This document shows, piece after piece, positions 1-47,770 of a stretch of DNA of 47,770 bases; within the stretch, counting starts at the first letter, position 1; each line of letters starts with the position of its first letter. This DNA comes from Acidimicrobiales bacterium (lineage in GTDB: Bacteria; Actinomycetota; Acidimicrobiia; Acidimicrobiales; MedAcidi-G1). A program made the translations under genes and the position numbers. Under the pieces are notes generated by a model, which saw nothing but the letters and a program-made list of their open reading frames with translations, made no database searches and was not told the DNA's origin. The stretch covers positions 1 to 47,770 of the forward strand of contig JAAZXY010000013.1 in NCBI GenBank assembly GCA_014239855.1, in the 5' to 3' direction.

Positions 1-168
1 TTCGCGGGTGGCGACCAGCCACTCCTTCCGGAAGATCGTCTCGACCTCCCGGTCGTACCACTCCTGAGAGAAGTAGACCTCGCGCGGAAGCGGCACGGCT
101 TCCTCGATCGGCAGCCTCGTGCCGGCATACCGCTCCGGCGAGAAGATCGAATCGTCAGTTACCGACAT
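1..168 (-). CDS. Rieske-type ring-hydroxylating oxygenase, large subunit (N-terminus only)
   Basis: This is a partial gene. It starts at ATG 168 on the minus strand and runs off the left edge after 56 codons with no stop. A GGGGGTG Shine-Dalgarno-like run sits 5-6 bases upstream of the ATG. The visible residues (LPREVYFSQEWYDREVE, then IFRKEWLVATRE) match the typical start of Rieske non-haem iron oxygenase alpha subunits, where an IF-x-x-EW-x-V segment leads into the Rieske domain. The Rieske CxH/CxxH ligands and the catalytic iron site lie outside the window, so the substrate cannot be judged. It lies 103 bases downstream of a carboxymuconolactone decarboxylase-like gene on the same strand, which fits an aromatic or xenobiotic degradation context. 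Confidence 0.7.
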   Translation of the reverse strand, partial: MSVTDDSIFSPERYAGTRLPIEEAVPLPREVYFSQEWYDREVETIFRKEWLVATRE

Positions 169-271
169 GGCGACACCCCCTAATCAGCGACCAGTCCAAC
201 GGACAGCCCAGTGACCCATTTGCTGGCGAAACGTAGCACCCGCCCCAGCGCGCTCTCCGTCCGATCCGGAC

Positions 272-673
272 TCAGGAACGCGCCTTCCAGGCCTCGAGGA
301 CCGGACGGGCCGCCCGGGCCCCGTCGATGGCCGCCGGCACCCCCGCATAGGGCGCCACATGAAGGAACACCTCTTCGATCTCCTCCGGCGAGAGGCCGTT
401 GTTCAACGCACCGGTGACGTGCAACACGATCTCGTGCGGTCGGTTCAGGGCGGCCAGCATGGCCAGGTTCATGAGGCTTCGATCACGGCGCGAGAGCTGG
501 TCGCGGGCCCAGACCGACCCCCAGCAGTAGCCGGCGACCAGGTCCTGGAAGGCCTGTCCAGCCTCCGTGGTGGCCGCGGTCACCTGGTCGACGTACTCGT
601 CGCCCAGCACCTCCCGGCGGATCTCCATTCCCCGCTCCACCGCTCGTGGGTCGACGGCTGCGTCATCACTCAT
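272..673 (-). CDS. Carboxymuconolactone decarboxylase family protein (PcaC-like)
   Basis: The product has 133 residues, close to the usual PcaC length of about 134, and is probably cytoplasmic. The family includes 4-carboxymuconolactone decarboxylase of the protocatechuate branch of beta-ketoadipate degradation, and also AhpD-like peroxidase partners. Seen here: an N-terminal helix pair (RGMEIRREVLGDEYVDQV), the conserved segment AGYCWGSVWARDQLSRRDRS near residues 48-67, and the C-terminal IEEVFLHVAPYAGVPAA motif. There is no CxxC pair, so an AhpD-type peroxidase role is unlikely. The start is ATG 673, with AGGAG about 7 bases upstream and a possible -10 TAGTCT at 701-706. The adjacent Rieske gene supports an aromatic-degradation role, but no other pca genes are visible, so the exact substrate is open. 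Confidence 0.85.
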   Translation of the reverse strand: MSDDAAVDPRAVERGMEIRREVLGDEYVDQVTAATTEAGQAFQDLVAGYCWGSVWARDQLSRRDRSLMNLAMLAALNRPHEIVLHVTGALNNGLSPEEIEEVFLHVAPYAGVPAAIDGARAARPVLEAWKARS

Positions 674-721
674 GGTGCACTCCTGGGTTCGGGTCCGCCG
701 AGACTAGGGCGGCCAGCCAAA

Positions 722-1522
722 TCAGAAGGAACGCCGGGCACCAAGGAGGGCTTCGGCGAGCACCGGGCCCGCACCGGCCACCGGGGTCCGACGAGCTTCC
801 GGATCCAGTACGCACAGGTCTCGACCATGGGCGTCCACCACCTCCACACCGGCTTCCGCACACACCAGGAGGGCACCCAGGTAGTCCCAGACGCCGTGGG
901 CATCCACCGAACAGTCCACATAGCCGTCGAGCCGACCGTCAGCCACCGCACAGAGGTCCAATGCTGCCGCGCCCAACGAGCGGAACTGGCCCCAGCCGAG
1001 ATCCCGGGGAGGAAGACCCGACAGCCCGATGATCGCCTCGTTCATCGGCGGCTCCCCGGTCCGACGGATCGGCTCCCCATCACGACGGGCCCCCCACCCC
1101 CGCACGGCGTCGTACCGGGTGCCCGAGACGAGGTTCGCCACGACGGCGGCCAGCGGCCCATCGTCGTCGACGGCACAGAGGCTCGTCGCGTACCACGGCA
1201 GGCCACGTGAAGCGTTGGTCGATCCATCCAGCGGATCCACGACGACGACCGGCATGCCCGGTTCATCGGGTTCTCGGAGGCCGGACTCCTCGCTGAGCAC
1301 GCCGTACCCGCGGGGATCCAACAATTCGTGGATCGCCTGATCGGCAACCACATCGCTGGCGTACTGGCCATCCCGGAGTCCCGACGGTCCCCAGTCCTCG
1401 TGTTCGGTCAGCACAGCGACCACCACGTCCACCGAATCATGGAGTGCGCTCAGGACCATCGTCGGATCGACGACGGTGGCCTCACCATCGGGTTCGGGCG
1501 GTTCGGGTTCGTCGTTGATCAC
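722..1522 (-). CDS. Inositol monophosphatase / histidinol-phosphatase family protein
   Basis: The product has 266 residues, typical for the Mg2+- or Li+-sensitive phosphatase superfamily (SuhB, HisN, CysQ). All metal-binding motifs are visible: the SEES pair near residue 98, DPLDGSTN near residue 116, and the C-terminal W-D motif (VWDYLGALLVCAEAG). The enzyme should hydrolyse a small phosphomonoester such as inositol-1-phosphate or histidinol phosphate. Sequence alone does not separate these options and no his genes are nearby. The start GTG 1522 is chosen because CACAAT (1529-1534, with an upstream TGG like an extended -10) ends 6 bases before it, suggesting a leaderless transcript. It is transcribed away from the hypothetical gene at 1606. 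Confidence 0.85.
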   Translation of the reverse strand: MINDEPEPPEPDGEATVVDPTMVLSALHDSVDVVVAVLTEHEDWGPSGLRDGQYASDVVADQAIHELLDPRGYGVLSEESGLREPDEPGMPVVVVDPLDGSTNASRGLPWYATSLCAVDDDGPLAAVVANLVSGTRYDAVRGWGARRDGEPIRRTGEPPMNEAIIGLSGLPPRDLGWGQFRSLGAAALDLCAVADGRLDGYVDCSVDAHGVWDYLGALLVCAEAGVEVVDAHGRDLCVLDPEARRTPVAGAGPVLAEALLGARRSF

Positions 1523-1528
1523 CCGACC

Positions 1529-1534
1529 ATTGTG
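1529..1534 (-). promoter_or_regulatory. Candidate -10 box, leaderless promoter of the IMPase-family gene
   Basis: CACAAT preceded by TGG on the minus strand, 6 bases before GTG 1522. It has the A2/T6 pattern and the spacing shared by many genes in this window. No convincing -35 is seen. Confidence 0.45.
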
Positions 1535-1605
1535 CCAAACCCCTGTGGCCCGCCCGACAGGTCGGCCCTACGCTGTGCCGGCACCCGCAACCCGAGAGGA
1601 ACCAC

Positions 1606-2187
1606 GTGGCCGTCGTCGATATCGCAGGCTTCGTCGCCGATCTCAAGGACCACGCGGCCGATCACGGCTTCCACGTCCACGACGAACGTCACTTCGTCGA
1701 GACGTACTCCATGCATCAGGCCTTCGAGGTCGACCTGCATCCTGAGGCGGCGTGTGGCGGACCCCTCGACCTGCGTCTGTCTCTCGACATCGAGGTCCGC
1801 ACGCTGCTGGCCTTCGAGGACGAGGTCATGTCCATCCCCGAGGATCAGGACCCCAGCGACGACCTGGTCATCAACCTGGTGTTCAGTTGGGCGCTGCCTC
1901 CGTTGGACCACGGCCCCGACCTGCTCGTACTGGCCACCGAACTGGCCGGGTTGGGTGGACCCGATCTGCCGACCCAGGTGTCGGCTGTCGACTCCTTCGA
2001 GGCGGTCACCGATGCACCCCAACGGTCCCTCGGCGTGACGGCCCGGCTGGAGACGCCGCTGGCCGCCCTCATGCGGGGCGGCGAGGCCGACTGGCTGTGC
2101 GACGCCCTCGAGCGGTCCCGGGCCATCAGCGAGTACCTCCTGGACCGGGCACCGGCGTGGCTCGGCGACGGCTTCGAAGGGTTCTAG
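1606..2187 (+). CDS. Conserved hypothetical protein, 193 residues
   Basis: I do not recognise the family. The start is GTG 1606, preceded by GAGAGGA at about 6 bases. A possible -10 TACGCT lies at 1567-1572. The protein is acidic and soluble, without a signal peptide, membrane segment or obvious catalytic motif. It has a run of alternating beta-like segments (VDLHPEAACGGPLDLRLSLDIEV and LVINLVFSWALPPL, shown in part) and a helical C-terminus ending in LDRAPAWLGDGFEGF. Its stop codon overlaps that of the convergent DUF1214 gene at a shared CTAG. A lineage-specific cytoplasmic protein is the safest description. Confidence 0.75.
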   Translation: MAVVDIAGFVADLKDHAADHGFHVHDERHFVETYSMHQAFEVDLHPEAACGGPLDLRLSLDIEVRTLLAFEDEVMSIPEDQDPSDDLVINLVFSWALPPLDHGPDLLVLATELAGLGGPDLPTQVSAVDSFEAVTDAPQRSLGVTARLETPLAALMRGGEADWLCDALERSRAISEYLLDRAPAWLGDGFEGF

Positions 2188-3299
2188 GGCCGCACCTCAC
2201 AGGTCGGCTGCACATCGCGCTCGGCCTGGTTCCACCGCAGGCCCATGGCGCCGTGCCGGTGCCCACAGGTCGACATCCAGTTCCCGAACCCCGGGTCGGT
2301 GTCGGCCACCACGATCTGGACGGTTCCGTCGGATTCGGTCATCGCCGAATGGCCGTTGACGGTCACCGGATGGAAGCGGTAGTCGAGCGACTCCATCCAC
2401 CGGTTGTCGAGCTGGAAGTTCCAGTAGAAGCAGGGCGGGGGAATGAACGAGATCACCAGCATCTGACCCGGTTCCAACGTCCAGTAACCGTGACGGAAGA
2501 TCTGGTTCGGGTCGCCCCAGGCGCCGGTGCCCATCGCGGGGTCCGGTTCAAGGGTGTTGGGGCGCTTCGCCCACTCGTCAACCTTGCCGGTGAACCGCCG
2601 CACCACCCCGTCGACGAAGAGGTTCGTTCCCGCCAATCCGTGAGCCAACGAGGCGGCGGACAGGGGCTCCGGGCGATCCTCGGCACCGATCCGTTCGATA
2701 CGGATCCCGGCGGGTTCCTCGGCCTCACGGTCCAGGTGGAACTGACGAATGACCAACGTGCCCCGCTCGGGCAGCAGCGGAATCCAGTTGCCCGACTGTT
2801 CCCGCTGGCTCAACACCACCTCGAACCGACCATCGTCGTCGATCTTCAGGTCAGACCCGTCCAACGAGCCCATGTGGCCGAGGCGGGACGCCCCGGCGCC
2901 ATAGTTGCCGGTGTAGGCCCCGAAGCCCAGATAGTGGACGGTCCCCCGGGTTCCCCACAGCCGGTAATCGTGGCGACCGTCGATGTTGACCGACTGGTAG
3001 GTCGAGTCCGGGTTGTCGCTCCCGATCTTCACCTGGTTCGGAAGTCCCGACACGAGGGGGAATCGGGGATCGCCCACTTCCAGATAGCTCTCCAGCCCGC
3101 CACGGGCCAGCCGGGCCAGGTGCCGGAAGCCCTCCACGCGGTCCAGCACGTCGGCCTCGTCGGACATCTCCAGCACCAACCTGCCTGAGGCCTTCAGCCT
3201 GTCGCAGAACTCATCCCACGCCCGTCCGCTGACCACCCGGTCAACCGCCGTGTCCCCGATGTCTCGATTCGTGGCGTCGCCATCCTGTTCGGTGTCCAT
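2184..3299 (-). CDS. DUF1214 domain-containing protein
   Basis: The product has 371 residues from ATG 3299; upstream in-frame ATG 3341 would add 14 residues but leads the gene closer to its divergent neighbour. The C-terminal half carries the features I associate with DUF1214 (and DUF1254-like) proteins: a beta-rich region with LVISFIPPPCFYWNFQLDN, then SGDG-like and DTDPGFGNWMSTCGHRHGAM segments near the C-terminus. Biochemical function is unknown for the family. There is no signal peptide. The N-terminal half has a helical segment (DEFCDRLKASGRLVLE) and a segment DNPDSTYQSVNIDG near residue 100. It is convergent with the 1606 gene and divergent from the nitroreductase fusion gene. Confidence 0.75.
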   Translation of the reverse strand: MDTEQDGDATNRDIGDTAVDRVVSGRAWDEFCDRLKASGRLVLEMSDEADVLDRVEGFRHLARLARGGLESYLEVGDPRFPLVSGLPNQVKIGSDNPDSTYQSVNIDGRHDYRLWGTRGTVHYLGFGAYTGNYGAGASRLGHMGSLDGSDLKIDDDGRFEVVLSQREQSGNWIPLLPERGTLVIRQFHLDREAEEPAGIRIERIGAEDRPEPLSAASLAHGLAGTNLFVDGVVRRFTGKVDEWAKRPNTLEPDPAMGTGAWGDPNQIFRHGYWTLEPGQMLVISFIPPPCFYWNFQLDNRWMESLDYRFHPVTVNGHSAMTESDGTVQIVVADTDPGFGNWMSTCGHRHGAMGLRWNQAERDVQPTCEVRP

Positions 3300-3366
3300 T
3301 GCCCGATGATGGTCGCCATGGCCCGACGACGACCAGTCCACCGGGCTGTGGTGAACTCCGAGACAA

Positions 3367-3392
3367 GTTGAACAGACAGGTTGAACAGACAG
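3367..3392 (+). repeat. Tandem duplication, 13 bp x 2
   Basis: GTTGAACAGACAG occurs twice, head to tail and without mismatch, at 3367-3379 and 3380-3392. It sits directly before the AGGAG ribosome site of the nitroreductase fusion gene; the AGGAG begins in the last bases of copy 2. It is either replication slippage or a duplicated translation or operator element. Confidence 0.9.
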
Positions 3393-3404
3393 GAGCCCGT
3401 TGCA

Positions 3405-4634
3405 TTGCCAGCCGACACCACCCTCAATCCACCCTCTGATGCCCCTTTCGGCGCTCCCTTCGACACGGGCGAGACCGACCGCCTGCTGTCCACCACCCGG
3501 GCCGTGCGACGGCGACTCGACCTCGAGCGACCCGTTTCACCCCAGGTGATCCTCGACTGCATCGATCTGGCCGAACAGGCGCCCACCGGCGGCAACCAGT
3601 CCAGTCGACGCTGGCTGGTCATACGGGATTCCGACACCAAGACGGCGCTGGCCGAGCTCTACCGGGAAGCCGGCGGCAACTGGATCAGCGACGCCTACCA
3701 GCAGGTGGCGGGCACCGATCACCACAACGAACAGGCTCTACGGTCGGCCGACCATCTGGCCCGCAACCTCGAGCACGTGCCGGCCATCGTGCTGGTCACC
3801 ATCCACGGCGAGCACGACGGCAGCGGACGACCGGGACTGTTCGACTCGGTCATCCAGGCCGCGTGGAGCTTCTGCCTGGCGCTGCGGTCACGGGGCCTGG
3901 GCAGCGCCTGGACCACCATGCACCTCGGAGCAGCCGACCGGGTAGCCGAACTGCTGGGCATTCCCGACGGCGTGAGTCAGATCGTGCTGCTGCCCGTGGC
4001 GTGGACCGTCGGCGACGAGTTCTCCCCTGCCGAGCGTCAGCCCGCCGCCGACATCACGTGGTTCGACCGGTGGGGGCACACCATCGAACGGCCGACCGGC
4101 GAGGCCCCGCTCCATGCCGACGGTGCGGGCGTGACCGTGGAGGTCGACATCGACGCTCCCCCCGAGGCCGTCTGGCCCTACGTCTCCGACATCGAACTCC
4201 CGGCCCGGTTCAGCGACGAGTTCCAGGGGGCCGACTGGATCTCCGACGTGCCCGCCGTCGGCGCCACCTTTCTGGGCCGCAACCGGAACGAACGGATGGG
4301 CGACTGGGAGGTGACCTGCCATGTCGTGGGCTACGAGGACCAGCGGGTCTTCGCCTGGAACTCGGTTGACCCCGAACAGCCGGCCGCCCAGTGGCGGTTC
4401 GAGCTCATACCGCTGGCCGGTGCCACCCGGCTCAGATTCTCAATGGTGCTGGGCCCCGGACCATCGGGTCTGACGGCCATCATCGAAGCGATGCCCGACA
4501 AGGAGGCGAAGATCATCACCAACAGGCAGCTCAGCCAGACGGCCAACATGCGGCGCTGCGTCGAGGGCATCCGTGACCTTGTTATTGGAGACCTCGGCAT
4601 CCAGGAACCCCGCAAACAGGAGACCCCCCAATGA
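3405..4634 (+). CDS. Nitroreductase-SRPBCC fusion protein
   Basis: The product has 409 residues from TTG 3405, chosen because AGGAG (3391-3395) ends 9 bases upstream; TTG 3381 would add eight residues. Residues about 25-215 form an FMN-dependent nitroreductase domain: an N-terminal TTRAVRRRLD segment, then QAPTGGNQSSRRWLVI, the interior AAWSFCLALRSRGLGSAWTT, and the AELLGIPDGVSQIVLLPVAW motif. Residues about 235-395 form an SRPBCC (START-like ligand-binding) domain beginning VTVEVDIDAPPEAVWPYVSD. Both domains also occur as separate adjacent genes (4631 and 5307), so nitroreduction and binding of a hydrophobic ligand may be linked here. It is translationally coupled to the next gene by an ATGA overlap. 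The substrate is unknown. Confidence 0.85.
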   Translation: MPADTTLNPPSDAPFGAPFDTGETDRLLSTTRAVRRRLDLERPVSPQVILDCIDLAEQAPTGGNQSSRRWLVIRDSDTKTALAELYREAGGNWISDAYQQVAGTDHHNEQALRSADHLARNLEHVPAIVLVTIHGEHDGSGRPGLFDSVIQAAWSFCLALRSRGLGSAWTTMHLGAADRVAELLGIPDGVSQIVLLPVAWTVGDEFSPAERQPAADITWFDRWGHTIERPTGEAPLHADGAGVTVEVDIDAPPEAVWPYVSDIELPARFSDEFQGADWISDVPAVGATFLGRNRNERMGDWEVTCHVVGYEDQRVFAWNSVDPEQPAAQWRFELIPLAGATRLRFSMVLGPGPSGLTAIIEAMPDKEAKIITNRQLSQTANMRRCVEGIRDLVIGDLGIQEPRKQETPQ

Positions 4635-5290
4635 CCACCCTCGGACTGTCCGTCCATGACGTGCTGACCACCACCCGGTCGGTACGCAAGCGCCTCGACT
4701 TCGACCGGCCGGTCGCTGACGAACTCCTCCGGGAATGTCTGGAGTACGCCGTTCAGGCCCCGACCGGATCGAACCGCCAGGGCTGGCGGTTCGTGGTGGT
4801 GACCGACCCCGAGAAGAAGGCGGGACTGGCCGACCTCTACCGACGGGGTTGGGAGCAGTACGCCGGCATGCCGGCCAGCGCCGCGGCGTTGGCCGACGGC
4901 GAAGAATCTGAACGGGCCTCTCAGCAGATGCGGGTCATGCGGTCCGCCGCCTACCTGGCCGAGAACATGCACCGGGTGCCGGCCATGGTGATCCCGTGTC
5001 TCCCCGGCCGCCTCGACCAGTCGGGATTCGGTGCGGCATCGTCACTGGCCTCCATCGTCCCCAGCGCCTGGAGTTTCATGCTGGGTGCCCGGGAACGAGG
5101 GCTCGGCACGTGCTGGACGACCATCCACCTCATGTTCGAGGAGGAGGCCGCCACGCTGCTCGGGATCCCCTACGAGAAGGTGAGCCAGGTGGCGCTCATC
5201 ACCGTCGGCCACACCTTGGGAACCGACTTCCAGCCGGCATCACGTGACGGCGGGGCCGCGGCCGTGACCTACTGGAACGGGTGGGACTGA
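4631..5290 (+). CDS. Nitroreductase family protein
   Basis: The product has 219 residues, a normal length for an FMN-binding NAD(P)H nitroreductase. Family signs are the N-terminal TTRSVRKRLDFDRPV, the FMN-contact segment AVQAPTGSNRQGWRFVVV, the central AWSFMLGARERGLGTCWTT and the late TLLGIPYEKVSQVALITVG. It overlaps the stop of the upstream fusion gene by ATGA and is clearly paralogous to its N-terminal domain, so the pair probably arose by duplication. It may form a heterodimer with the fusion protein; that is inference. The substrate could be a nitroaromatic, quinone or deazaflavin-linked compound. Confidence 0.88.
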   Translation: MTTLGLSVHDVLTTTRSVRKRLDFDRPVADELLRECLEYAVQAPTGSNRQGWRFVVVTDPEKKAGLADLYRRGWEQYAGMPASAAALADGEESERASQQMRVMRSAAYLAENMHRVPAMVIPCLPGRLDQSGFGAASSLASIVPSAWSFMLGARERGLGTCWTTIHLMFEEEAATLLGIPYEKVSQVALITVGHTLGTDFQPASRDGGAAAVTYWNGWD

Positions 5291-5306
5291 GGCACCGAAC
5301 CAGGGA

Positions 5307-5765
5307 TCAGACCTCGGCGGCAGCCGCCAGATGCTCGAGGGTGGCCTCCATGGTGGCCCGGTTGTGGGTCTCTCGATCGGCCACCCCGCTGGCCGCCCAA
5401 CCGATCTTCTTGAGTGCCCAGGAGCGATGGTCGACCCATGACTCCGTCACCCGGCAACCGTCGTCGGTCGGTTCGATGTCGTAGACCCAGTCACAGCCAC
5501 CCAGCGGCCCGATCCGGAGGCGAAAGGCGAATCGCCGGGGTGGATCCGACTCGATGACCGTGACCTTCGTGCGCCACCGTCGCCAACCATTGTGGTTCCT
5601 GCCCATGAACACGGCGCCGACCTCGGGGCCCTCGGCGCCGCCCGTCCAGCGACCACCATCGTTCTCCGGCGACCACTCCCCCATCCGGTCAAGGTCGGCC
5701 ACCATGGCCCAGACCCGCTCGGCCGGTGCCGCGATCTCCCTGACGACGCTCACCCCATGGTCCAT
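5307..5765 (-). CDS. SRPBCC family protein
   Basis: The product has 152 residues from ATG 5765, chosen because AGGA sits 8 bases upstream; ATG 5774 lies 3 codons earlier but overlaps that site. It is a small single-domain START-like fold: VVREIAAPAERVWAMVADLD at the start, the central VGAVFMGRNHNG and the long C-terminal helix around RATMEATLEHLAAAAEV. Such proteins bind hydrophobic ligands or act as cyclases. The VGA-x-F-x-GRN-x-N stretch is shared with the C-terminal domain of the fusion protein encoded at 3405, so the two are likely homologous. It is convergent with the nitroreductase gene, 16 bases apart. Confidence 0.8.
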   Translation of the reverse strand: MDHGVSVVREIAAPAERVWAMVADLDRMGEWSPENDGGRWTGGAEGPEVGAVFMGRNHNGWRRWRTKVTVIESDPPRRFAFRLRIGPLGGCDWVYDIEPTDDGCRVTESWVDHRSWALKKIGWAASGVADRETHNRATMEATLEHLAAAAEV

Positions 5766-5792
5766 GCCGGACATCCTGTCAGGACCCGACCC

Positions 5793-7508
5793 TCATGGAG
5801 CGACCGGAATGACCTCCACGGATCCGTCCTCGGACACCACCACCACCAGGTCGTCCGCGGACTCCCGCACGGCGTCGATCACCCACCCGGGGTCAGCGGG
5901 AACCGCTTCCGGCGAACCAAGGCGGAGGCGTCGGATCACCCGGACACCGGGGACGGCCTGGAGCCCGTCGATCAGATCTGTTAGATCGGCCCCCACGACG
6001 GTGACCGTCCGAAGCGTCGGACGGGCCGAAGAGGGCACGGTCCGGAGCCCGACCCGTAGCACCCGACCGTGGTAGGCGGCCACCCCCACCGTGGCGCCCA
6101 GAAGGGCAAGGGGGAACCGGAAGATGGCCACCTTCTCGACGTCGAGGCTTCCGTCGAGGAGACCGAACAGGATCAGGAAGACCATCATCCCGAGGCTTCC
6201 CAGGACGCAGAGCGCGGTCACGCCGAAGACCGTGAACAGGTGGATCCGCCGAACGGCCGACGACTCCTCAGCGACCTCCCCGGCGTGTGACTGGATCCTC
6301 TTCCAGGCCCGTGCCCAGACCGGGGCACCGGCCAACAGGGCGGTCAGTGCGACGGCAAGGATCTCGACCACGTCACGGTCCCAGTCGTCGGGAGCCGGCA
6401 TCACCTTGTGGAGGAAGATCCCCAACAGCAGCGCCACGCCGACAGTGGACGCCACCAGTCCGACCCCGGCCTCCAGATGGTCGTAGAGGCGGGACACCTC
6501 ATCGCGACCGGAGGCCTGTCGGACCACGGCGTGAGGAACCTCCCTCCGGTGGTAGGCCCAGAGGGAGAGGCCGACCGCCAGAAGTGCCCCGTACACCGAG
6601 AGCACATCGAAGTGGGCGGACGCACCGGCATCCCTCGATGAGGAGACGAGCACCCAGGAAAGCAGGGTGTGGAACACCCCGCTGGCCGCCACGACGGTGG
6701 CCGCCAGACCACCGAGCACCCCGACCACGAGCACGTAGCCGTCGCGCTCCGGGCTCCGAGGGGCCGTCCGCCCGTTCAACCACCAGTAACGAATCCATGC
6801 CCCTGCGAAAGCCAGCAGCGGAGCGGCGGTTCCGGCAATGCGATCCACCGCGTCGGACCACCGGTCACCATCGGCCAGGCCGAGACTCCCGATCGGGTCG
6901 GGAGCCGTTCCGCCGTAGGCCCACCCCAGGAGGTGCTCGAGAATGACCGCGCCGCTGATCGAGATACCGACGAGGGCCACGGACGCCCCGATGAGGTGGG
7001 TGACCGTCGGAAGGCCGCCCGGGAGGCGAACGTGGGTCGCGCCGACCACCGTCCAGACCACCGTCGCGGCCAGCATCCACGTGTCGAGGTGCCAGCCATC
7101 CAGGAGCCAACCCAGCAGCTGGGTGGATCCGGCCACCACGAATCCGACCGCCGTGAGGTCCAGCGCCGATCGGTACAGCGACCACCCGACGGTGTCGGCC
7201 TCGGACGGATCGGCACGGAACCGTCGCCGCAACCAGAAGGACAGACCGACAAGTGCGCCGCCAGCCACGATCAGCAGGCTGAACCAGAGGGCCAGTTCCT
7301 CGGGGTCCCCCGTCTGGCCATCCACCAGAACCTCGAAGAATCGCCCCAACGCTCCGGTGGCGCCGAGGGCCGTGGCCATGACCAGCCCGTAGAGGAAGCC
7401 GTACTCCATCGCCCGCCGGACCATCGTGCCGACATCCACCCGACCCGATCCGCGCCGCCGGTACATCACCACCACGACGACCAGGGCCACCAACAGGATC
7501 AGGCTCAC
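5793..7508 (-). CDS. Large polytopic membrane protein (DUF5671-like)
   Basis: The product has 571 residues from GTG 7508; AAGGAG 5 bases upstream fixes this start over the longer frame. It is an integral membrane protein with about a dozen hydrophobic segments, beginning with LILLVALVVVVVMYRRR. A repeated layout (short basic loop, paired helices, GA-rich turns) and the segment VRRAMEYGFLYGLVMA near residue 35 resemble DUF5671 membrane proteins. The last 100 residues (from about 470) form a soluble domain ending in a possible regulatory strand-helix pattern (VVVVSEDGSVEVIPVAP). No transporter or enzyme motif is seen and function is unknown. A tRNA gene on the same strand lies 112 bases upstream. 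Confidence 0.75.
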   Translation of the reverse strand: MSLILLVALVVVVVMYRRRGSGRVDVGTMVRRAMEYGFLYGLVMATALGATGALGRFFEVLVDGQTGDPEELALWFSLLIVAGGALVGLSFWLRRRFRADPSEADTVGWSLYRSALDLTAVGFVVAGSTQLLGWLLDGWHLDTWMLAATVVWTVVGATHVRLPGGLPTVTHLIGASVALVGISISGAVILEHLLGWAYGGTAPDPIGSLGLADGDRWSDAVDRIAGTAAPLLAFAGAWIRYWWLNGRTAPRSPERDGYVLVVGVLGGLAATVVAASGVFHTLLSWVLVSSSRDAGASAHFDVLSVYGALLAVGLSLWAYHRREVPHAVVRQASGRDEVSRLYDHLEAGVGLVASTVGVALLLGIFLHKVMPAPDDWDRDVVEILAVALTALLAGAPVWARAWKRIQSHAGEVAEESSAVRRIHLFTVFGVTALCVLGSLGMMVFLILFGLLDGSLDVEKVAIFRFPLALLGATVGVAAYHGRVLRVGLRTVPSSARPTLRTVTVVGADLTDLIDGLQAVPGVRVIRRLRLGSPEAVPADPGWVIDAVRESADDLVVVVSEDGSVEVIPVAP

Positions 7509-7620
7509 GAGGCTCCTTCTCTCAGATCGGGCTTGTGGCAACGATTGATTCGTGCCGATCGAGCCTCCCACGCCATCGGCGCCACGCGACGGCATCCGCC
7601 AGCCATGGCCCTCGACTCCC

Positions 7621-7696
7621 TGGTGGGCCGGGCGGGGATCGAACCCACGACCGAGCGATTATGAGTCGCCTGCTCTAACCACTGAGCTACCGGCCC
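7621..7696 (-). tRNA. tRNA with anticodon CAT, probably tRNA-Ile2 (lysidine type)
   Basis: This is a complete cloverleaf on the minus strand. The acceptor stem GGGCCGG pairs perfectly with CCGGCCC, the D arm is GCTC/GAGC, the anticodon loop is CTCATAA (anticodon at 7661-7663), the T loop is TTCGATC, and the discriminator A is followed by an encoded CCA. The D-loop and anticodon-arm stretch AGTGGTTAGAGCAGGCGACT is the same as I remember for E. coli tRNA-Ile2, in which TilS converts C34 to lysidine to read AUA. Elongator tRNA-Met shares the CAT loop and cannot be excluded by eye. Confidence 0.9.
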
Positions 7697-7794
7697 GCCC
7701 GCAGTCTGGCAGGCCACGCTGGAGCCTCCTCGGCGTCTGACACCTTGGCATCCGGTACCTTGACGACGATCCGACGGCCACCGATGGAGCGACC

Positions 7795-9006
7795 GTGACC
7801 GACGACGCGGTCGACCCACATACCGAGCATCCTGACCCGCCACTGATCCATCCTCTGGTCCAAGAGGTGGACGGTCGAGCATTCCCGATCGATGGCCGGA
7901 GCGACCCGGCGGTTCAGGTCAGCCTCGTCGTCCCCACCTTCAATGAGGCGGCCAACATCGGGCAGCTCCTCCGCTCGCTGCACGAGGTGCTGACCGGAAC
8001 CGGAACCGCCTTCGAGTTGATCGTGGTCGACGACGACAGCCCGGACCGGACCTGGGAGGTCGCGGCCGGAGTCGCCGCCGAGCTTCCGGGCATCCGGGTG
8101 CTCCGCCGAACTGGTGCATCAGGCCTGGCCACTGCCGTCATCTGCGGATGGGCCCATGCCCGCGGCGCCGTTCTCGGTGTAATCGACGGCGATGGCCAGC
8201 ACCCGCCGGCAGTGGTGGCCGACCTGGTGGCCGCCATGGACGAACGGACCGACGTGGCGGTGGCCAGCCGGCACGTTCCCGGTGGCGGCGTTTCGAACTG
8301 GTCGGCTATCCGGCGCCTGCTCTCCCGGGGCGCCCAGGCCCTGGGACTCCTCCTCCTCCCGGGCACGGTGGGCCGGGTCACCGACCCCATGAGCGGCTTC
8401 TTCCTGGTCCGTCGGGACGTGGTGGCCGGCGCCGATCTGGACCCGGTGGGCTACAAGATCCTGCTCGAGGTGCTGGCCCGCGGCGACGTCCGCCGGGTGG
8501 CCGAGCGACCCTACGTGTTCCTCGAGCGGACCGAAGGCGAGTCCAAGGTGGCGGCCGGCCACTACGTCGGCTACCTCCGTCACCTCATGCGACTGCGGCT
8601 CCATCCCCTGCGGAGCCGGGCACTGGTGCGCTACCTGCTGGTGACCGCGGTGGCCCTTGTGGCCGATGCCGCGGTCTTCCTGTGGATCTTCGACCAGCAG
8701 GGTTGGAACCTGACCCGGTCGGCGGCCATCGCCGGCGAGGCGGGAATCCTGCTGACCGTGGCCCTCCACGACCTGTGGACATTCGCCGGACGGGCCACAC
8801 GGGGCGCCCTCGATCGGATCCGCCGCCTCCTCGGGGTCCAGATAGCACTGGGCACCCTGCTGTTCGGGCGTCTTCTGGTCATCAACGTGCTGGTCAACTG
8901 GTTCCACCTCGGGCCGCTGGCCGCGTTCTGCGTGGCCCTGGCCGCCATCACCCCGGCCAGCCACCTCCTGGGCTCACGCCTCACCTGGCGGGGCGTTCGC
9001 ACCTGA
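7795..9006 (+). CDS. Polyprenol-phosphate mannosyltransferase-like GT2 fused to GtrA-like domain
   Basis: The product has 403 residues from GTG 7795, with GGAG 6 bases upstream. Residues about 40-265 are a family 2 glycosyltransferase of the dolichol-phosphate mannose synthase type: VVPTFNEAANI, VVDDDSPDRTWE, the DxD motif in VIDGDGQHPP (D132, D134) and the acceptor-side DPMSGFFLVRR. Residues about 275-400 contain four hydrophobic segments typical of GtrA/DPMS membrane domains. The likely reaction is sugar transfer from a nucleotide sugar to a polyprenyl phosphate at the membrane, feeding cell-envelope glycans or protein mannosylation. This GT2-GtrA fusion is a known arrangement. It stands alone here, divergent from the CAT tRNA. 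Confidence 0.88.
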   Translation: MTDDAVDPHTEHPDPPLIHPLVQEVDGRAFPIDGRSDPAVQVSLVVPTFNEAANIGQLLRSLHEVLTGTGTAFELIVVDDDSPDRTWEVAAGVAAELPGIRVLRRTGASGLATAVICGWAHARGAVLGVIDGDGQHPPAVVADLVAAMDERTDVAVASRHVPGGGVSNWSAIRRLLSRGAQALGLLLLPGTVGRVTDPMSGFFLVRRDVVAGADLDPVGYKILLEVLARGDVRRVAERPYVFLERTEGESKVAAGHYVGYLRHLMRLRLHPLRSRALVRYLLVTAVALVADAAVFLWIFDQQGWNLTRSAAIAGEAGILLTVALHDLWTFAGRATRGALDRIRRLLGVQIALGTLLFGRLLVINVLVNWFHLGPLAAFCVALAAITPASHLLGSRLTWRGVRT

Positions 9007-9034
9007 TCAGACCGGGCGACCGCCGGCCCGAGGG

Positions 9035-10033
9035 TCAGTCCGACCGGTAGCCGTGCCAGCGGGTGATCAGGGTGGAGCGGAACCCGTCGTGGACCAGTGC
9101 CTCGTCCGGATTCACGGGCACCCCACCGGGCACGTCGAGATCCTCGACGGTGGCGAACCGGGCCAGCACCTCGTCCAGGCCGATTCCGCCAACCCCCGAC
9201 TCGGCTTCCCGGCGATCGGCCCCGTTCCGGTAGACCTTGGCCTTCCAGGACAACGACAGACGAACCTCCGCCTCATCGAAGTCGGCCAACACTGCGCCGT
9301 CGTCGACCACCACCCACCGGGAACCGTCATGATCCAGCGCCGTGTCGATGGTGAGACCCTCGGGCGGCTCAGCGCCACGGGGGCCGGTGCCCTCCACCTG
9401 GTGGTGCATGAAGTCGTTGTCGCCCACCACGCCGGTGTTCCAGACGTCCTCGTGGCGAAGGCTGCCCGAGTCCCGGCCCTCGGGCCAGTACCGGAAGAAA
9501 CCCCGCTCCCCCCGGTGGAACCAGGTCACCGCGGTGACGATCGTGATGCGGACGTCCTCGAAGAGCCGCGACACACCCATGGCCTGCAGCAGCCAACCCG
9601 GAGCATTGGTCCGGTTGACGCCGACGAACTCCGGGATGTCGGTGTGGGAGAAGCCCTGCGACCGGGAGGGTGTGGTCAGGTTCACGAAGACCTGTTCGGG
9701 GACGACTTCCGTGCCGCCGGTCATGGACACGGCCGCCGCCCGGAAGCCCTCATGGTGGAGCAGCGCCTCGGCGCCGGGGACCACAGCCCGGCCACGGACC
9801 GCCCAGTCCCCCCGCCACGTGGGCCCGACCAGATGGGCGGGGACATCTGACCGCCCTCGGCGAACCCCGTCGCCAGCCTGATCGGCGGCCTGTCCGTCGA
9901 TCAGGTAACGGGCGGGCATGAAATACGGCCCGTTCCCACGGGCCATGGCCCGGATGGATTCCGGATCGGAGACGACCTCTCCCAACAGGACGGGCGCGAG
10001 GCAGCCGGTGGGCCGATCAGGACGAAATGTCAT
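9035..10033 (-). CDS. Hypothetical protein with HxD...H pattern
   Basis: The product has 332 residues from ATG 10033. The frame stays open upstream but crosses tRNA-Asn, so that extension is spurious. I do not recognise the family. A segment near the middle, GFSHTDIPEFVG, followed some 80 residues later by NDFMHHQVEG, resembles the HxD...H iron ligands of Fe(II)/2-oxoglutarate oxygenases, and the region between is beta-rich (VRITIVTAVTWFH). The characteristic C-terminal Arg could be in LSLSWKAKVYRNG. This assignment is speculative. There is no signal peptide or membrane segment. It is probably transcribed on its own after the tRNA-Asn terminator. Confidence 0.7.
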   Translation of the reverse strand: MTFRPDRPTGCLAPVLLGEVVSDPESIRAMARGNGPYFMPARYLIDGQAADQAGDGVRRGRSDVPAHLVGPTWRGDWAVRGRAVVPGAEALLHHEGFRAAAVSMTGGTEVVPEQVFVNLTTPSRSQGFSHTDIPEFVGVNRTNAPGWLLQAMGVSRLFEDVRITIVTAVTWFHRGERGFFRYWPEGRDSGSLRHEDVWNTGVVGDNDFMHHQVEGTGPRGAEPPEGLTIDTALDHDGSRWVVVDDGAVLADFDEAEVRLSLSWKAKVYRNGADRREAESGVGGIGLDEVLARFATVEDLDVPGGVPVNPDEALVHDGFRSTLITRWHGYRSD

Positions 10034-10077
10034 CGCCGAATCGTAGGAGACTCCGACTCGACCAATGAGACCGGCAA

Positions 10078-10099
10078 GACCCCACCCGAAGGTGGGGTC
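10078..10099 (-). terminator. Hairpin downstream of tRNA-Asn
   Basis: A perfect 9-bp stem GACCCCACC/GGTGGGGTC closes a TTCG tetraloop on the minus strand, followed by TTGCC. It lies 50 bases downstream of tRNA-Asn, which fits an intrinsic terminator of GC-rich actinobacterial type (weak U tract) or a processing end. Confidence 0.65.
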
Positions 10100-10149
10100 C
10101 GACCGAGTTCGAACACGCCTCCGACTCTCCAGACGTGCCCGGCCCTTCG

Positions 10150-10225
10150 TGGCTCCGGGGGTGGGGCTCGAACCCACGACCTGCGGATTAACAGTCCGAC
10201 GCTCTGCCAGCTGAGCTACCCCGGA
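10150..10225 (-). tRNA. tRNA-Asn (GTT)
   Basis: The acceptor stem TCCGGGG pairs perfectly with CCCCGGA, the D arm is GCTC/GAGC, the anticodon loop is CTGTTAA (anticodon GTT), the T loop is TTCGAGC, discriminator G, and CCA is encoded at 10150-10152. All cloverleaf parts are normal. Confidence 0.95.
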
Positions 10226-10306
10226 ATGGGCGTGCGAAGGATACCAGAGGCACCCCATCTCCCGGCCGGGCCTGAGCCCCGATCAGCCGAAGATCCGATG
10301 GTCGCG

Positions 10307-11548
10307 TCAGTCGCCGTCCAGGTAGTCCCGAAGCCGCTGCGAGCGGTTCGGATGCTTCAACTTGGACATGGTCCGAGCCTCGATCTGGCGCACCCGTTCG
10401 CGGGTCACCCCGAAGTGGGAACCGACCTGTTCGAGGGTCTGTGGCTCGGTGCCATCCAGACCGAACCTCATGCGGACGACGTCCTTCTCCCGGTCGTCCA
10501 GCTCGTCGAGGGCAGCCAGCACCGCCTCTCCCAACAGGCGGCGGGTCGCCGCGTCGACCGGGGCGATGGCACGGGGATCAGCCACCAGGTCAGCCAGACT
10601 GGCGTCCTGCTCCTCCCCCATGGGCGAGTCGAGCGAGAGAGGGTTGTCCTGCTCACTGGCCAACCGGAGCAGGCTCTCCACCTCCTCGGGTGAGACCACC
10701 GCCCGCTCGCCGATCTCGGCGTGGGACGGCTCCCGCTCCAGTTCCTGGGACAGGTCTCGCTGGACGCGCAGCACCCGGTTCATGGCATCGACCTTGTGCA
10801 CGGGGATCCGGATGGTCCGGGACTGATCGGCAATGGCCCGGGTGATGGCCTGCCGGATCCACCAGGTGGCGTAGGTCGAGAACTTGAAGCCCTTGCCGGC
10901 ATCGAACTTCTCCACGGCCCGCATCAGTCCGAGGTTTCCCTCCTGGAAGAGGTCCAGGAGCGGCAGGCCACGCCCCCCGTACTTCTTGGCCACCGAGACG
11001 ACCAACCGCAGATTGGCCCGCGTCAGGCGATCCCGGGCACGGTCGCCACGCCGCTGCAGCCGCTTCAGGGACGCCAACTCGGCCCGATCAGTCCGGCCCA
11101 GGTCGCCGGATGCCGCTAGGTCGGCCAGACGACCCTCGGCCTCGTTTCCGTTGCGGATGCCCTCGGCCAACTCCACCTCTTCACGGGCAGTCAGCAGGGC
11201 GACCTGACCGATCTCACGGAGGTACAGGCGGGTCGAGTCGGCAGCCCCACCGGTATCGGCACCGGCCTCGGGCCGGACCCGGTATTCGGCCCTACTGGCC
11301 CGGGTCAGCCGAATCACCTCGTCGGGCCCCGCCTCGACGGCCACCGTCTCGTCGAACTCGATGCCCTCGGCTTCCAGCCGACGCCGAACGTCGGCGATCA
11401 ACTCCGAGGTGATCTCCGCGTCGCGCAGGACGTCGATGACCTCGTCGAGGCCGAGGCTGCCGCGGTCACGTCCCCGTCGCAGCAACCGGGCGACCTCAAA
11501 CTCCGATACCCCGGACCAGATCTGTGATCCGGAGGCGGCGTCAGCCAT
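10307..11548 (-). CDS. rpoD: RNA polymerase sigma factor, primary-type (sigma-70 RpoD/SigA)
   Basis: The product has 413 residues from ATG 11548, chosen because GGGGAG lies 5 bases upstream. It has a short region-1.1-like N-terminus (about residues 15-60), region 1.2 ([20 protein letters not shown]), region 2 with [18 protein letters not shown] and the -10 recognition helix [13 protein letters not shown], region 3 ([12 protein letters not shown]) and region 4.2 ([19 protein letters not shown]). All regions of a group 1 sigma are present, so this is likely the housekeeping factor that directs most promoters. It overlaps the 3' end of dnaG by 8 bases, like the macromolecular-synthesis operons of other bacteria, but rpsU is absent here. 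Confidence 0.92.
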
Positions 11549-13331
11549 CGACTCCCCTCTCAACCCCCTCGACCCTCTCAATGTGGTCGTCGAGCCACCG
11601 TAGCAATCCCTCGATCTCGGCGCCCTCGGTCACCGGTTCCCTCAGCTTGATCACCTCGGTCCGGAGGAAGGAGATGGCGGGCTGATAACCCGCGAGGTCG
11701 CCGGTGGAGCGGGCCGCGGCCTCCAGCCCAATGGCGGCACGCTCGGCCGCCAGGTAGGCCAGACGGGTCAGCACCCCGAGCGGATCGTCATCGGTCGCGT
11801 CCTGAACGGCCAACCGGCCCAGCAGGTCGGCCACGTCCGAGCCGGCCTCAGCCCGTGCACCGTGGAGGTCAACGGCCCCCCGCAGCGCCAGATAGGCCGC
11901 CCGGTTGAGCCGGTCGGCGAAAAGCACCGGCGTGAGGTGGGTGCTGATCGGATCTGGTCGATGGATGAGAAGACGAAGTGCCTGGGTCTCGGGGGTGAGA
12001 TGACCCGTACCAGGCAGCGCACCGGCATCCGAACCGGCATCTGGGCCGGCGACGACGGCCGCTGCTCCCCTTCGGCGGAGTTCATCGATGCCCACCTGGC
12101 ACCGATCGGCGATGCTCATGGCGTACTGGTCCCGTACCAGTGAGTCCGGGTGCTCGGCGACCAGGGTCATGGCCTCGGTGGCCGCCCGGGCCCGCCCCTC
12201 GGCCGAGTCCATGTCGCCCCGGGCCAGGACCCGATCCACCCGGAACTCCAGGAAGGGCCGTGCCCCCTCGATGGCCTGCCGGAGCGCTTCGGGATCCGAG
12301 CCGGCCAGGTCCCCCGGGTCAGCGCCCTCGGGAAGAGCAGCCACCGCGAACTGCAGGCCGAACTCCTCCTCCCATGCGTAGACCCGTTCGGCAGCGGCCT
12401 GACCTGCTCCGTCGGCGTCGAAGGCCAGCACCACCCGCCGGGCGAACCGGCCGATGAGACGAGCGTGGCTCGGGGTGAGGGCCGTCCCACACGTGGCCAC
12501 CGCCCGCTCGATGCCGGCCAGATGACAGCCGATGACGTCCGTGTAGCCCTCGCAGACCACCAGTTCATCGAGCCGTCCCGCCTCGGCCTTCGCCCAGTGG
12601 AGGCCGTAGAGGACGTCGGACTTCGAGTAGTACTCCGCGGCATCCGACGTGTTCTTGTACTTCGGACCCTCGCCGTCGGGCAGCTTGCGGCCTCCGAAGC
12701 CCACCGGGCCACCCTGGACGTCGAAGATGGGGAACACGATCCGGGCCCGGAAGAAGTCGTACTGCCCGCCCCGCTTGTTGATTCCGCCGAGACCGGTGGC
12801 CTTCAGGTCCTCGTCGGAGAGACGCAGTTCCCGGGAGAGGAGCGACCAGTCGTCGGGCGCCCAACCGATCTGGAAACGCCGGGCCACGTCACCGCCGTAG
12901 CCCCGGGACCGGAGGTAGTCGCGGGCCGGGCGGGCTCCCGGGTCCTCCAGCAGCCGGCGGTGGTAGGAGTCGACCGCCTTCTGGACGATCTCCGCGTGCT
13001 CCTTGCGGCGGTTTCGTCGGCGCCCTTCGTTCTGGTCGGTGTATCGCAGGGGGATCCCGGTCTTGGCGGCCAGGAACTCCACCGAGCCGGCGAAGTCGAG
13101 ACCCTCGATCTCGCGCACGAAGTCGATGACGTCGCCCGACACCTGACAACCGAAGCAGTAGTAGACCCCCTTCTCCGCGTTGACCGAGAACGAGGGTGAC
13201 TTCTCGCCGTGGAACGGGCACAACCCCATCCACTGGGCGCCGGTCTTCTTGAGCTGGGTGTGCTCGGTGATGATCCGGATGATGTCGGACTCGTCGCGGA
13301 CCTTCCTGACGTCCTCGTCGACGATGCCCAT
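11541..13331 (-). CDS. dnaG: DNA primase DnaG
   Basis: The product has 596 residues, a normal length for actinobacterial primase, which makes RNA primers at the replication fork. Seen: the CHC2 zinc motif C38-x2-H41, then C59-x2-C62; the catalytic core with [10 protein letters not shown]; and the TOPRIM segment [11 protein letters not shown] with its Glu plus [16 protein letters not shown] with its DxD-like acidic pair. The C-terminal 150 residues are helical and would bind the DnaB helicase. The start ATG 13331 is 6 bases after a TACCGT -10 box, so the transcript is probably leaderless. It is followed directly by rpoD with an 8-base overlap, consistent with co-expression. Confidence 0.95.
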
Positions 13332-13337
13332 GGCCGG

Positions 13338-13343
13338 ACGGTA
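13338..13343 (-). promoter_or_regulatory. Candidate -10 box, leaderless promoter of dnaG-rpoD
   Basis: TACCGT on the minus strand ends 6 bases before ATG 13331. Three 13-bp direct repeats lie just upstream, beyond the -35 position. Confidence 0.5.
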
Positions 13344-13367
13344 CCGCCCGCCGACCGGACCAGCAGG

Positions 13368-13406
13368 CCAGCCCCGTCAGCCAGCCCCTTCAGCCAGCCC
13401 CGTCAG
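13368..13406. repeat. Tandem repeat, 13 bp x 3
   Basis: CCAGCCCCGTCAG is repeated three times at 13368-13380, 13381-13393 and 13394-13406; copy 2 has T for G at one position. The block fills the dnaG upstream region and the third copy runs over the stop codon of the PPDK-like gene. Confidence 0.9.
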
Positions 13407-14968
13407 CCGTCGAGCTCGATGAGTGCCTGGGCCACGGCCAGACGGGCCACCGGCACCCGGAACGGGGAACACGACACCGAGTCCACCCCCGCCTCGACCA
13501 GCAGTCGGATCGACGCCGGGTCACCCCCGTGCTCGCCGCACACGCCGACCTCCAGATCGGGGCGGGCCATCCGCCCGGCCCGGGTCGCCGCAGCCACCAG
13601 GGGCGCCACGGCCCCCGGATCAAGATGGGTGAACGGGTCAGCGGGTAGCAGACCTCTCTCAAGGTACGGACCCATCATCCGCTGTTCCACGTCATCACGG
13701 CTCAGCCCGAACACCATCTGGGTGAGGTCGTTCGTACCGAACGAGAAGAAGTCGGCGTGCGCCGCCATCTCACCGGCCAACAGGGCCGCCCGCGGCGTCT
13801 CGATCATCGTGCCGACCGCCGGCGGCTCGGCCGGGCCCCAAGACCCGATCTCGTCGAGCACCCAGCCCCGCACCAGCGCCAACTCGGCCGCCGTCGAGAC
13901 GAGGGGCAGCATGACCGCCGCATGGGCGTGCGCACCGGCCGCTTCGGCATCGTCCATGGCCCCCAGCAGCGCCCGGACCTGCATCCGGTAGAGACCCTCG
14001 CGCAGTACGGCCAGACGGATCCCCCGCGTGCCCAGCATCGGGTTGTGTTCACGCCACTCCGGCGGGGCGTCGTCTCCGAGGAACTCGTGCAGCGGGGCAT
14101 CCAACAGCCGGACGGTCACCGGGAGCGGCGCCATGGCCGCCAGGACACCGGTCAGGTCCTCTCTCTGGACCGCACCCAGAGCGGCGAGCGACTCCACCTC
14201 CTCGTCGGCCGATCCGGCCAGCAGGAACGCCCGCACCAGGGGAAGGCGATCTCCGAGAAACAGGTGCTCGGTCCGACACAGGCCGATCCCCTCGGCTCCG
14301 AAGGCCCGGGCCCGGTTCGCATCGTCGGCCCGGTCGGCGTTGGCCCGAACCCCCACCCGTTCACCGCGTACCTCGTCGGCCCAGTCCAGCAGCACGTCCA
14401 GTTCGGGCACCTCGTCGACCCCGGCGGCCCCGACCACCTCGACGGCGCCGCCCAGTACCTCGCCCGACCCTCCGTCGACGGACACCACGTCCCCGGCGAC
14501 GACCCGGACCCCGCCCAGCACGACGTGGTCGGCGCCCACCACCATGCCGACCACTCCGACCACCGCGGGGATCCCCCACCCACGAGCCACCACCGCGGCA
14601 TGGCTGGCCACCCCGCCACGGGCCGTCAGGATTCCGGCAGCCATTCGCATGCCGATCTCGTCGGCCGGTGAGGTCTCGTCACAGACCAGGAGGGCGTCCT
14701 CGTCCCGGTCGACGGCGTCCAGTACGTCCTCGGCGGTCAGGCACACCACCCCGGTACCCACCCCGGGGCTGGCACCCGTACCGGTGGCCAGCACGGTCGG
14801 GCCGCTTCCGCCGCCGGCTCCCCCGGTGGCCGCGCCACCGTGGATGAGCCGCTCGATCAGGGCCGGGTCGACGGCGGCCACGGCACGCCACCGGGCCTCG
14901 GCCGAACCGACGGCCACCGCATCGGCGACCACGGCTCGCAGCCCGTGCAGGTCGTCGACGTCGTACAC
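13403..14968 (-). CDS. PPDK-like PEP-utilising protein lacking the ATP-grasp domain
   Basis: The product has about 521 residues from GTG 14968; longer frames overlap glyS. It aligns only with the C-terminal 60% of pyruvate phosphate dikinase. The phosphohistidine domain has TARGGVASHAAVVARG with the swivelling His at about residue 123. The PEP/pyruvate barrel retains the expected residues: RLLDAPLHEFL, NPMLGTRGIRL, GTMIETPRAALL, FSFGTNDLTQM and the catalytic Cys in GVCGEHGGDP (about residue 477). The 340-residue ATP-grasp part is missing and the preceding DNA is glyS, so it is not a split gene at this site. The domain order resembles PTS enzyme I without its HPr-binding insert. It may exchange phosphate between PEP and an unknown His-phosphate partner. 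Confidence 0.8.
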   Translation of the reverse strand: MYDVDDLHGLRAVVADAVAVGSAEARWRAVAAVDPALIERLIHGGAATGGAGGGSGPTVLATGTGASPGVGTGVVCLTAEDVLDAVDRDEDALLVCDETSPADEIGMRMAAGILTARGGVASHAAVVARGWGIPAVVGVVGMVVGADHVVLGGVRVVAGDVVSVDGGSGEVLGGAVEVVGAAGVDEVPELDVLLDWADEVRGERVGVRANADRADDANRARAFGAEGIGLCRTEHLFLGDRLPLVRAFLLAGSADEEVESLAALGAVQREDLTGVLAAMAPLPVTVRLLDAPLHEFLGDDAPPEWREHNPMLGTRGIRLAVLREGLYRMQVRALLGAMDDAEAAGAHAHAAVMLPLVSTAAELALVRGWVLDEIGSWGPAEPPAVGTMIETPRAALLAGEMAAHADFFSFGTNDLTQMVFGLSRDDVEQRMMGPYLERGLLPADPFTHLDPGAVAPLVAAATRAGRMARPDLEVGVCGEHGGDPASIRLLVEAGVDSVSCSPFRVPVARLAVAQALIELDG

Positions 14969-15005
14969 GACCGGTCGTTCCGGACTGCTCGGTTGCTCCG
15001 GCCGG

Positions 15006-16325
<1,320 letters not shown>

Positions 16326-16333
16326 GAGCGTGC

Positions 16334-16339
16334 AGGGTA
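16334..16339 (-). promoter_or_regulatory. Candidate -10 box, leaderless promoter of glyS
   Basis: TACCCT on the minus strand ends 8 bases before ATG 16325. Confidence 0.45.
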
Positions 16340-16364
16340 CCGACGCGGTTCCCCGTCACGGGGC

Positions 16365-16370
16365 CAGACT
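16365..16370 (+). promoter_or_regulatory. Candidate -10 box, leaderless promoter of the RDD gene
   Basis: CAGACT ends 6 bases before GTG 16377. It keeps only the A2/T6 positions, so this is weak, but the spacing matches the other leaderless genes. Confidence 0.35.
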
Positions 16371-16376
16371 GGGCCC

Positions 16377-16922
16377 GTGGGCATATCCGATCGCTTCCGA
16401 ACGACGGGCGTCGACCCGACCGCGGTGGTCGGGCGACGGATCATCGCCTGGCTGCTCGACAACCTCTTCATGGCCATCGTGGTCCTGCTCGTCCACCGGG
16501 GCGATGTGGCGTTCAACGCCGGCGACGGCCTGTCCATCAACCCGTCGGTCATCTGGACGGTGACCGTGCTGATGGTCCTCAACCACGTGGCACTCACCAT
16601 GACCACCGGGTTCAGCGCCGGCAAGGCGGTGACCGGACTGCGCGTGGTCCGCCGGATCGACGGCGGGCTGCCCGGCTTCCGGGGCGCCGCGGGCCGGACC
16701 CTTCCGTGGATCATCCCGGTGCCGTTCATCCCCATCATCGAGGCCGGGATGATGCTGGCCAGCCGAGGCCATCGACGCCTCGGCGACCGACTGGCCGGCA
16801 CGGTGGTCGTCGACCGGGGTTGGATCGGCGAGCCCATCGCCATCCCGGGCCTCGAGACTTCTCCGACCGGGCCCACCGACGACGCCGGTTCACCCCGAGA
16901 CGACGGACCGATCGTCAACTAG
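16377..16922 (+). CDS. RDD family membrane protein
   Basis: The product has 181 residues from GTG 16377; the much longer open frame upstream is antisense to glyS and is not coding. RDD-family signs are the early VVGRRIIAWLLDNLFMAIVV (the R-D pair in helix 1), a middle helix VIWTVTVLMVLNHVALTM, a cytoplasmic GKAVTGLRVVRRIDG motif and the C-terminal RRLGDRLAGTVVVDR. About three membrane segments are visible. The function of the family is poorly defined; some members are proposed sodium or proton antiporters. The last 30 residues are polar and disordered. Confidence 0.85.
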   Translation: MGISDRFRTTGVDPTAVVGRRIIAWLLDNLFMAIVVLLVHRGDVAFNAGDGLSINPSVIWTVTVLMVLNHVALTMTTGFSAGKAVTGLRVVRRIDGGLPGFRGAAGRTLPWIIPVPFIPIIEAGMMLASRGHRRLGDRLAGTVVVDRGWIGEPIAIPGLETSPTGPTDDAGSPRDDGPIVN

Positions 16923-16950
16923 CCCGTCGTCAACGAGTCCCCGGCGGGGA

Positions 16951-17670
16951 CTAACCGCCGTCCAGGACCCGACGGGACCGCAGCCGGCGTTCCAGGTGGT
17001 ATTCCACGGCCGACGTCGCCACCCCGTCGACCTCGGCGCACACCGCCGGATCGGTGACGGCCAGCGCCCCCGACAGCCCCCCTCCCAGTACGGCCCGCAT
17101 GACGGCAATAGCCGATGGCGAGACGGCACGACCACGTCGACAGTCCGGGCAGAGCACCCCCCCTTCGCCGACGTCGACGGCCACCAGGGGTTCGTTCGCC
17201 CCGCACCGGACACAGGCATCCAGTTGCGGGGCCAGACCCTCATGGGCCAGCAATTTCAGGAGGAAGGCCGGGACCACGAGGGCTGCCGGTCGCTCGTCGA
17301 GGGTCCGTAGGGCACCGACCAGCATCCGGTAGCGCTCCCGGTCGGGCTCCCGATCGGGCGCCACCACATCGATGACTTCGAGTAGCGAGGACGCATCGGC
17401 GAACCGCTCGGCGTCGAGACGGAGGCTCTCGAACCGGTCGATCGTCTCGGTCTGCGTCACGATGTCCAGATCGCCCCGCCCCCGGTGGAGTTGGACGGCA
17501 ACGTGGCTGGTCGGCTCGAGGCGCCCACCGAACTTCGACCGGGTCTTGCGGACCCCTTTGGCCACCGCTCGGACCTTCCCGTGTTCGGCGGTCAGCAGAA
17601 CGATGATCCGGTCGGCTTCACCGAGACGCCACGTCCGCAGTACCACGCCGTCATCCCGGTACAGGCTCAC
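16951..17670 (-). CDS. recO: DNA repair protein RecO
   Basis: The product has 239 residues from GTG 17670, which overlaps the uppS stop as GTGA; the longer upstream frame is only the uppS region read out of phase. RecO anneals single strands and loads RecA with RecR in RecF-pathway recombination. Seen: the N-terminal OB fold (SLYRDDGVVLRTWRLGEADR and KVRAVAKGVRK), the helical middle and the zinc motif CVRCG...CPDC near residues 153-176. Position next to uppS and near era is conserved across actinobacteria. The overlap suggests translational coupling to uppS. Confidence 0.93.
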   Translation of the reverse strand: MSLYRDDGVVLRTWRLGEADRIIVLLTAEHGKVRAVAKGVRKTRSKFGGRLEPTSHVAVQLHRGRGDLDIVTQTETIDRFESLRLDAERFADASSLLEVIDVVAPDREPDRERYRMLVGALRTLDERPAALVVPAFLLKLLAHEGLAPQLDACVRCGANEPLVAVDVGEGGVLCPDCRRGRAVSPSAIAVMRAVLGGGLSGALAVTDPAVCAEVDGVATSAVEYHLERRLRSRRVLDGG

Positions 17671-18410
17671 CCGGTCGGCTCGTCCGGTCCACCGACCCCG
17701 CCATAGCGACGGTCCCGGTCCTGGTACTCCTTGATCGCCGCGTGGAGGTGCGGCCGTCGGAAGTCGGGCCACAGCGCTTCGCTGAACACCAGCTCGCTGT
17801 AGGCCAGTTCCCAGAGGAGGAAGTTCGATACCCGGTACTCGCCGGACGTCCGGATGACGAGGTCCGGGTCCGGCATCTCGGGGTCGTAGAGGTTCCGGGC
17901 AATGGTCTTCTCCGATACCCGCTTCGTGCCCGCATCGACGATCCGCTGCACGGCATCGACCAGTTCGGCCCGACCGCCGTAGTTGAAGGCAATGGTGAAG
18001 GTCAGTCCGGTGTTGTCCCGGGTGAGGGCGGCGGCCTCCTCCATCCGGCGGACGAGGCGCTTCGGCACCCGCCGATCGCGGCGACCGATGAAACGGATCC
18101 GGATGTTCCGCTCGTGGAGTTCCTCCTGGCGGCCCAGCAGGATCTCCTCGTTGAAACGCAGCAGGAACTGCACCTCGTCGACGGGGCGACGCCAGTTCTC
18201 CGTGGAGAAGGCGTACACGGTGAACCAACCCACCCCGAGATCATCGGCCCCGCTGAGGACCTCGAAGAGGGCCTGCTCGCCGGCCGTGTGACCATCGGTT
18301 CGGGGCAGGCCCCGCTGTTCGGCCCAGCGGCCGTTGCCGTCCATGACGCAGGCGATGTGGTTCGGGATCCGCGAGGGATCGAGGTCACTATCCGGGTCGG
18401 GGGCGAGCAC
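17667..18410 (-). CDS. uppS: Isoprenyl transferase (undecaprenyl diphosphate synthase type)
   Basis: The product has 247 residues from GTG 18410. This start is preferred to the longer frames because a TAGTTT box ends 7 bases upstream and it gives the normal short N-terminus. The cis-prenyltransferase condenses isopentenyl diphosphate onto an allylic primer to make the lipid carrier for peptidoglycan and arabinogalactan-like polymers. Seen: HIACVMDGNGRWA with the catalytic Asp, the FSTENWRRP motif, TFTIAFNYGGRAEL and the C-terminal DLVIRTSGEYRVSNFLLWE. Whether the product is decaprenyl or undecaprenyl diphosphate cannot be told. It is followed by recO with a GTGA overlap and is divergent from the helicase gene. 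Confidence 0.93.
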   Translation of the reverse strand: MLAPDPDSDLDPSRIPNHIACVMDGNGRWAEQRGLPRTDGHTAGEQALFEVLSGADDLGVGWFTVYAFSTENWRRPVDEVQFLLRFNEEILLGRQEELHERNIRIRFIGRRDRRVPKRLVRRMEEAAALTRDNTGLTFTIAFNYGGRAELVDAVQRIVDAGTKRVSEKTIARNLYDPEMPDPDLVIRTSGEYRVSNFLLWELAYSELVFSEALWPDFRRPHLHAAIKEYQDRDRRYGGVGGPDEPTG

Positions 18411-18417
18411 GACGAGG

Positions 18418-18423
18418 AAACTA
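18418..18423 (-). promoter_or_regulatory. Candidate -10 box, leaderless promoter of uppS-recO
   Basis: TAGTTT on the minus strand ends 7 bases before GTG 18410. It decides the uppS start. Confidence 0.5.
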
Positions 18424-18479
18424 CCCGCGCCCCCTCTGCGCCGGGTGGCCGCGCCCATTCGGCGCCGAGTGGACGGGCC

Positions 18480-18485
18480 TAGCCT
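18480..18485 (+). promoter_or_regulatory. Candidate -10 box, leaderless promoter of the DinG-type helicase gene
   Basis: TAGCCT ends 8 bases before ATG 18494. Confidence 0.45.
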
Positions 18486-18493
18486 CGGCACCG

Positions 18494-20458
18494 ATGAGCG
18501 GGGCGATGGACACAGCGGGGGTGGGACCGGCCGAGGCCTCGGCCATCGCCCTCGAAGAAGTCTGCGGCGCCCTCCCCGACGGTGGTGAACGTCGACCCGG
18601 ACAGGAGGCCATGGCGCGCCGGGTGGCCGAGTCCATCGAGTCGGGCTCCCACCTCGTGGTCCGGGCGGGCACGGGCACCGGCAAGTCGCTGGCCTACCTC
18701 GTTCCGGCCATCGTCTCGGGACGCACCACGGTGGTGGCGACGGCCACCAAGGCGCTGCAGGATCAACTGGCCACCAAGGACCTTCCGTTCCTCCAGGAGC
18801 ACCTCACGCCGCACCTCGGCCGATCCTTCACGTTCTCGGTCCTGAAGGGCCGTTCGAACTACGTCTGCCGACAACGACTGAACGAACTGGAGGCGTCCAC
18901 CTCAGCCAGCCAGCAGCAACTCGACGGTGTGGTGGATGGGCTCTCCGAAGCCGCCGACTCCGAGGATCTGGCCGTCATCGCCGCCTGGGCCGAGGAGACC
19001 CTCACCGGCGACCGGTCCGACCTGCCCATGGAACCGTCACCGGCCACCTGGTCGGCAGTCAGCGTCGGGTCCACCGAGTGTCCGGGAGCGGCCCGCTGTC
19101 CGAGTGGCGAGGAGTGCTTCGCCGAGGAGGCCCGTGCCGCGGCCGCCGTCTCCGACGTGGTGGTCACCAACCTCCACCTCTACGGGATCGACGTGGCCAG
19201 CGAGGGAGCCATCCTCCCCGAGCACGACGTGGCCATCCTCGACGAGGCCCACCAGACCGAGGACATCCTGGCCCGGGCGGTCGGCTTCGAACTCCGGTCG
19301 GGCCGCTTCCAGGCGCTCGTCCACCGCGCCAAGGCCATCCTCACCCGGTCGACCGCGGTGGCCAACGTGTCCGCCCTGACCGGACAGCTCGACGACGCCC
19401 TCAGCGGACACCTCGGCGACCGTCTCGTTCCCGCGGCGTCAGTCGAGGTCGCGGCAGCCCTCCGTCTGGCCGATACCCGCCTCGCCGCGCTCCGCACCGA
19501 ACTGGTCGGACTCCCGAAGGACGGACCGGGTGACGTCGGGCCCCGCAGGGAACGCGCCCTTCGCTCACTGGAGACGCTGACCGATGACGTCCGTGCGGCC
19601 ATGGACCTCGAGGGTGGACCCGTCCCGGGCCTGAAGGTGGCGTGGACGGAGGGCACGGTCGGCCGCCCCAGCCTGCAGGTGGCACCGATCGACGTGGCCA
19701 CCGTGCTCCACGAACGGCTCTGGCAGGAACGGACGGTGATCCTCACCAGCGCCACCGTGCCGGCCAACCTTCCCGTCCGGCTGGGACTCGACCGGCACGA
19801 ACATCGTGTCGAAGACGTGGGCAGCCCGTTCGACTTCGCCAACCAGTCCCTCCTCTACTGCGCCACCTCGATGCCCGAACCCCGGGACGAAGCCTTCCTG
19901 GCCGCCTGCCATGACGAGATCGAACGCCTGGCCACGGCCGCCGGTGGCCGGACCCTCGCCCTGTTCACCAGTCGACGTGCCCTGGACGCCGCCGTGGAAG
20001 CCCTACGGGAACGCCTGCCGTGGCGGATCCTGCATCAGGACGACCTGCCTCGTCCGATGCTGATGGCCGAGTTCGCCGACGATGAGACCTCCTGCCTGTT
20101 CGGCACCAAGGGTCTCTGGCACGGCATCGACGTGCCGGGCCCCAGCCTGTCGCTGGTCGTGATCGACCGGATCCCGTTCCCGCGCCCCGATGACCCGCTC
20201 CTGAGTGCCCGCCGCGACCTCGTCGGACAGCGGGAGGCCTTCCGGCAGATCGACCTGCCGCTGGCCGCCACCGAGCTCGCCCAGGGGGCGGGACGTCTGA
20301 TCCGCGGCATCGCCGACCGGGGTCTGGTGGCCGTTCTGGACCGACGCCTGGCCACCAACAAGTCGTACCGGTGGGATCTGCTCGAGGCCCTGCCGGACAT
20401 GCCCCGAACCGGCGACCGGGGCGAGGCACTGGACTTTCTGGCCCGCCTGGTTGACTGA
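18494..20458 (+). CDS. ATP-dependent DNA helicase, DinG/YoaA (XPD-like) family
   Basis: The product has 654 residues. It is a superfamily 2 iron-sulphur helicase, thought to unwind damaged DNA, R-loops or stalled forks 5' to 3'. Seen: Walker A RAGTGTGKSLAYL near residues 58-70; the four Fe-S cysteines (one in NYVCRQR, then C-PGAAR-C-PSGEE-C around residues 196-207); the DEAH box ILDEAHQTED; and C-terminal motifs including LFTSRRALDAA, GTKGLWHGIDVPG and QGAGRLIRG. It has no exonuclease domain, like the actinobacterial and YoaA types. It interrupts the common era-recO-uppS cluster: divergent from uppS and convergent with era. Confidence 0.92.
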   Translation: MSGAMDTAGVGPAEASAIALEEVCGALPDGGERRPGQEAMARRVAESIESGSHLVVRAGTGTGKSLAYLVPAIVSGRTTVVATATKALQDQLATKDLPFLQEHLTPHLGRSFTFSVLKGRSNYVCRQRLNELEASTSASQQQLDGVVDGLSEAADSEDLAVIAAWAEETLTGDRSDLPMEPSPATWSAVSVGSTECPGAARCPSGEECFAEEARAAAAVSDVVVTNLHLYGIDVASEGAILPEHDVAILDEAHQTEDILARAVGFELRSGRFQALVHRAKAILTRSTAVANVSALTGQLDDALSGHLGDRLVPAASVEVAAALRLADTRLAALRTELVGLPKDGPGDVGPRRERALRSLETLTDDVRAAMDLEGGPVPGLKVAWTEGTVGRPSLQVAPIDVATVLHERLWQERTVILTSATVPANLPVRLGLDRHEHRVEDVGSPFDFANQSLLYCATSMPEPRDEAFLAACHDEIERLATAAGGRTLALFTSRRALDAAVEALRERLPWRILHQDDLPRPMLMAEFADDETSCLFGTKGLWHGIDVPGPSLSLVVIDRIPFPRPDDPLLSARRDLVGQREAFRQIDLPLAATELAQGAGRLIRGIADRGLVAVLDRRLATNKSYRWDLLEALPDMPRTGDRGEALDFLARLVD

Positions 20459-20476
20459 CGGGCTGATCGACGAGCC

Positions 20477-21409
20477 TCAGTAACCCAGACGGTCGAGGGC
20501 CTTGGGGCGCTTCTGCCAGCCCTTGTCGACACGGACCACCAGTTCGAGGAAGGCGCCCTCGGGCATCTGGGCCCGGGCCGCCGTGCCGACCGCCTTGAGG
20601 ACGGCGCCCTTCTTCCCGATGACGATTCCCTTCTGGGAGTCGCGTTCCACGAGGATCTCGCACCGGACGCGGGGCCAGTCCCACTCGGTGACCCGGGTGG
20701 CGATGGAGTGCGGCAACTCCTCCTTCACGATGGCCAGCAGCTGTTCACGAACCAGTTCAGCCACCCAGAACGCCTCGGGCACGTCGGTGACCATGTCCTG
20801 CGGGTAGTACTGCGGCCCCTCGGGGAGACGACCAAGGACGTGGTCCCGGAGGCCGTCCACGCCGTCACCGTCGCGGGCCGAGATCGGGAAGTACTGATCG
20901 AACTCGAAGCCCGAGGCGACGATCAACTGCTCGGCGATCCGGTCACGACCCACCCGGTCGACCTTGTTCACCACCAGTACCGTCCGGTCCTTTGGTAGCC
21001 CTTCGGCGATGAAGGCGTCTCCCCTCCCGATCGGCCCGTCGGCCTCCACGAGGAACAGCACCACGTCCATGTCGGACAGCGCCGAACGGGCGGTGTGGTT
21101 GAGACGCTCGCCCAGCAGGGTGCGGGGCTTGTGGATTCCCGGCGTGTCACAGAACACGGCCTGGACGCCCGGACGGGTCAGCACCCCACGGACCTCGGTC
21201 CGCGTGGTCTGCGGCTTGTCGGAGACAATGGTGACCTTCTGGCCGAGGATCCGGTTCAGGAGGGTCGACTTGCCGACGTTGGGTCGCCCCACCAGGGTCA
21301 CGAAACCCGATCGGTGGCCTTCTTCCGGCTGCATCAGGACGCCCGACTGCATCATGGATGCCATCTCGCCCACCTCAGGGGCCTCGTCGGAACCCGTCTC
21401 CGAACTCAC
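20477..21409 (-). CDS. era: GTPase Era
   Basis: The product has 310 residues. Era is a ribosome-assembly GTPase that binds the 3' end of 16S rRNA. Seen: G1 GRPNVGKST, the switch segment SDKPQTTR, G3 DTPG, G4 NKVD, G5 SARDGDGV and the C-terminal KH domain with IGKKGAVLKAVG. GTG 21409 overlaps the stop of the upstream CNNM gene as GTGA. The first 30 residues are an acidic Met-rich extension; internal ATGs could also serve as starts, so the true N-terminus may be shorter. It is the last gene of the phoH-ybeY-CNNM-era run. Confidence 0.95.
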   Translation of the reverse strand: MSSETGSDEAPEVGEMASMMQSGVLMQPEEGHRSGFVTLVGRPNVGKSTLLNRILGQKVTIVSDKPQTTRTEVRGVLTRPGVQAVFCDTPGIHKPRTLLGERLNHTARSALSDMDVVLFLVEADGPIGRGDAFIAEGLPKDRTVLVVNKVDRVGRDRIAEQLIVASGFEFDQYFPISARDGDGVDGLRDHVLGRLPEGPQYYPQDMVTDVPEAFWVAELVREQLLAIVKEELPHSIATRVTEWDWPRVRCEILVERDSQKGIVIGKKGAVLKAVGTAARAQMPEGAFLELVVRVDKGWQKRPKALDRLGY

Positions 21410-22698
21410 GATCCGACTCCCGGGGCCCCGATACGGACCCGGGTGATCCGTCGACCCACGACCTGTTCCACCCCGAAGCGGCGCCCGGCCACCACCACGG
21501 CCTCACCCACCACGGGAACATGGCCCAGCGCATCGAAGATCAGCCCGCCCACCGTGTCCCAGTCGCCATCGGGCAGCGTGTCGCCCAGCAGCTCGTCCAA
21601 CTCGTCGATCGGCATGCGACCGTGGACACGGATCCCACCACCGGCCACGGGCTGGGACAGTGGTTCCTCCTCGTCGAACTCGTCGACGATCTCGCCGACC
21701 ACCTCTTCGAGGAGGTCCTCCATGGTGACCAGACCGGCAGTCCCCCCGTACTCGTCGATCACGATGGCCAGATGGAATCGGCCGGCCTGCATCTCCCGCA
21801 GCAGGTCATCGGCCTGCTTGGTCTCAGGCACGAATCGCGGCGAGCGGGCGAGGGAACCGACCGGTTCCCCGTCACGGCCATCGAGGTGGGCTCGCATGAG
21901 GTCCTTGGCGTGGACCACGCCGACGATGTCGTCGATACCCGCACCGCTCACCGGGATCCGACTGTGACCGTTGCGTGCCGCCTCGGCCATGGCACTGGCC
22001 ACCGTCAGGTCTGATCCGATGCATCCCATGTCGGGTCGGGGAACCATCACCTCACGGATCAGGCGGTCCCCGAAGGCGATCACCGACTCGATCAACTCGT
22101 GTTCCTCGGCATCAATGGCGTCCGACGCCAACGCCCGGTCGGCCACCGCCAGCAACTCCTCCTCGGACACCATGGGGGCGCTGCTACGAAGCGAGCGAGG
22201 CAGGAGCCACTCGGCCACCGAAACCAGGCCACTGGCCATCCACCGAAGCGGCGCAACCCGTGAGAGACGGGTCACCACCGAGGCCGAACCGATGACCACC
22301 CGGTCCAACGACCGGAGAGCGATGGTTCGGGGCAGGACGTCGGCCAGGACGAACCCCGCGATGAGCAGCGCGACGACGGAGACGATCGCCCAGCCGCCAC
22401 CGGAACGGTCGGCGACCACCACGGCGAGGACACTGGCCGCCGACATCCGACATGCCATGACCAGGAGGAGAACCACCCCGAGAGAGCGGATCCGGTCCTC
22501 GAGGAGCGCCGGCAGCATCCCGGGATCCGACGAACCATCGGGGGCTTCGTCACGACCGGCCAGGCGTTCCGCCAGTCGTTCGACCAGCACCTCGGCTCGG
22601 GACCGCCGGATGTGCAGGATTCCCGTCTCGACGACGACCAGCAGACCCGAGACGACCGTCAGGCCCACCACGAGCACCAGGCCCAACCCGAGGCTCAC
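21406..22698 (-). CDS. CNNM/CorC-type transmembrane protein with CBS domains (hemolysin family)
   Basis: The product has 430 residues from GTG 22698, with GGGAGGAG just upstream and a GTGA overlap with ybeY. Order: an N-terminal DUF21 transmembrane domain (about 1-165, opening with LGLGLVLVVGLTVVSGLLVV), a CBS pair (about 195-320, with VMVPRPDMGCI and DDIVGVVHAKDLM), and a C-terminal CorC_HlyC domain (about 335-425, with VVDEFDEEEP). Members are implicated in Mg2+ or Co2+ efflux and homeostasis; the old hemolysin name is misleading. Its place between ybeY and era is typical of actinobacteria. Confidence 0.92.
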   Translation of the reverse strand: MSLGLGLVLVVGLTVVSGLLVVVETGILHIRRSRAEVLVERLAERLAGRDEAPDGSSDPGMLPALLEDRIRSLGVVLLLVMACRMSAASVLAVVVADRSGGGWAIVSVVALLIAGFVLADVLPRTIALRSLDRVVIGSASVVTRLSRVAPLRWMASGLVSVAEWLLPRSLRSSAPMVSEEELLAVADRALASDAIDAEEHELIESVIAFGDRLIREVMVPRPDMGCIGSDLTVASAMAEAARNGHSRIPVSGAGIDDIVGVVHAKDLMRAHLDGRDGEPVGSLARSPRFVPETKQADDLLREMQAGRFHLAIVIDEYGGTAGLVTMEDLLEEVVGEIVDEFDEEEPLSQPVAGGGIRVHGRMPIDELDELLGDTLPDGDWDTVGGLIFDALGHVPVVGEAVVVAGRRFGVEQVVGRRITRVRIGAPGVGS

Positions 22699-23204
22699 GA
22701 CCGCTCCTCCCGTCTGGCCACCTTGCCGTGTCGGGCCAGATGGACCCGCTCGCGCTCCTGCATGACGGCCTCCTCGGTCGGCTCGGCGTGGTCGTGGCCG
22801 AGGAGGTGGAGCACCCCGTGGACCAGCAGGAGTGCGATCTCGGTGTCGTGGTCCCCCGTGTGTTCCGCGGCCTGCCGCTCGGCCACCACCGGGCACAGCA
22901 CGATGTCGCCCAGCAGAAGCGGCGCCCCCGACGGGTCGACCTTGACCTGAGCCGGGTCCAGATCCGCTGGATCCTCCAGAGGGAAGGACAACACGTCGGT
23001 GGAACCCTCCCCACCCATGTACTCGGCGTTCAACGCAGCCATCGGCTCCTCATCGACCAGGTGCACGTGGACCTCGAGATCGCGCTCAACCAGACCCTCG
23101 TGATCCAGGACGTCGGCGACCAGCGCCCGACAGTCATCGACATCGACCGGCAGACCGGTCTCGGGGGCAGCCCGCTCATCGTCCACGACCACCGTTGAAG
23201 ACAC
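22695..23204 (-). CDS. ybeY: Endoribonuclease / rRNA maturation factor YbeY
   Basis: The product has 169 residues from GTG 23204. An upstream TTG 23237, overlapping the phoH stop, would add 11 residues. The shorter start matches the usual YbeY N-terminus, where a short strand (STVVVDDE) begins the fold. YbeY is a zinc-dependent RNase acting in 16S rRNA 3'-end processing and ribosome quality control. Seen: DVLSFPLEDP in the middle and the zinc motif HGVLHLLGHDH (H-x3-H-x5-H). It stops at GTGA shared with the next gene, so the phoH-ybeY-CNNM-era genes are tightly coupled. Confidence 0.93.
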   Translation of the reverse strand: MSSTVVVDDERAAPETGLPVDVDDCRALVADVLDHEGLVERDLEVHVHLVDEEPMAALNAEYMGGEGSTDVLSFPLEDPADLDPAQVKVDPSGAPLLLGDIVLCPVVAERQAAEHTGDHDTEIALLLVHGVLHLLGHDHAEPTEEAVMQERERVHLARHGKVARREERS

Positions 23205-23233
23205 GGCGAGCCCCGATTCCGGAGGTTCGTTCC

Positions 23234-24229
23234 TCAACGGGACCCGTCGGCGTCGACACCGGCTTCCAGAGCGCTGGCCTCCAGAACACCGGCTTCCCGC
23301 TCGTAGGCCTCCACGATGTCCTGCACGATGCGGTGGCGCACCACGTCACGGGCCCCCAGGCGGACGAACGAAAGGCCGTCGATCCCGGCCAGCATCCGTT
23401 CCAGATCGAGCAGCCCGCTCCGTCCACCGGGCACGTCGACCTGACTGATGTCGCCGGTCACCACTACCCGGGATCCGAATCCCACCCTGGTGAGAAACAT
23501 CTTCATCTGCTCGGGGGTCGTGTTCTGGGCCTCGTCGAGGATGATGAAGCTGTTGTTCAGGGTGCGACCGCGCATGAAGGCCAACGGAGCCACCTCGACC
23601 TGCCCGCGGTCAACAAGCCGCTCGGCCGTCTCGGCGTCGACCATGTCGAACAGAGCGTCGTACAGGGGTCGCAGATAGGGGTCGACCTTGGCCATCAGGT
23701 CGCCGGGGAGGAAGCCCACCCGTTCCCCGGCCTCGACCAGCGGACGGGTCAGAACGATCCGATCGACCTGGCCGGCCTGAAGGGAACGGATCGCCATGGC
23801 CACGGCCAACCAGCTCTTGCCGGTGCCCGCCGGGCCGATGCCGAAGGTGATGATGCCGTCGGCCACCGCCTCGACATACCGCTTCTGGCCGGCCGAGCGG
23901 GGGCGAACCGGCTTGCCACGCGACGTTCGGAGGATCTCGGTGGTCAGTACCTCAGACGGCCGTTCATCGGCCCGGACCATGTCGATCGTGCGGTCCAGCA
24001 TCCGCTCGTCGATGGCCAGTCCCTGCTGAAGCAACGCCACCATCTCGCCGAACACCGTGCCCACGATGGCCGCGTGAGCGCCGTCGATGGTGATCTGGTT
24101 GCCCCGGACGTGGATGGCCGAACCGGGGAACGCCCCCTCGACCCGGCGGAGCAGGACGTCCCGCTCCCCGACCAGGTCCGACATCAGGTCGTTGCCGGGG
24201 ACGTTGACGGTGAGCGTGGTCGACTCCAT
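23234..24229 (-). CDS. phoH: PhoH family ATPase
   Basis: The product has 331 residues from ATG 24229; TTG 24235 is an alternative because a TAGCCT box (24241-24246) ends only 5 bases before it. PhoH-like proteins are RNA-associated NTPases linked to ybeY. Seen: an N-terminal KH-like region (GSAIHVRGNQITIDG), then the helicase-like core with Walker A GIGPAGTGKSWLA near residue 133, Walker B IILDEAQNTTPEQ and VVVTGDISQVDVP. This is the standard first gene of the actinobacterial phoH-ybeY-CNNM-era cluster. It is divergent from the hypothetical gene at 24361. Confidence 0.94.
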   Translation of the reverse strand: MESTTLTVNVPGNDLMSDLVGERDVLLRRVEGAFPGSAIHVRGNQITIDGAHAAIVGTVFGEMVALLQQGLAIDERMLDRTIDMVRADERPSEVLTTEILRTSRGKPVRPRSAGQKRYVEAVADGIITFGIGPAGTGKSWLAVAMAIRSLQAGQVDRIVLTRPLVEAGERVGFLPGDLMAKVDPYLRPLYDALFDMVDAETAERLVDRGQVEVAPLAFMRGRTLNNSFIILDEAQNTTPEQMKMFLTRVGFGSRVVVTGDISQVDVPGGRSGLLDLERMLAGIDGLSFVRLGARDVVRHRIVQDIVEAYEREAGVLEASALEAGVDADGSR

Positions 24230-24277
24230 GGGCAATCATGAGGCTACCGCCACCGGATCCCCCGATCCGATCCCCGG

Positions 24278-24325
24278 CTGGTTTCTCGACTGGTTCACCA
24301 ACTGGTCCCCCAACTGGTTCTTCGG
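24278..24325 (+). repeat. Imperfect tandem repeat, 12 bp x 4
   Basis: Four 12-base units all begin CTGGT (24278, 24290, 24302, 24314) and differ in the last seven bases. The block lies between phoH and the gene at 24361. In one plus frame it reads W-F-L-D, W-F-T-N, W-S-P-N, W-F-F-G. Confidence 0.8.
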
Positions 24326-24348
24326 CCGGTCGGCTGATCGGTCGGGAC

Positions 24349-24354
24349 TACCCT
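24349..24354 (+). promoter_or_regulatory. Candidate -10 box, leaderless promoter of the 24361 gene
   Basis: TACCCT ends 6 bases before ATG 24361. It supports this start over the longer open frame from 24238. Confidence 0.5.
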
Positions 24355-24360
24355 CCGGCC

Positions 24361-25005
24361 ATGGTTGCCACCCCGGGGTCGGGCGATGACGATCGGCTCG
24401 ACCCGACGATCGACCCGATGTTTGAAACGGGCGCGCTGTCCGACGACCACGCGCTCCGCCGATTCGCCGCCGAGGTGGACGCCGAGGAGGCGGTCCGCCG
24501 GCTCGGACAGGAGGCATGGCATCGCCTCCGTACCGAGGAGGCCGCCCATTTCGACGGTCTGCTCCTGGATCTGGCCGAGCGCTCCGAACCCGTGGCCCTC
24601 ACGCTGGTCAACGACCGCCGGATCAGCGGCCGCATCGAAGCCCTCGGGATCGATCTGGTGGCCGTCCGGCTGGAGGACGGCGGGCTCTCCCTCGTCGATC
24701 GGACCACGGTGACCGCTGTCCATCTCCCCCCGGGAGCACCCGACCTCGTGGGCGATCGTCCCACCGATGGCCCCGACGACGGCACAGCCGGCCGATCGGG
24801 GCCGCGCCTGGACCTCCATTCGGCCCTGGAACGGCTGCTGGTGGACCGTCCCGTCATACGGGTCTGGACCCGCTCGTCGACCGTCGATCTGGTGGGGGTA
24901 CTCGAGCGGGTGGGCATCGACCTCCTGGTCGTCGTCGAGCCGGACGGGGCGATGACCCACGTACCGCTGTCCGCCCTGGTCGAGGTCCGACTCGCCGGTC
25001 CCTGA
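24361..25005 (+). CDS. Hypothetical protein with two Sm-like beta repeats
   Basis: The product has 214 residues from ATG 24361. I do not recognise a named family. After an acidic helical N-terminus (about 1-70) come two similar beta-barrel-like units: residues about 77-122 (VALTLVNDRRISGRIEALG, then IDLVAVRLEDG) and about 164-211 (PVIRVWTRSSTVDLVGVLER, then VGIDLLVVVEPDG). Both share a G-x-[IL]-E-x-x-GIDL core followed by an acidic-Gly turn and a final x-V-x-[VL]-x-L strand. This looks like a duplicated LSm-type fold, which in Hfq and Sm proteins binds RNA. The linker between the units is rich in Asp, Gly and Pro. Cytoplasmic; function unknown. Confidence 0.75.
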   Translation: MVATPGSGDDDRLDPTIDPMFETGALSDDHALRRFAAEVDAEEAVRRLGQEAWHRLRTEEAAHFDGLLLDLAERSEPVALTLVNDRRISGRIEALGIDLVAVRLEDGGLSLVDRTTVTAVHLPPGAPDLVGDRPTDGPDDGTAGRSGPRLDLHSALERLLVDRPVIRVWTRSSTVDLVGVLERVGIDLLVVVEPDGAMTHVPLSALVEVRLAGP

Positions 25006-25059
25006 GCACCGGCACCTGAACACCGGTCCACGAGTGAAGCCGAGGAGCCCGGTCAGCGG

Positions 25060-25437
25060 CTACTTCCGGCGGCGTCGGCCCTTTCGGCCGCGCTTGCCAC
25101 CGCCCTTGAGGCGACCGAGGCGACCCTTCTTCGCCTTCTCCGCGTCGAGGTCGGCCATCACCCGCGGGCCGGCCTCGTTGATGATGTCTTCGGCCGCATC
25201 GAGCAACGCGGCGATGCTGTCGTCATCACCCAGACCGACCGGCTCATCCGGGGTCTCCGGGGTCACCAGGCTGCCGTGGCTCCAGTTGACGTCGAGGCGT
25301 CGCTTGGCGAACGAGGGGCAGTCGTCAGGACAACGCCAGGGCGCCTCCGGAGCAAGGTCCAGATTGCACTTTCGCACCGTGTCCCCGTTGGGGTAGCTCC
25401 GGCTCTCGAAGTGCTTGCAGTCCTGACGCATCGGCAT
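25060..25437 (-). CDS. Small Cys4 protein with Lys/Arg-rich tail
   Basis: The product has 125 residues from ATG 25437, or ATG 25431 two codons later. Function is unknown. The first 45 residues hold four cysteines (in QDCKHF, RKCNLDL and WRCPDDCPSF) in a spacing that could bind zinc or an Fe-S cluster. The middle is acidic and helical. The last 25 residues are almost all Lys, Arg and Gly, ending KRGRKGRRRRK, which suggests nucleic-acid or ribosome binding. It lies 75 bases downstream of sufB on the same strand, with a 7-bp GGGGAGC/GCTCCCC hairpin (25456-25489) between them. Confidence 0.75.
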   Translation of the reverse strand: MPMRQDCKHFESRSYPNGDTVRKCNLDLAPEAPWRCPDDCPSFAKRRLDVNWSHGSLVTPETPDEPVGLGDDDSIAALLDAAEDIINEAGPRVMADLDAEKAKKGRLGRLKGGGKRGRKGRRRRK

Positions 25438-25512
25438 GTCGCCAGTGTGTCGCGTGGGGAGCCCGTATCGGGGGCAGCCGGTGCTCCCCGGGGAAACCGC
25501 CCGGCAATCAGG

Positions 25513-26916
25513 TCAGCCGACCGAACCCTCCATCTGCAGTTCGATCAGGCGGCTCCACTCCACCGCGTACTCCATGGGCAACGTCCGGGTGACCGGCTCG
25601 ATGAAGCCGTTGACCACCATAGACATGGCCTGTTCCTCGGTCAGTCCCCTGCTCATCAGATAGAAGAGTTGATCGTCGGCCACCTTGGACACCGTCGCCT
25701 CGTGGCCGATCACCGCGTCGGCCGAACCCACCTCCATATAGGGATAGGTGTCGGAGATGCTGTCGTCATCGAGGATCAGTGCGTCGCACTGGACGTGGCT
25801 CTTGCAGCCGTAGGCGTCGTCCTCCACCCGCACCAGGCCCCGGTAGCTGGTACGGCCACCGTCCTTGGAGATGGACTTGGACACGATCTTGGAGGTGGTC
25901 TCCGGCGCGACGTGGGTCATCTTGGCGCCCGCGTCCTGATGCTGACCCGGTCCGGCGTAGGCCACCGACAGCACCTCTCCGGAGGCCTTCGGGCCGGCCA
26001 GCACCACGGCCGGGTACTTCATGGTCAGGCGGGAACCGATGTTTCCGTCGATCCACTCCATGTGGCCCTCGGCCTCCACCCAGGCCCGCTTGGTCACCAG
26101 GTTGTAGACGTTCGACGACCAGTTCTGGATGGTGGTGTAGGTGACCCGGGCCGACGGCTTCACCACGATCTCCACCACGGCCGAATGCAACGAATCGGTG
26201 GTGTACACCGGCGCTGAACAGCCTTCGATGTAGTGCACCTCCGACCCCTCGTCGGCGATGATCAGCGTCCGCTCGAACTGGCCCATGTTCTCGGCGTTGA
26301 TCCGGAAGTAGGCCTGCAGGGGCATGTCGACCTTGACGCCGGGGGGCACGTAGATGAACGAACCGCCGCTCCACACCGCCGAGTTGAGCGCCGAGAATTT
26401 GTTGTCGTTGGGCGGGATGATCCGACCGAAGTAGGCCCGCACGACCTCGGGATGCTCGCGCAGGGCGGTGTCCATGTCGCAGAAGATGACGCCCTGTTCC
26501 TCAAGGTCCTCGCGGTTGCGGTGGTACACCACCTCCGACTCGTACTGGGCCGTCACGCCAGCCAGGTACTTCCGCTCAGCCTCCGGGATGCCCAGCTTCT
26601 CGTAGGTGTTCTTGATCGACTCGGGAACGTCGTCCCAGTCGTCGGTCAACGACTCGGTGGGCTTGATGTAGTAGTAGATGTCGTCGAAGTCGATGCCCGA
26701 CATGTCGCCGCCCCACCAGGGCATGGGCCGGTTGCCGAACCGCTGGAACGACTTGAGACGGAAGTCCCGCATCCAGTCGGGCTCGCCCTTCATCCAGGAC
26801 ATTTCCTTGATGACGTTCTCGTCCACGCCCTTGGTGGGCTTGTAGACGTAGTCCTCCTCGTCACTCCAGCCGAGCTTGTATCGGCTGAGATCGAGGCCTA
26901 GATCGGTGGCGGACAT
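25513..26916 (-). CDS. sufB: Fe-S cluster assembly scaffold protein SufB
   Basis: The product has 467 residues, normal for SufB, the core of the SufBCD scaffold where iron-sulphur clusters are built. Seen: the N-terminal [18 protein letters not shown], the central beta-helix with [20 protein letters not shown] and [20 protein letters not shown], and the C-terminal [20 protein letters not shown] motif. The start ATG 26916 has CAGGAG 8 bases upstream. Unusually, no sufC, sufD, sufS or sufU is adjacent; the next gene is the Cys4 protein. A -10-like TACTAT (26985-26990) is upstream. The rest of the Suf system may be elsewhere or on the far side of the genome. Confidence 0.95.
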
Positions 26917-26984
26917 CGGCGCAACTCCTGTTTGCCGTTGAAACGGCGGGGCGGTCGGGGTGGGCGGGGATTTCCCCTACGCAG

Positions 26985-26990
26985 ATAGTA
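26985..26990 (-). promoter_or_regulatory. Candidate -10 box upstream of sufB
   Basis: TACTAT on the minus strand gives a start near 26978 and a leader of about 60 bases. A 5-bp inverted repeat GGGGA-TT-TCCCC (26966-26977) falls at that start, and a duplicated 16-bp element covers the -35 position. Candidate operator region; weak. Confidence 0.4.
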
Positions 26991-27004
26991 ACAATCCCCC
27001 GGGC

Positions 27005-27036
27005 CGTTCAGAAGGCACGCCGTTCAGAAGGCACGC
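27005..27036. repeat. Tandem duplication, 16 bp x 2
   Basis: CGTTCAGAAGGCACGC occurs twice without mismatch at 27005-27020 and 27021-27036, upstream of the likely sufB promoter, in the gap between sufB and the alpha/beta-hydrolase gene. Confidence 0.9.
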
Positions 27037-27080
27037 AATTCAGGAGTGCTGATCCCTCAGAAATACTGACTCTCCAGGCA

Positions 27081-27896
27081 TCACGTGTGGTGACGTCGTT
27101 GGCGGTCCAGCCATCCCAGCAGGATGGCGATGGCCCTCGGGTCGTGGCGAAGGTGGTGGCCCGCCCCGGCGATGATCCGCAGGTCGGCAGCTCCGTGGGC
27201 ACTGGCCACCACGCGGGCATCCAGCGGCGGGACGATCTCGTCGTCGCCGCCATGGACCAACAGGAGGTCGCGCGGCGCGAGTGCCGATACCGCCCGCTCG
27301 GCGGACAGCTCCCGCAGCGCACCCGACCACTGGCTGAAGTCGGGGGGCGAATCGGACATGGTCAGCAACCCCGCATCACGAGCGTGCAGGAGCAACCGCC
27401 GGGGATTGGCCGCCCAGTCCGACCAGTCGGCCGGCGCGGCCAGTGCCCCCACGCCGCTTATGCCGTCGTCCATGGCCGCTGCGCAGATGCCAAGCGCGGC
27501 ACCACTGCCGAATCCCACCACCCACACCCGGTCCACGCCGTCCTGGCTTCGGAGATCGGCGGCAGCCGCCACCACGTCGTCACGCCAGCCATCGAGGCTG
27601 AAGTCCCCCTCCGAGCCGGGCATGCCCCGGAGGTACGGGACCATGGCCGTCCAACCCATCTCGGTGGCGATGCGCGACGCCAACTCCGGGAAGGTGGCCA
27701 CCGAGTTGGCGCCTCCGTCGGGCCCACTGGGGAACCCGTGGCAGATCACCACTCCCGGCAGGTCCGCCCCACCCGACCGCCTGCCGCTTCCCGACGGGCG
27801 GGTCACGTGGGCGGCCAGCGTCAGGTCCCCGGACCGGAACCGGTGGTTCTCGAAACCGTCGACCTCGGGGGCCGTGGCGTCGTCAGCAGGTGACAC
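27081..27896 (-). CDS. Alpha/beta-hydrolase fold protein
   Basis: The product has 271 residues from GTG 27896, starting 5 bases after the stop of the upstream gene. The fold is clear: oxyanion-side CHGFPSG near residue 52, the nucleophile elbow G-F-G-S-G with Ser131, the acid in HGGDDEIVPP near residue 217 and the His in AGAGHHLRHD near residue 245. The layout resembles dienelactone-hydrolase or prolyl-peptidase-like esterases. There is no signal peptide. It ends the same-strand run of flavin reductase, gamma-CA-like protein and hydrolase, so these may be co-transcribed. The substrate is unknown. Confidence 0.85.
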   Translation of the reverse strand: MSPADDATAPEVDGFENHRFRSGDLTLAAHVTRPSGSGRRSGGADLPGVVICHGFPSGPDGGANSVATFPELASRIATEMGWTAMVPYLRGMPGSEGDFSLDGWRDDVVAAAADLRSQDGVDRVWVVGFGSGAALGICAAAMDDGISGVGALAAPADWSDWAANPRRLLLHARDAGLLTMSDSPPDFSQWSGALRELSAERAVSALAPRDLLLVHGGDDEIVPPLDARVVASAHGAADLRIIAGAGHHLRHDPRAIAILLGWLDRQRRHHT

Positions 27897-27901
27897 GTCG
27901 G

Positions 27902-28420
27902 TCAGTCCAGCCGACGGAGGGTGTCGCGGAACTCCCGGCCCCGCTCCACGTACACCTCGGCGTTGACCATGTTGACGTCCTCGGGCACCACGCCTTCCCG
28001 CACGGTGGCCGGCACGCCCAGGGCCATGGACAACGGCGGCACGATCTGCCCGTTGCGGACCATGGCGTTGGCTCCCACGATCGAACCCCGACCGATCACC
28101 GCCTCATGCAGGACCACGGCGCCCACCCCGACCAGCGCCCGGTCCTCGATCGTGCACCCCTCGAGGTGGCACAGGTGCCCGAGCGTCACGTCCTCACCGA
28201 CGATGGTCGGGAGGTGGCTGGTGCAGTGGAGAACCGCATTGTCCTGGACGGAGGTCCGGGCTCCGATCCGGATCCAGTTGTCGTCGGCCCGGATCACCGC
28301 GTGGGGCCACACGCTGGCTCCGGGGCCCAACTCGACGCTGCCGATCACCGCGGCCAACGGGTGGATGTAGGCCGTCGGGTCGATCACCGGGACCCGGTCG
28401 CCGAGTGCGTAGATGGCCAT
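27902..28420 (-). CDS. Gamma-carbonic anhydrase-like left-handed beta-helix protein
   Basis: The product has 172 residues from ATG 28420, whose first base is the last base of the flavin reductase stop. Hexapeptide repeats run from about residue 12 to 150. Two metal ligands expected of gamma-class carbonic anhydrases are present (H65 in LHCTSH, H82 in LGHLCHLEG). The third His, normally five residues after the second (GH-x4-H), is E87 here, with H85 nearby. It may bind metal differently or be a non-hydratase member such as the CaiE/PaaY-like group. Residues ENAMVRNG-like turn and NAEVYVERGREFR tail are otherwise typical. Confidence 0.85.
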   Translation of the reverse strand: MAIYALGDRVPVIDPTAYIHPLAAVIGSVELGPGASVWPHAVIRADDNWIRIGARTSVQDNAVLHCTSHLPTIVGEDVTLGHLCHLEGCTIEDRALVGVGAVVLHEAVIGRGSIVGANAMVRNGQIVPPLSMALGVPATVREGVVPEDVNMVNAEVYVERGREFRDTLRRLD

Positions 28421-28935
28421 CAGCCCTGCGCCCGGTACTCGCCGTACTTCCCGCCGAGGAAGACCAGCGGCGAACCCTCGTCGACATGGGAAACCCCGAC
28501 GACGCGGCCCATCACGAACCAGTGGTCGCCGGCTTCGACCACCTCGTGCGTCACACAGTCGATGGACGCCAGGCACGACGGGATGACGGGCGATCCGGTG
28601 ACCTCGGCGGGCTGCCATCCCGTGCCCTCCCACGGGTCGACATCCTTGCGGAAGAAGGCGTTGGACAGGTCGGCCTGAGCATCGGACAGCACGTTCACAC
28701 AGAAGCCGTCGGCCGACGACATACGCCCCCACGTGTAGGACTCCCGGCCGGGCAGGAAGCCCACGAGCGGGGGATCCATCGAGACCGACACGAAAGAACC
28801 GATCACCATGGCGAGAGGTTCGTCGCCGTCCATGGCCGCCACCAGCGTGACGCCCGTCGGATACCGCCCCAGCACCTTGCGGTACAGGTCGCCGTCGATC
28901 TCGTCCAGATCGCCGCCGGCGTTCTCGTCAGCCAA
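28420..28935 (-). CDS. Flavin reductase family protein
   Basis: The product has 171 residues. It has the FMN-binding split-barrel of the flavin reductase (HpaC/RutF-like) family: YRKVLGRYPTGVTLVAAMD near the start, MVIGSFVSVSMDPPLVGF around residue 43, and the C-terminal GDHWFVMGRVVGVSHVDEG with the usual GDH motif. Such proteins reduce flavin with NAD(P)H, often for a two-component monooxygenase, though none is adjacent. It overlaps the next gene (gamma-CA-like) by one base. Confidence 0.88.
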   Translation of the reverse strand: MADENAGGDLDEIDGDLYRKVLGRYPTGVTLVAAMDGDEPLAMVIGSFVSVSMDPPLVGFLPGRESYTWGRMSSADGFCVNVLSDAQADLSNAFFRKDVDPWEGTGWQPAEVTGSPVIPSCLASIDCVTHEVVEAGDHWFVMGRVVGVSHVDEGSPLVFLGGKYGEYRAQG

Positions 28936-28989
28936 TGGAGGCTCCCTCCGTCGTTGCCCGCTGATGGCCAGCGGGGTCGAGGGCCGAAC

Positions 28990-29877
28990 CTAGCGGTCGC
29001 CCGCCACCACCAACGTGTCGATCCTCGACGACAACGAGATCGTGCGACCCTCAGCCGCGGCCGAGACGTGACCCACGTCGAGCCCGGTCGCCCGCTCACG
29101 GGCCTCGGCCAACAGATGGTCGACCTGATCGTCATCGTGGGCCGGGTCGTGGTGGAAGAGGACCAGCTCACCCACCCCCGCCTGATGGGCCACCTCCATG
29201 GCGTAGTCCACCGTGCAATGGCCCCAGTGGGGACGCTCGGCGAACTCCTCGGGCGTGAACTGGGCGTCGTGGATCAACAGGTCCACGCCATCGGCCAGGG
29301 CCAGCACCTGCTCGTCCACACGGGTCGGGTCATCGACGGGCTGCTGGTGGTCGCTGATGTAGGCCACGCTGATCCCGTTCCAGTCGACCCGGTAGCCGAA
29401 GGTCCTGCCCACGTGTGGAACCGACCGAGCGGTGACCCGTGCCGGACCGACGTCGAAGCTTCCCTCCGGCGTGTCGTTGAGCGACACCCTCCCAGCCAGC
29501 TCCCGATAGCAGATCGGAAAGAAGGGAGGCGTCATGAACACGTCGAAGGACTGCTCGAGGGTGCTTCCCTCGTCGCCCGGGCCGTACACGTCGAGCTGCG
29601 TGTCGGAGCAGTGCAGCGGCGCAAAGAAGGGAAGCCCCTGGACGTGGTCCCAGTGCAGGTGGCTGACCAGCGCGGTGGCCCGGAAGGGGCCGGACCCGCA
29701 CCGCTCGTCCACGCCGTAGAAGCGCAGGCCGGTTCCCAGGTCGAAGATGATCGGCTGGCCACCGGGGACGTCGAGCACCACACACGAGGTGTTCCCCCCG
29801 TAGCGCCGGTTGTCATCACACGGGCACGGGGTGGAACCCCGGACACCGAAGAACGTGACGTCGAGTGATTCCCCCAT
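28990..29877 (-). CDS. MBL-fold metallo-hydrolase
   Basis: The product has 295 residues. It belongs to the metallo-beta-lactamase superfamily, closer to RNase Z-like or PDE-like members than to lactamases: it begins VTFFGVRGSTPCP, has SHLHWDHVQG (the HxHxDH metal motif) near residue 92, a later SDHQQP, HDAQF and the H in GHCTVDYAME. There is no signal peptide, so it should act in the cytoplasm. Function is not assigned. A TACCCT box lies 9 bases before ATG 29877. It is divergent from the UGA-containing selenoprotein operon. Confidence 0.85.
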   Translation of the reverse strand: MGESLDVTFFGVRGSTPCPCDDNRRYGGNTSCVVLDVPGGQPIIFDLGTGLRFYGVDERCGSGPFRATALVSHLHWDHVQGLPFFAPLHCSDTQLDVYGPGDEGSTLEQSFDVFMTPPFFPICYRELAGRVSLNDTPEGSFDVGPARVTARSVPHVGRTFGYRVDWNGISVAYISDHQQPVDDPTRVDEQVLALADGVDLLIHDAQFTPEEFAERPHWGHCTVDYAMEVAHQAGVGELVLFHHDPAHDDDQVDHLLAEARERATGLDVGHVSAAAEGRTISLSSRIDTLVVAGDR

Positions 29878-29978
29878 CGGGAACCAAGGGTAGGGAAACG
29901 TCCCGGACCGGTGGGGAGGATGTGACGCATCTCTCAGCGGGTTCGGTGTGACATCCGAAACGGCGCGAAACTCGGCAG

Positions 29979-31472
29979 ATGGCCTCGGAACCCCATCCAG
30001 TCGCGTCGCCGGCCCGTCGCCCCGGGTCGATTCCCGACGGGCTCATCGCCGTCGTCAAGGCCGACTGTCCGGCCTGTTCGTTGGCCCGGTCGGTGTTCGT
30101 CGACCTCGCCGAACGGGCTGACCTGACCGTCTACACCCAGGACGATCCGACCTTCCCCGCCGAGGCCGACTGGGTGGTCGACGACACTGATCTGGCCACC
30201 AGTTGGGGTCTGGATCTCGACGCCGTCCCCACCCTCCTGCGAATTGAAGATGGCGTCGAGACGGCCCGCACCATCGGTTGGGACCGTGACCGGTGGGAGG
30301 AGTTCACCGGGGTCACCGGCCTGGGCCCTGACCTGCCGCCGTTCAAACCCGGTTGAGGATCGCTGACGGTCGATCCCGGGCGGATCGACGAACTGCGGGC
30401 CCGTTACGACGGCTTGGGCCTGACGTCGCGTCGGGTGGAGGTGGGCTCGCTGGAGGACGAGGCGGAGGCCATGTTCGATCGGGGCTGGACCGACGGCCTT
30501 CCCGTGGTCGCCCCGACCGAGGCACGGGTGGCCCGCATGCTCGACGGCACGACGCGTTCGGCCGACGACGTGGTGGCGCTCATGCCCCCCGCTCTCGTCG
30601 AGTGCACGGTCGAGAAGGTGGCCGTGAACGCGGTGATGGCCGGGTGTCGACCCGAGTACCTCCCGGTGGTGCTGGCCGCCCTGGAGGCCATCTGCACCGA
30701 CGAGTTCAACATGCACGGGGTGCTGGCCACCACGATGGGTGTCGGACCGGTGTTCGTGGTCAACGGGCCCATTGCCGAACGGATCGGCATGAACGCCGGC
30801 ATCAACGTCCTGGGCCACGGAAACCGGGCCAACCTGACCATCGGACGAGCCGTCCAGTTGGTGGTTCGCAACGTGGGCGGCGGCCGACCTGGTGAGATCG
30901 ACCGGGCCACCCACGGAAGCCCGGCCAAGCTCTCGTTCTGCTTCGCCGAGGACGAGGCCTACGCCGACCGGGACGGGGGCAGCCCATGGACGACGCTCGC
31001 TGAGGACCGCGGCTTTGCCCGGTCGACCGACGTGGTCACCGCCTTCTGTGGCGAAGCACCCCGGATCCTCGTCGACCAACGCAGCCGGACCGCCGATTCG
31101 CTGGTCCGGTCGCTGGCCGACGGCCTACGGGCGGCGGTGTCGTCGAGGGTCGTGACGGGCATGGACGGCATGCTCGTGTTGTCCCCCGAGCACATGTCCC
31201 GGTTCGCTGACGCCGACTGGGACCGGGCACGGTTCATGGATGAGTTGGGCGCCCACCTGATGGTCGACACGGACGCCATCGTGAGCGGCGCCGGCGGCAT
31301 CGAGGAAGGCCTGCCCGAGGCCATGGCCGGCCTGACCCTCCCCAAGTTCCGCCCCGGTGGGCTACTGGTCGTCCACGCCGGCGGTCCGGCCGGCCTGTTC
31401 TCCTCGATCGTGGGAGGCTGGCTGAACGGCCCGATGGGAAGCGAACCGACCAGCAGGGAGATCACCCCGTGA
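29979..31472 (+). CDS. Candidate selenoprotein: thioredoxin-like domain fused to a domain of unknown function, in-frame UGA at 30354
   Basis: The frame would give 497 residues with selenocysteine at 126. Read conventionally it is two ORFs: 29979-30356 (125 residues) and one beginning at about TTG 30414. Residues 20-110 are thioredoxin-like (VVKADCPACSLA, active-site C30-P-A-C33, then DAVPTLLRIEDG). After TGA the same frame continues without start codon or ribosome site as GSLTVDPGRIDELRARYDG, with GC-rich third positions, into a well-formed 350-residue domain (FDRGWTDGLPVVAPTEARV, VNAVMAGCRPEYLPVV, PKFRPGGLLVVHAGG). I recall, unverified, that Cys homologues have PGCGS here. It overlaps the UGSC gene by GTGA. 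The alternative is two separate genes. Confidence 0.7.
30354..30389 (+). promoter_or_regulatory. Candidate recoded UGA and SECIS-like hairpin 1
   Basis: TGA at 30354-30356 is followed by two competing stems: GGATCG (30357-30362) with CGATCC (30371-30376), or the 8-bp GTCGATCC (30369-30376) with GGATCGAC (30382-30389), whose loop CGGGC lies 21-25 bases after the UGA. The loop lacks the usual GU, so this is the weakest of the three. Confidence 0.5.
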
Positions 31473-32023
31473 ACGACACCGCTCCAGCCACCGTGCAGCT
31501 TCTGGATCCGACGTCCGAAGCCGTGTCGACCGATCGCGCCCTCACCGCTCGGAAGCCTTCGCTGGAAGGGCTCACCGTCGGCCTCCTGGACATCAACAAG
31601 CCCCGGGGCGACGTGTTTCTGGATCGGCTCGAGGACCAGTTGGGCCACCGTGGAGCTGCCGTCCTGCGCTTCGCCAAGCCGACGTTCACCAAGCCGGCGC
31701 CCGCCGACCTCCGCCACGAGATCGCCACCCAGTGCGACGCGGTGATCGAAGCGCTCGCCGATTGAGGATCGTGCACGACGTGCAGTGTGCACGACATCGA
31801 CGATCTGGAACGGCGGGGACTTCCCGGGGTGGTGATCGCCTCGGAACCGTTCAGGGATGCCGCAGCGGCTCAGTCCCGGGCGCTGGGGCTCGAGGTGGCC
31901 ACCGTGTTCACACCCCACCCCATCCAGGACCGGACCGACGCGGAGATGCACGCCATGGCCGACGACCTCGTCGACGCCGTGGTGGACGCCATCACGGCAG
32001 GAGCCAACGCCGACCGTCGGTGA
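31469..32023 (+). CDS. UGSC family selenoprotein, in-frame UGA at 31763
   Basis: The protein has 184 residues with selenocysteine at position 99. The start GTG 31469 overlaps the upstream stop (GTGA), with AGGGAG 9 bases before it. Ordinary translation stops after ALAD, but the frame continues U-G-S-C-T-T-C-S-V-H and then a clearly coding C-terminal half (GLPGVVIASEPF, GLEVATVFTPHPIQDRT). UGSC is the signature of the UGSC (seleno)protein family, and UxxCxxC also recalls selenoprotein B of glycine/betaine reductases. The first half has GLTVGLLDINKPRGDVFLDR. Probably a redox enzyme working with the thioredoxin-like partner. Its end overlaps mutY by 32 bases, tail to tail. Confidence 0.88.
31763..31794 (+). 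promoter_or_regulatory. Candidate recoded UGA and SECIS-like hairpin 2
   Basis: TGA at 31763-31765 is followed by a perfect 8-bp stem, TCGTGCAC (31769-31776) with GTGCACGA (31787-31794). The apical loop (31777-31786) contains GUG about 15 bases after the UGA, as expected for a bacterial SECIS read by SelB. Confidence 0.7.
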
Positions 32024-32873
32024 CGGCCAACCCGTCGGCCACCAGTCGGGAGGCCACCCGGGCCGCCCGCTCCGGGTCGTCGGGCCAACCCATCGTCTCG
32101 GCCAGTCGGACGGCAGTCACGGGACTCTCCGCCAAGGCCGCCACCAGCCGCCCTCGCCCCTGACGATCCGACCCCTCAAAGGTCGCCTGCCGTCCCGACA
32201 CCCCGGCTGATCCGACGGCAGGGTCGTCGCCCTGTCCCCGCCACACGCACCCGGTGGACACCGGGCAGGAACCACAGGTCGGATTCCGGGCCCTACAGAC
32301 GGTGGCGCCGAGGTCCAGCATGGTCTGGTTCCACGCCCACCCCGATCCGGTCGGCACCGAGGCATCGGCCATGGCCTGAACCTCGGCCGGCCGGAGCCGT
32401 CGCCCTGACCGGCGAGCCAGCACACGGGCCACGTTGGTGTCGACGACACCCACATCCTGCTCATCAGCGAAGGCCAGCACCGCCCGCGCCGCGTAGGGGC
32501 CGATGCCGGGAAGCGCCAGGAGGTCGACCAGCCGACCGGGGACCTCTCCCCCATGACGGTCGACGACCGTCGCGGCCGTCCGGTGGAGGTACACGGCTCG
32601 CCGGTTGTATCCCAGACCCGACCATTCGGCGATCACGTCACCGACCGGGGCCCCGGCACAGACCGACGGCGTCGGATACCTGCCGAGGAAGCGCGACCAA
32701 CGCTCGGCCACCCGGTCGACCTGTGTCTGTTGGAGCATCACCTCGGCCACCAGGATCGACCACCGGTCGCGCACCTGCCGCCATGGAAGATCCCGGCGCC
32801 GTCGACCACCCCAGCGGAGCAGGGCGGCTGCCGAACCGTTGGGAAACCACTGCCCGGGATCAGCCTCGTTCAC
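31992..32873 (-). CDS. mutY: A/G-specific adenine glycosylase MutY
   Basis: The product has 293 residues from GTG 32873, chosen because TACCGT ends 7 bases upstream. MutY removes adenine opposite 8-oxoguanine in base-excision repair. Seen: ILVAEVMLQQTQVDRV, the helix-hairpin-helix LLALPGIGPYAARAVLAFA with the catalytic Asp in VVDTNVARV, and the [4Fe-4S] motif C-x6-C-x2-C-x5-C (CRARNPTCGSCPVSTGC). The C-terminal NUDIX-like oxoG-recognition domain is short or missing, which is common in actinobacterial MutY. It is tail to tail with the UGSC selenoprotein, and their 3' ends overlap by 32 bases. Confidence 0.92.
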   Translation of the reverse strand: MNEADPGQWFPNGSAAALLRWGGRRRRDLPWRQVRDRWSILVAEVMLQQTQVDRVAERWSRFLGRYPTPSVCAGAPVGDVIAEWSGLGYNRRAVYLHRTAATVVDRHGGEVPGRLVDLLALPGIGPYAARAVLAFADEQDVGVVDTNVARVLARRSGRRLRPAEVQAMADASVPTGSGWAWNQTMLDLGATVCRARNPTCGSCPVSTGCVWRGQGDDPAVGSAGVSGRQATFEGSDRQGRGRLVAALAESPVTAVRLAETMGWPDDPERAARVASRLVADGLAVTDGRRWLLP

Positions 32874-32880
32874 GGAAGCG

Positions 32881-32886
32881 ACGGTA
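32881..32886 (-). promoter_or_regulatory. Candidate -10 box, leaderless promoter of mutY
   Basis: TACCGT on the minus strand ends 7 bases before GTG 32873. Confidence 0.45.
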
Positions 32887-32923
32887 GCCCCGGACCGGGA
32901 CCCGAGATCCGGGCGCGGCGCGC

Positions 32924-32929
32924 TAGCGT
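32924..32929 (+). promoter_or_regulatory. Candidate -10 box, leaderless promoter of the 32938 gene
   Basis: TAGCGT ends 8 bases before GTG 32938, back to back with the mutY promoter. Confidence 0.45.
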
Positions 32930-32937
32930 CAGCGCCC

Positions 32938-33429
32938 GTGGCGAACGCACCGGACCTCTCGATCGAACTGCATCCCGTGGGTGGGGACCCCCGCCTGCTG
33001 TCGCAGTTGCTGACCACCTTCCCCATGGCCGCCGTGATGGTCGACCCCTACACCCATGAGAGTTCGTGGTTGCTGGACACCGCCCGCCGCGTGCTGACCG
33101 TCTTCCGTGGTGCGGACGTCCGGGTGGCCTTCGTGGTCGCCGGCACCGATGCCGCCGGAGCAGCCAGCTTTCTGGGCCCGCTGACCGACGAGATCCTCAC
33201 GCTGGCCGACCCGGACCGGTCGATGGCCCGCTCGATGGGCCTCGGCAGTCTTCCGGCATTCGTGGCCATTCGTCAGGACGGATCGGTGATCGGCGCGGCC
33301 GAAGGTTGGGACCCTGCGGCATGGCGGACCACGGCGGCCGATCTGGCCGACATGACCAGTTGGTCCCGTCCGGAGATCCCGAGCCTCGGCGACCCGGCCC
33401 CCTACGCCGGCACCGCGGCGCTCGGCTGA
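32938..33429 (+). CDS. Thioredoxin-fold-like protein without CxxC
   Basis: The product has 163 residues from GTG 32938; the open frame continues upstream to 32605 but that part is antisense to mutY. The secondary-structure pattern is thioredoxin-like: VRVAFVVAGTDAAGA, a helix, then the strand-turn MGLGSLPAFVAIRQDGSVIG, which resembles the conserved cis-Pro region. The first strand region (AVMVDPYTHESSWLLDTA) has no cysteine where CxxC would be, so it cannot act as a disulphide reductase. A structural or binding role is more likely. It is transcribed with the LLM oxidoreductase gene 35 bases downstream. Confidence 0.65.
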   Translation: MANAPDLSIELHPVGGDPRLLSQLLTTFPMAAVMVDPYTHESSWLLDTARRVLTVFRGADVRVAFVVAGTDAAGAASFLGPLTDEILTLADPDRSMARSMGLGSLPAFVAIRQDGSVIGAAEGWDPAAWRTTAADLADMTSWSRPEIPSLGDPAPYAGTAALG

Positions 33430-33464
33430 ACCGTCTGACCCTCGCGGCGTCCGGGAAGCGTCCG

Positions 33465-34445
33465 ATGCGGATCCGCGTCGGTTTCGGCTACGGAGGCTCG
33501 ACCCGACCTGCGGGCAGCGGCACTGCGGACAACGCCGACGACAGCGCTTCTGATCAGACTTTCGCCGCCGTCGTCGACGATCTGGAACGACTCGGTTTCG
33601 ACTCACTGTGGGTGAGCGAGCGGGCGACCGGGACCACGCTGGACCCGATGGTGGCCATGGCGTTCGCCGCCGGCCGGACCGAGCGCCTCAAGTTCGGGCC
33701 GGCCGTCATGGTGCTGCCCGGTCGGAACCCGGTCCTGTGCGCCAAGGCGCTGGCCAGCCTCGACCGCGTCTCGGGAGGCCGGGCGCTGCCGGCCTTCGGA
33801 TTGGGCATCGCTGATGCTGCCGAGCACCAGGCGTTCGGCGTCCAGCGGGCCGACCGGGCCGCATGGTTCGACGAGGCCCTGCCCCTGATGCGTCGTCTCT
33901 GGACCGAGGACGTGGTCGACCACCACGGCGACCGTTTCCACCTCGACGGGGTGCGGGTACTCCCCAAGCCGGTCCAGGATCCGTTCGAGGTGTGGTTGGG
34001 CGGCCAGGCGCCGTCCGAACTGCGACGTTGCGGCCGGCTGGGCGACGGGTGGCTGCCGTCGTTCACCACCCCGGCCATGGTCGCTGACGGCATTCAAGTG
34101 GTGACCGACACCGCTGCCGAGCACGGACGCGTCATCGACCCCGAACACTTCGGCGCCCTGGTCCCGTTCGTGCACGACTCGCTGCCCGATCGGTTCGCCG
34201 CCCGACTCAGGACCCGCCAACCCGATCTGGATCCCCGGGAGATCGTGGCTCAGGGGGTCACCGGCCTCAGGCCCCGGCTCGAGGCCTTCGTGTCCGCCGG
34301 AGCCTCGAAGTTCGTGGTGTTCCCGCTGGACGAACCGCCCGCCCGATCAGCAGGTGGAACTGCCGACGGGTCCGGCGGCGGAATCGACGCGTGGCATGCC
34401 ACCATCGAGGACGTGGCCACCGAATGCCTCTCCCTCCAGAACTGA
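33465..34445 (+). CDS. LLM-class F420-dependent oxidoreductase
   Basis: The product has 326 residues from ATG 33465, with GGAAG about 8 bases upstream. It belongs to the bacterial luciferase-like TIM-barrel family, whose actinobacterial members usually use coenzyme F420. Seen: IRVGFGYGGS, DLERLGFDSLWVSERATG, LKFGPAVMVLPGRNPVLCAKALA, the substrate-loop segment GDRFHLDGVRVLPKPVQ and the flavin-contact GGQAPSELRRCGRLGDGWLP. The F420 assignment is by family; FMN is possible. It is one of two such genes in the window and follows a thioredoxin-fold gene. Confidence 0.85.
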   Translation: MRIRVGFGYGGSTRPAGSGTADNADDSASDQTFAAVVDDLERLGFDSLWVSERATGTTLDPMVAMAFAAGRTERLKFGPAVMVLPGRNPVLCAKALASLDRVSGGRALPAFGLGIADAAEHQAFGVQRADRAAWFDEALPLMRRLWTEDVVDHHGDRFHLDGVRVLPKPVQDPFEVWLGGQAPSELRRCGRLGDGWLPSFTTPAMVADGIQVVTDTAAEHGRVIDPEHFGALVPFVHDSLPDRFAARLRTRQPDLDPREIVAQGVTGLRPRLEAFVSAGASKFVVFPLDEPPARSAGGTADGSGGGIDAWHATIEDVATECLSLQN

Positions 34446-34489
34446 CCCATTCGCCACCCCATCGATCAAAGATTCGAGTAGAGCGACAC

Positions 34490-35545
34490 ATGACACTCCG
34501 CAGACACCATTCAGCGCCAGTCGTCCGTCTGACCCTTCTGGCCATGCTTCTGGGCCTCGCCTCATCCTGCGGTACCGACGAACTCGCGCCGGTCGATCGG
34601 TCGAGCTACGAGTTGACGTTCGATCGCGCCTCGGCTGAATCCGCCAACATCTTCCGGGTCGACGGGGCCGGAGCAAACCTGGACATGGTCACCCCCGCCG
34701 ACATGGGCGGCATCGGAGGCGTGTGGTCGCCTGACGGTCGGAATCTCGTGTTCTCCGGCGCCTCCGGTGGCGTCCTCGGCATCTGGGTGGCGAACGGGGA
34801 ATCCGGGGAGGTGCGACTCCTGGCCGAAACTCCCCTCTACGACGGCGTACCGACATGGTCTCCTGACTCGACCATGGTTGCCTTCACCCGCGGTCTGCCC
34901 GACGACTACGAGGTGTTCATCCTCGACGTGGCGACTGGGGAACTCACCAACCTCACCGGCGAGGACCCCGACAACGGATGGAACCGCTGGCCCGCCTGGT
35001 CCCCCGACAGCGGGCAGATCGCCTTCGTCAGCAATCGCGACGGTGAAGAAGAAGTCCACGTGATCGACGTACCGGAGGGAGTGGCGGTCCAACTGACCTT
35101 CAACTCCACATGGGACGGCCCGCCGGCATTCTCGCCCGACGGAACGAAGATCGCCTTCGGTCGTGTCGTCGGCCCGGATGATGACGGGATCTTCCTAATG
35201 AACGCTGACGGAACAGGCATCACCCGGATCACCGAATCACCCGGACGGGACAACGACCTCTTTCCCATCTGGTCATCGGATGGAACCCATCTGGCTTTCA
35301 CCCGAACTACGAACAACGGAACCGATCTCTTCACCGTCGACGTCGAAAACGGCCAAGAGGCGGCAGTCACCGAAGGTGCCTCATCGATCAGAGGGGCCTC
35401 CTGGTCTCCCGATGACGCGCTCTTCGCGTTCACCCTTGAAGACTCCGGCGAGATCGTGGTGGTGGATGCGCAGGGACGTGACCCTCTCAAGATCGGGCAG
35501 GTCGGGGACAACGTCGATTGGCGACCTGTAGTAGGTGCGCCGTGA
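34490..35545 (+). CDS. TolB-like beta-propeller lipoprotein
   Basis: The product has 351 residues from ATG 34490, chosen because it begins a proper lipoprotein signal: basic MTLRRHHSAP, hydrophobic VVRLTLLAMLLGLA and Cys27 in ASSC. After it come five to six WD40/TolB-type (PD40) blades, recognised by repeated WSPDG, WSPDS, FSPDG, WSSDG and WSPDD motifs between residues about 75 and 330. It should be anchored on the outer face of the membrane. No catalytic residues are seen; a protein-binding or scaffold role fits. The codon usage looks less GC-rich than its neighbours. It ends in a GTGA overlap with the hydroxyacid dehydrogenase gene. Confidence 0.85.
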   Translation: MTLRRHHSAPVVRLTLLAMLLGLASSCGTDELAPVDRSSYELTFDRASAESANIFRVDGAGANLDMVTPADMGGIGGVWSPDGRNLVFSGASGGVLGIWVANGESGEVRLLAETPLYDGVPTWSPDSTMVAFTRGLPDDYEVFILDVATGELTNLTGEDPDNGWNRWPAWSPDSGQIAFVSNRDGEEEVHVIDVPEGVAVQLTFNSTWDGPPAFSPDGTKIAFGRVVGPDDDGIFLMNADGTGITRITESPGRDNDLFPIWSSDGTHLAFTRTTNNGTDLFTVDVENGQEAAVTEGASSIRGASWSPDDALFAFTLEDSGEIVVVDAQGRDPLKIGQVGDNVDWRPVVGAP

Positions 35546-36462
35546 GGCGGGCCATTGCCGTGGCCCCGGACACCCGACCGGCCATGTACGAGGCCATGTG
35601 CCGGGCGGTGACCGCCGGCGGCGGGACCGTTGTCGACATCACCGAAGCCGAGGGCCTGATCTGGGCCGACCCGGCCAGGGTCGAGGCATTTCCCGATCTG
35701 GTTGCCGATGCCCGCCAACTCGAATGGATCCAACTCCCCTACGCCGGGATCGAACCGTTCGCCCATCACCTCGACGAGCGTTGGACCTGGACGTGTGGCA
35801 AGGGCGTCTACGCCCCGGCGGTGGCCGAGACCGTCCTGGCCCTGATGCTGGCCGGCCAGAAGAACCTCCACGGGTACGCCCGGGAATCGAGCTGGTCCGG
35901 CCCCGTGGGTCGAACCCTGAGCGGGAGCCGGATCACCATCCTCGGGGGTGGCGGCATCACCGAACACCTGATTCCCCTGTTGGCGCCCTTCGGATGCGAC
36001 ATCACGGTCGTGCGACGCTCCAGCGAACCGTTCGAGGGCGCCGACCGGACGGTGACCACGTCCCGGCTCCACGAACTGCTCCCCCGAACCGACGTGCTGG
36101 TCCTCGCCCTGGCCCTCACCGACGAGACGGCGGGAATCATCGGAGGGCCGGAGTTGGCCGCCCTTCCCGACCATGCGTGGCTGGTCAACGTGGCCCGCGG
36201 CGGCCATGTGGTCACCGACGATCTGGTGGACGCTCTGGCTGCTGGCGCCATCGGCGGTGCCGCACTCGACGTCACCGATCCGGAACCATTGCCGGCCGGC
36301 CATCCCCTCTGGTCGGCGCCGAATTGCCTCATCACCCCGCACATCGCCAACACGCCCGAGATGGGTCTGGCCCTCCTCGAGCCGTTCGTCGCCGAGAACG
36401 TGCGGCGGTTCTGTTCCGGCGAAGAGCTGTTGGCACCGGTCGACGTGGCGCTCGGGTACTGA
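35542..36462 (+). CDS. D-isomer-specific 2-hydroxyacid dehydrogenase family protein
   Basis: The product has 306 residues from GTG 35542, coupled to the TolB-like gene by GTGA. The NAD-binding domain is around residues 95-270: the loop GGGGITEHLIPLLAPFG in the place of the usual GxGxxG, VLALALTDETAGII, and VNVARGGHVV with the catalytic Arg. The acidic residue lies in VTDPEPLPAGHPLW and the His in ITPHIANTPEMG, so the catalytic triad is complete. It could reduce glyoxylate, hydroxypyruvate or a phosphoglycerate-type substrate. The fairly short N-terminus matches the smaller GhrA-like members. Confidence 0.85.
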   Translation: MRRAIAVAPDTRPAMYEAMCRAVTAGGGTVVDITEAEGLIWADPARVEAFPDLVADARQLEWIQLPYAGIEPFAHHLDERWTWTCGKGVYAPAVAETVLALMLAGQKNLHGYARESSWSGPVGRTLSGSRITILGGGGITEHLIPLLAPFGCDITVVRRSSEPFEGADRTVTTSRLHELLPRTDVLVLALALTDETAGIIGGPELAALPDHAWLVNVARGGHVVTDDLVDALAAGAIGGAALDVTDPEPLPAGHPLWSAPNCLITPHIANTPEMGLALLEPFVAENVRRFCSGEELLAPVDVALGY

Positions 36463-36483
36463 GCCCGCTGGCCGATCGACACC

Positions 36484-36867
36484 ATGCCCGACATCCTGGT
36501 CAGCACATCCGCCTGGCTGCTGGCCGCGGTGTTCATGGCCGCGGCGGCGGTCAAGTTCCGCGACCCACTGGGAACCCGTCGCACCCTCGGCGAGTTCGGA
36601 CTCCCCCGTCCCGCGCTCCTGGCCCGGGTGCTACCGGCCACCGAGGCAGCGACCGCCCTGCTGCTGGTCGTGGACCCCCGGGTCGGTGGCCAGTGCGCGG
36701 TGGCCCTGCTGGTGGCCTTCACCACCCTGATCGTCGGCCGACTTCTGGCCGGCCACCGGGATGCCTGCGGTTGCTTCGGGACCTGGTCGAATCGACCGCT
36801 CTCGTGGCGCGACGTGGCCCGCAACTCAGCGTTGATAGCGCTCGGCGTGGTGGCCGCCCTCGGCTGA
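36484..36867 (+). CDS. MauE/DoxX-like redox-associated membrane protein
   Basis: The product has 127 residues with about four membrane helices (AWLLAAVFMAAAAVKF, LPATEAATALLLVV, AVALLVAFTTLIVGRLL, ALIALGVVAALG). The motif ACGCFG near residue 94 is the pair of cysteines conserved in MauE-type and DoxX-like proteins tied to disulphide formation or transfer. It follows the hydroxyacid dehydrogenase by 21 bases. No partner such as MauD or a TlpA-type thioredoxin is directly next to it. The exact role is not known. Confidence 0.8.
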   Translation: MPDILVSTSAWLLAAVFMAAAAVKFRDPLGTRRTLGEFGLPRPALLARVLPATEAATALLLVVDPRVGGQCAVALLVAFTTLIVGRLLAGHRDACGCFGTWSNRPLSWRDVARNSALIALGVVAALG

Positions 36868-36999
36868 GAGACGAGCCGCCCTCAGCCGGACATATCGCAG
36901 TCCGGGCCCCTGTCCGGGACCGGGACGACTGCTACGTTCCGGCGTTGTCGGGACCTCCGAACCCGACTCCCCAACCCAACCTGTGAGTAGGACACCCCG

Positions 37000-37746
37000 A
37001 TGGACGCTGCAACCCTCACCGCCAGGATCAGCCAGCCGATCAACGAGTTCGGCGCCTGGTTCATGCTCGATCCGGCGACGTTCGCCCGGTCGGTGGAGGC
37101 CGGGATGTCAACCGGCTGGGCCTCCCACACCCAGGGGCGGATCGGCGTCATGGGCGACGTGGATGTCGAGGTAGCGGTCGCCAACATGCTGTTCTTCGAC
37201 CCCGACTACATCCGGGCCAACTGGAACGCCCCCATGACCATCTCGAAGGCGGAAGCCGGCGTCGCCTACGCCGCAATCTGTGTGGATCGGGGTCGGCTCT
37301 ACCTGGCGGGCTACAACGACGCCGCTCGGCTGGCCGAACTCCTGGAAAAGGTCGTCGACGCCGCTGACGACACCGACGCCGACCTGTTCGCCGGCTGGCG
37401 AGATGCTGCACGCCCCGATGACGCCGAAGGCCGCGCCTACCTGCTGGTGGCCACCATGCGCGAGCTCCGGGGGTGCCGGCACATGGCGACCTGTCGGGCC
37501 GCCGGGGCCGACGCCGAGACCATGACCCTGGCCAAGAGCGGACTGGCGTGGGCCGGTATCCACGGCTTCCGGAACCTGCACGCCGATCCGACCCCGCCCG
37601 AGGTGGTCGCCGACATCGAAGCGGCGACCGATGCGGCCGATGCCGGGAACTTCACCTGCCTGACCGACGACGAGCGGACCGAACTGGTCGACCTCGTCGA
37701 GGCCGCGGTGGCCCACGCCAAGGCAACGGGGCTCAACCCGGCCTAG
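37000..37746 (+). CDS. SCO6745-like protein, copy 1
   Basis: The product has 248 residues. It resembles the SCO6745 family of actinobacteria, about which little is known. Seen: FARSVEAGMSTGWASHTQGR, then IGVMGDVDVEVAVANMLFFD, a helical middle and the C-terminal ELVDLVEAAVAHAKAT. The family is helical and cytoplasmic. An AGGA site and a 5' leader precede ATG 37000, and a TACGTT -10-like box is at 36933-36938. It is followed by a second copy (37764) after 17 bases, clearly a tandem duplication. Confidence 0.7.
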   Translation: MDAATLTARISQPINEFGAWFMLDPATFARSVEAGMSTGWASHTQGRIGVMGDVDVEVAVANMLFFDPDYIRANWNAPMTISKAEAGVAYAAICVDRGRLYLAGYNDAARLAELLEKVVDAADDTDADLFAGWRDAARPDDAEGRAYLLVATMRELRGCRHMATCRAAGADAETMTLAKSGLAWAGIHGFRNLHADPTPPEVVADIEAATDAADAGNFTCLTDDERTELVDLVEAAVAHAKATGLNPA

Positions 37747-37763
37747 GAAGGGATCTCCAGACC

Positions 37764-38498
37764 ATGGATGCACGAACCACCGCCCAGCGGCTCGCCCAGC
37801 CGATCAACACCCTCGGCGCCCGCTCAATGCTCGACCCCGTCACCGCCGCCCGCTGCGCCGAAGATGGTCTGCCGGCCAATCCTCTGGCCTCCTACGTTCA
37901 GGGACGGCTCGGCGTCATGGGAGACATCGACGCTGATGCCGCGGTCAACAGCCTGCTCTTCTTCGACCGGGACTACGCCGTTGGACTGTGGAACGAAGAC
38001 AGCGATCTCTCGAAGTCCGACTCCGGGGCTGTGTACGCGGCGATCTCCGCCGAGAGGGGAACCCACTACCTCGAGGGATTCGACGACGCTGCCCGCCTGT
38101 CGGAACTTCTGGAGCGAGTCGCCGACTCAGCCGACGACACCGTCGCTCCCCTCTTCGCCGGCTGGCGGGACGTCACCCGCCCCGACGACCCAGCGAGCCG
38201 CGCCTACCAGATGGTCATCGTCGTCCGGGAGTTACGTGGCGACCTCCACATGGCAGCCTGCCGAAACCTTGGCACCGACCCCCTGGCCATGGTGCTGGCT
38301 GGAAGCGGCGAGGGCACGGCCCGGATGCACGGCTACACCGATCTCGACCACGAGCGGGCCTCGGCAGCAATGCTCGCCGCCGCCGAAGAGGCCACCGACG
38401 ACCTCGATGCCCGGAACTACGAGTTCCTGACCGACGACGAGCGGGCCGAGTTGGTGGCCCTCGTTGACGCAGCCGTGGTCCACGCCGTAGACCGGTAG
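37764..38498 (+). CDS. SCO6745-like protein, copy 2
   Basis: The product has 244 residues from ATG 37764; the longer frame upstream is antisense-like overlap with copy 1. It keeps the same order of blocks as copy 1: RLGVMGDIDADAAVNSLLFF, LFAGWRDVTRPDD, AYQMVIVVRELRGDLHMAAC and the C-terminal ELVALVDAAVVHAVDR. By eye the two are about half identical, so the duplication is not recent. They may form a heteromer. Next comes an acyl-CoA ligase after 63 bases. Confidence 0.7.
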   Translation: MDARTTAQRLAQPINTLGARSMLDPVTAARCAEDGLPANPLASYVQGRLGVMGDIDADAAVNSLLFFDRDYAVGLWNEDSDLSKSDSGAVYAAISAERGTHYLEGFDDAARLSELLERVADSADDTVAPLFAGWRDVTRPDDPASRAYQMVIVVRELRGDLHMAACRNLGTDPLAMVLAGSGEGTARMHGYTDLDHERASAAMLAAAEEATDDLDARNYEFLTDDERAELVALVDAAVVHAVDR

Positions 38499-38561
38499 TC
38501 CAGCAATCAACCTGGGATTCCCGTTCAGCGGGGTCTCACAAACCACAGGAGATCAAGCCCC

Positions 38562-40184
38562 ATGGATGGCCTGATGATGGACACGCCGTTGTCCCTGATC
38601 CACCTGTTCGACCGGGCCACCCGCCTGTTTCCCGACAAGGAGGTGGTGACCGCCACCCCCACGGGTCTCCAACGGGTCAGCTACGGCGAATGGGGTGAAC
38701 GGACCCGCCGTCTCGGAGGCGTGCTCGACGACCTGGGAATCAGCGAGGACGGCCGGGTGGCCACCTTCGCCTGGAACACGGCCCGCCATCTCGAGCTGTA
38801 CTTCGCACCGCCCTGTTCGGGGCGCGTCGCCCACACCCTGAACCTCCGCCTGTTTCCCGAGCAGCTCACCTACATCGTGAATCACGCCGAGGACGAGGTC
38901 ATCTTCCTCGACCACTCGGTGGCCGGCCTGATCTGGCCGCTCATGGAGACCTTCGAGTCGGTCCGCCACGTGGTCCTCATGAACGACGGGGCCCCGGCCC
39001 CCGATCCCGATGCGATCGCTCCCGAGGTACACGACTACGAGGACCTGCTGGCCGCCGCATCGCCGGTGAACTGGACGCCGGTATCCGAGAACCGGGCCGG
39101 GTCGATGATGTACACGTCGGGGACCACCGGGAACCCCAAGGGGGTCGTCTACTCCCACCGGTCGATGGTGCTGCACACCTTCGGGGCGATGATGGCCGAC
39201 ACCCTCGGCGTCTGCGAACGCGACGTGATCCTCCCGGTGGTTCCAATGTTCCACGCCAACGCCTGGGGTCTGGCCCACGCCGGCGTGGCCACCGGCGCCA
39301 CCCTCGTCATGCCCGGCGCCGACCTGTCGCCCGGCGCGCTGGCCGGCCTCATCGAGGACGAATCGGTGACCGTGGCCGCTGGTGTGCCCACCATCTGGAT
39401 GGGCGTCCTGCCCGAACTCCCCGACCGTGACACCTCGGCCCTGCGGTCGGTGGTGTGCGGCGGATCGGCCGTGTCACGGTCGCTCTCGGAGGGTTTCCGG
39501 GAGGCCACCGGCCTGCCCATCCTCCAGGCGTGGGGCATGACCGAGACCAGCCCGCTGGCCGCCACCTGTGGGATCAAGTCCGCCCTTGACCACCTCGACG
39601 ACGACGACAAGGCCGACCTCCGTACCGCAGTGGGCCTCATCGCCCCGGGCGTGGACTTCCGGATCGCCGAGCCGGAGACCGGCGAGGAGCTGCCGTGGGA
39701 CGGCCAGACCAGCGGCGAGCTCCAGGTTCGCGGCCCGTGGGTGGCCGGTAGCTACTACGACGACGAACGCTCACCGGAGTCGTTCACCGACGACGGCTGG
39801 CTAAAGACCGGTGACGTGGCCACCACTGATGCCGAGGGCTACATCCGCCTGGTGGACCGGACCAAGGACCTCATCAAGTCGGGCGGCGAGTGGATCAGCT
39901 CGGTGGAGCTCGAGAACGAGATCATGGCCCACCCCGACGTGGCCGAGGCGGCGGTCATCGGGGTGCCGTCGGCCAAGTGGGGCGAACGGGCCATGGCCTG
40001 CGTGGTGGCCGCCGAGGGCGCCGAACTGTCAGCGGACGACGTGCTGGCCTGGCTGGACGGGCGGATCGTGAAGTGGTGGACGCCCGACCGGGTGGAGTTC
40101 ATCGACGAAGTGCCCAAGACCTCGGTCGGCAAGTTCTCCAAGAAGACCCTGCGGGAACGCTTCGCCGACGTGACCGTCGACTAG
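38562..40184 (+). CDS. Long- or medium-chain fatty-acid--CoA ligase (AMP-binding)
   Basis: The product has 540 residues from ATG 38562, with AGGAG 10 bases upstream; ATG at codons 5 or 6 is possible. It activates a carboxylic acid with ATP and CoA through an acyl-adenylate. Seen: the P-loop MMYTSGTTGNPKGVVYSH near residue 182, the A5 motif QAWGMTETSPLA, A7 GWLKTGDVATTD and RLVDRTKDLIKSGGEWIS, and the C-terminal Lys in KTSVGKFSKKTLRE. It is closest in layout to the AlkK-like medium-chain ligases. The chain length cannot be told. It follows the SCO6745-like genes. Confidence 0.92.
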   Translation: MDGLMMDTPLSLIHLFDRATRLFPDKEVVTATPTGLQRVSYGEWGERTRRLGGVLDDLGISEDGRVATFAWNTARHLELYFAPPCSGRVAHTLNLRLFPEQLTYIVNHAEDEVIFLDHSVAGLIWPLMETFESVRHVVLMNDGAPAPDPDAIAPEVHDYEDLLAAASPVNWTPVSENRAGSMMYTSGTTGNPKGVVYSHRSMVLHTFGAMMADTLGVCERDVILPVVPMFHANAWGLAHAGVATGATLVMPGADLSPGALAGLIEDESVTVAAGVPTIWMGVLPELPDRDTSALRSVVCGGSAVSRSLSEGFREATGLPILQAWGMTETSPLAATCGIKSALDHLDDDDKADLRTAVGLIAPGVDFRIAEPETGEELPWDGQTSGELQVRGPWVAGSYYDDERSPESFTDDGWLKTGDVATTDAEGYIRLVDRTKDLIKSGGEWISSVELENEIMAHPDVAEAAVIGVPSAKWGERAMACVVAAEGAELSADDVLAWLDGRIVKWWTPDRVEFIDEVPKTSVGKFSKKTLRERFADVTVD

Positions 40185-40302
40185 ACCGTCGGCTGGATCA
40201 CCCGGAATCAACCGGTCGGGTCGTTGTCGGTCCGCGCGCGGCATGGCATGATCGTGACCGTCCAAGAGCGCCGATCCGTGCGCCAGATCGAGGGAGACCT
40301 TC

Positions 40303-41043
40303 GTGGAACTGTTCAGTGACTGGATGGGCATGACGGGAGGCGGCCAGGCCGTCGGCCGTTACGCCCACTATCTGGGTGGCATCACCTGGATCGGCCTCCT
40401 CTACTTCTTCAACTTCATCCAGGGCTCGGCGTTCGCCGAGATGGGTGACGCCGCCCGCGGTGAGGCGCTCCGCAAGATCACGTGGCGGACCCTGTGGTGG
40501 TTCCGGTGGGCCGCCCTGCTGACCTGGATCTCCGGTATCTGGATCCTCTTCCACCAGGAGGTCCTGGACAGCAGCGACTACTGGAAGTCGGCATCCGGCA
40601 TGGGCATCGCCATGGGCTTCCTGCTCGGCACGACGATGGCCGCCAACGTGTGGATGGTCATCTGGCCGGCACAGCAGATCGCCATCGGCTCATCGGTCGC
40701 CGTGTCCGAGGGTGGCGAGGCCGACGCAGCAGCGCCGGCCGCCGCCAAGCGGGCCGGTCGGGCCAGCCGGGTCAACACCCTGTTCTCGCTGCCGCTGGTC
40801 TTCTTCATGCTGTGGCCGAGCCACTTCGGGGCCAACTTCGGCAACCCGGACTCCGGCGCCCGCCTGACCATCTGGATCGTGTTCCTGGTGATCTGGATCG
40901 CCATGGAGGTCTCGGCGCTCGGCAAGCTCGGCGGCTACGACAGCGTGCTGTGTCGCAAGGTGCTGGACAAGCATCAGGACACCATCGTGTCCGGTCTGGC
41001 CATCACGGTGATCATCTACCTGCTGTTCGAGATCGTCGCCTGA
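40303..41043 (+). CDS. Urate hydroxylase PuuD-like membrane protein
   Basis: The product has 246 residues from GTG 40303, with GGGAG upstream. About six membrane segments match the membrane domain of the PuuD (urate hydroxylase) family: RYAHYLGGITWIGLLYFFNF, WWFRWAALLTWISGIWILF, MGFLLGTTMAANVWMVIWPA with the interior MVIWPAQQ, and C-terminal helices. The usual PuuD cytochrome c domain (CxxCH) is absent and the protein is short. Purine use is possible, but no other purine genes are near. It ends just before a strong terminator shared with the convergent cupredoxin gene. Confidence 0.85.
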   Translation: MELFSDWMGMTGGGQAVGRYAHYLGGITWIGLLYFFNFIQGSAFAEMGDAARGEALRKITWRTLWWFRWAALLTWISGIWILFHQEVLDSSDYWKSASGMGIAMGFLLGTTMAANVWMVIWPAQQIAIGSSVAVSEGGEADAAAPAAAKRAGRASRVNTLFSLPLVFFMLWPSHFGANFGNPDSGARLTIWIVFLVIWIAMEVSALGKLGGYDSVLCRKVLDKHQDTIVSGLAITVIIYLLFEIVA

Positions 41044-41057
41044 TCTGATCTGAAACT

Positions 41058-41089
41058 CGAATGGCCCGCCCCTCGGGGCGGGCCATTCG
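41058..41089. terminator. Bidirectional intrinsic terminator
   Basis: A 14-bp stem (41058-41071 with 41076-41089, core ATGGCCCGCCC/GGGCGGGCCAT) closes a CTCG tetraloop and is followed by TGCTTTT on the plus strand. It sits between the convergent PuuD-like and cupredoxin genes and can end both. Confidence 0.9.
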
Positions 41090-41113
41090 TGCTTTTCCGA
41101 TCATCCCGGCCCG

Positions 41114-41509
41114 TTACTCCACGAGCAGCCGGGCTTCCATCCCGCCGATCCGGTGGCCGGCGATGTCGCAGTAGAGGATGTAGCGACCCGGCTCGAGCGT
41201 GATGGTGCCGGTGTCGGTTCCGCCGTTCTCCACGGCGAGTCGCATCTCGTCCTCCCGGCCCTCGATGACCAGCGTGTGTTCCTGGAAGCCGTCGAGCGTG
41301 TACTCGATGGTCACCTCGCCGGCGGCGATCTGGTAGCCGTCAGCGTTGAAGTCCTGGGTGTCGTCGCCGACGATCCGCAGCACGCCATCGGCGGCCGGGA
41401 CAACGGTCGATCCACCGCCACTCCCCCCACAGGCCGAGGCCGACAGCCCGGCCAGGGCCACCAGACCGATGACGGAACGACGGCGACGTTGGCGGTTGGC
41501 GTGAGTCAT
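41114..41509 (-). CDS. Cupredoxin-like lipoprotein (plastocyanin/azurin family)
   Basis: The product has 131 residues from ATG 41509. It has a lipoprotein signal: basic THANRQRRRRS, hydrophobic VIGLVALAGLS and Cys27 in ASAC. The rest is a beta-sandwich with type 1 copper ligands: H78 (FQEHTLV), C114 (ILYCDIAG), H119 and M124 (GHRIGGM). It should be an electron carrier or copper protein on the outer surface. Its partner is not evident here; convergent with the PuuD-like gene. Confidence 0.85.
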   Translation of the reverse strand: MTHANRQRRRRSVIGLVALAGLSASACGGSGGGSTVVPAADGVLRIVGDDTQDFNADGYQIAAGEVTIEYTLDGFQEHTLVIEGREDEMRLAVENGGTDTGTITLEPGRYILYCDIAGHRIGGMEARLLVE

Positions 41510-41543
41510 GGGCCGGAGGCTACCGATGGGCGATGATGGCTGG

Positions 41544-42491
41544 ATGTCCGGTCCATCGGTTCCACGCAAAGGTGCACAGGTCGCCCTGCTGGCCAACCCT
41601 GCGGCCCGTCGTGGCCGGGCGGCAGCCGACGTGGACCAGGTGCTGGACCGACTGCGTGTCCGTGGAATCGAGCCGCTGGTTCTGGACTCTGCGTCGGCTG
41701 ACGAGGCCCGAGCCGCCGCCCACCACGCCGTGGATGCCGGGATCCCGAGGCTGGTGACCGTCGGCGGTGACGGGATCGTCCACCTGGCGGCCCATTCGGC
41801 GGCCGGATCGCCGACCGTGGTCGGCATCGTGGCCGCCGGCACGGGCAACGACGCCGCCGAGGCACTCGGCCTGACCGAAGGCACCATTGCCGACCGGGTG
41901 GACCGGGCGTTGGCTGACCCCACCCCCGTGGACCTCCTGGAGTGCCGCACCACCCCGGGCGGCGAACCACTCCACGCCGCCACCAGCTGCATCGCAGGCT
42001 TTCCCGCGCTGGTCAACGCCCGGGCCGAGGCGATGCGGTTTCCCCGCGGGCCTTCGCGCTACACGCTGGCCACGCTGGGGGCCATCCCCCGGATGCGCCC
42101 GGGCGGGTTCCGGCTCACGTTGTCCGGCGGACCCGATGACGGGGTGGTCGTCGACCAGCGGGCCGCGGTCGTCGTGATCGCCAATCTGGCCCTGTTCGGC
42201 GGGGGCATGCGGATCTGTCCCGATGCCCGGGCCGACGACGGCCTGCTGGACGTGTGCCTGGTAGGTGACGTGGGACGGATCGCCCTACTGCGGGCCTTCC
42301 CGAAGGTCCGGACAGGGGCTCACGTCGACCATCCCGATGTCACCATCCACCGGGCCGCCGAGGTCCACCTCGAGGCGGTGTCGCCGGCGACCGATCCGAA
42401 CGTCCGGGCCGACGGAGAACCGTTCGCCCGACTGCCGCTCACCGTCAGGGTGCGCCCCGGCGCCCTCCTGGTGGCCGGCGCCACGGCCTAG
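41544..42491 (+). CDS. Diacylglycerol kinase / YegS-like lipid kinase
   Basis: The product has 315 residues from ATG 41544 (ATG 41526 is another choice). It has the DAGK catalytic fold: ALLANPAARRGRA, the VTVGGDGIVHLAAHS motif with GGDG near residue 73, and AAGTGNDAAEALG. Such enzymes phosphorylate a lipid, diacylglycerol or a polyprenol. The C-terminal domain has an AVVVIANLALFGGGM segment and ends in the RADGEPFARLPLTVRVRPG stretch. The -10 box of the next gene lies over its stop codon. Confidence 0.88.
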   Translation: MSGPSVPRKGAQVALLANPAARRGRAAADVDQVLDRLRVRGIEPLVLDSASADEARAAAHHAVDAGIPRLVTVGGDGIVHLAAHSAAGSPTVVGIVAAGTGNDAAEALGLTEGTIADRVDRALADPTPVDLLECRTTPGGEPLHAATSCIAGFPALVNARAEAMRFPRGPSRYTLATLGAIPRMRPGGFRLTLSGGPDDGVVVDQRAAVVVIANLALFGGGMRICPDARADDGLLDVCLVGDVGRIALLRAFPKVRTGAHVDHPDVTIHRAAEVHLEAVSPATDPNVRADGEPFARLPLTVRVRPGALLVAGATA

Positions 42492-42494
42492 GGT
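42489..42494 (+). promoter_or_regulatory. Candidate -10 box, leaderless promoter of the SelW-like gene
   Basis: TAGGGT ends 7 bases before ATG 42502 and begins with the stop codon of the upstream lipid kinase. Confidence 0.5.
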
Positions 42495-42501
42495 CGGCGA
42501 C

Positions 42502-42771
42502 ATGAGCCACCGCGTCCGAATCACCTACTGCGTCCCCTGAGATTATTCCTCCCGCGCCGTGGGCGCGGCTGGAGACCTGCTGGCCACCTACCAGAACGTC
42601 ATCGACGACCTGGTGCTGGTGACCGGCGAGAACGGGGTGTTCGACGTGGTCGTCGACGACACCATCATCTACTCGAAGGCCGAGACGGGCCGTCACGCCG
42701 AGCCGGGTGAGGTCCTGGACCTGTTCACCGCCCACGTCGGTTCGGACGTCCCCCGCTACGGCGAGGACTAG
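42502..42771 (+). CDS. SelW/Rdx-type selenoprotein, in-frame UGA at 42538
   Basis: The frame gives 89 residues with selenocysteine at 13. It opens [12 protein letters not shown], then U, then [19 protein letters not shown]-x-x-U-x-Y-x-x-R-A is the hallmark of SelT/SelW/SelH (Rdx) thioredoxin-fold proteins. The remaining strands ([18 protein letters not shown] and [10 protein letters not shown]) fit the beta-alpha-beta-beta fold. An ordinary gene finder would start at GTG 42559 after the UGA. Function is redox or thiol-selenol exchange; the partner is unknown. ATG 42502 follows a TAGGGT box. It precedes the rubrerythrin gene. Confidence 0.88.
42538..42568 (+). promoter_or_regulatory. Candidate recoded UGA and SECIS-like hairpin 3
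   Basis: TGA at 42538-42540 is followed by the stem CCGCGCC (42552-42558) with GGCGCGG (42562-42568). The apical loop GUG begins 19 bases after the UGA, at the position expected for a bacterial SECIS, and has a GU. Confidence 0.7.
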
Positions 42772-42820
42772 CTGTACTCGGCCCGGTCTACCCGGCCACC
42801 CGGTCGCCGCGAGACCGGCC

Positions 42821-42851
42821 TAGATTGTCGACACGCGTTCCCCCGGGAACG
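42821..42851 (+). promoter_or_regulatory. Candidate rubrerythrin promoter with palindromic operator
   Basis: TAGATT (42821-42826) would start transcription near 42833. A perfect 7-bp inverted repeat CGTTCCC-CC-GGGAACG (42836-42851) lies just after it, suited to a repressor or a 5' leader hairpin. Confidence 0.45.
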
Positions 42852-42887
42852 ATTCCGCCCAGCAACCAGAGAATCAGGAGTTCCATC

Positions 42888-43304
42888 GTGAGCCTCGACG
42901 GCAGCCAGACGCTCGAGAACCTGAAGGCCGCCTTCGCCGGCGAGTCCCAGGCCAACCGCCGCTACCTCTACTTCGCCAAGGTGGCCGACATCGAGGGCTA
43001 CCCCGACATCGCCGGCAACTTCCGCGACACCGCGGACGGCGAGACCGGCCACGCCCACGGCCACCTCGACTACATCAAGGTGGTCGGCGATCCGGCCACC
43101 GGTCTTCCCATCGGCGACACCATGGAGAACCTGGCCGCCGCGGTGGCCGGCGAGACCCACGAGTACACCGAGATGTACCCCGGCATGGCCAAGACCGCCC
43201 GCGAGGAGGGCCACGGCGACATCGCCGACTGGTTCGAGACCCTGGCCAAGGCCGAGAAGGCCCACGCCGGTCGCTTCCAGTCGCTGCTCGACGGGGTCAG
43301 CTGA
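42888..43304 (+). CDS. Rubrerythrin family diiron protein
   Basis: The product has 138 residues from GTG 42888, with AGGAG 7 bases upstream. Ferritin-like four-helix diiron ligands are visible: E19 ([11 protein letters not shown]), E52-x2-H55 ([10 protein letters not shown]), E89 with E92 ([11 protein letters not shown]) and E123-x2-H126 ([10 protein letters not shown]). The C-terminal rubredoxin domain of classical rubrerythrin is absent. It should reduce peroxide. It is followed by a CCG-domain Fe-S protein and DUF3501, a set that often occurs together. Confidence 0.93.
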
Positions 43305-43338
43305 ACCCGGCCTCCCGTTTCAGGCACTGCACGTGGAC

Positions 43339-43373
43339 CGCACCGGCCGTTTCCTTCGGGGGCGGCCGGTGCG
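43339..43373 (+). terminator. Hairpin between rubrerythrin and the Fe-S gene
   Basis: An 11-bp perfect stem CGCACCGGCCG/CGGCCGGTGCG with a 13-base loop. There is no U tract. It could reduce read-through into the Fe-S gene or stabilise the rubrerythrin mRNA. Confidence 0.5.
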
Positions 43374-43410
43374 CCGCGTCTGAGCGAACCCCCTTTCAGG
43401 AAGAACACCC

Positions 43411-44787
43411 GTGGCTGACCACATCCCGTACGCGCCGACCCCGGGGCTGACCTACGACCCGTCCGATCCCGCGTACTGGGACGCCGACGCCCTCCAGGGC
43501 GAGATCGACCGCACGTTCGAGATCTGCCACGGCTGTCGGATGTGCTTCAAGTACTGCGACTCGTTTCCCTCGTTGTTCTCGTTCCTGGACGACCGCCACG
43601 ACGGTGACGTGCGATCCATCACCGACGCCGAGACGGCCCAGGTCATGGACCAGTGCTTCCAGTGCAAGCTCTGCGAGGTGCAGTGTCCGTACACGGTGCG
43701 CGACAACCACGACTTCCAGTTGGACTTCCCCAAGCTGGTGCACCGGTACAAGGCCCAGCGGACCAGGGCCGAAGGGCTCGGCCTGCGGGACCGGGTCATG
43801 GGGGACCCCGATCGGACCGCGACGCTCGCCCGGGCCTCGGGCGGCCTGGCCAACGTCGCCAACGCCCGCAGCCGGATCCACCGGATCTTCCTGGAGAAGG
43901 TGCTGGGCGTCCACCGCGACAAGGACCTGCCCCACTTCGCCCGGACGACGTTCACCGCGTGGGCCACCCGACGCGGCCTGGTCAGCGACGACCCCACCGA
44001 CGGCGAGGCCGTCCTCTTCCCGACCTGTTACGTGGAGCACAACGAACCCGAGGTGGGCCACGACACGGTGGCCGTTCTGGAACGCAACGGCGTGGACGTG
44101 ACGTGCGAGAAGGGTCTGACCTGCTGCGGCATGCCGGCCTGGGAGTCGGGCGATCTGGACACCCTGCGGGAGCGGGCCGTCACCAACCTCGACCGGCTCG
44201 AACCGCATGTGGACGCCGGCAAGAAGGTCCTGGCCATCAACCCCACCTGTTCGATGATGCTGCGGCGCGAGTACCCGGAACTGGTGGCCCCCGAGGACCG
44301 GGAACGGGCCCAGCGACTGGCCGACGCGGTGTCGGACCCCTCGGAGTTCCTCTGGTCGATCCGCGACGAGGACCGCTTCGACGCCGGGTTCGCCTCGACG
44401 CCGGGGTCGGTGGCCTACCACGCCCCGTGCCACCTTCGAACCCAGGCCGTGGGCTTCAAGGGGCGGGACCTGCTCCGGAAGATCCCCGGCGTGAAGCCGT
44501 CCACGACCATGGAGTGCTGTGGCCACGACGGCACCCACGCCATGAAGGTGGAGGGTTTCGAGGCCTCGGTCCGGATCGGGAAGAAGGCCTTCGACGGCAT
44601 GGCGGCCCCCGTTGCCGGTGGTGAACCCGCTGAGGTGTGGGCCACCGACTGTCCCCTGGCAGCCCTCCAGTTCGGCCAGCACGCCGACAAGCGGCCCATG
44701 CACCCGATGTCGATCCTGGCCCGGGCCTACGAACCGGACGGATTTCCCACGCCGGTGACCCCACCCGAAGAAACAGGCGCGCCATGA
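43411..44787 (+). CDS. Fe-S (CCG-domain, GlpC/HdrD-like) protein of rubrerythrin cluster
   Basis: The product has 458 residues from GTG 43411, with AGGAAG upstream. The N-terminal part binds two [4Fe-4S] clusters: C39-x2-C42-x2-C45-x3-C49 ([12 protein letters not shown]) and C82-x2-C85-x2-C88-x3-C92 ([13 protein letters not shown]). The C-terminal half has two CCG-type domains ([28 protein letters not shown]), as in GlpC, GlcF and heterodisulphide reductase subunit D. It should move electrons, perhaps to rubrerythrin. It overlaps the DUF3501 gene by ATGA. Confidence 0.9.
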
Positions 44788-45368
44788 CCGACAGCCCGAC
44801 CCCGGCCCCCCACCACGTCCGACGTGACGAGATCCTCGACTGGCAGACCTACGCCGATGACCGGGACGCCGTCCGCTCAGAGGTGATGACCGTCAAAGCG
44901 GTCCGCCGGATCCACCTCGGCGAACACCTGACGTTCCTGTTCGAGAACCACGACACGATGCGTTACCAGGTCCACGAGATCATGCGGGCCGAGCGGATCG
45001 TGCGCGAGACGAGCATCCGCGAGGAGCTCGACACCTACAACGGGATGCTCGGTGGTCCGGGGCAACTGGGCTGCGCCCTGCTCATCGAGATCGAGGACGA
45101 GGTGAAGCGCCGACCGCTGTTGGAAGCCTGGCTGGGCCTCCAGGAATGCCTGTACGCCGAGACCGCCGACGGCTCACGAACCTACGCCGAGTTCGATCCC
45201 ACCCAGGTGGGGCGTGGCCGACTGTCCGCCGTCCAGTACCTGACGTTCACCGTGGCGTCCGGTCCGGTGCGTCTGGGCAGCGACTTTCCCGCGCTGGAGT
45301 TGTCCGTGGACCTGAGCGCCGCACAGCAGGCGGCGCTGGCCGCCGATCTGGCCGCCACCCGCGGCTGA
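44784..45368 (+). CDS. DUF3501 family protein
   Basis: The product has 194 residues and starts within the stop of the Fe-S gene (ATGA). It matches the DUF3501 pattern: VKAVRRIHLGEHLTFLFEN followed by HDTMRYQVHEIMRAERI, and a C-terminal beta region. No function is proven. It is almost always found with rubrerythrin and the Fe-S protein, so a role in peroxide defence is likely. It is convergent with the LLM gene. Confidence 0.9.
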   Translation: MTDSPTPAPHHVRRDEILDWQTYADDRDAVRSEVMTVKAVRRIHLGEHLTFLFENHDTMRYQVHEIMRAERIVRETSIREELDTYNGMLGGPGQLGCALLIEIEDEVKRRPLLEAWLGLQECLYAETADGSRTYAEFDPTQVGRGRLSAVQYLTFTVASGPVRLGSDFPALELSVDLSAAQQAALAADLAATRG

Positions 45369-45380
45369 GTGATTTCCGAA

Positions 45381-46226
45381 CTACAGGCTCGCCATGACCT
45401 CGGCGTAGGAGTCCAGCAGGGGTAGGACCTCGTCGCGGGGCGCCGACGGCACGTTGAATGCCGCCCGCTCGATGCCGTGCTCGGCCAGGTCGGTGAGCAC
45501 CCCCGCATCGGCCGGTGCGTAGTAGATGGAGATCTCCACCTCAGCCGGATCACGCCCCGCTTCGGCGCACGCCTCGGCCCGCAGCGCGGACAGTTGCGCG
45601 CCGTCCACCGGGGTCCGCCCGCCGATGGGAATCCAGCCGTCGCCGTAGGCCACGGCCCGACGCAGGCCGCCCGGGGCCACCCCGCCGACGTGGATCGGCG
45701 GGTGGGGACGCTGGACGGGCTTGGGGTTCTGGTACGTGGCATCGAAGTCGACCTGTTCCCCGTGGTACTCGGCCGGGTCGCCGGCCCACAGGGCCTTCAT
45801 GGCCTCCACCCGCTCGCGCATCAGTCCGAACCGACGGTCCGGATCGGTCCCATGGTCGGACATCTCCTCGAGGTTCCAGCCGGCGCCCACCCCGAACAGC
45901 ACACGGCCGTCGGAGAGCACGTCGAGGCTGGCCACCTCCTTGGCGGTGTGGATCGGATCACGCTGCACGACGAGCGCGATGCCGGTACCCAACTTCAGGG
46001 TCGTGGTGGTGGCCGCCATGGCGCCGAGGGCCACGAACGGATCGAGGGTGTCGTAGTACATCTGCGGGAGGTCGGGGCCTCCCGGCCATGCCGACTCACG
46101 CGACGCCGGGATATGACTGTGCTCGGCCAACCAGACCGACTCGAAACCACGCTCCTCCAGGGCAACGCCCAGTTCGACGGGGCTGATGGCATAGGACGTG
46201 GGGAAGAAACAGGCTCCGAAGTGCAT
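45381..46226 (-). CDS. LLM-class F420-dependent oxidoreductase
   Basis: The product has 281 residues from ATG 46226; the longer frame runs antisense to the TetR gene. It is a luciferase-like TIM barrel: HFGACFFPTSYAIS, LEERGFESVWLAEHSHIP, LKLGTGIALVVQRDPIHTAK, FGVGAGWNLEEM and HVGGVAPGGLRRAVAYGDGW. It probably uses F420. A TAGGTT box ends 8 bases before the ATG, so it should be leaderless. Divergent from the TetR gene, which may control it. Confidence 0.88.
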   Translation of the reverse strand: MHFGACFFPTSYAISPVELGVALEERGFESVWLAEHSHIPASRESAWPGGPDLPQMYYDTLDPFVALGAMAATTTTLKLGTGIALVVQRDPIHTAKEVASLDVLSDGRVLFGVGAGWNLEEMSDHGTDPDRRFGLMRERVEAMKALWAGDPAEYHGEQVDFDATYQNPKPVQRPHPPIHVGGVAPGGLRRAVAYGDGWIPIGGRTPVDGAQLSALRAEACAEAGRDPAEVEISIYYAPADAGVLTDLAEHGIERAAFNVPSAPRDEVLPLLDSYAEVMASL

Positions 46227-46234
46227 GGATGGGG

Positions 46235-46240
46235 AACCTA
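46235..46240 (-). promoter_or_regulatory. Candidate -10 box, leaderless promoter of the LLM gene
   Basis: TAGGTT on the minus strand ends 8 bases before ATG 46226. Confidence 0.5.
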
Positions 46241-46285
46241 TGCCCTCACCGGACCCGCAGCCCGACCCGCGGTCGGTCGCCTGAC

Positions 46286-46313
46286 TTGATCCAGTGAGAA
46301 TAATGGTTATTAT
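46286..46313 (+). promoter_or_regulatory. TetR promoter with overlapping AT-rich palindrome
   Basis: -35 TTGATC (46286-46291), a 16-base spacer and -10 TATTAT (46308-46313) end 6 bases before ATG 46320. ATAAT-GGTT-ATTAT (46300-46313) covers the -10, so the regulator may repress itself. It is the best-looking promoter in the window. Confidence 0.65.
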
Positions 46314-46319
46314 CGAACC

Positions 46320-47006
46320 ATGGACGATGCTGCGATCGATACCGCCGGTGCGGACACCGCGCACTGTTCGGACCCCCTGACCCACCGACTCCTGCACGCG
46401 GCCGCCGAGGTTTTCGCCGAGAAGGGCTACGAGAAGGCCGGCGTGGCCGAGATCGCCCGCCGGGCCGGGGTCACCACCGGCGCCATCTACAGCCGGTACG
46501 GAGGCAAGGCCGAACTGCTGCTGGAGGCCGTGGACCACCACGTGCCCGATTCCCTGGACAACGTGCTCAACGGCGTCAGCGCGTCGGCCGGGCGCCTCCC
46601 GGCCACCAAGGTGCTCTCGACGCTGGGCGACCATCTCCTCGACGACCTGGACGGAGGCCACGGTCTCTTCCTCGAGGCCATGGTGGCGGCCCGCCGCGAC
46701 CCCGAGCTGGCCGACCGGCTGCGGGAGCGGGTGGCGGACGAAGATCGACGACTCGGCAAGTTGGTCGACGAGGGCACCAGCGACGGCCTCCTGGACCCCG
46801 ATCTCGACGAGCTGGCGGTGGTCCGCCTGGCCCACGCCATCGGCTACGGGATGCTGCTGACCCGTTCCATGGGCCTGGACCTCCCCGACCCCGACCACTG
46901 GCACGCGGTCATCGACCGCGTCCTGGCCGGCCTGGCCCTCCCAGCCGATCAGCCTTCTACCGCCCATACCCCTGTCGCAGATTCCCCCATCGGAGACCAG
47001 ACATGA
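46320..47006 (+). CDS. TetR/AcrR family transcriptional regulator
   Basis: The product has 228 residues. The N-terminal TetR DNA-binding domain is clear (residues about 22-68: RLLHAAAEVFAEKGYEKAG, then VAEIARRAGVTTGAIYSRYG). The C-terminal ligand domain is helical. It probably controls its own promoter and the genes around it: it is coupled by ATGA to a diiron protein and divergent from an LLM oxidoreductase. The ligand is unknown. Confidence 0.92.
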   Translation: MDDAAIDTAGADTAHCSDPLTHRLLHAAAEVFAEKGYEKAGVAEIARRAGVTTGAIYSRYGGKAELLLEAVDHHVPDSLDNVLNGVSASAGRLPATKVLSTLGDHLLDDLDGGHGLFLEAMVAARRDPELADRLRERVADEDRRLGKLVDEGTSDGLLDPDLDELAVVRLAHAIGYGMLLTRSMGLDLPDPDHWHAVIDRVLAGLALPADQPSTAHTPVADSPIGDQT

Positions 47007-47770
47007 CCATCACCGAACCCGACACCTCCAGCGACGGAAGCCCTGAGGGCGCCACCGCGTTCGACCAGCTCATCGAGAAGGTCCGGACGGAGTTCGACAC
47101 CCAGTTCACCTGGGACTACGAGCGTGGCCGGGACGGCCTGAACCGGCTCTACGAAAAGGCCAAGCGGTCCCAGTGGAACGTCAGCGACGATCTGGACTGG
47201 TCCATCGACGTCGATCCGGAGCGCATGGTCCGCCTCCAGGCCGAGGTCACCGGCATCCCGGCCGGGTTCCCGGCCCGCAGCCTCCTCGACGTCAAGGGCT
47301 CCCCCGTCGCCTCGTGGAACGACGACCAGTGGGTCGACTTCGCGGTGAAGTCCCAGTGCGCGTCACTCAGCCAGTTCCTCCACGGCGAGCAGGGGGCACT
47401 GCTGTGCACGGCCCGTCTGGTCGAGTCCGTTCCGTGGATCGAGGCCAAGTACTACGGCTCCACCCAGGTGGTCGACGAAGCCCGCCACGTCGAGGCGTTC
47501 GCCCGCTACCTCGACGAGAAGATGCCCACCACCTACCCGATCAACGAGAACCTGAAGTCGTTGCTCGACTCCGTGCTCCGCGACGAACGGTGGGACCTCG
47601 TCTACCTCGGCATGCAGGTGGTGATCGAGGGTCTGGCCCTGGCCGCCTTCGGCATGATGCTCGGCACCACCCAGGAACCCCTGCTCAAGGCCATGCTTCG
47701 CTACGTCATGTCCGACGAGGCCCGCCACGTGGCCTTCGGGATCCTCTCGCTCCAGGAGATCTACGAGGAC
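47003..47770 (+). CDS. Ferritin-like diiron protein (AurF/RNR R2-like), partial
   Basis: The gene starts at ATG 47003 within the TetR stop (ATGA) and runs past the right edge after 256 codons. It is a ferritin-like helical protein with two carboxylate-bridged iron motifs: DEARHVEAFARYL near residue 160 and SDEARHVAFGIL near residue 240, plus Glu in LHGEQGALL and VIEGLAL. These match diiron oxygenases of the AurF or R2-like type. The substrate is unknown; control by the adjacent TetR is likely. Confidence 0.85.
   Translation, partial: MTITEPDTSSDGSPEGATAFDQLIEKVRTEFDTQFTWDYERGRDGLNRLYEKAKRSQWNVSDDLDWSIDVDPERMVRLQAEVTGIPAGFPARSLLDVKGSPVASWNDDQWVDFAVKSQCASLSQFLHGEQGALLCTARLVESVPWIEAKYYGSTQVVDEARHVEAFARYLDEKMPTTYPINENLKSLLDSVLRDERWDLVYLGMQVVIEGLALAAFGMMLGTTQEPLLKAMLRYVMSDEARHVAFGILSLQEIYED

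Follow-up and report, generated by a model that had tools for sequence, protein, structure and literature searches.

The gene at 31469-32023 of the window, by which we mean the whole analysed stretch of 47,770 nucleotides (positions 1 to 47,770 of the forward strand of contig JAAZXY010000013.1, assembly GCA_014239855.1, from an Acidimicrobiales bacterium of MedAcidi-G1), almost certainly encodes a UGSC-family protein that carries selenocysteine at the in-frame UGA 31763, as judged from sequence comparison. With a probability of about 0.6 for the statement as a whole, we propose that this selenoprotein belongs to a three-part, thioredoxin-fed, GrdB-like seleno-reductase. SelB and tRNA-Sec would decode the UGA as selenocysteine, guided by a hairpin with a GUG loop at 31779-31793; the UGSC product would carry the catalytic selenolate, with Cys102 as the likely resolving thiol; a partner protein of about 350 residues would bind the substrate; and a thioredoxin-like CxxC protein would re-reduce the Sec/Cys pair. 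In GrdB- and PrdB-type reductases the selenolate reductively attacks the substrate, and because of a local similarity to these enzymes and their known biochemistry, we envisage by analogy that the UGSC selenolate would likely attack the partner-bound substrate in the same manner.

UGSC is an already known selenoprotein family, in print since 2008 as a major and abundant group in the GOS ocean survey, with 255 Sec against 21 Cys sequences (PMC2398784), and listed again in later papers (PMC5029168, 2016; PMC9312934, 2022; PMC13188914, 2026). The 2008 paper also mentions a UGSC fusion with a protein termed 'Unknown_1', which may be the partner described below (PMC2398784), and according to the 2026 review, what such proteins do is for the most part uncharacterised (PMC13188914). 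Neither a functional study of UGSC nor a description of the three-gene cassette was found in the available parts of these four sources (PMC2398784, PMC13188914, PMC5029168, PMC9312934). What the present analysis adds is the partner linkage, the fusion and the hairpin record. The steady partner pairing is a new lead to UGSC function, and a nearly one-to-one partner without a family name, together with a sometimes fused candidate electron donor and a different fold prediction, makes a testable enzyme complex. The feature coordinates are collected in Table 1.

Table 1. The putative cassette in the window and the selenocysteine genes of the same genome (C, contig of the assembly)
Feature	Position	Strand	Remarks
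Thioredoxin-like protein	29979-30356	+	125 aa, CxxC; C30 and C33 invariant in 29 aligned rows
Partner gene	30414-31472	+	up to 352 aa; start uncertain, homology from near 30420; Cys78 nearly invariant
UGSC-family selenoprotein gene	31469-32023	+	184 aa, Sec is residue 99; matches NF041046 and PF24696
In-frame UGA, putative Sec99 of U-x-x-C motif	31763-31765	+	UGA in window and 52/52 named relatives; Cys in four no-TGA homologues
Conserved SECIS-like hairpin	31779-31793	+	CGUGCA, GUG triloop, UGCACG; inner six pairs in 70/74 distinct Sec rows
tRNA-Sec	C67:77914-78005		67.5 bits; ARAGORN: SeC, anticodon tca
SelA	C67:91619-92746		over cut-off
SelB	C67:92801-93862		over cut-off
SelD	C111:72317-73237		over cut-off

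The sequence-only reading had described a frame that halts at TGA 31763, resumes as U-G-S-C-T-T-C and ends at TGA 32021, and had predicted that an ordinary annotation would yield a 98-residue and a 78-residue piece. The frame reads exactly so, with 79 further residues after the motif up to TGA 32021-32023, and the standard listing of open reading frames returns these two pieces, an example of how ordinary gene calling splits selenoproteins. When the proposed comparison with the UGSC (seleno)protein family was made, the joined 184-residue protein exceeded both curated cut-offs across the full models, reaching 155.6 bits for NF041046 'UGSC family (seleno)protein', where 125 are required, and 150 bits for PF24696, where 25 suffice. 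Each half alone also matches both models in the right order (positions 2-68 and 77-147 of NF041046, 2-92 and 106-171 of PF24696), and the continuation past the TGA is therefore not a chance one. The U/C-G-S-C active site of the family lies at residues 99-102 and is invariant in 52 aligned rows. At its 3' end the gene runs into a convergent MutY-like gene on the minus strand (31992-33026), the two sharing 32 bases (31992-32023).

Directly upstream lies the partner gene, whose stop codon overlaps the GTG start of the UGSC gene at 31469 (GTGA). Among 51 members scanned, the partner has no Pfam or NCBIfam match of weight; the best Pfam match, SDA1_HEAT, which 21/51 members reach with an E of 1 or lower (0.0084 at best), was taken as chance, and the top Foldseek matches, fumarate hydratases (E 2.1e-4), are given no weight because of TM-scores of 0.27 or less and an rmsd of 14-19 Å. 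Its association with UGSC is close to one-to-one. The partner accompanies UGSC in all 52 named loci and occurs in 69 of 100 related genomes, which a comparison by hand found to be the same set as the UGSC genomes except for one (G065). On the same strand and within 600 bases, it stands upstream of 110 of the 130 UGSC matches in these genomes, downstream of 14 and at neither side of six. One of the six has its partner about 1.2 kb upstream, preceded by the thioredoxin-like gene (G063), two lie at contig ends (G024 and G059:C72), two are weak fragments, and for the remaining one (G098) no partner match was found near UGSC. A phylum sample of 198 genomes gave a similar picture, with the partner in 17 genomes, 16 of them among the 17 with UGSC; one genome has four partner matches and no UGSC match (G289:C272), and another (G302) lacks a partner match, its sole UGSC match scoring 21 bits. 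Cys78 of the partner is kept in 95/96 distinct rows and Cys176 in 88/95, and a single genome can hold as many as ten UGSC and ten partner matches (G059, with L103 and L131-L135).

The thioredoxin-like gene lies upstream of the partner in 50 of the 52 named loci, and in the two others (L071, L091) the contig begins inside the partner. In 17 of these 50 loci the two genes are joined into a single open reading frame, and from linkage and fusion together we infer a putative three-part enzyme. Pfam families of thioredoxin type match it weakly: the best E is 7.2e-6, 16 of 29 members hit PF00085 with an E of 0.1 or lower, and the only such match of the window protein is TraF at 0.028. Among the open reading frames of the 13 kb around the UGSC gene that match at least eight named loci, only the trio and overlapping frames match the proteobacterial loci, and six of these proteobacterial loci share other, unrelated genes among themselves in at most three of six; this distribution fits a unit that moves or stays together. 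Around paralogues the picture is different: neither the 20 regions examined, each 8-20 kb long, nor the surroundings of the paralogues encountered with the named loci yielded the thioredoxin-like gene, so that electrons must come from another source in those cases. In the main clade of paralogues, moreover, the motif reads UGSCTSW with the third Cys absent, and the UxxCxxC pattern is thus not general. The third Cys and the thioredoxin-like neighbour are features of this clade and not of the whole UGSC family. Besides the partner, no gene cluster occurs in more than six of the 20 paralogue regions (11 genomes, rough filter on open reading frames); the cluster reaching six, which we take to be short-chain dehydrogenase-like, was set aside as a cassette member, the count having no enrichment control.

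A structural model of the UGSC protein (52 rows, pLDDT 88.5, pTM 0.81) is built of five successive strand-helix units, residue 99 falling between strand 91-97 and helix 100-115, right ahead of the helix after the third strand. The fold is thus predicted to be Rossmann-like, unlike the thioredoxin-like fold suggested in the 2008 paper (PMC2398784). The top PDB fold matches of the model were weak and mixed, and a sequence search for solved relatives returned none for UGSC, for the partner or for one GrdB of a relative. These observations bear on an alternative that we consider unlikely, namely that the same selenoprotein is a general thiol-disulfide or peroxide-type oxidoreductase, in line with the published thioredoxin-like interpretation, with the partner as its protein client or chaperone. 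Such a role would agree with the UxxC motif and with the linkage and fusion to a CxxC thioredoxin-like protein; however, the model shows no thioredoxin fold (a prediction only), the NCBIfam matches point to GrdB while thioredoxin families are absent from the tally, and most copies, duplicates among them, are accompanied by a partner of their own, as one would rather expect of a specific enzyme. A substrate-specific reductase remains our preferred reading.

The UGA is kept in the relatives. The 52 named loci comprise 45 with actinobacterial titles, mostly Acidimicrobiales, six with titles of Gamma- or Deltaproteobacteria or Halieaceae, and one (L097) from Litorirhabdus, a gammaproteobacterium, and the UGA stands at the Sec99 codon in all 52. 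PF24696 matches were found in 70 of the 100 related genomes, the source genome included, 126 of the 130 matches having one TGA and four having none; two of these four are short fragments, and the other two (L102, L103) place Cys exactly at the Sec codon. In the phylum sample, the 26 matches of the 17 UGSC genomes include 19 with one TGA and seven with none, of which three were read: two (L150 in G257, L151 in G209) have Cys at the codon, while the third, a contig-edge piece (L152), did not show the motif. G257 (100% complete) and G209 (98% complete) gave no selA match, whereas the genomes of L102 and L103 do have it; the Cys form of UGSC thus occurs in genomes with no detected Sec pathway. The sequence-only reading would have been contradicted by homologues that end at this position without Cys or Sec, and those examined have UGA or Cys. 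It is hardly credible, then, that the TGA ends translation or was misread in sequencing, and that the locus is a pseudogene or a pair of separate genes, as the two pieces of the ordinary listing might suggest, given the same UGA in all named relatives, a protein sequence that the alignment shows conserved on both sides of it, and Cys in its place in four homologues.

The source genome (2.35 Mb in 144 contigs, 83% complete) holds the full set that a bacterial selenoprotein requires, tRNA-Sec, SelA, SelB and SelD, which disposes of the other objection that had been foreseen, a genome without selenocysteine genes. The SelD gene (G000:C111, L106) has an in-frame UGA of its own, at the site GAG-U-GCK, and being itself of selenoprotein type, it gives further evidence that this genome uses Sec. 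A second UGSC gene, also with one UGA, lies at C67:120645-121139. Across the 100 related genomes selA is over its cut-off in 77. By hand count, 65 of these belong to the 69 genomes with UGSC and 12 to the remaining 31, a count that leaves aside the 30-bit UGSC fragment of G065; the four UGSC genomes without selA are 69-88% complete. All ten genomes picked by a named locus, seven of them proteobacterial, have selA.

The UGA is followed by a conserved hairpin, whose loop starts 22 bases from the U of the UGA and whose stem is lengthened towards 8 bp in many relatives (31777-31795), the seventh pair being an A-A mismatch in the window. It is not the hairpin that had been pointed out at first. That perfect 8-bp stem (31769-31776 with 31787-31794) is present in the sequence but is not what the relatives conserve: although 83.4% of its cells pair, 39 of 49 aligned rows break the third pair, and 351 of 500 shuffles show at least as much covariation. 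Two relatives (L026, L032) can form a hairpin like this rejected one. The conserved hairpin was scored in 49 of the 53 ortholog rows: all 49 form its six inner pairs and 33 break the seventh, while two pairs are changed on both sides, in six rows and one row. No shuffle of 500 reached its covariation score; the number of pairs changed on both sides is weakly above shuffles (12/500), and that of further pair types is not (407/500 at least match). With paralogues included, 74 distinct Sec rows form 539 of 592 pair cells (shuffle mean 494.9) and contain 32 both-side changes (shuffle mean 7.1), 0/1000 shuffles reaching either measure, counts that ignore row kinship, such that independent events may be few and the Trp rows look mainly like one clade.

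The triloop is GUG in 64 of the 74 rows. TGC is found together with GTG (45 rows) and TGG together with GTC (19 rows), and neither TGC/GTC nor TGG/GTG occurs; as the alignment reads, the Cys/Trp difference is matched by a silent Val change that would keep the stem paired, and natural variation here clearly documents a bacterial SECIS under selection within a coding region. Four rows (L109, L136, L139, L140) have no inner stem, three of them with another 6-bp stem nearby. In L136, L139 and L140, UGSC genes that have diverged (UGSCTPA), the hairpin is another one, rich in GC, and its GUG-containing loop begins 20 bases from the UGA. Among the Cys genes, L102 and L103 form four and five of the eight pairs, L150 and L151 being outside the scoring, and L102 can fold a longer stem in the same stretch at a different offset. 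By the inner-stem counts, the region 3' of the UGA thus carries a probable SECIS hairpin. Recoding of the UGA as Trp or Gly, for which nothing speaks beyond the open frame, can be dismissed in view of the full Sec machinery, the covarying hairpin, the Cys rather than Trp or Gly of the four no-TGA homologues, and the TGA that also terminates the UGSC gene itself.

At the active site UGSC resembles GrdB, selenoprotein B of glycine, sarcosine and betaine reductases, and the UxxCxxC likeness to it that was first noted holds, within a C-terminal stretch only. The GrdB model TIGR01917 hits 51 of 52 UGSC members with E-values no higher than 1 and as low as 1.6e-6; in the window protein, residues 85-175 align to model positions 333-420 of 431 with 21.2 bits against a cut-off of 602.2. 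Common to UGSC and GrdB (TIGR01917, TIGR01918, PF07355) are Sec followed by G-x-x-T-x-C, and LERxG(I/L)P. The same likeness is seen in the GrdB-type genes found in four of six relatives' loci (L110, L112, L113, L115, of the same order), which read UGTGTRC...LERAGIP with U as in-frame TGA, against UGSCTTC...LERRGLP in UGSC; of these genes L112 was scanned and reached 406 bits with TIGR01918, whose cut-off is 65. A profile comparison of UGSC with GrdB covered 29 columns (E 0.0036, probability 9%) on a shallow GrdB alignment of four rows. Because UGSC fails the cut-off and, with 184 residues against about 430, is without the N-terminal part of full-length GrdB, its site appears GrdB-like, yet UGSC is not a GrdB by these comparisons. 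The idea that the partner is the missing GrdB N-terminus or GrdE was also tried, and profile comparison with shallow alignments of four and two rows found nothing.

Some related loci have what we take to be GrdE-like (L111, L114) and GrdC-like genes (L111, L112, L114), and glycine-reductase-type systems in such bacteria seem worth attention. At G000:C52:4644-5003 and at comparable places in many relatives, short stretches match PF07355 (GRDB) in its C-terminal part alone, and in L118 the frame of such a match stops at a TGA followed by PLCTRT; these are possibly further hidden selenoproteins.

In D-proline reductase, the small Sec-carrying subunit PrdB works with a separate substrate subunit, a division of labour similar to that envisaged for UGSC and its partner. 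The PrdB model (TIGR04483) gives a weak match in 4 of 52 UGSC members (best E 0.13), and the Pfam and NCBIfam scans of the partner show no PrdB-type reductase subunit. Tentatively, and with more doubt than confidence, UGSC, the partner and the thioredoxin-like protein may form a distinct Sec-dependent class of three-part reductases, found in Acidimicrobiales and some proteobacteria, whose kinship with glycine and proline reductases would be confined to the Sec site and whose UGSC-partner pairs would have multiplied to serve different substrates. The thioredoxin-fed reductase chemistry of GrdB serves here as a borrowed model, taken from the general biochemistry of such reductases and a recent review (PMC13188914). 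With the UGSC family itself (NF041046, PF24696), described in 2008 as 'UGSC-containing protein' (PMC2398784), the window protein shares the same U-G-S-C, and nothing defining differs.
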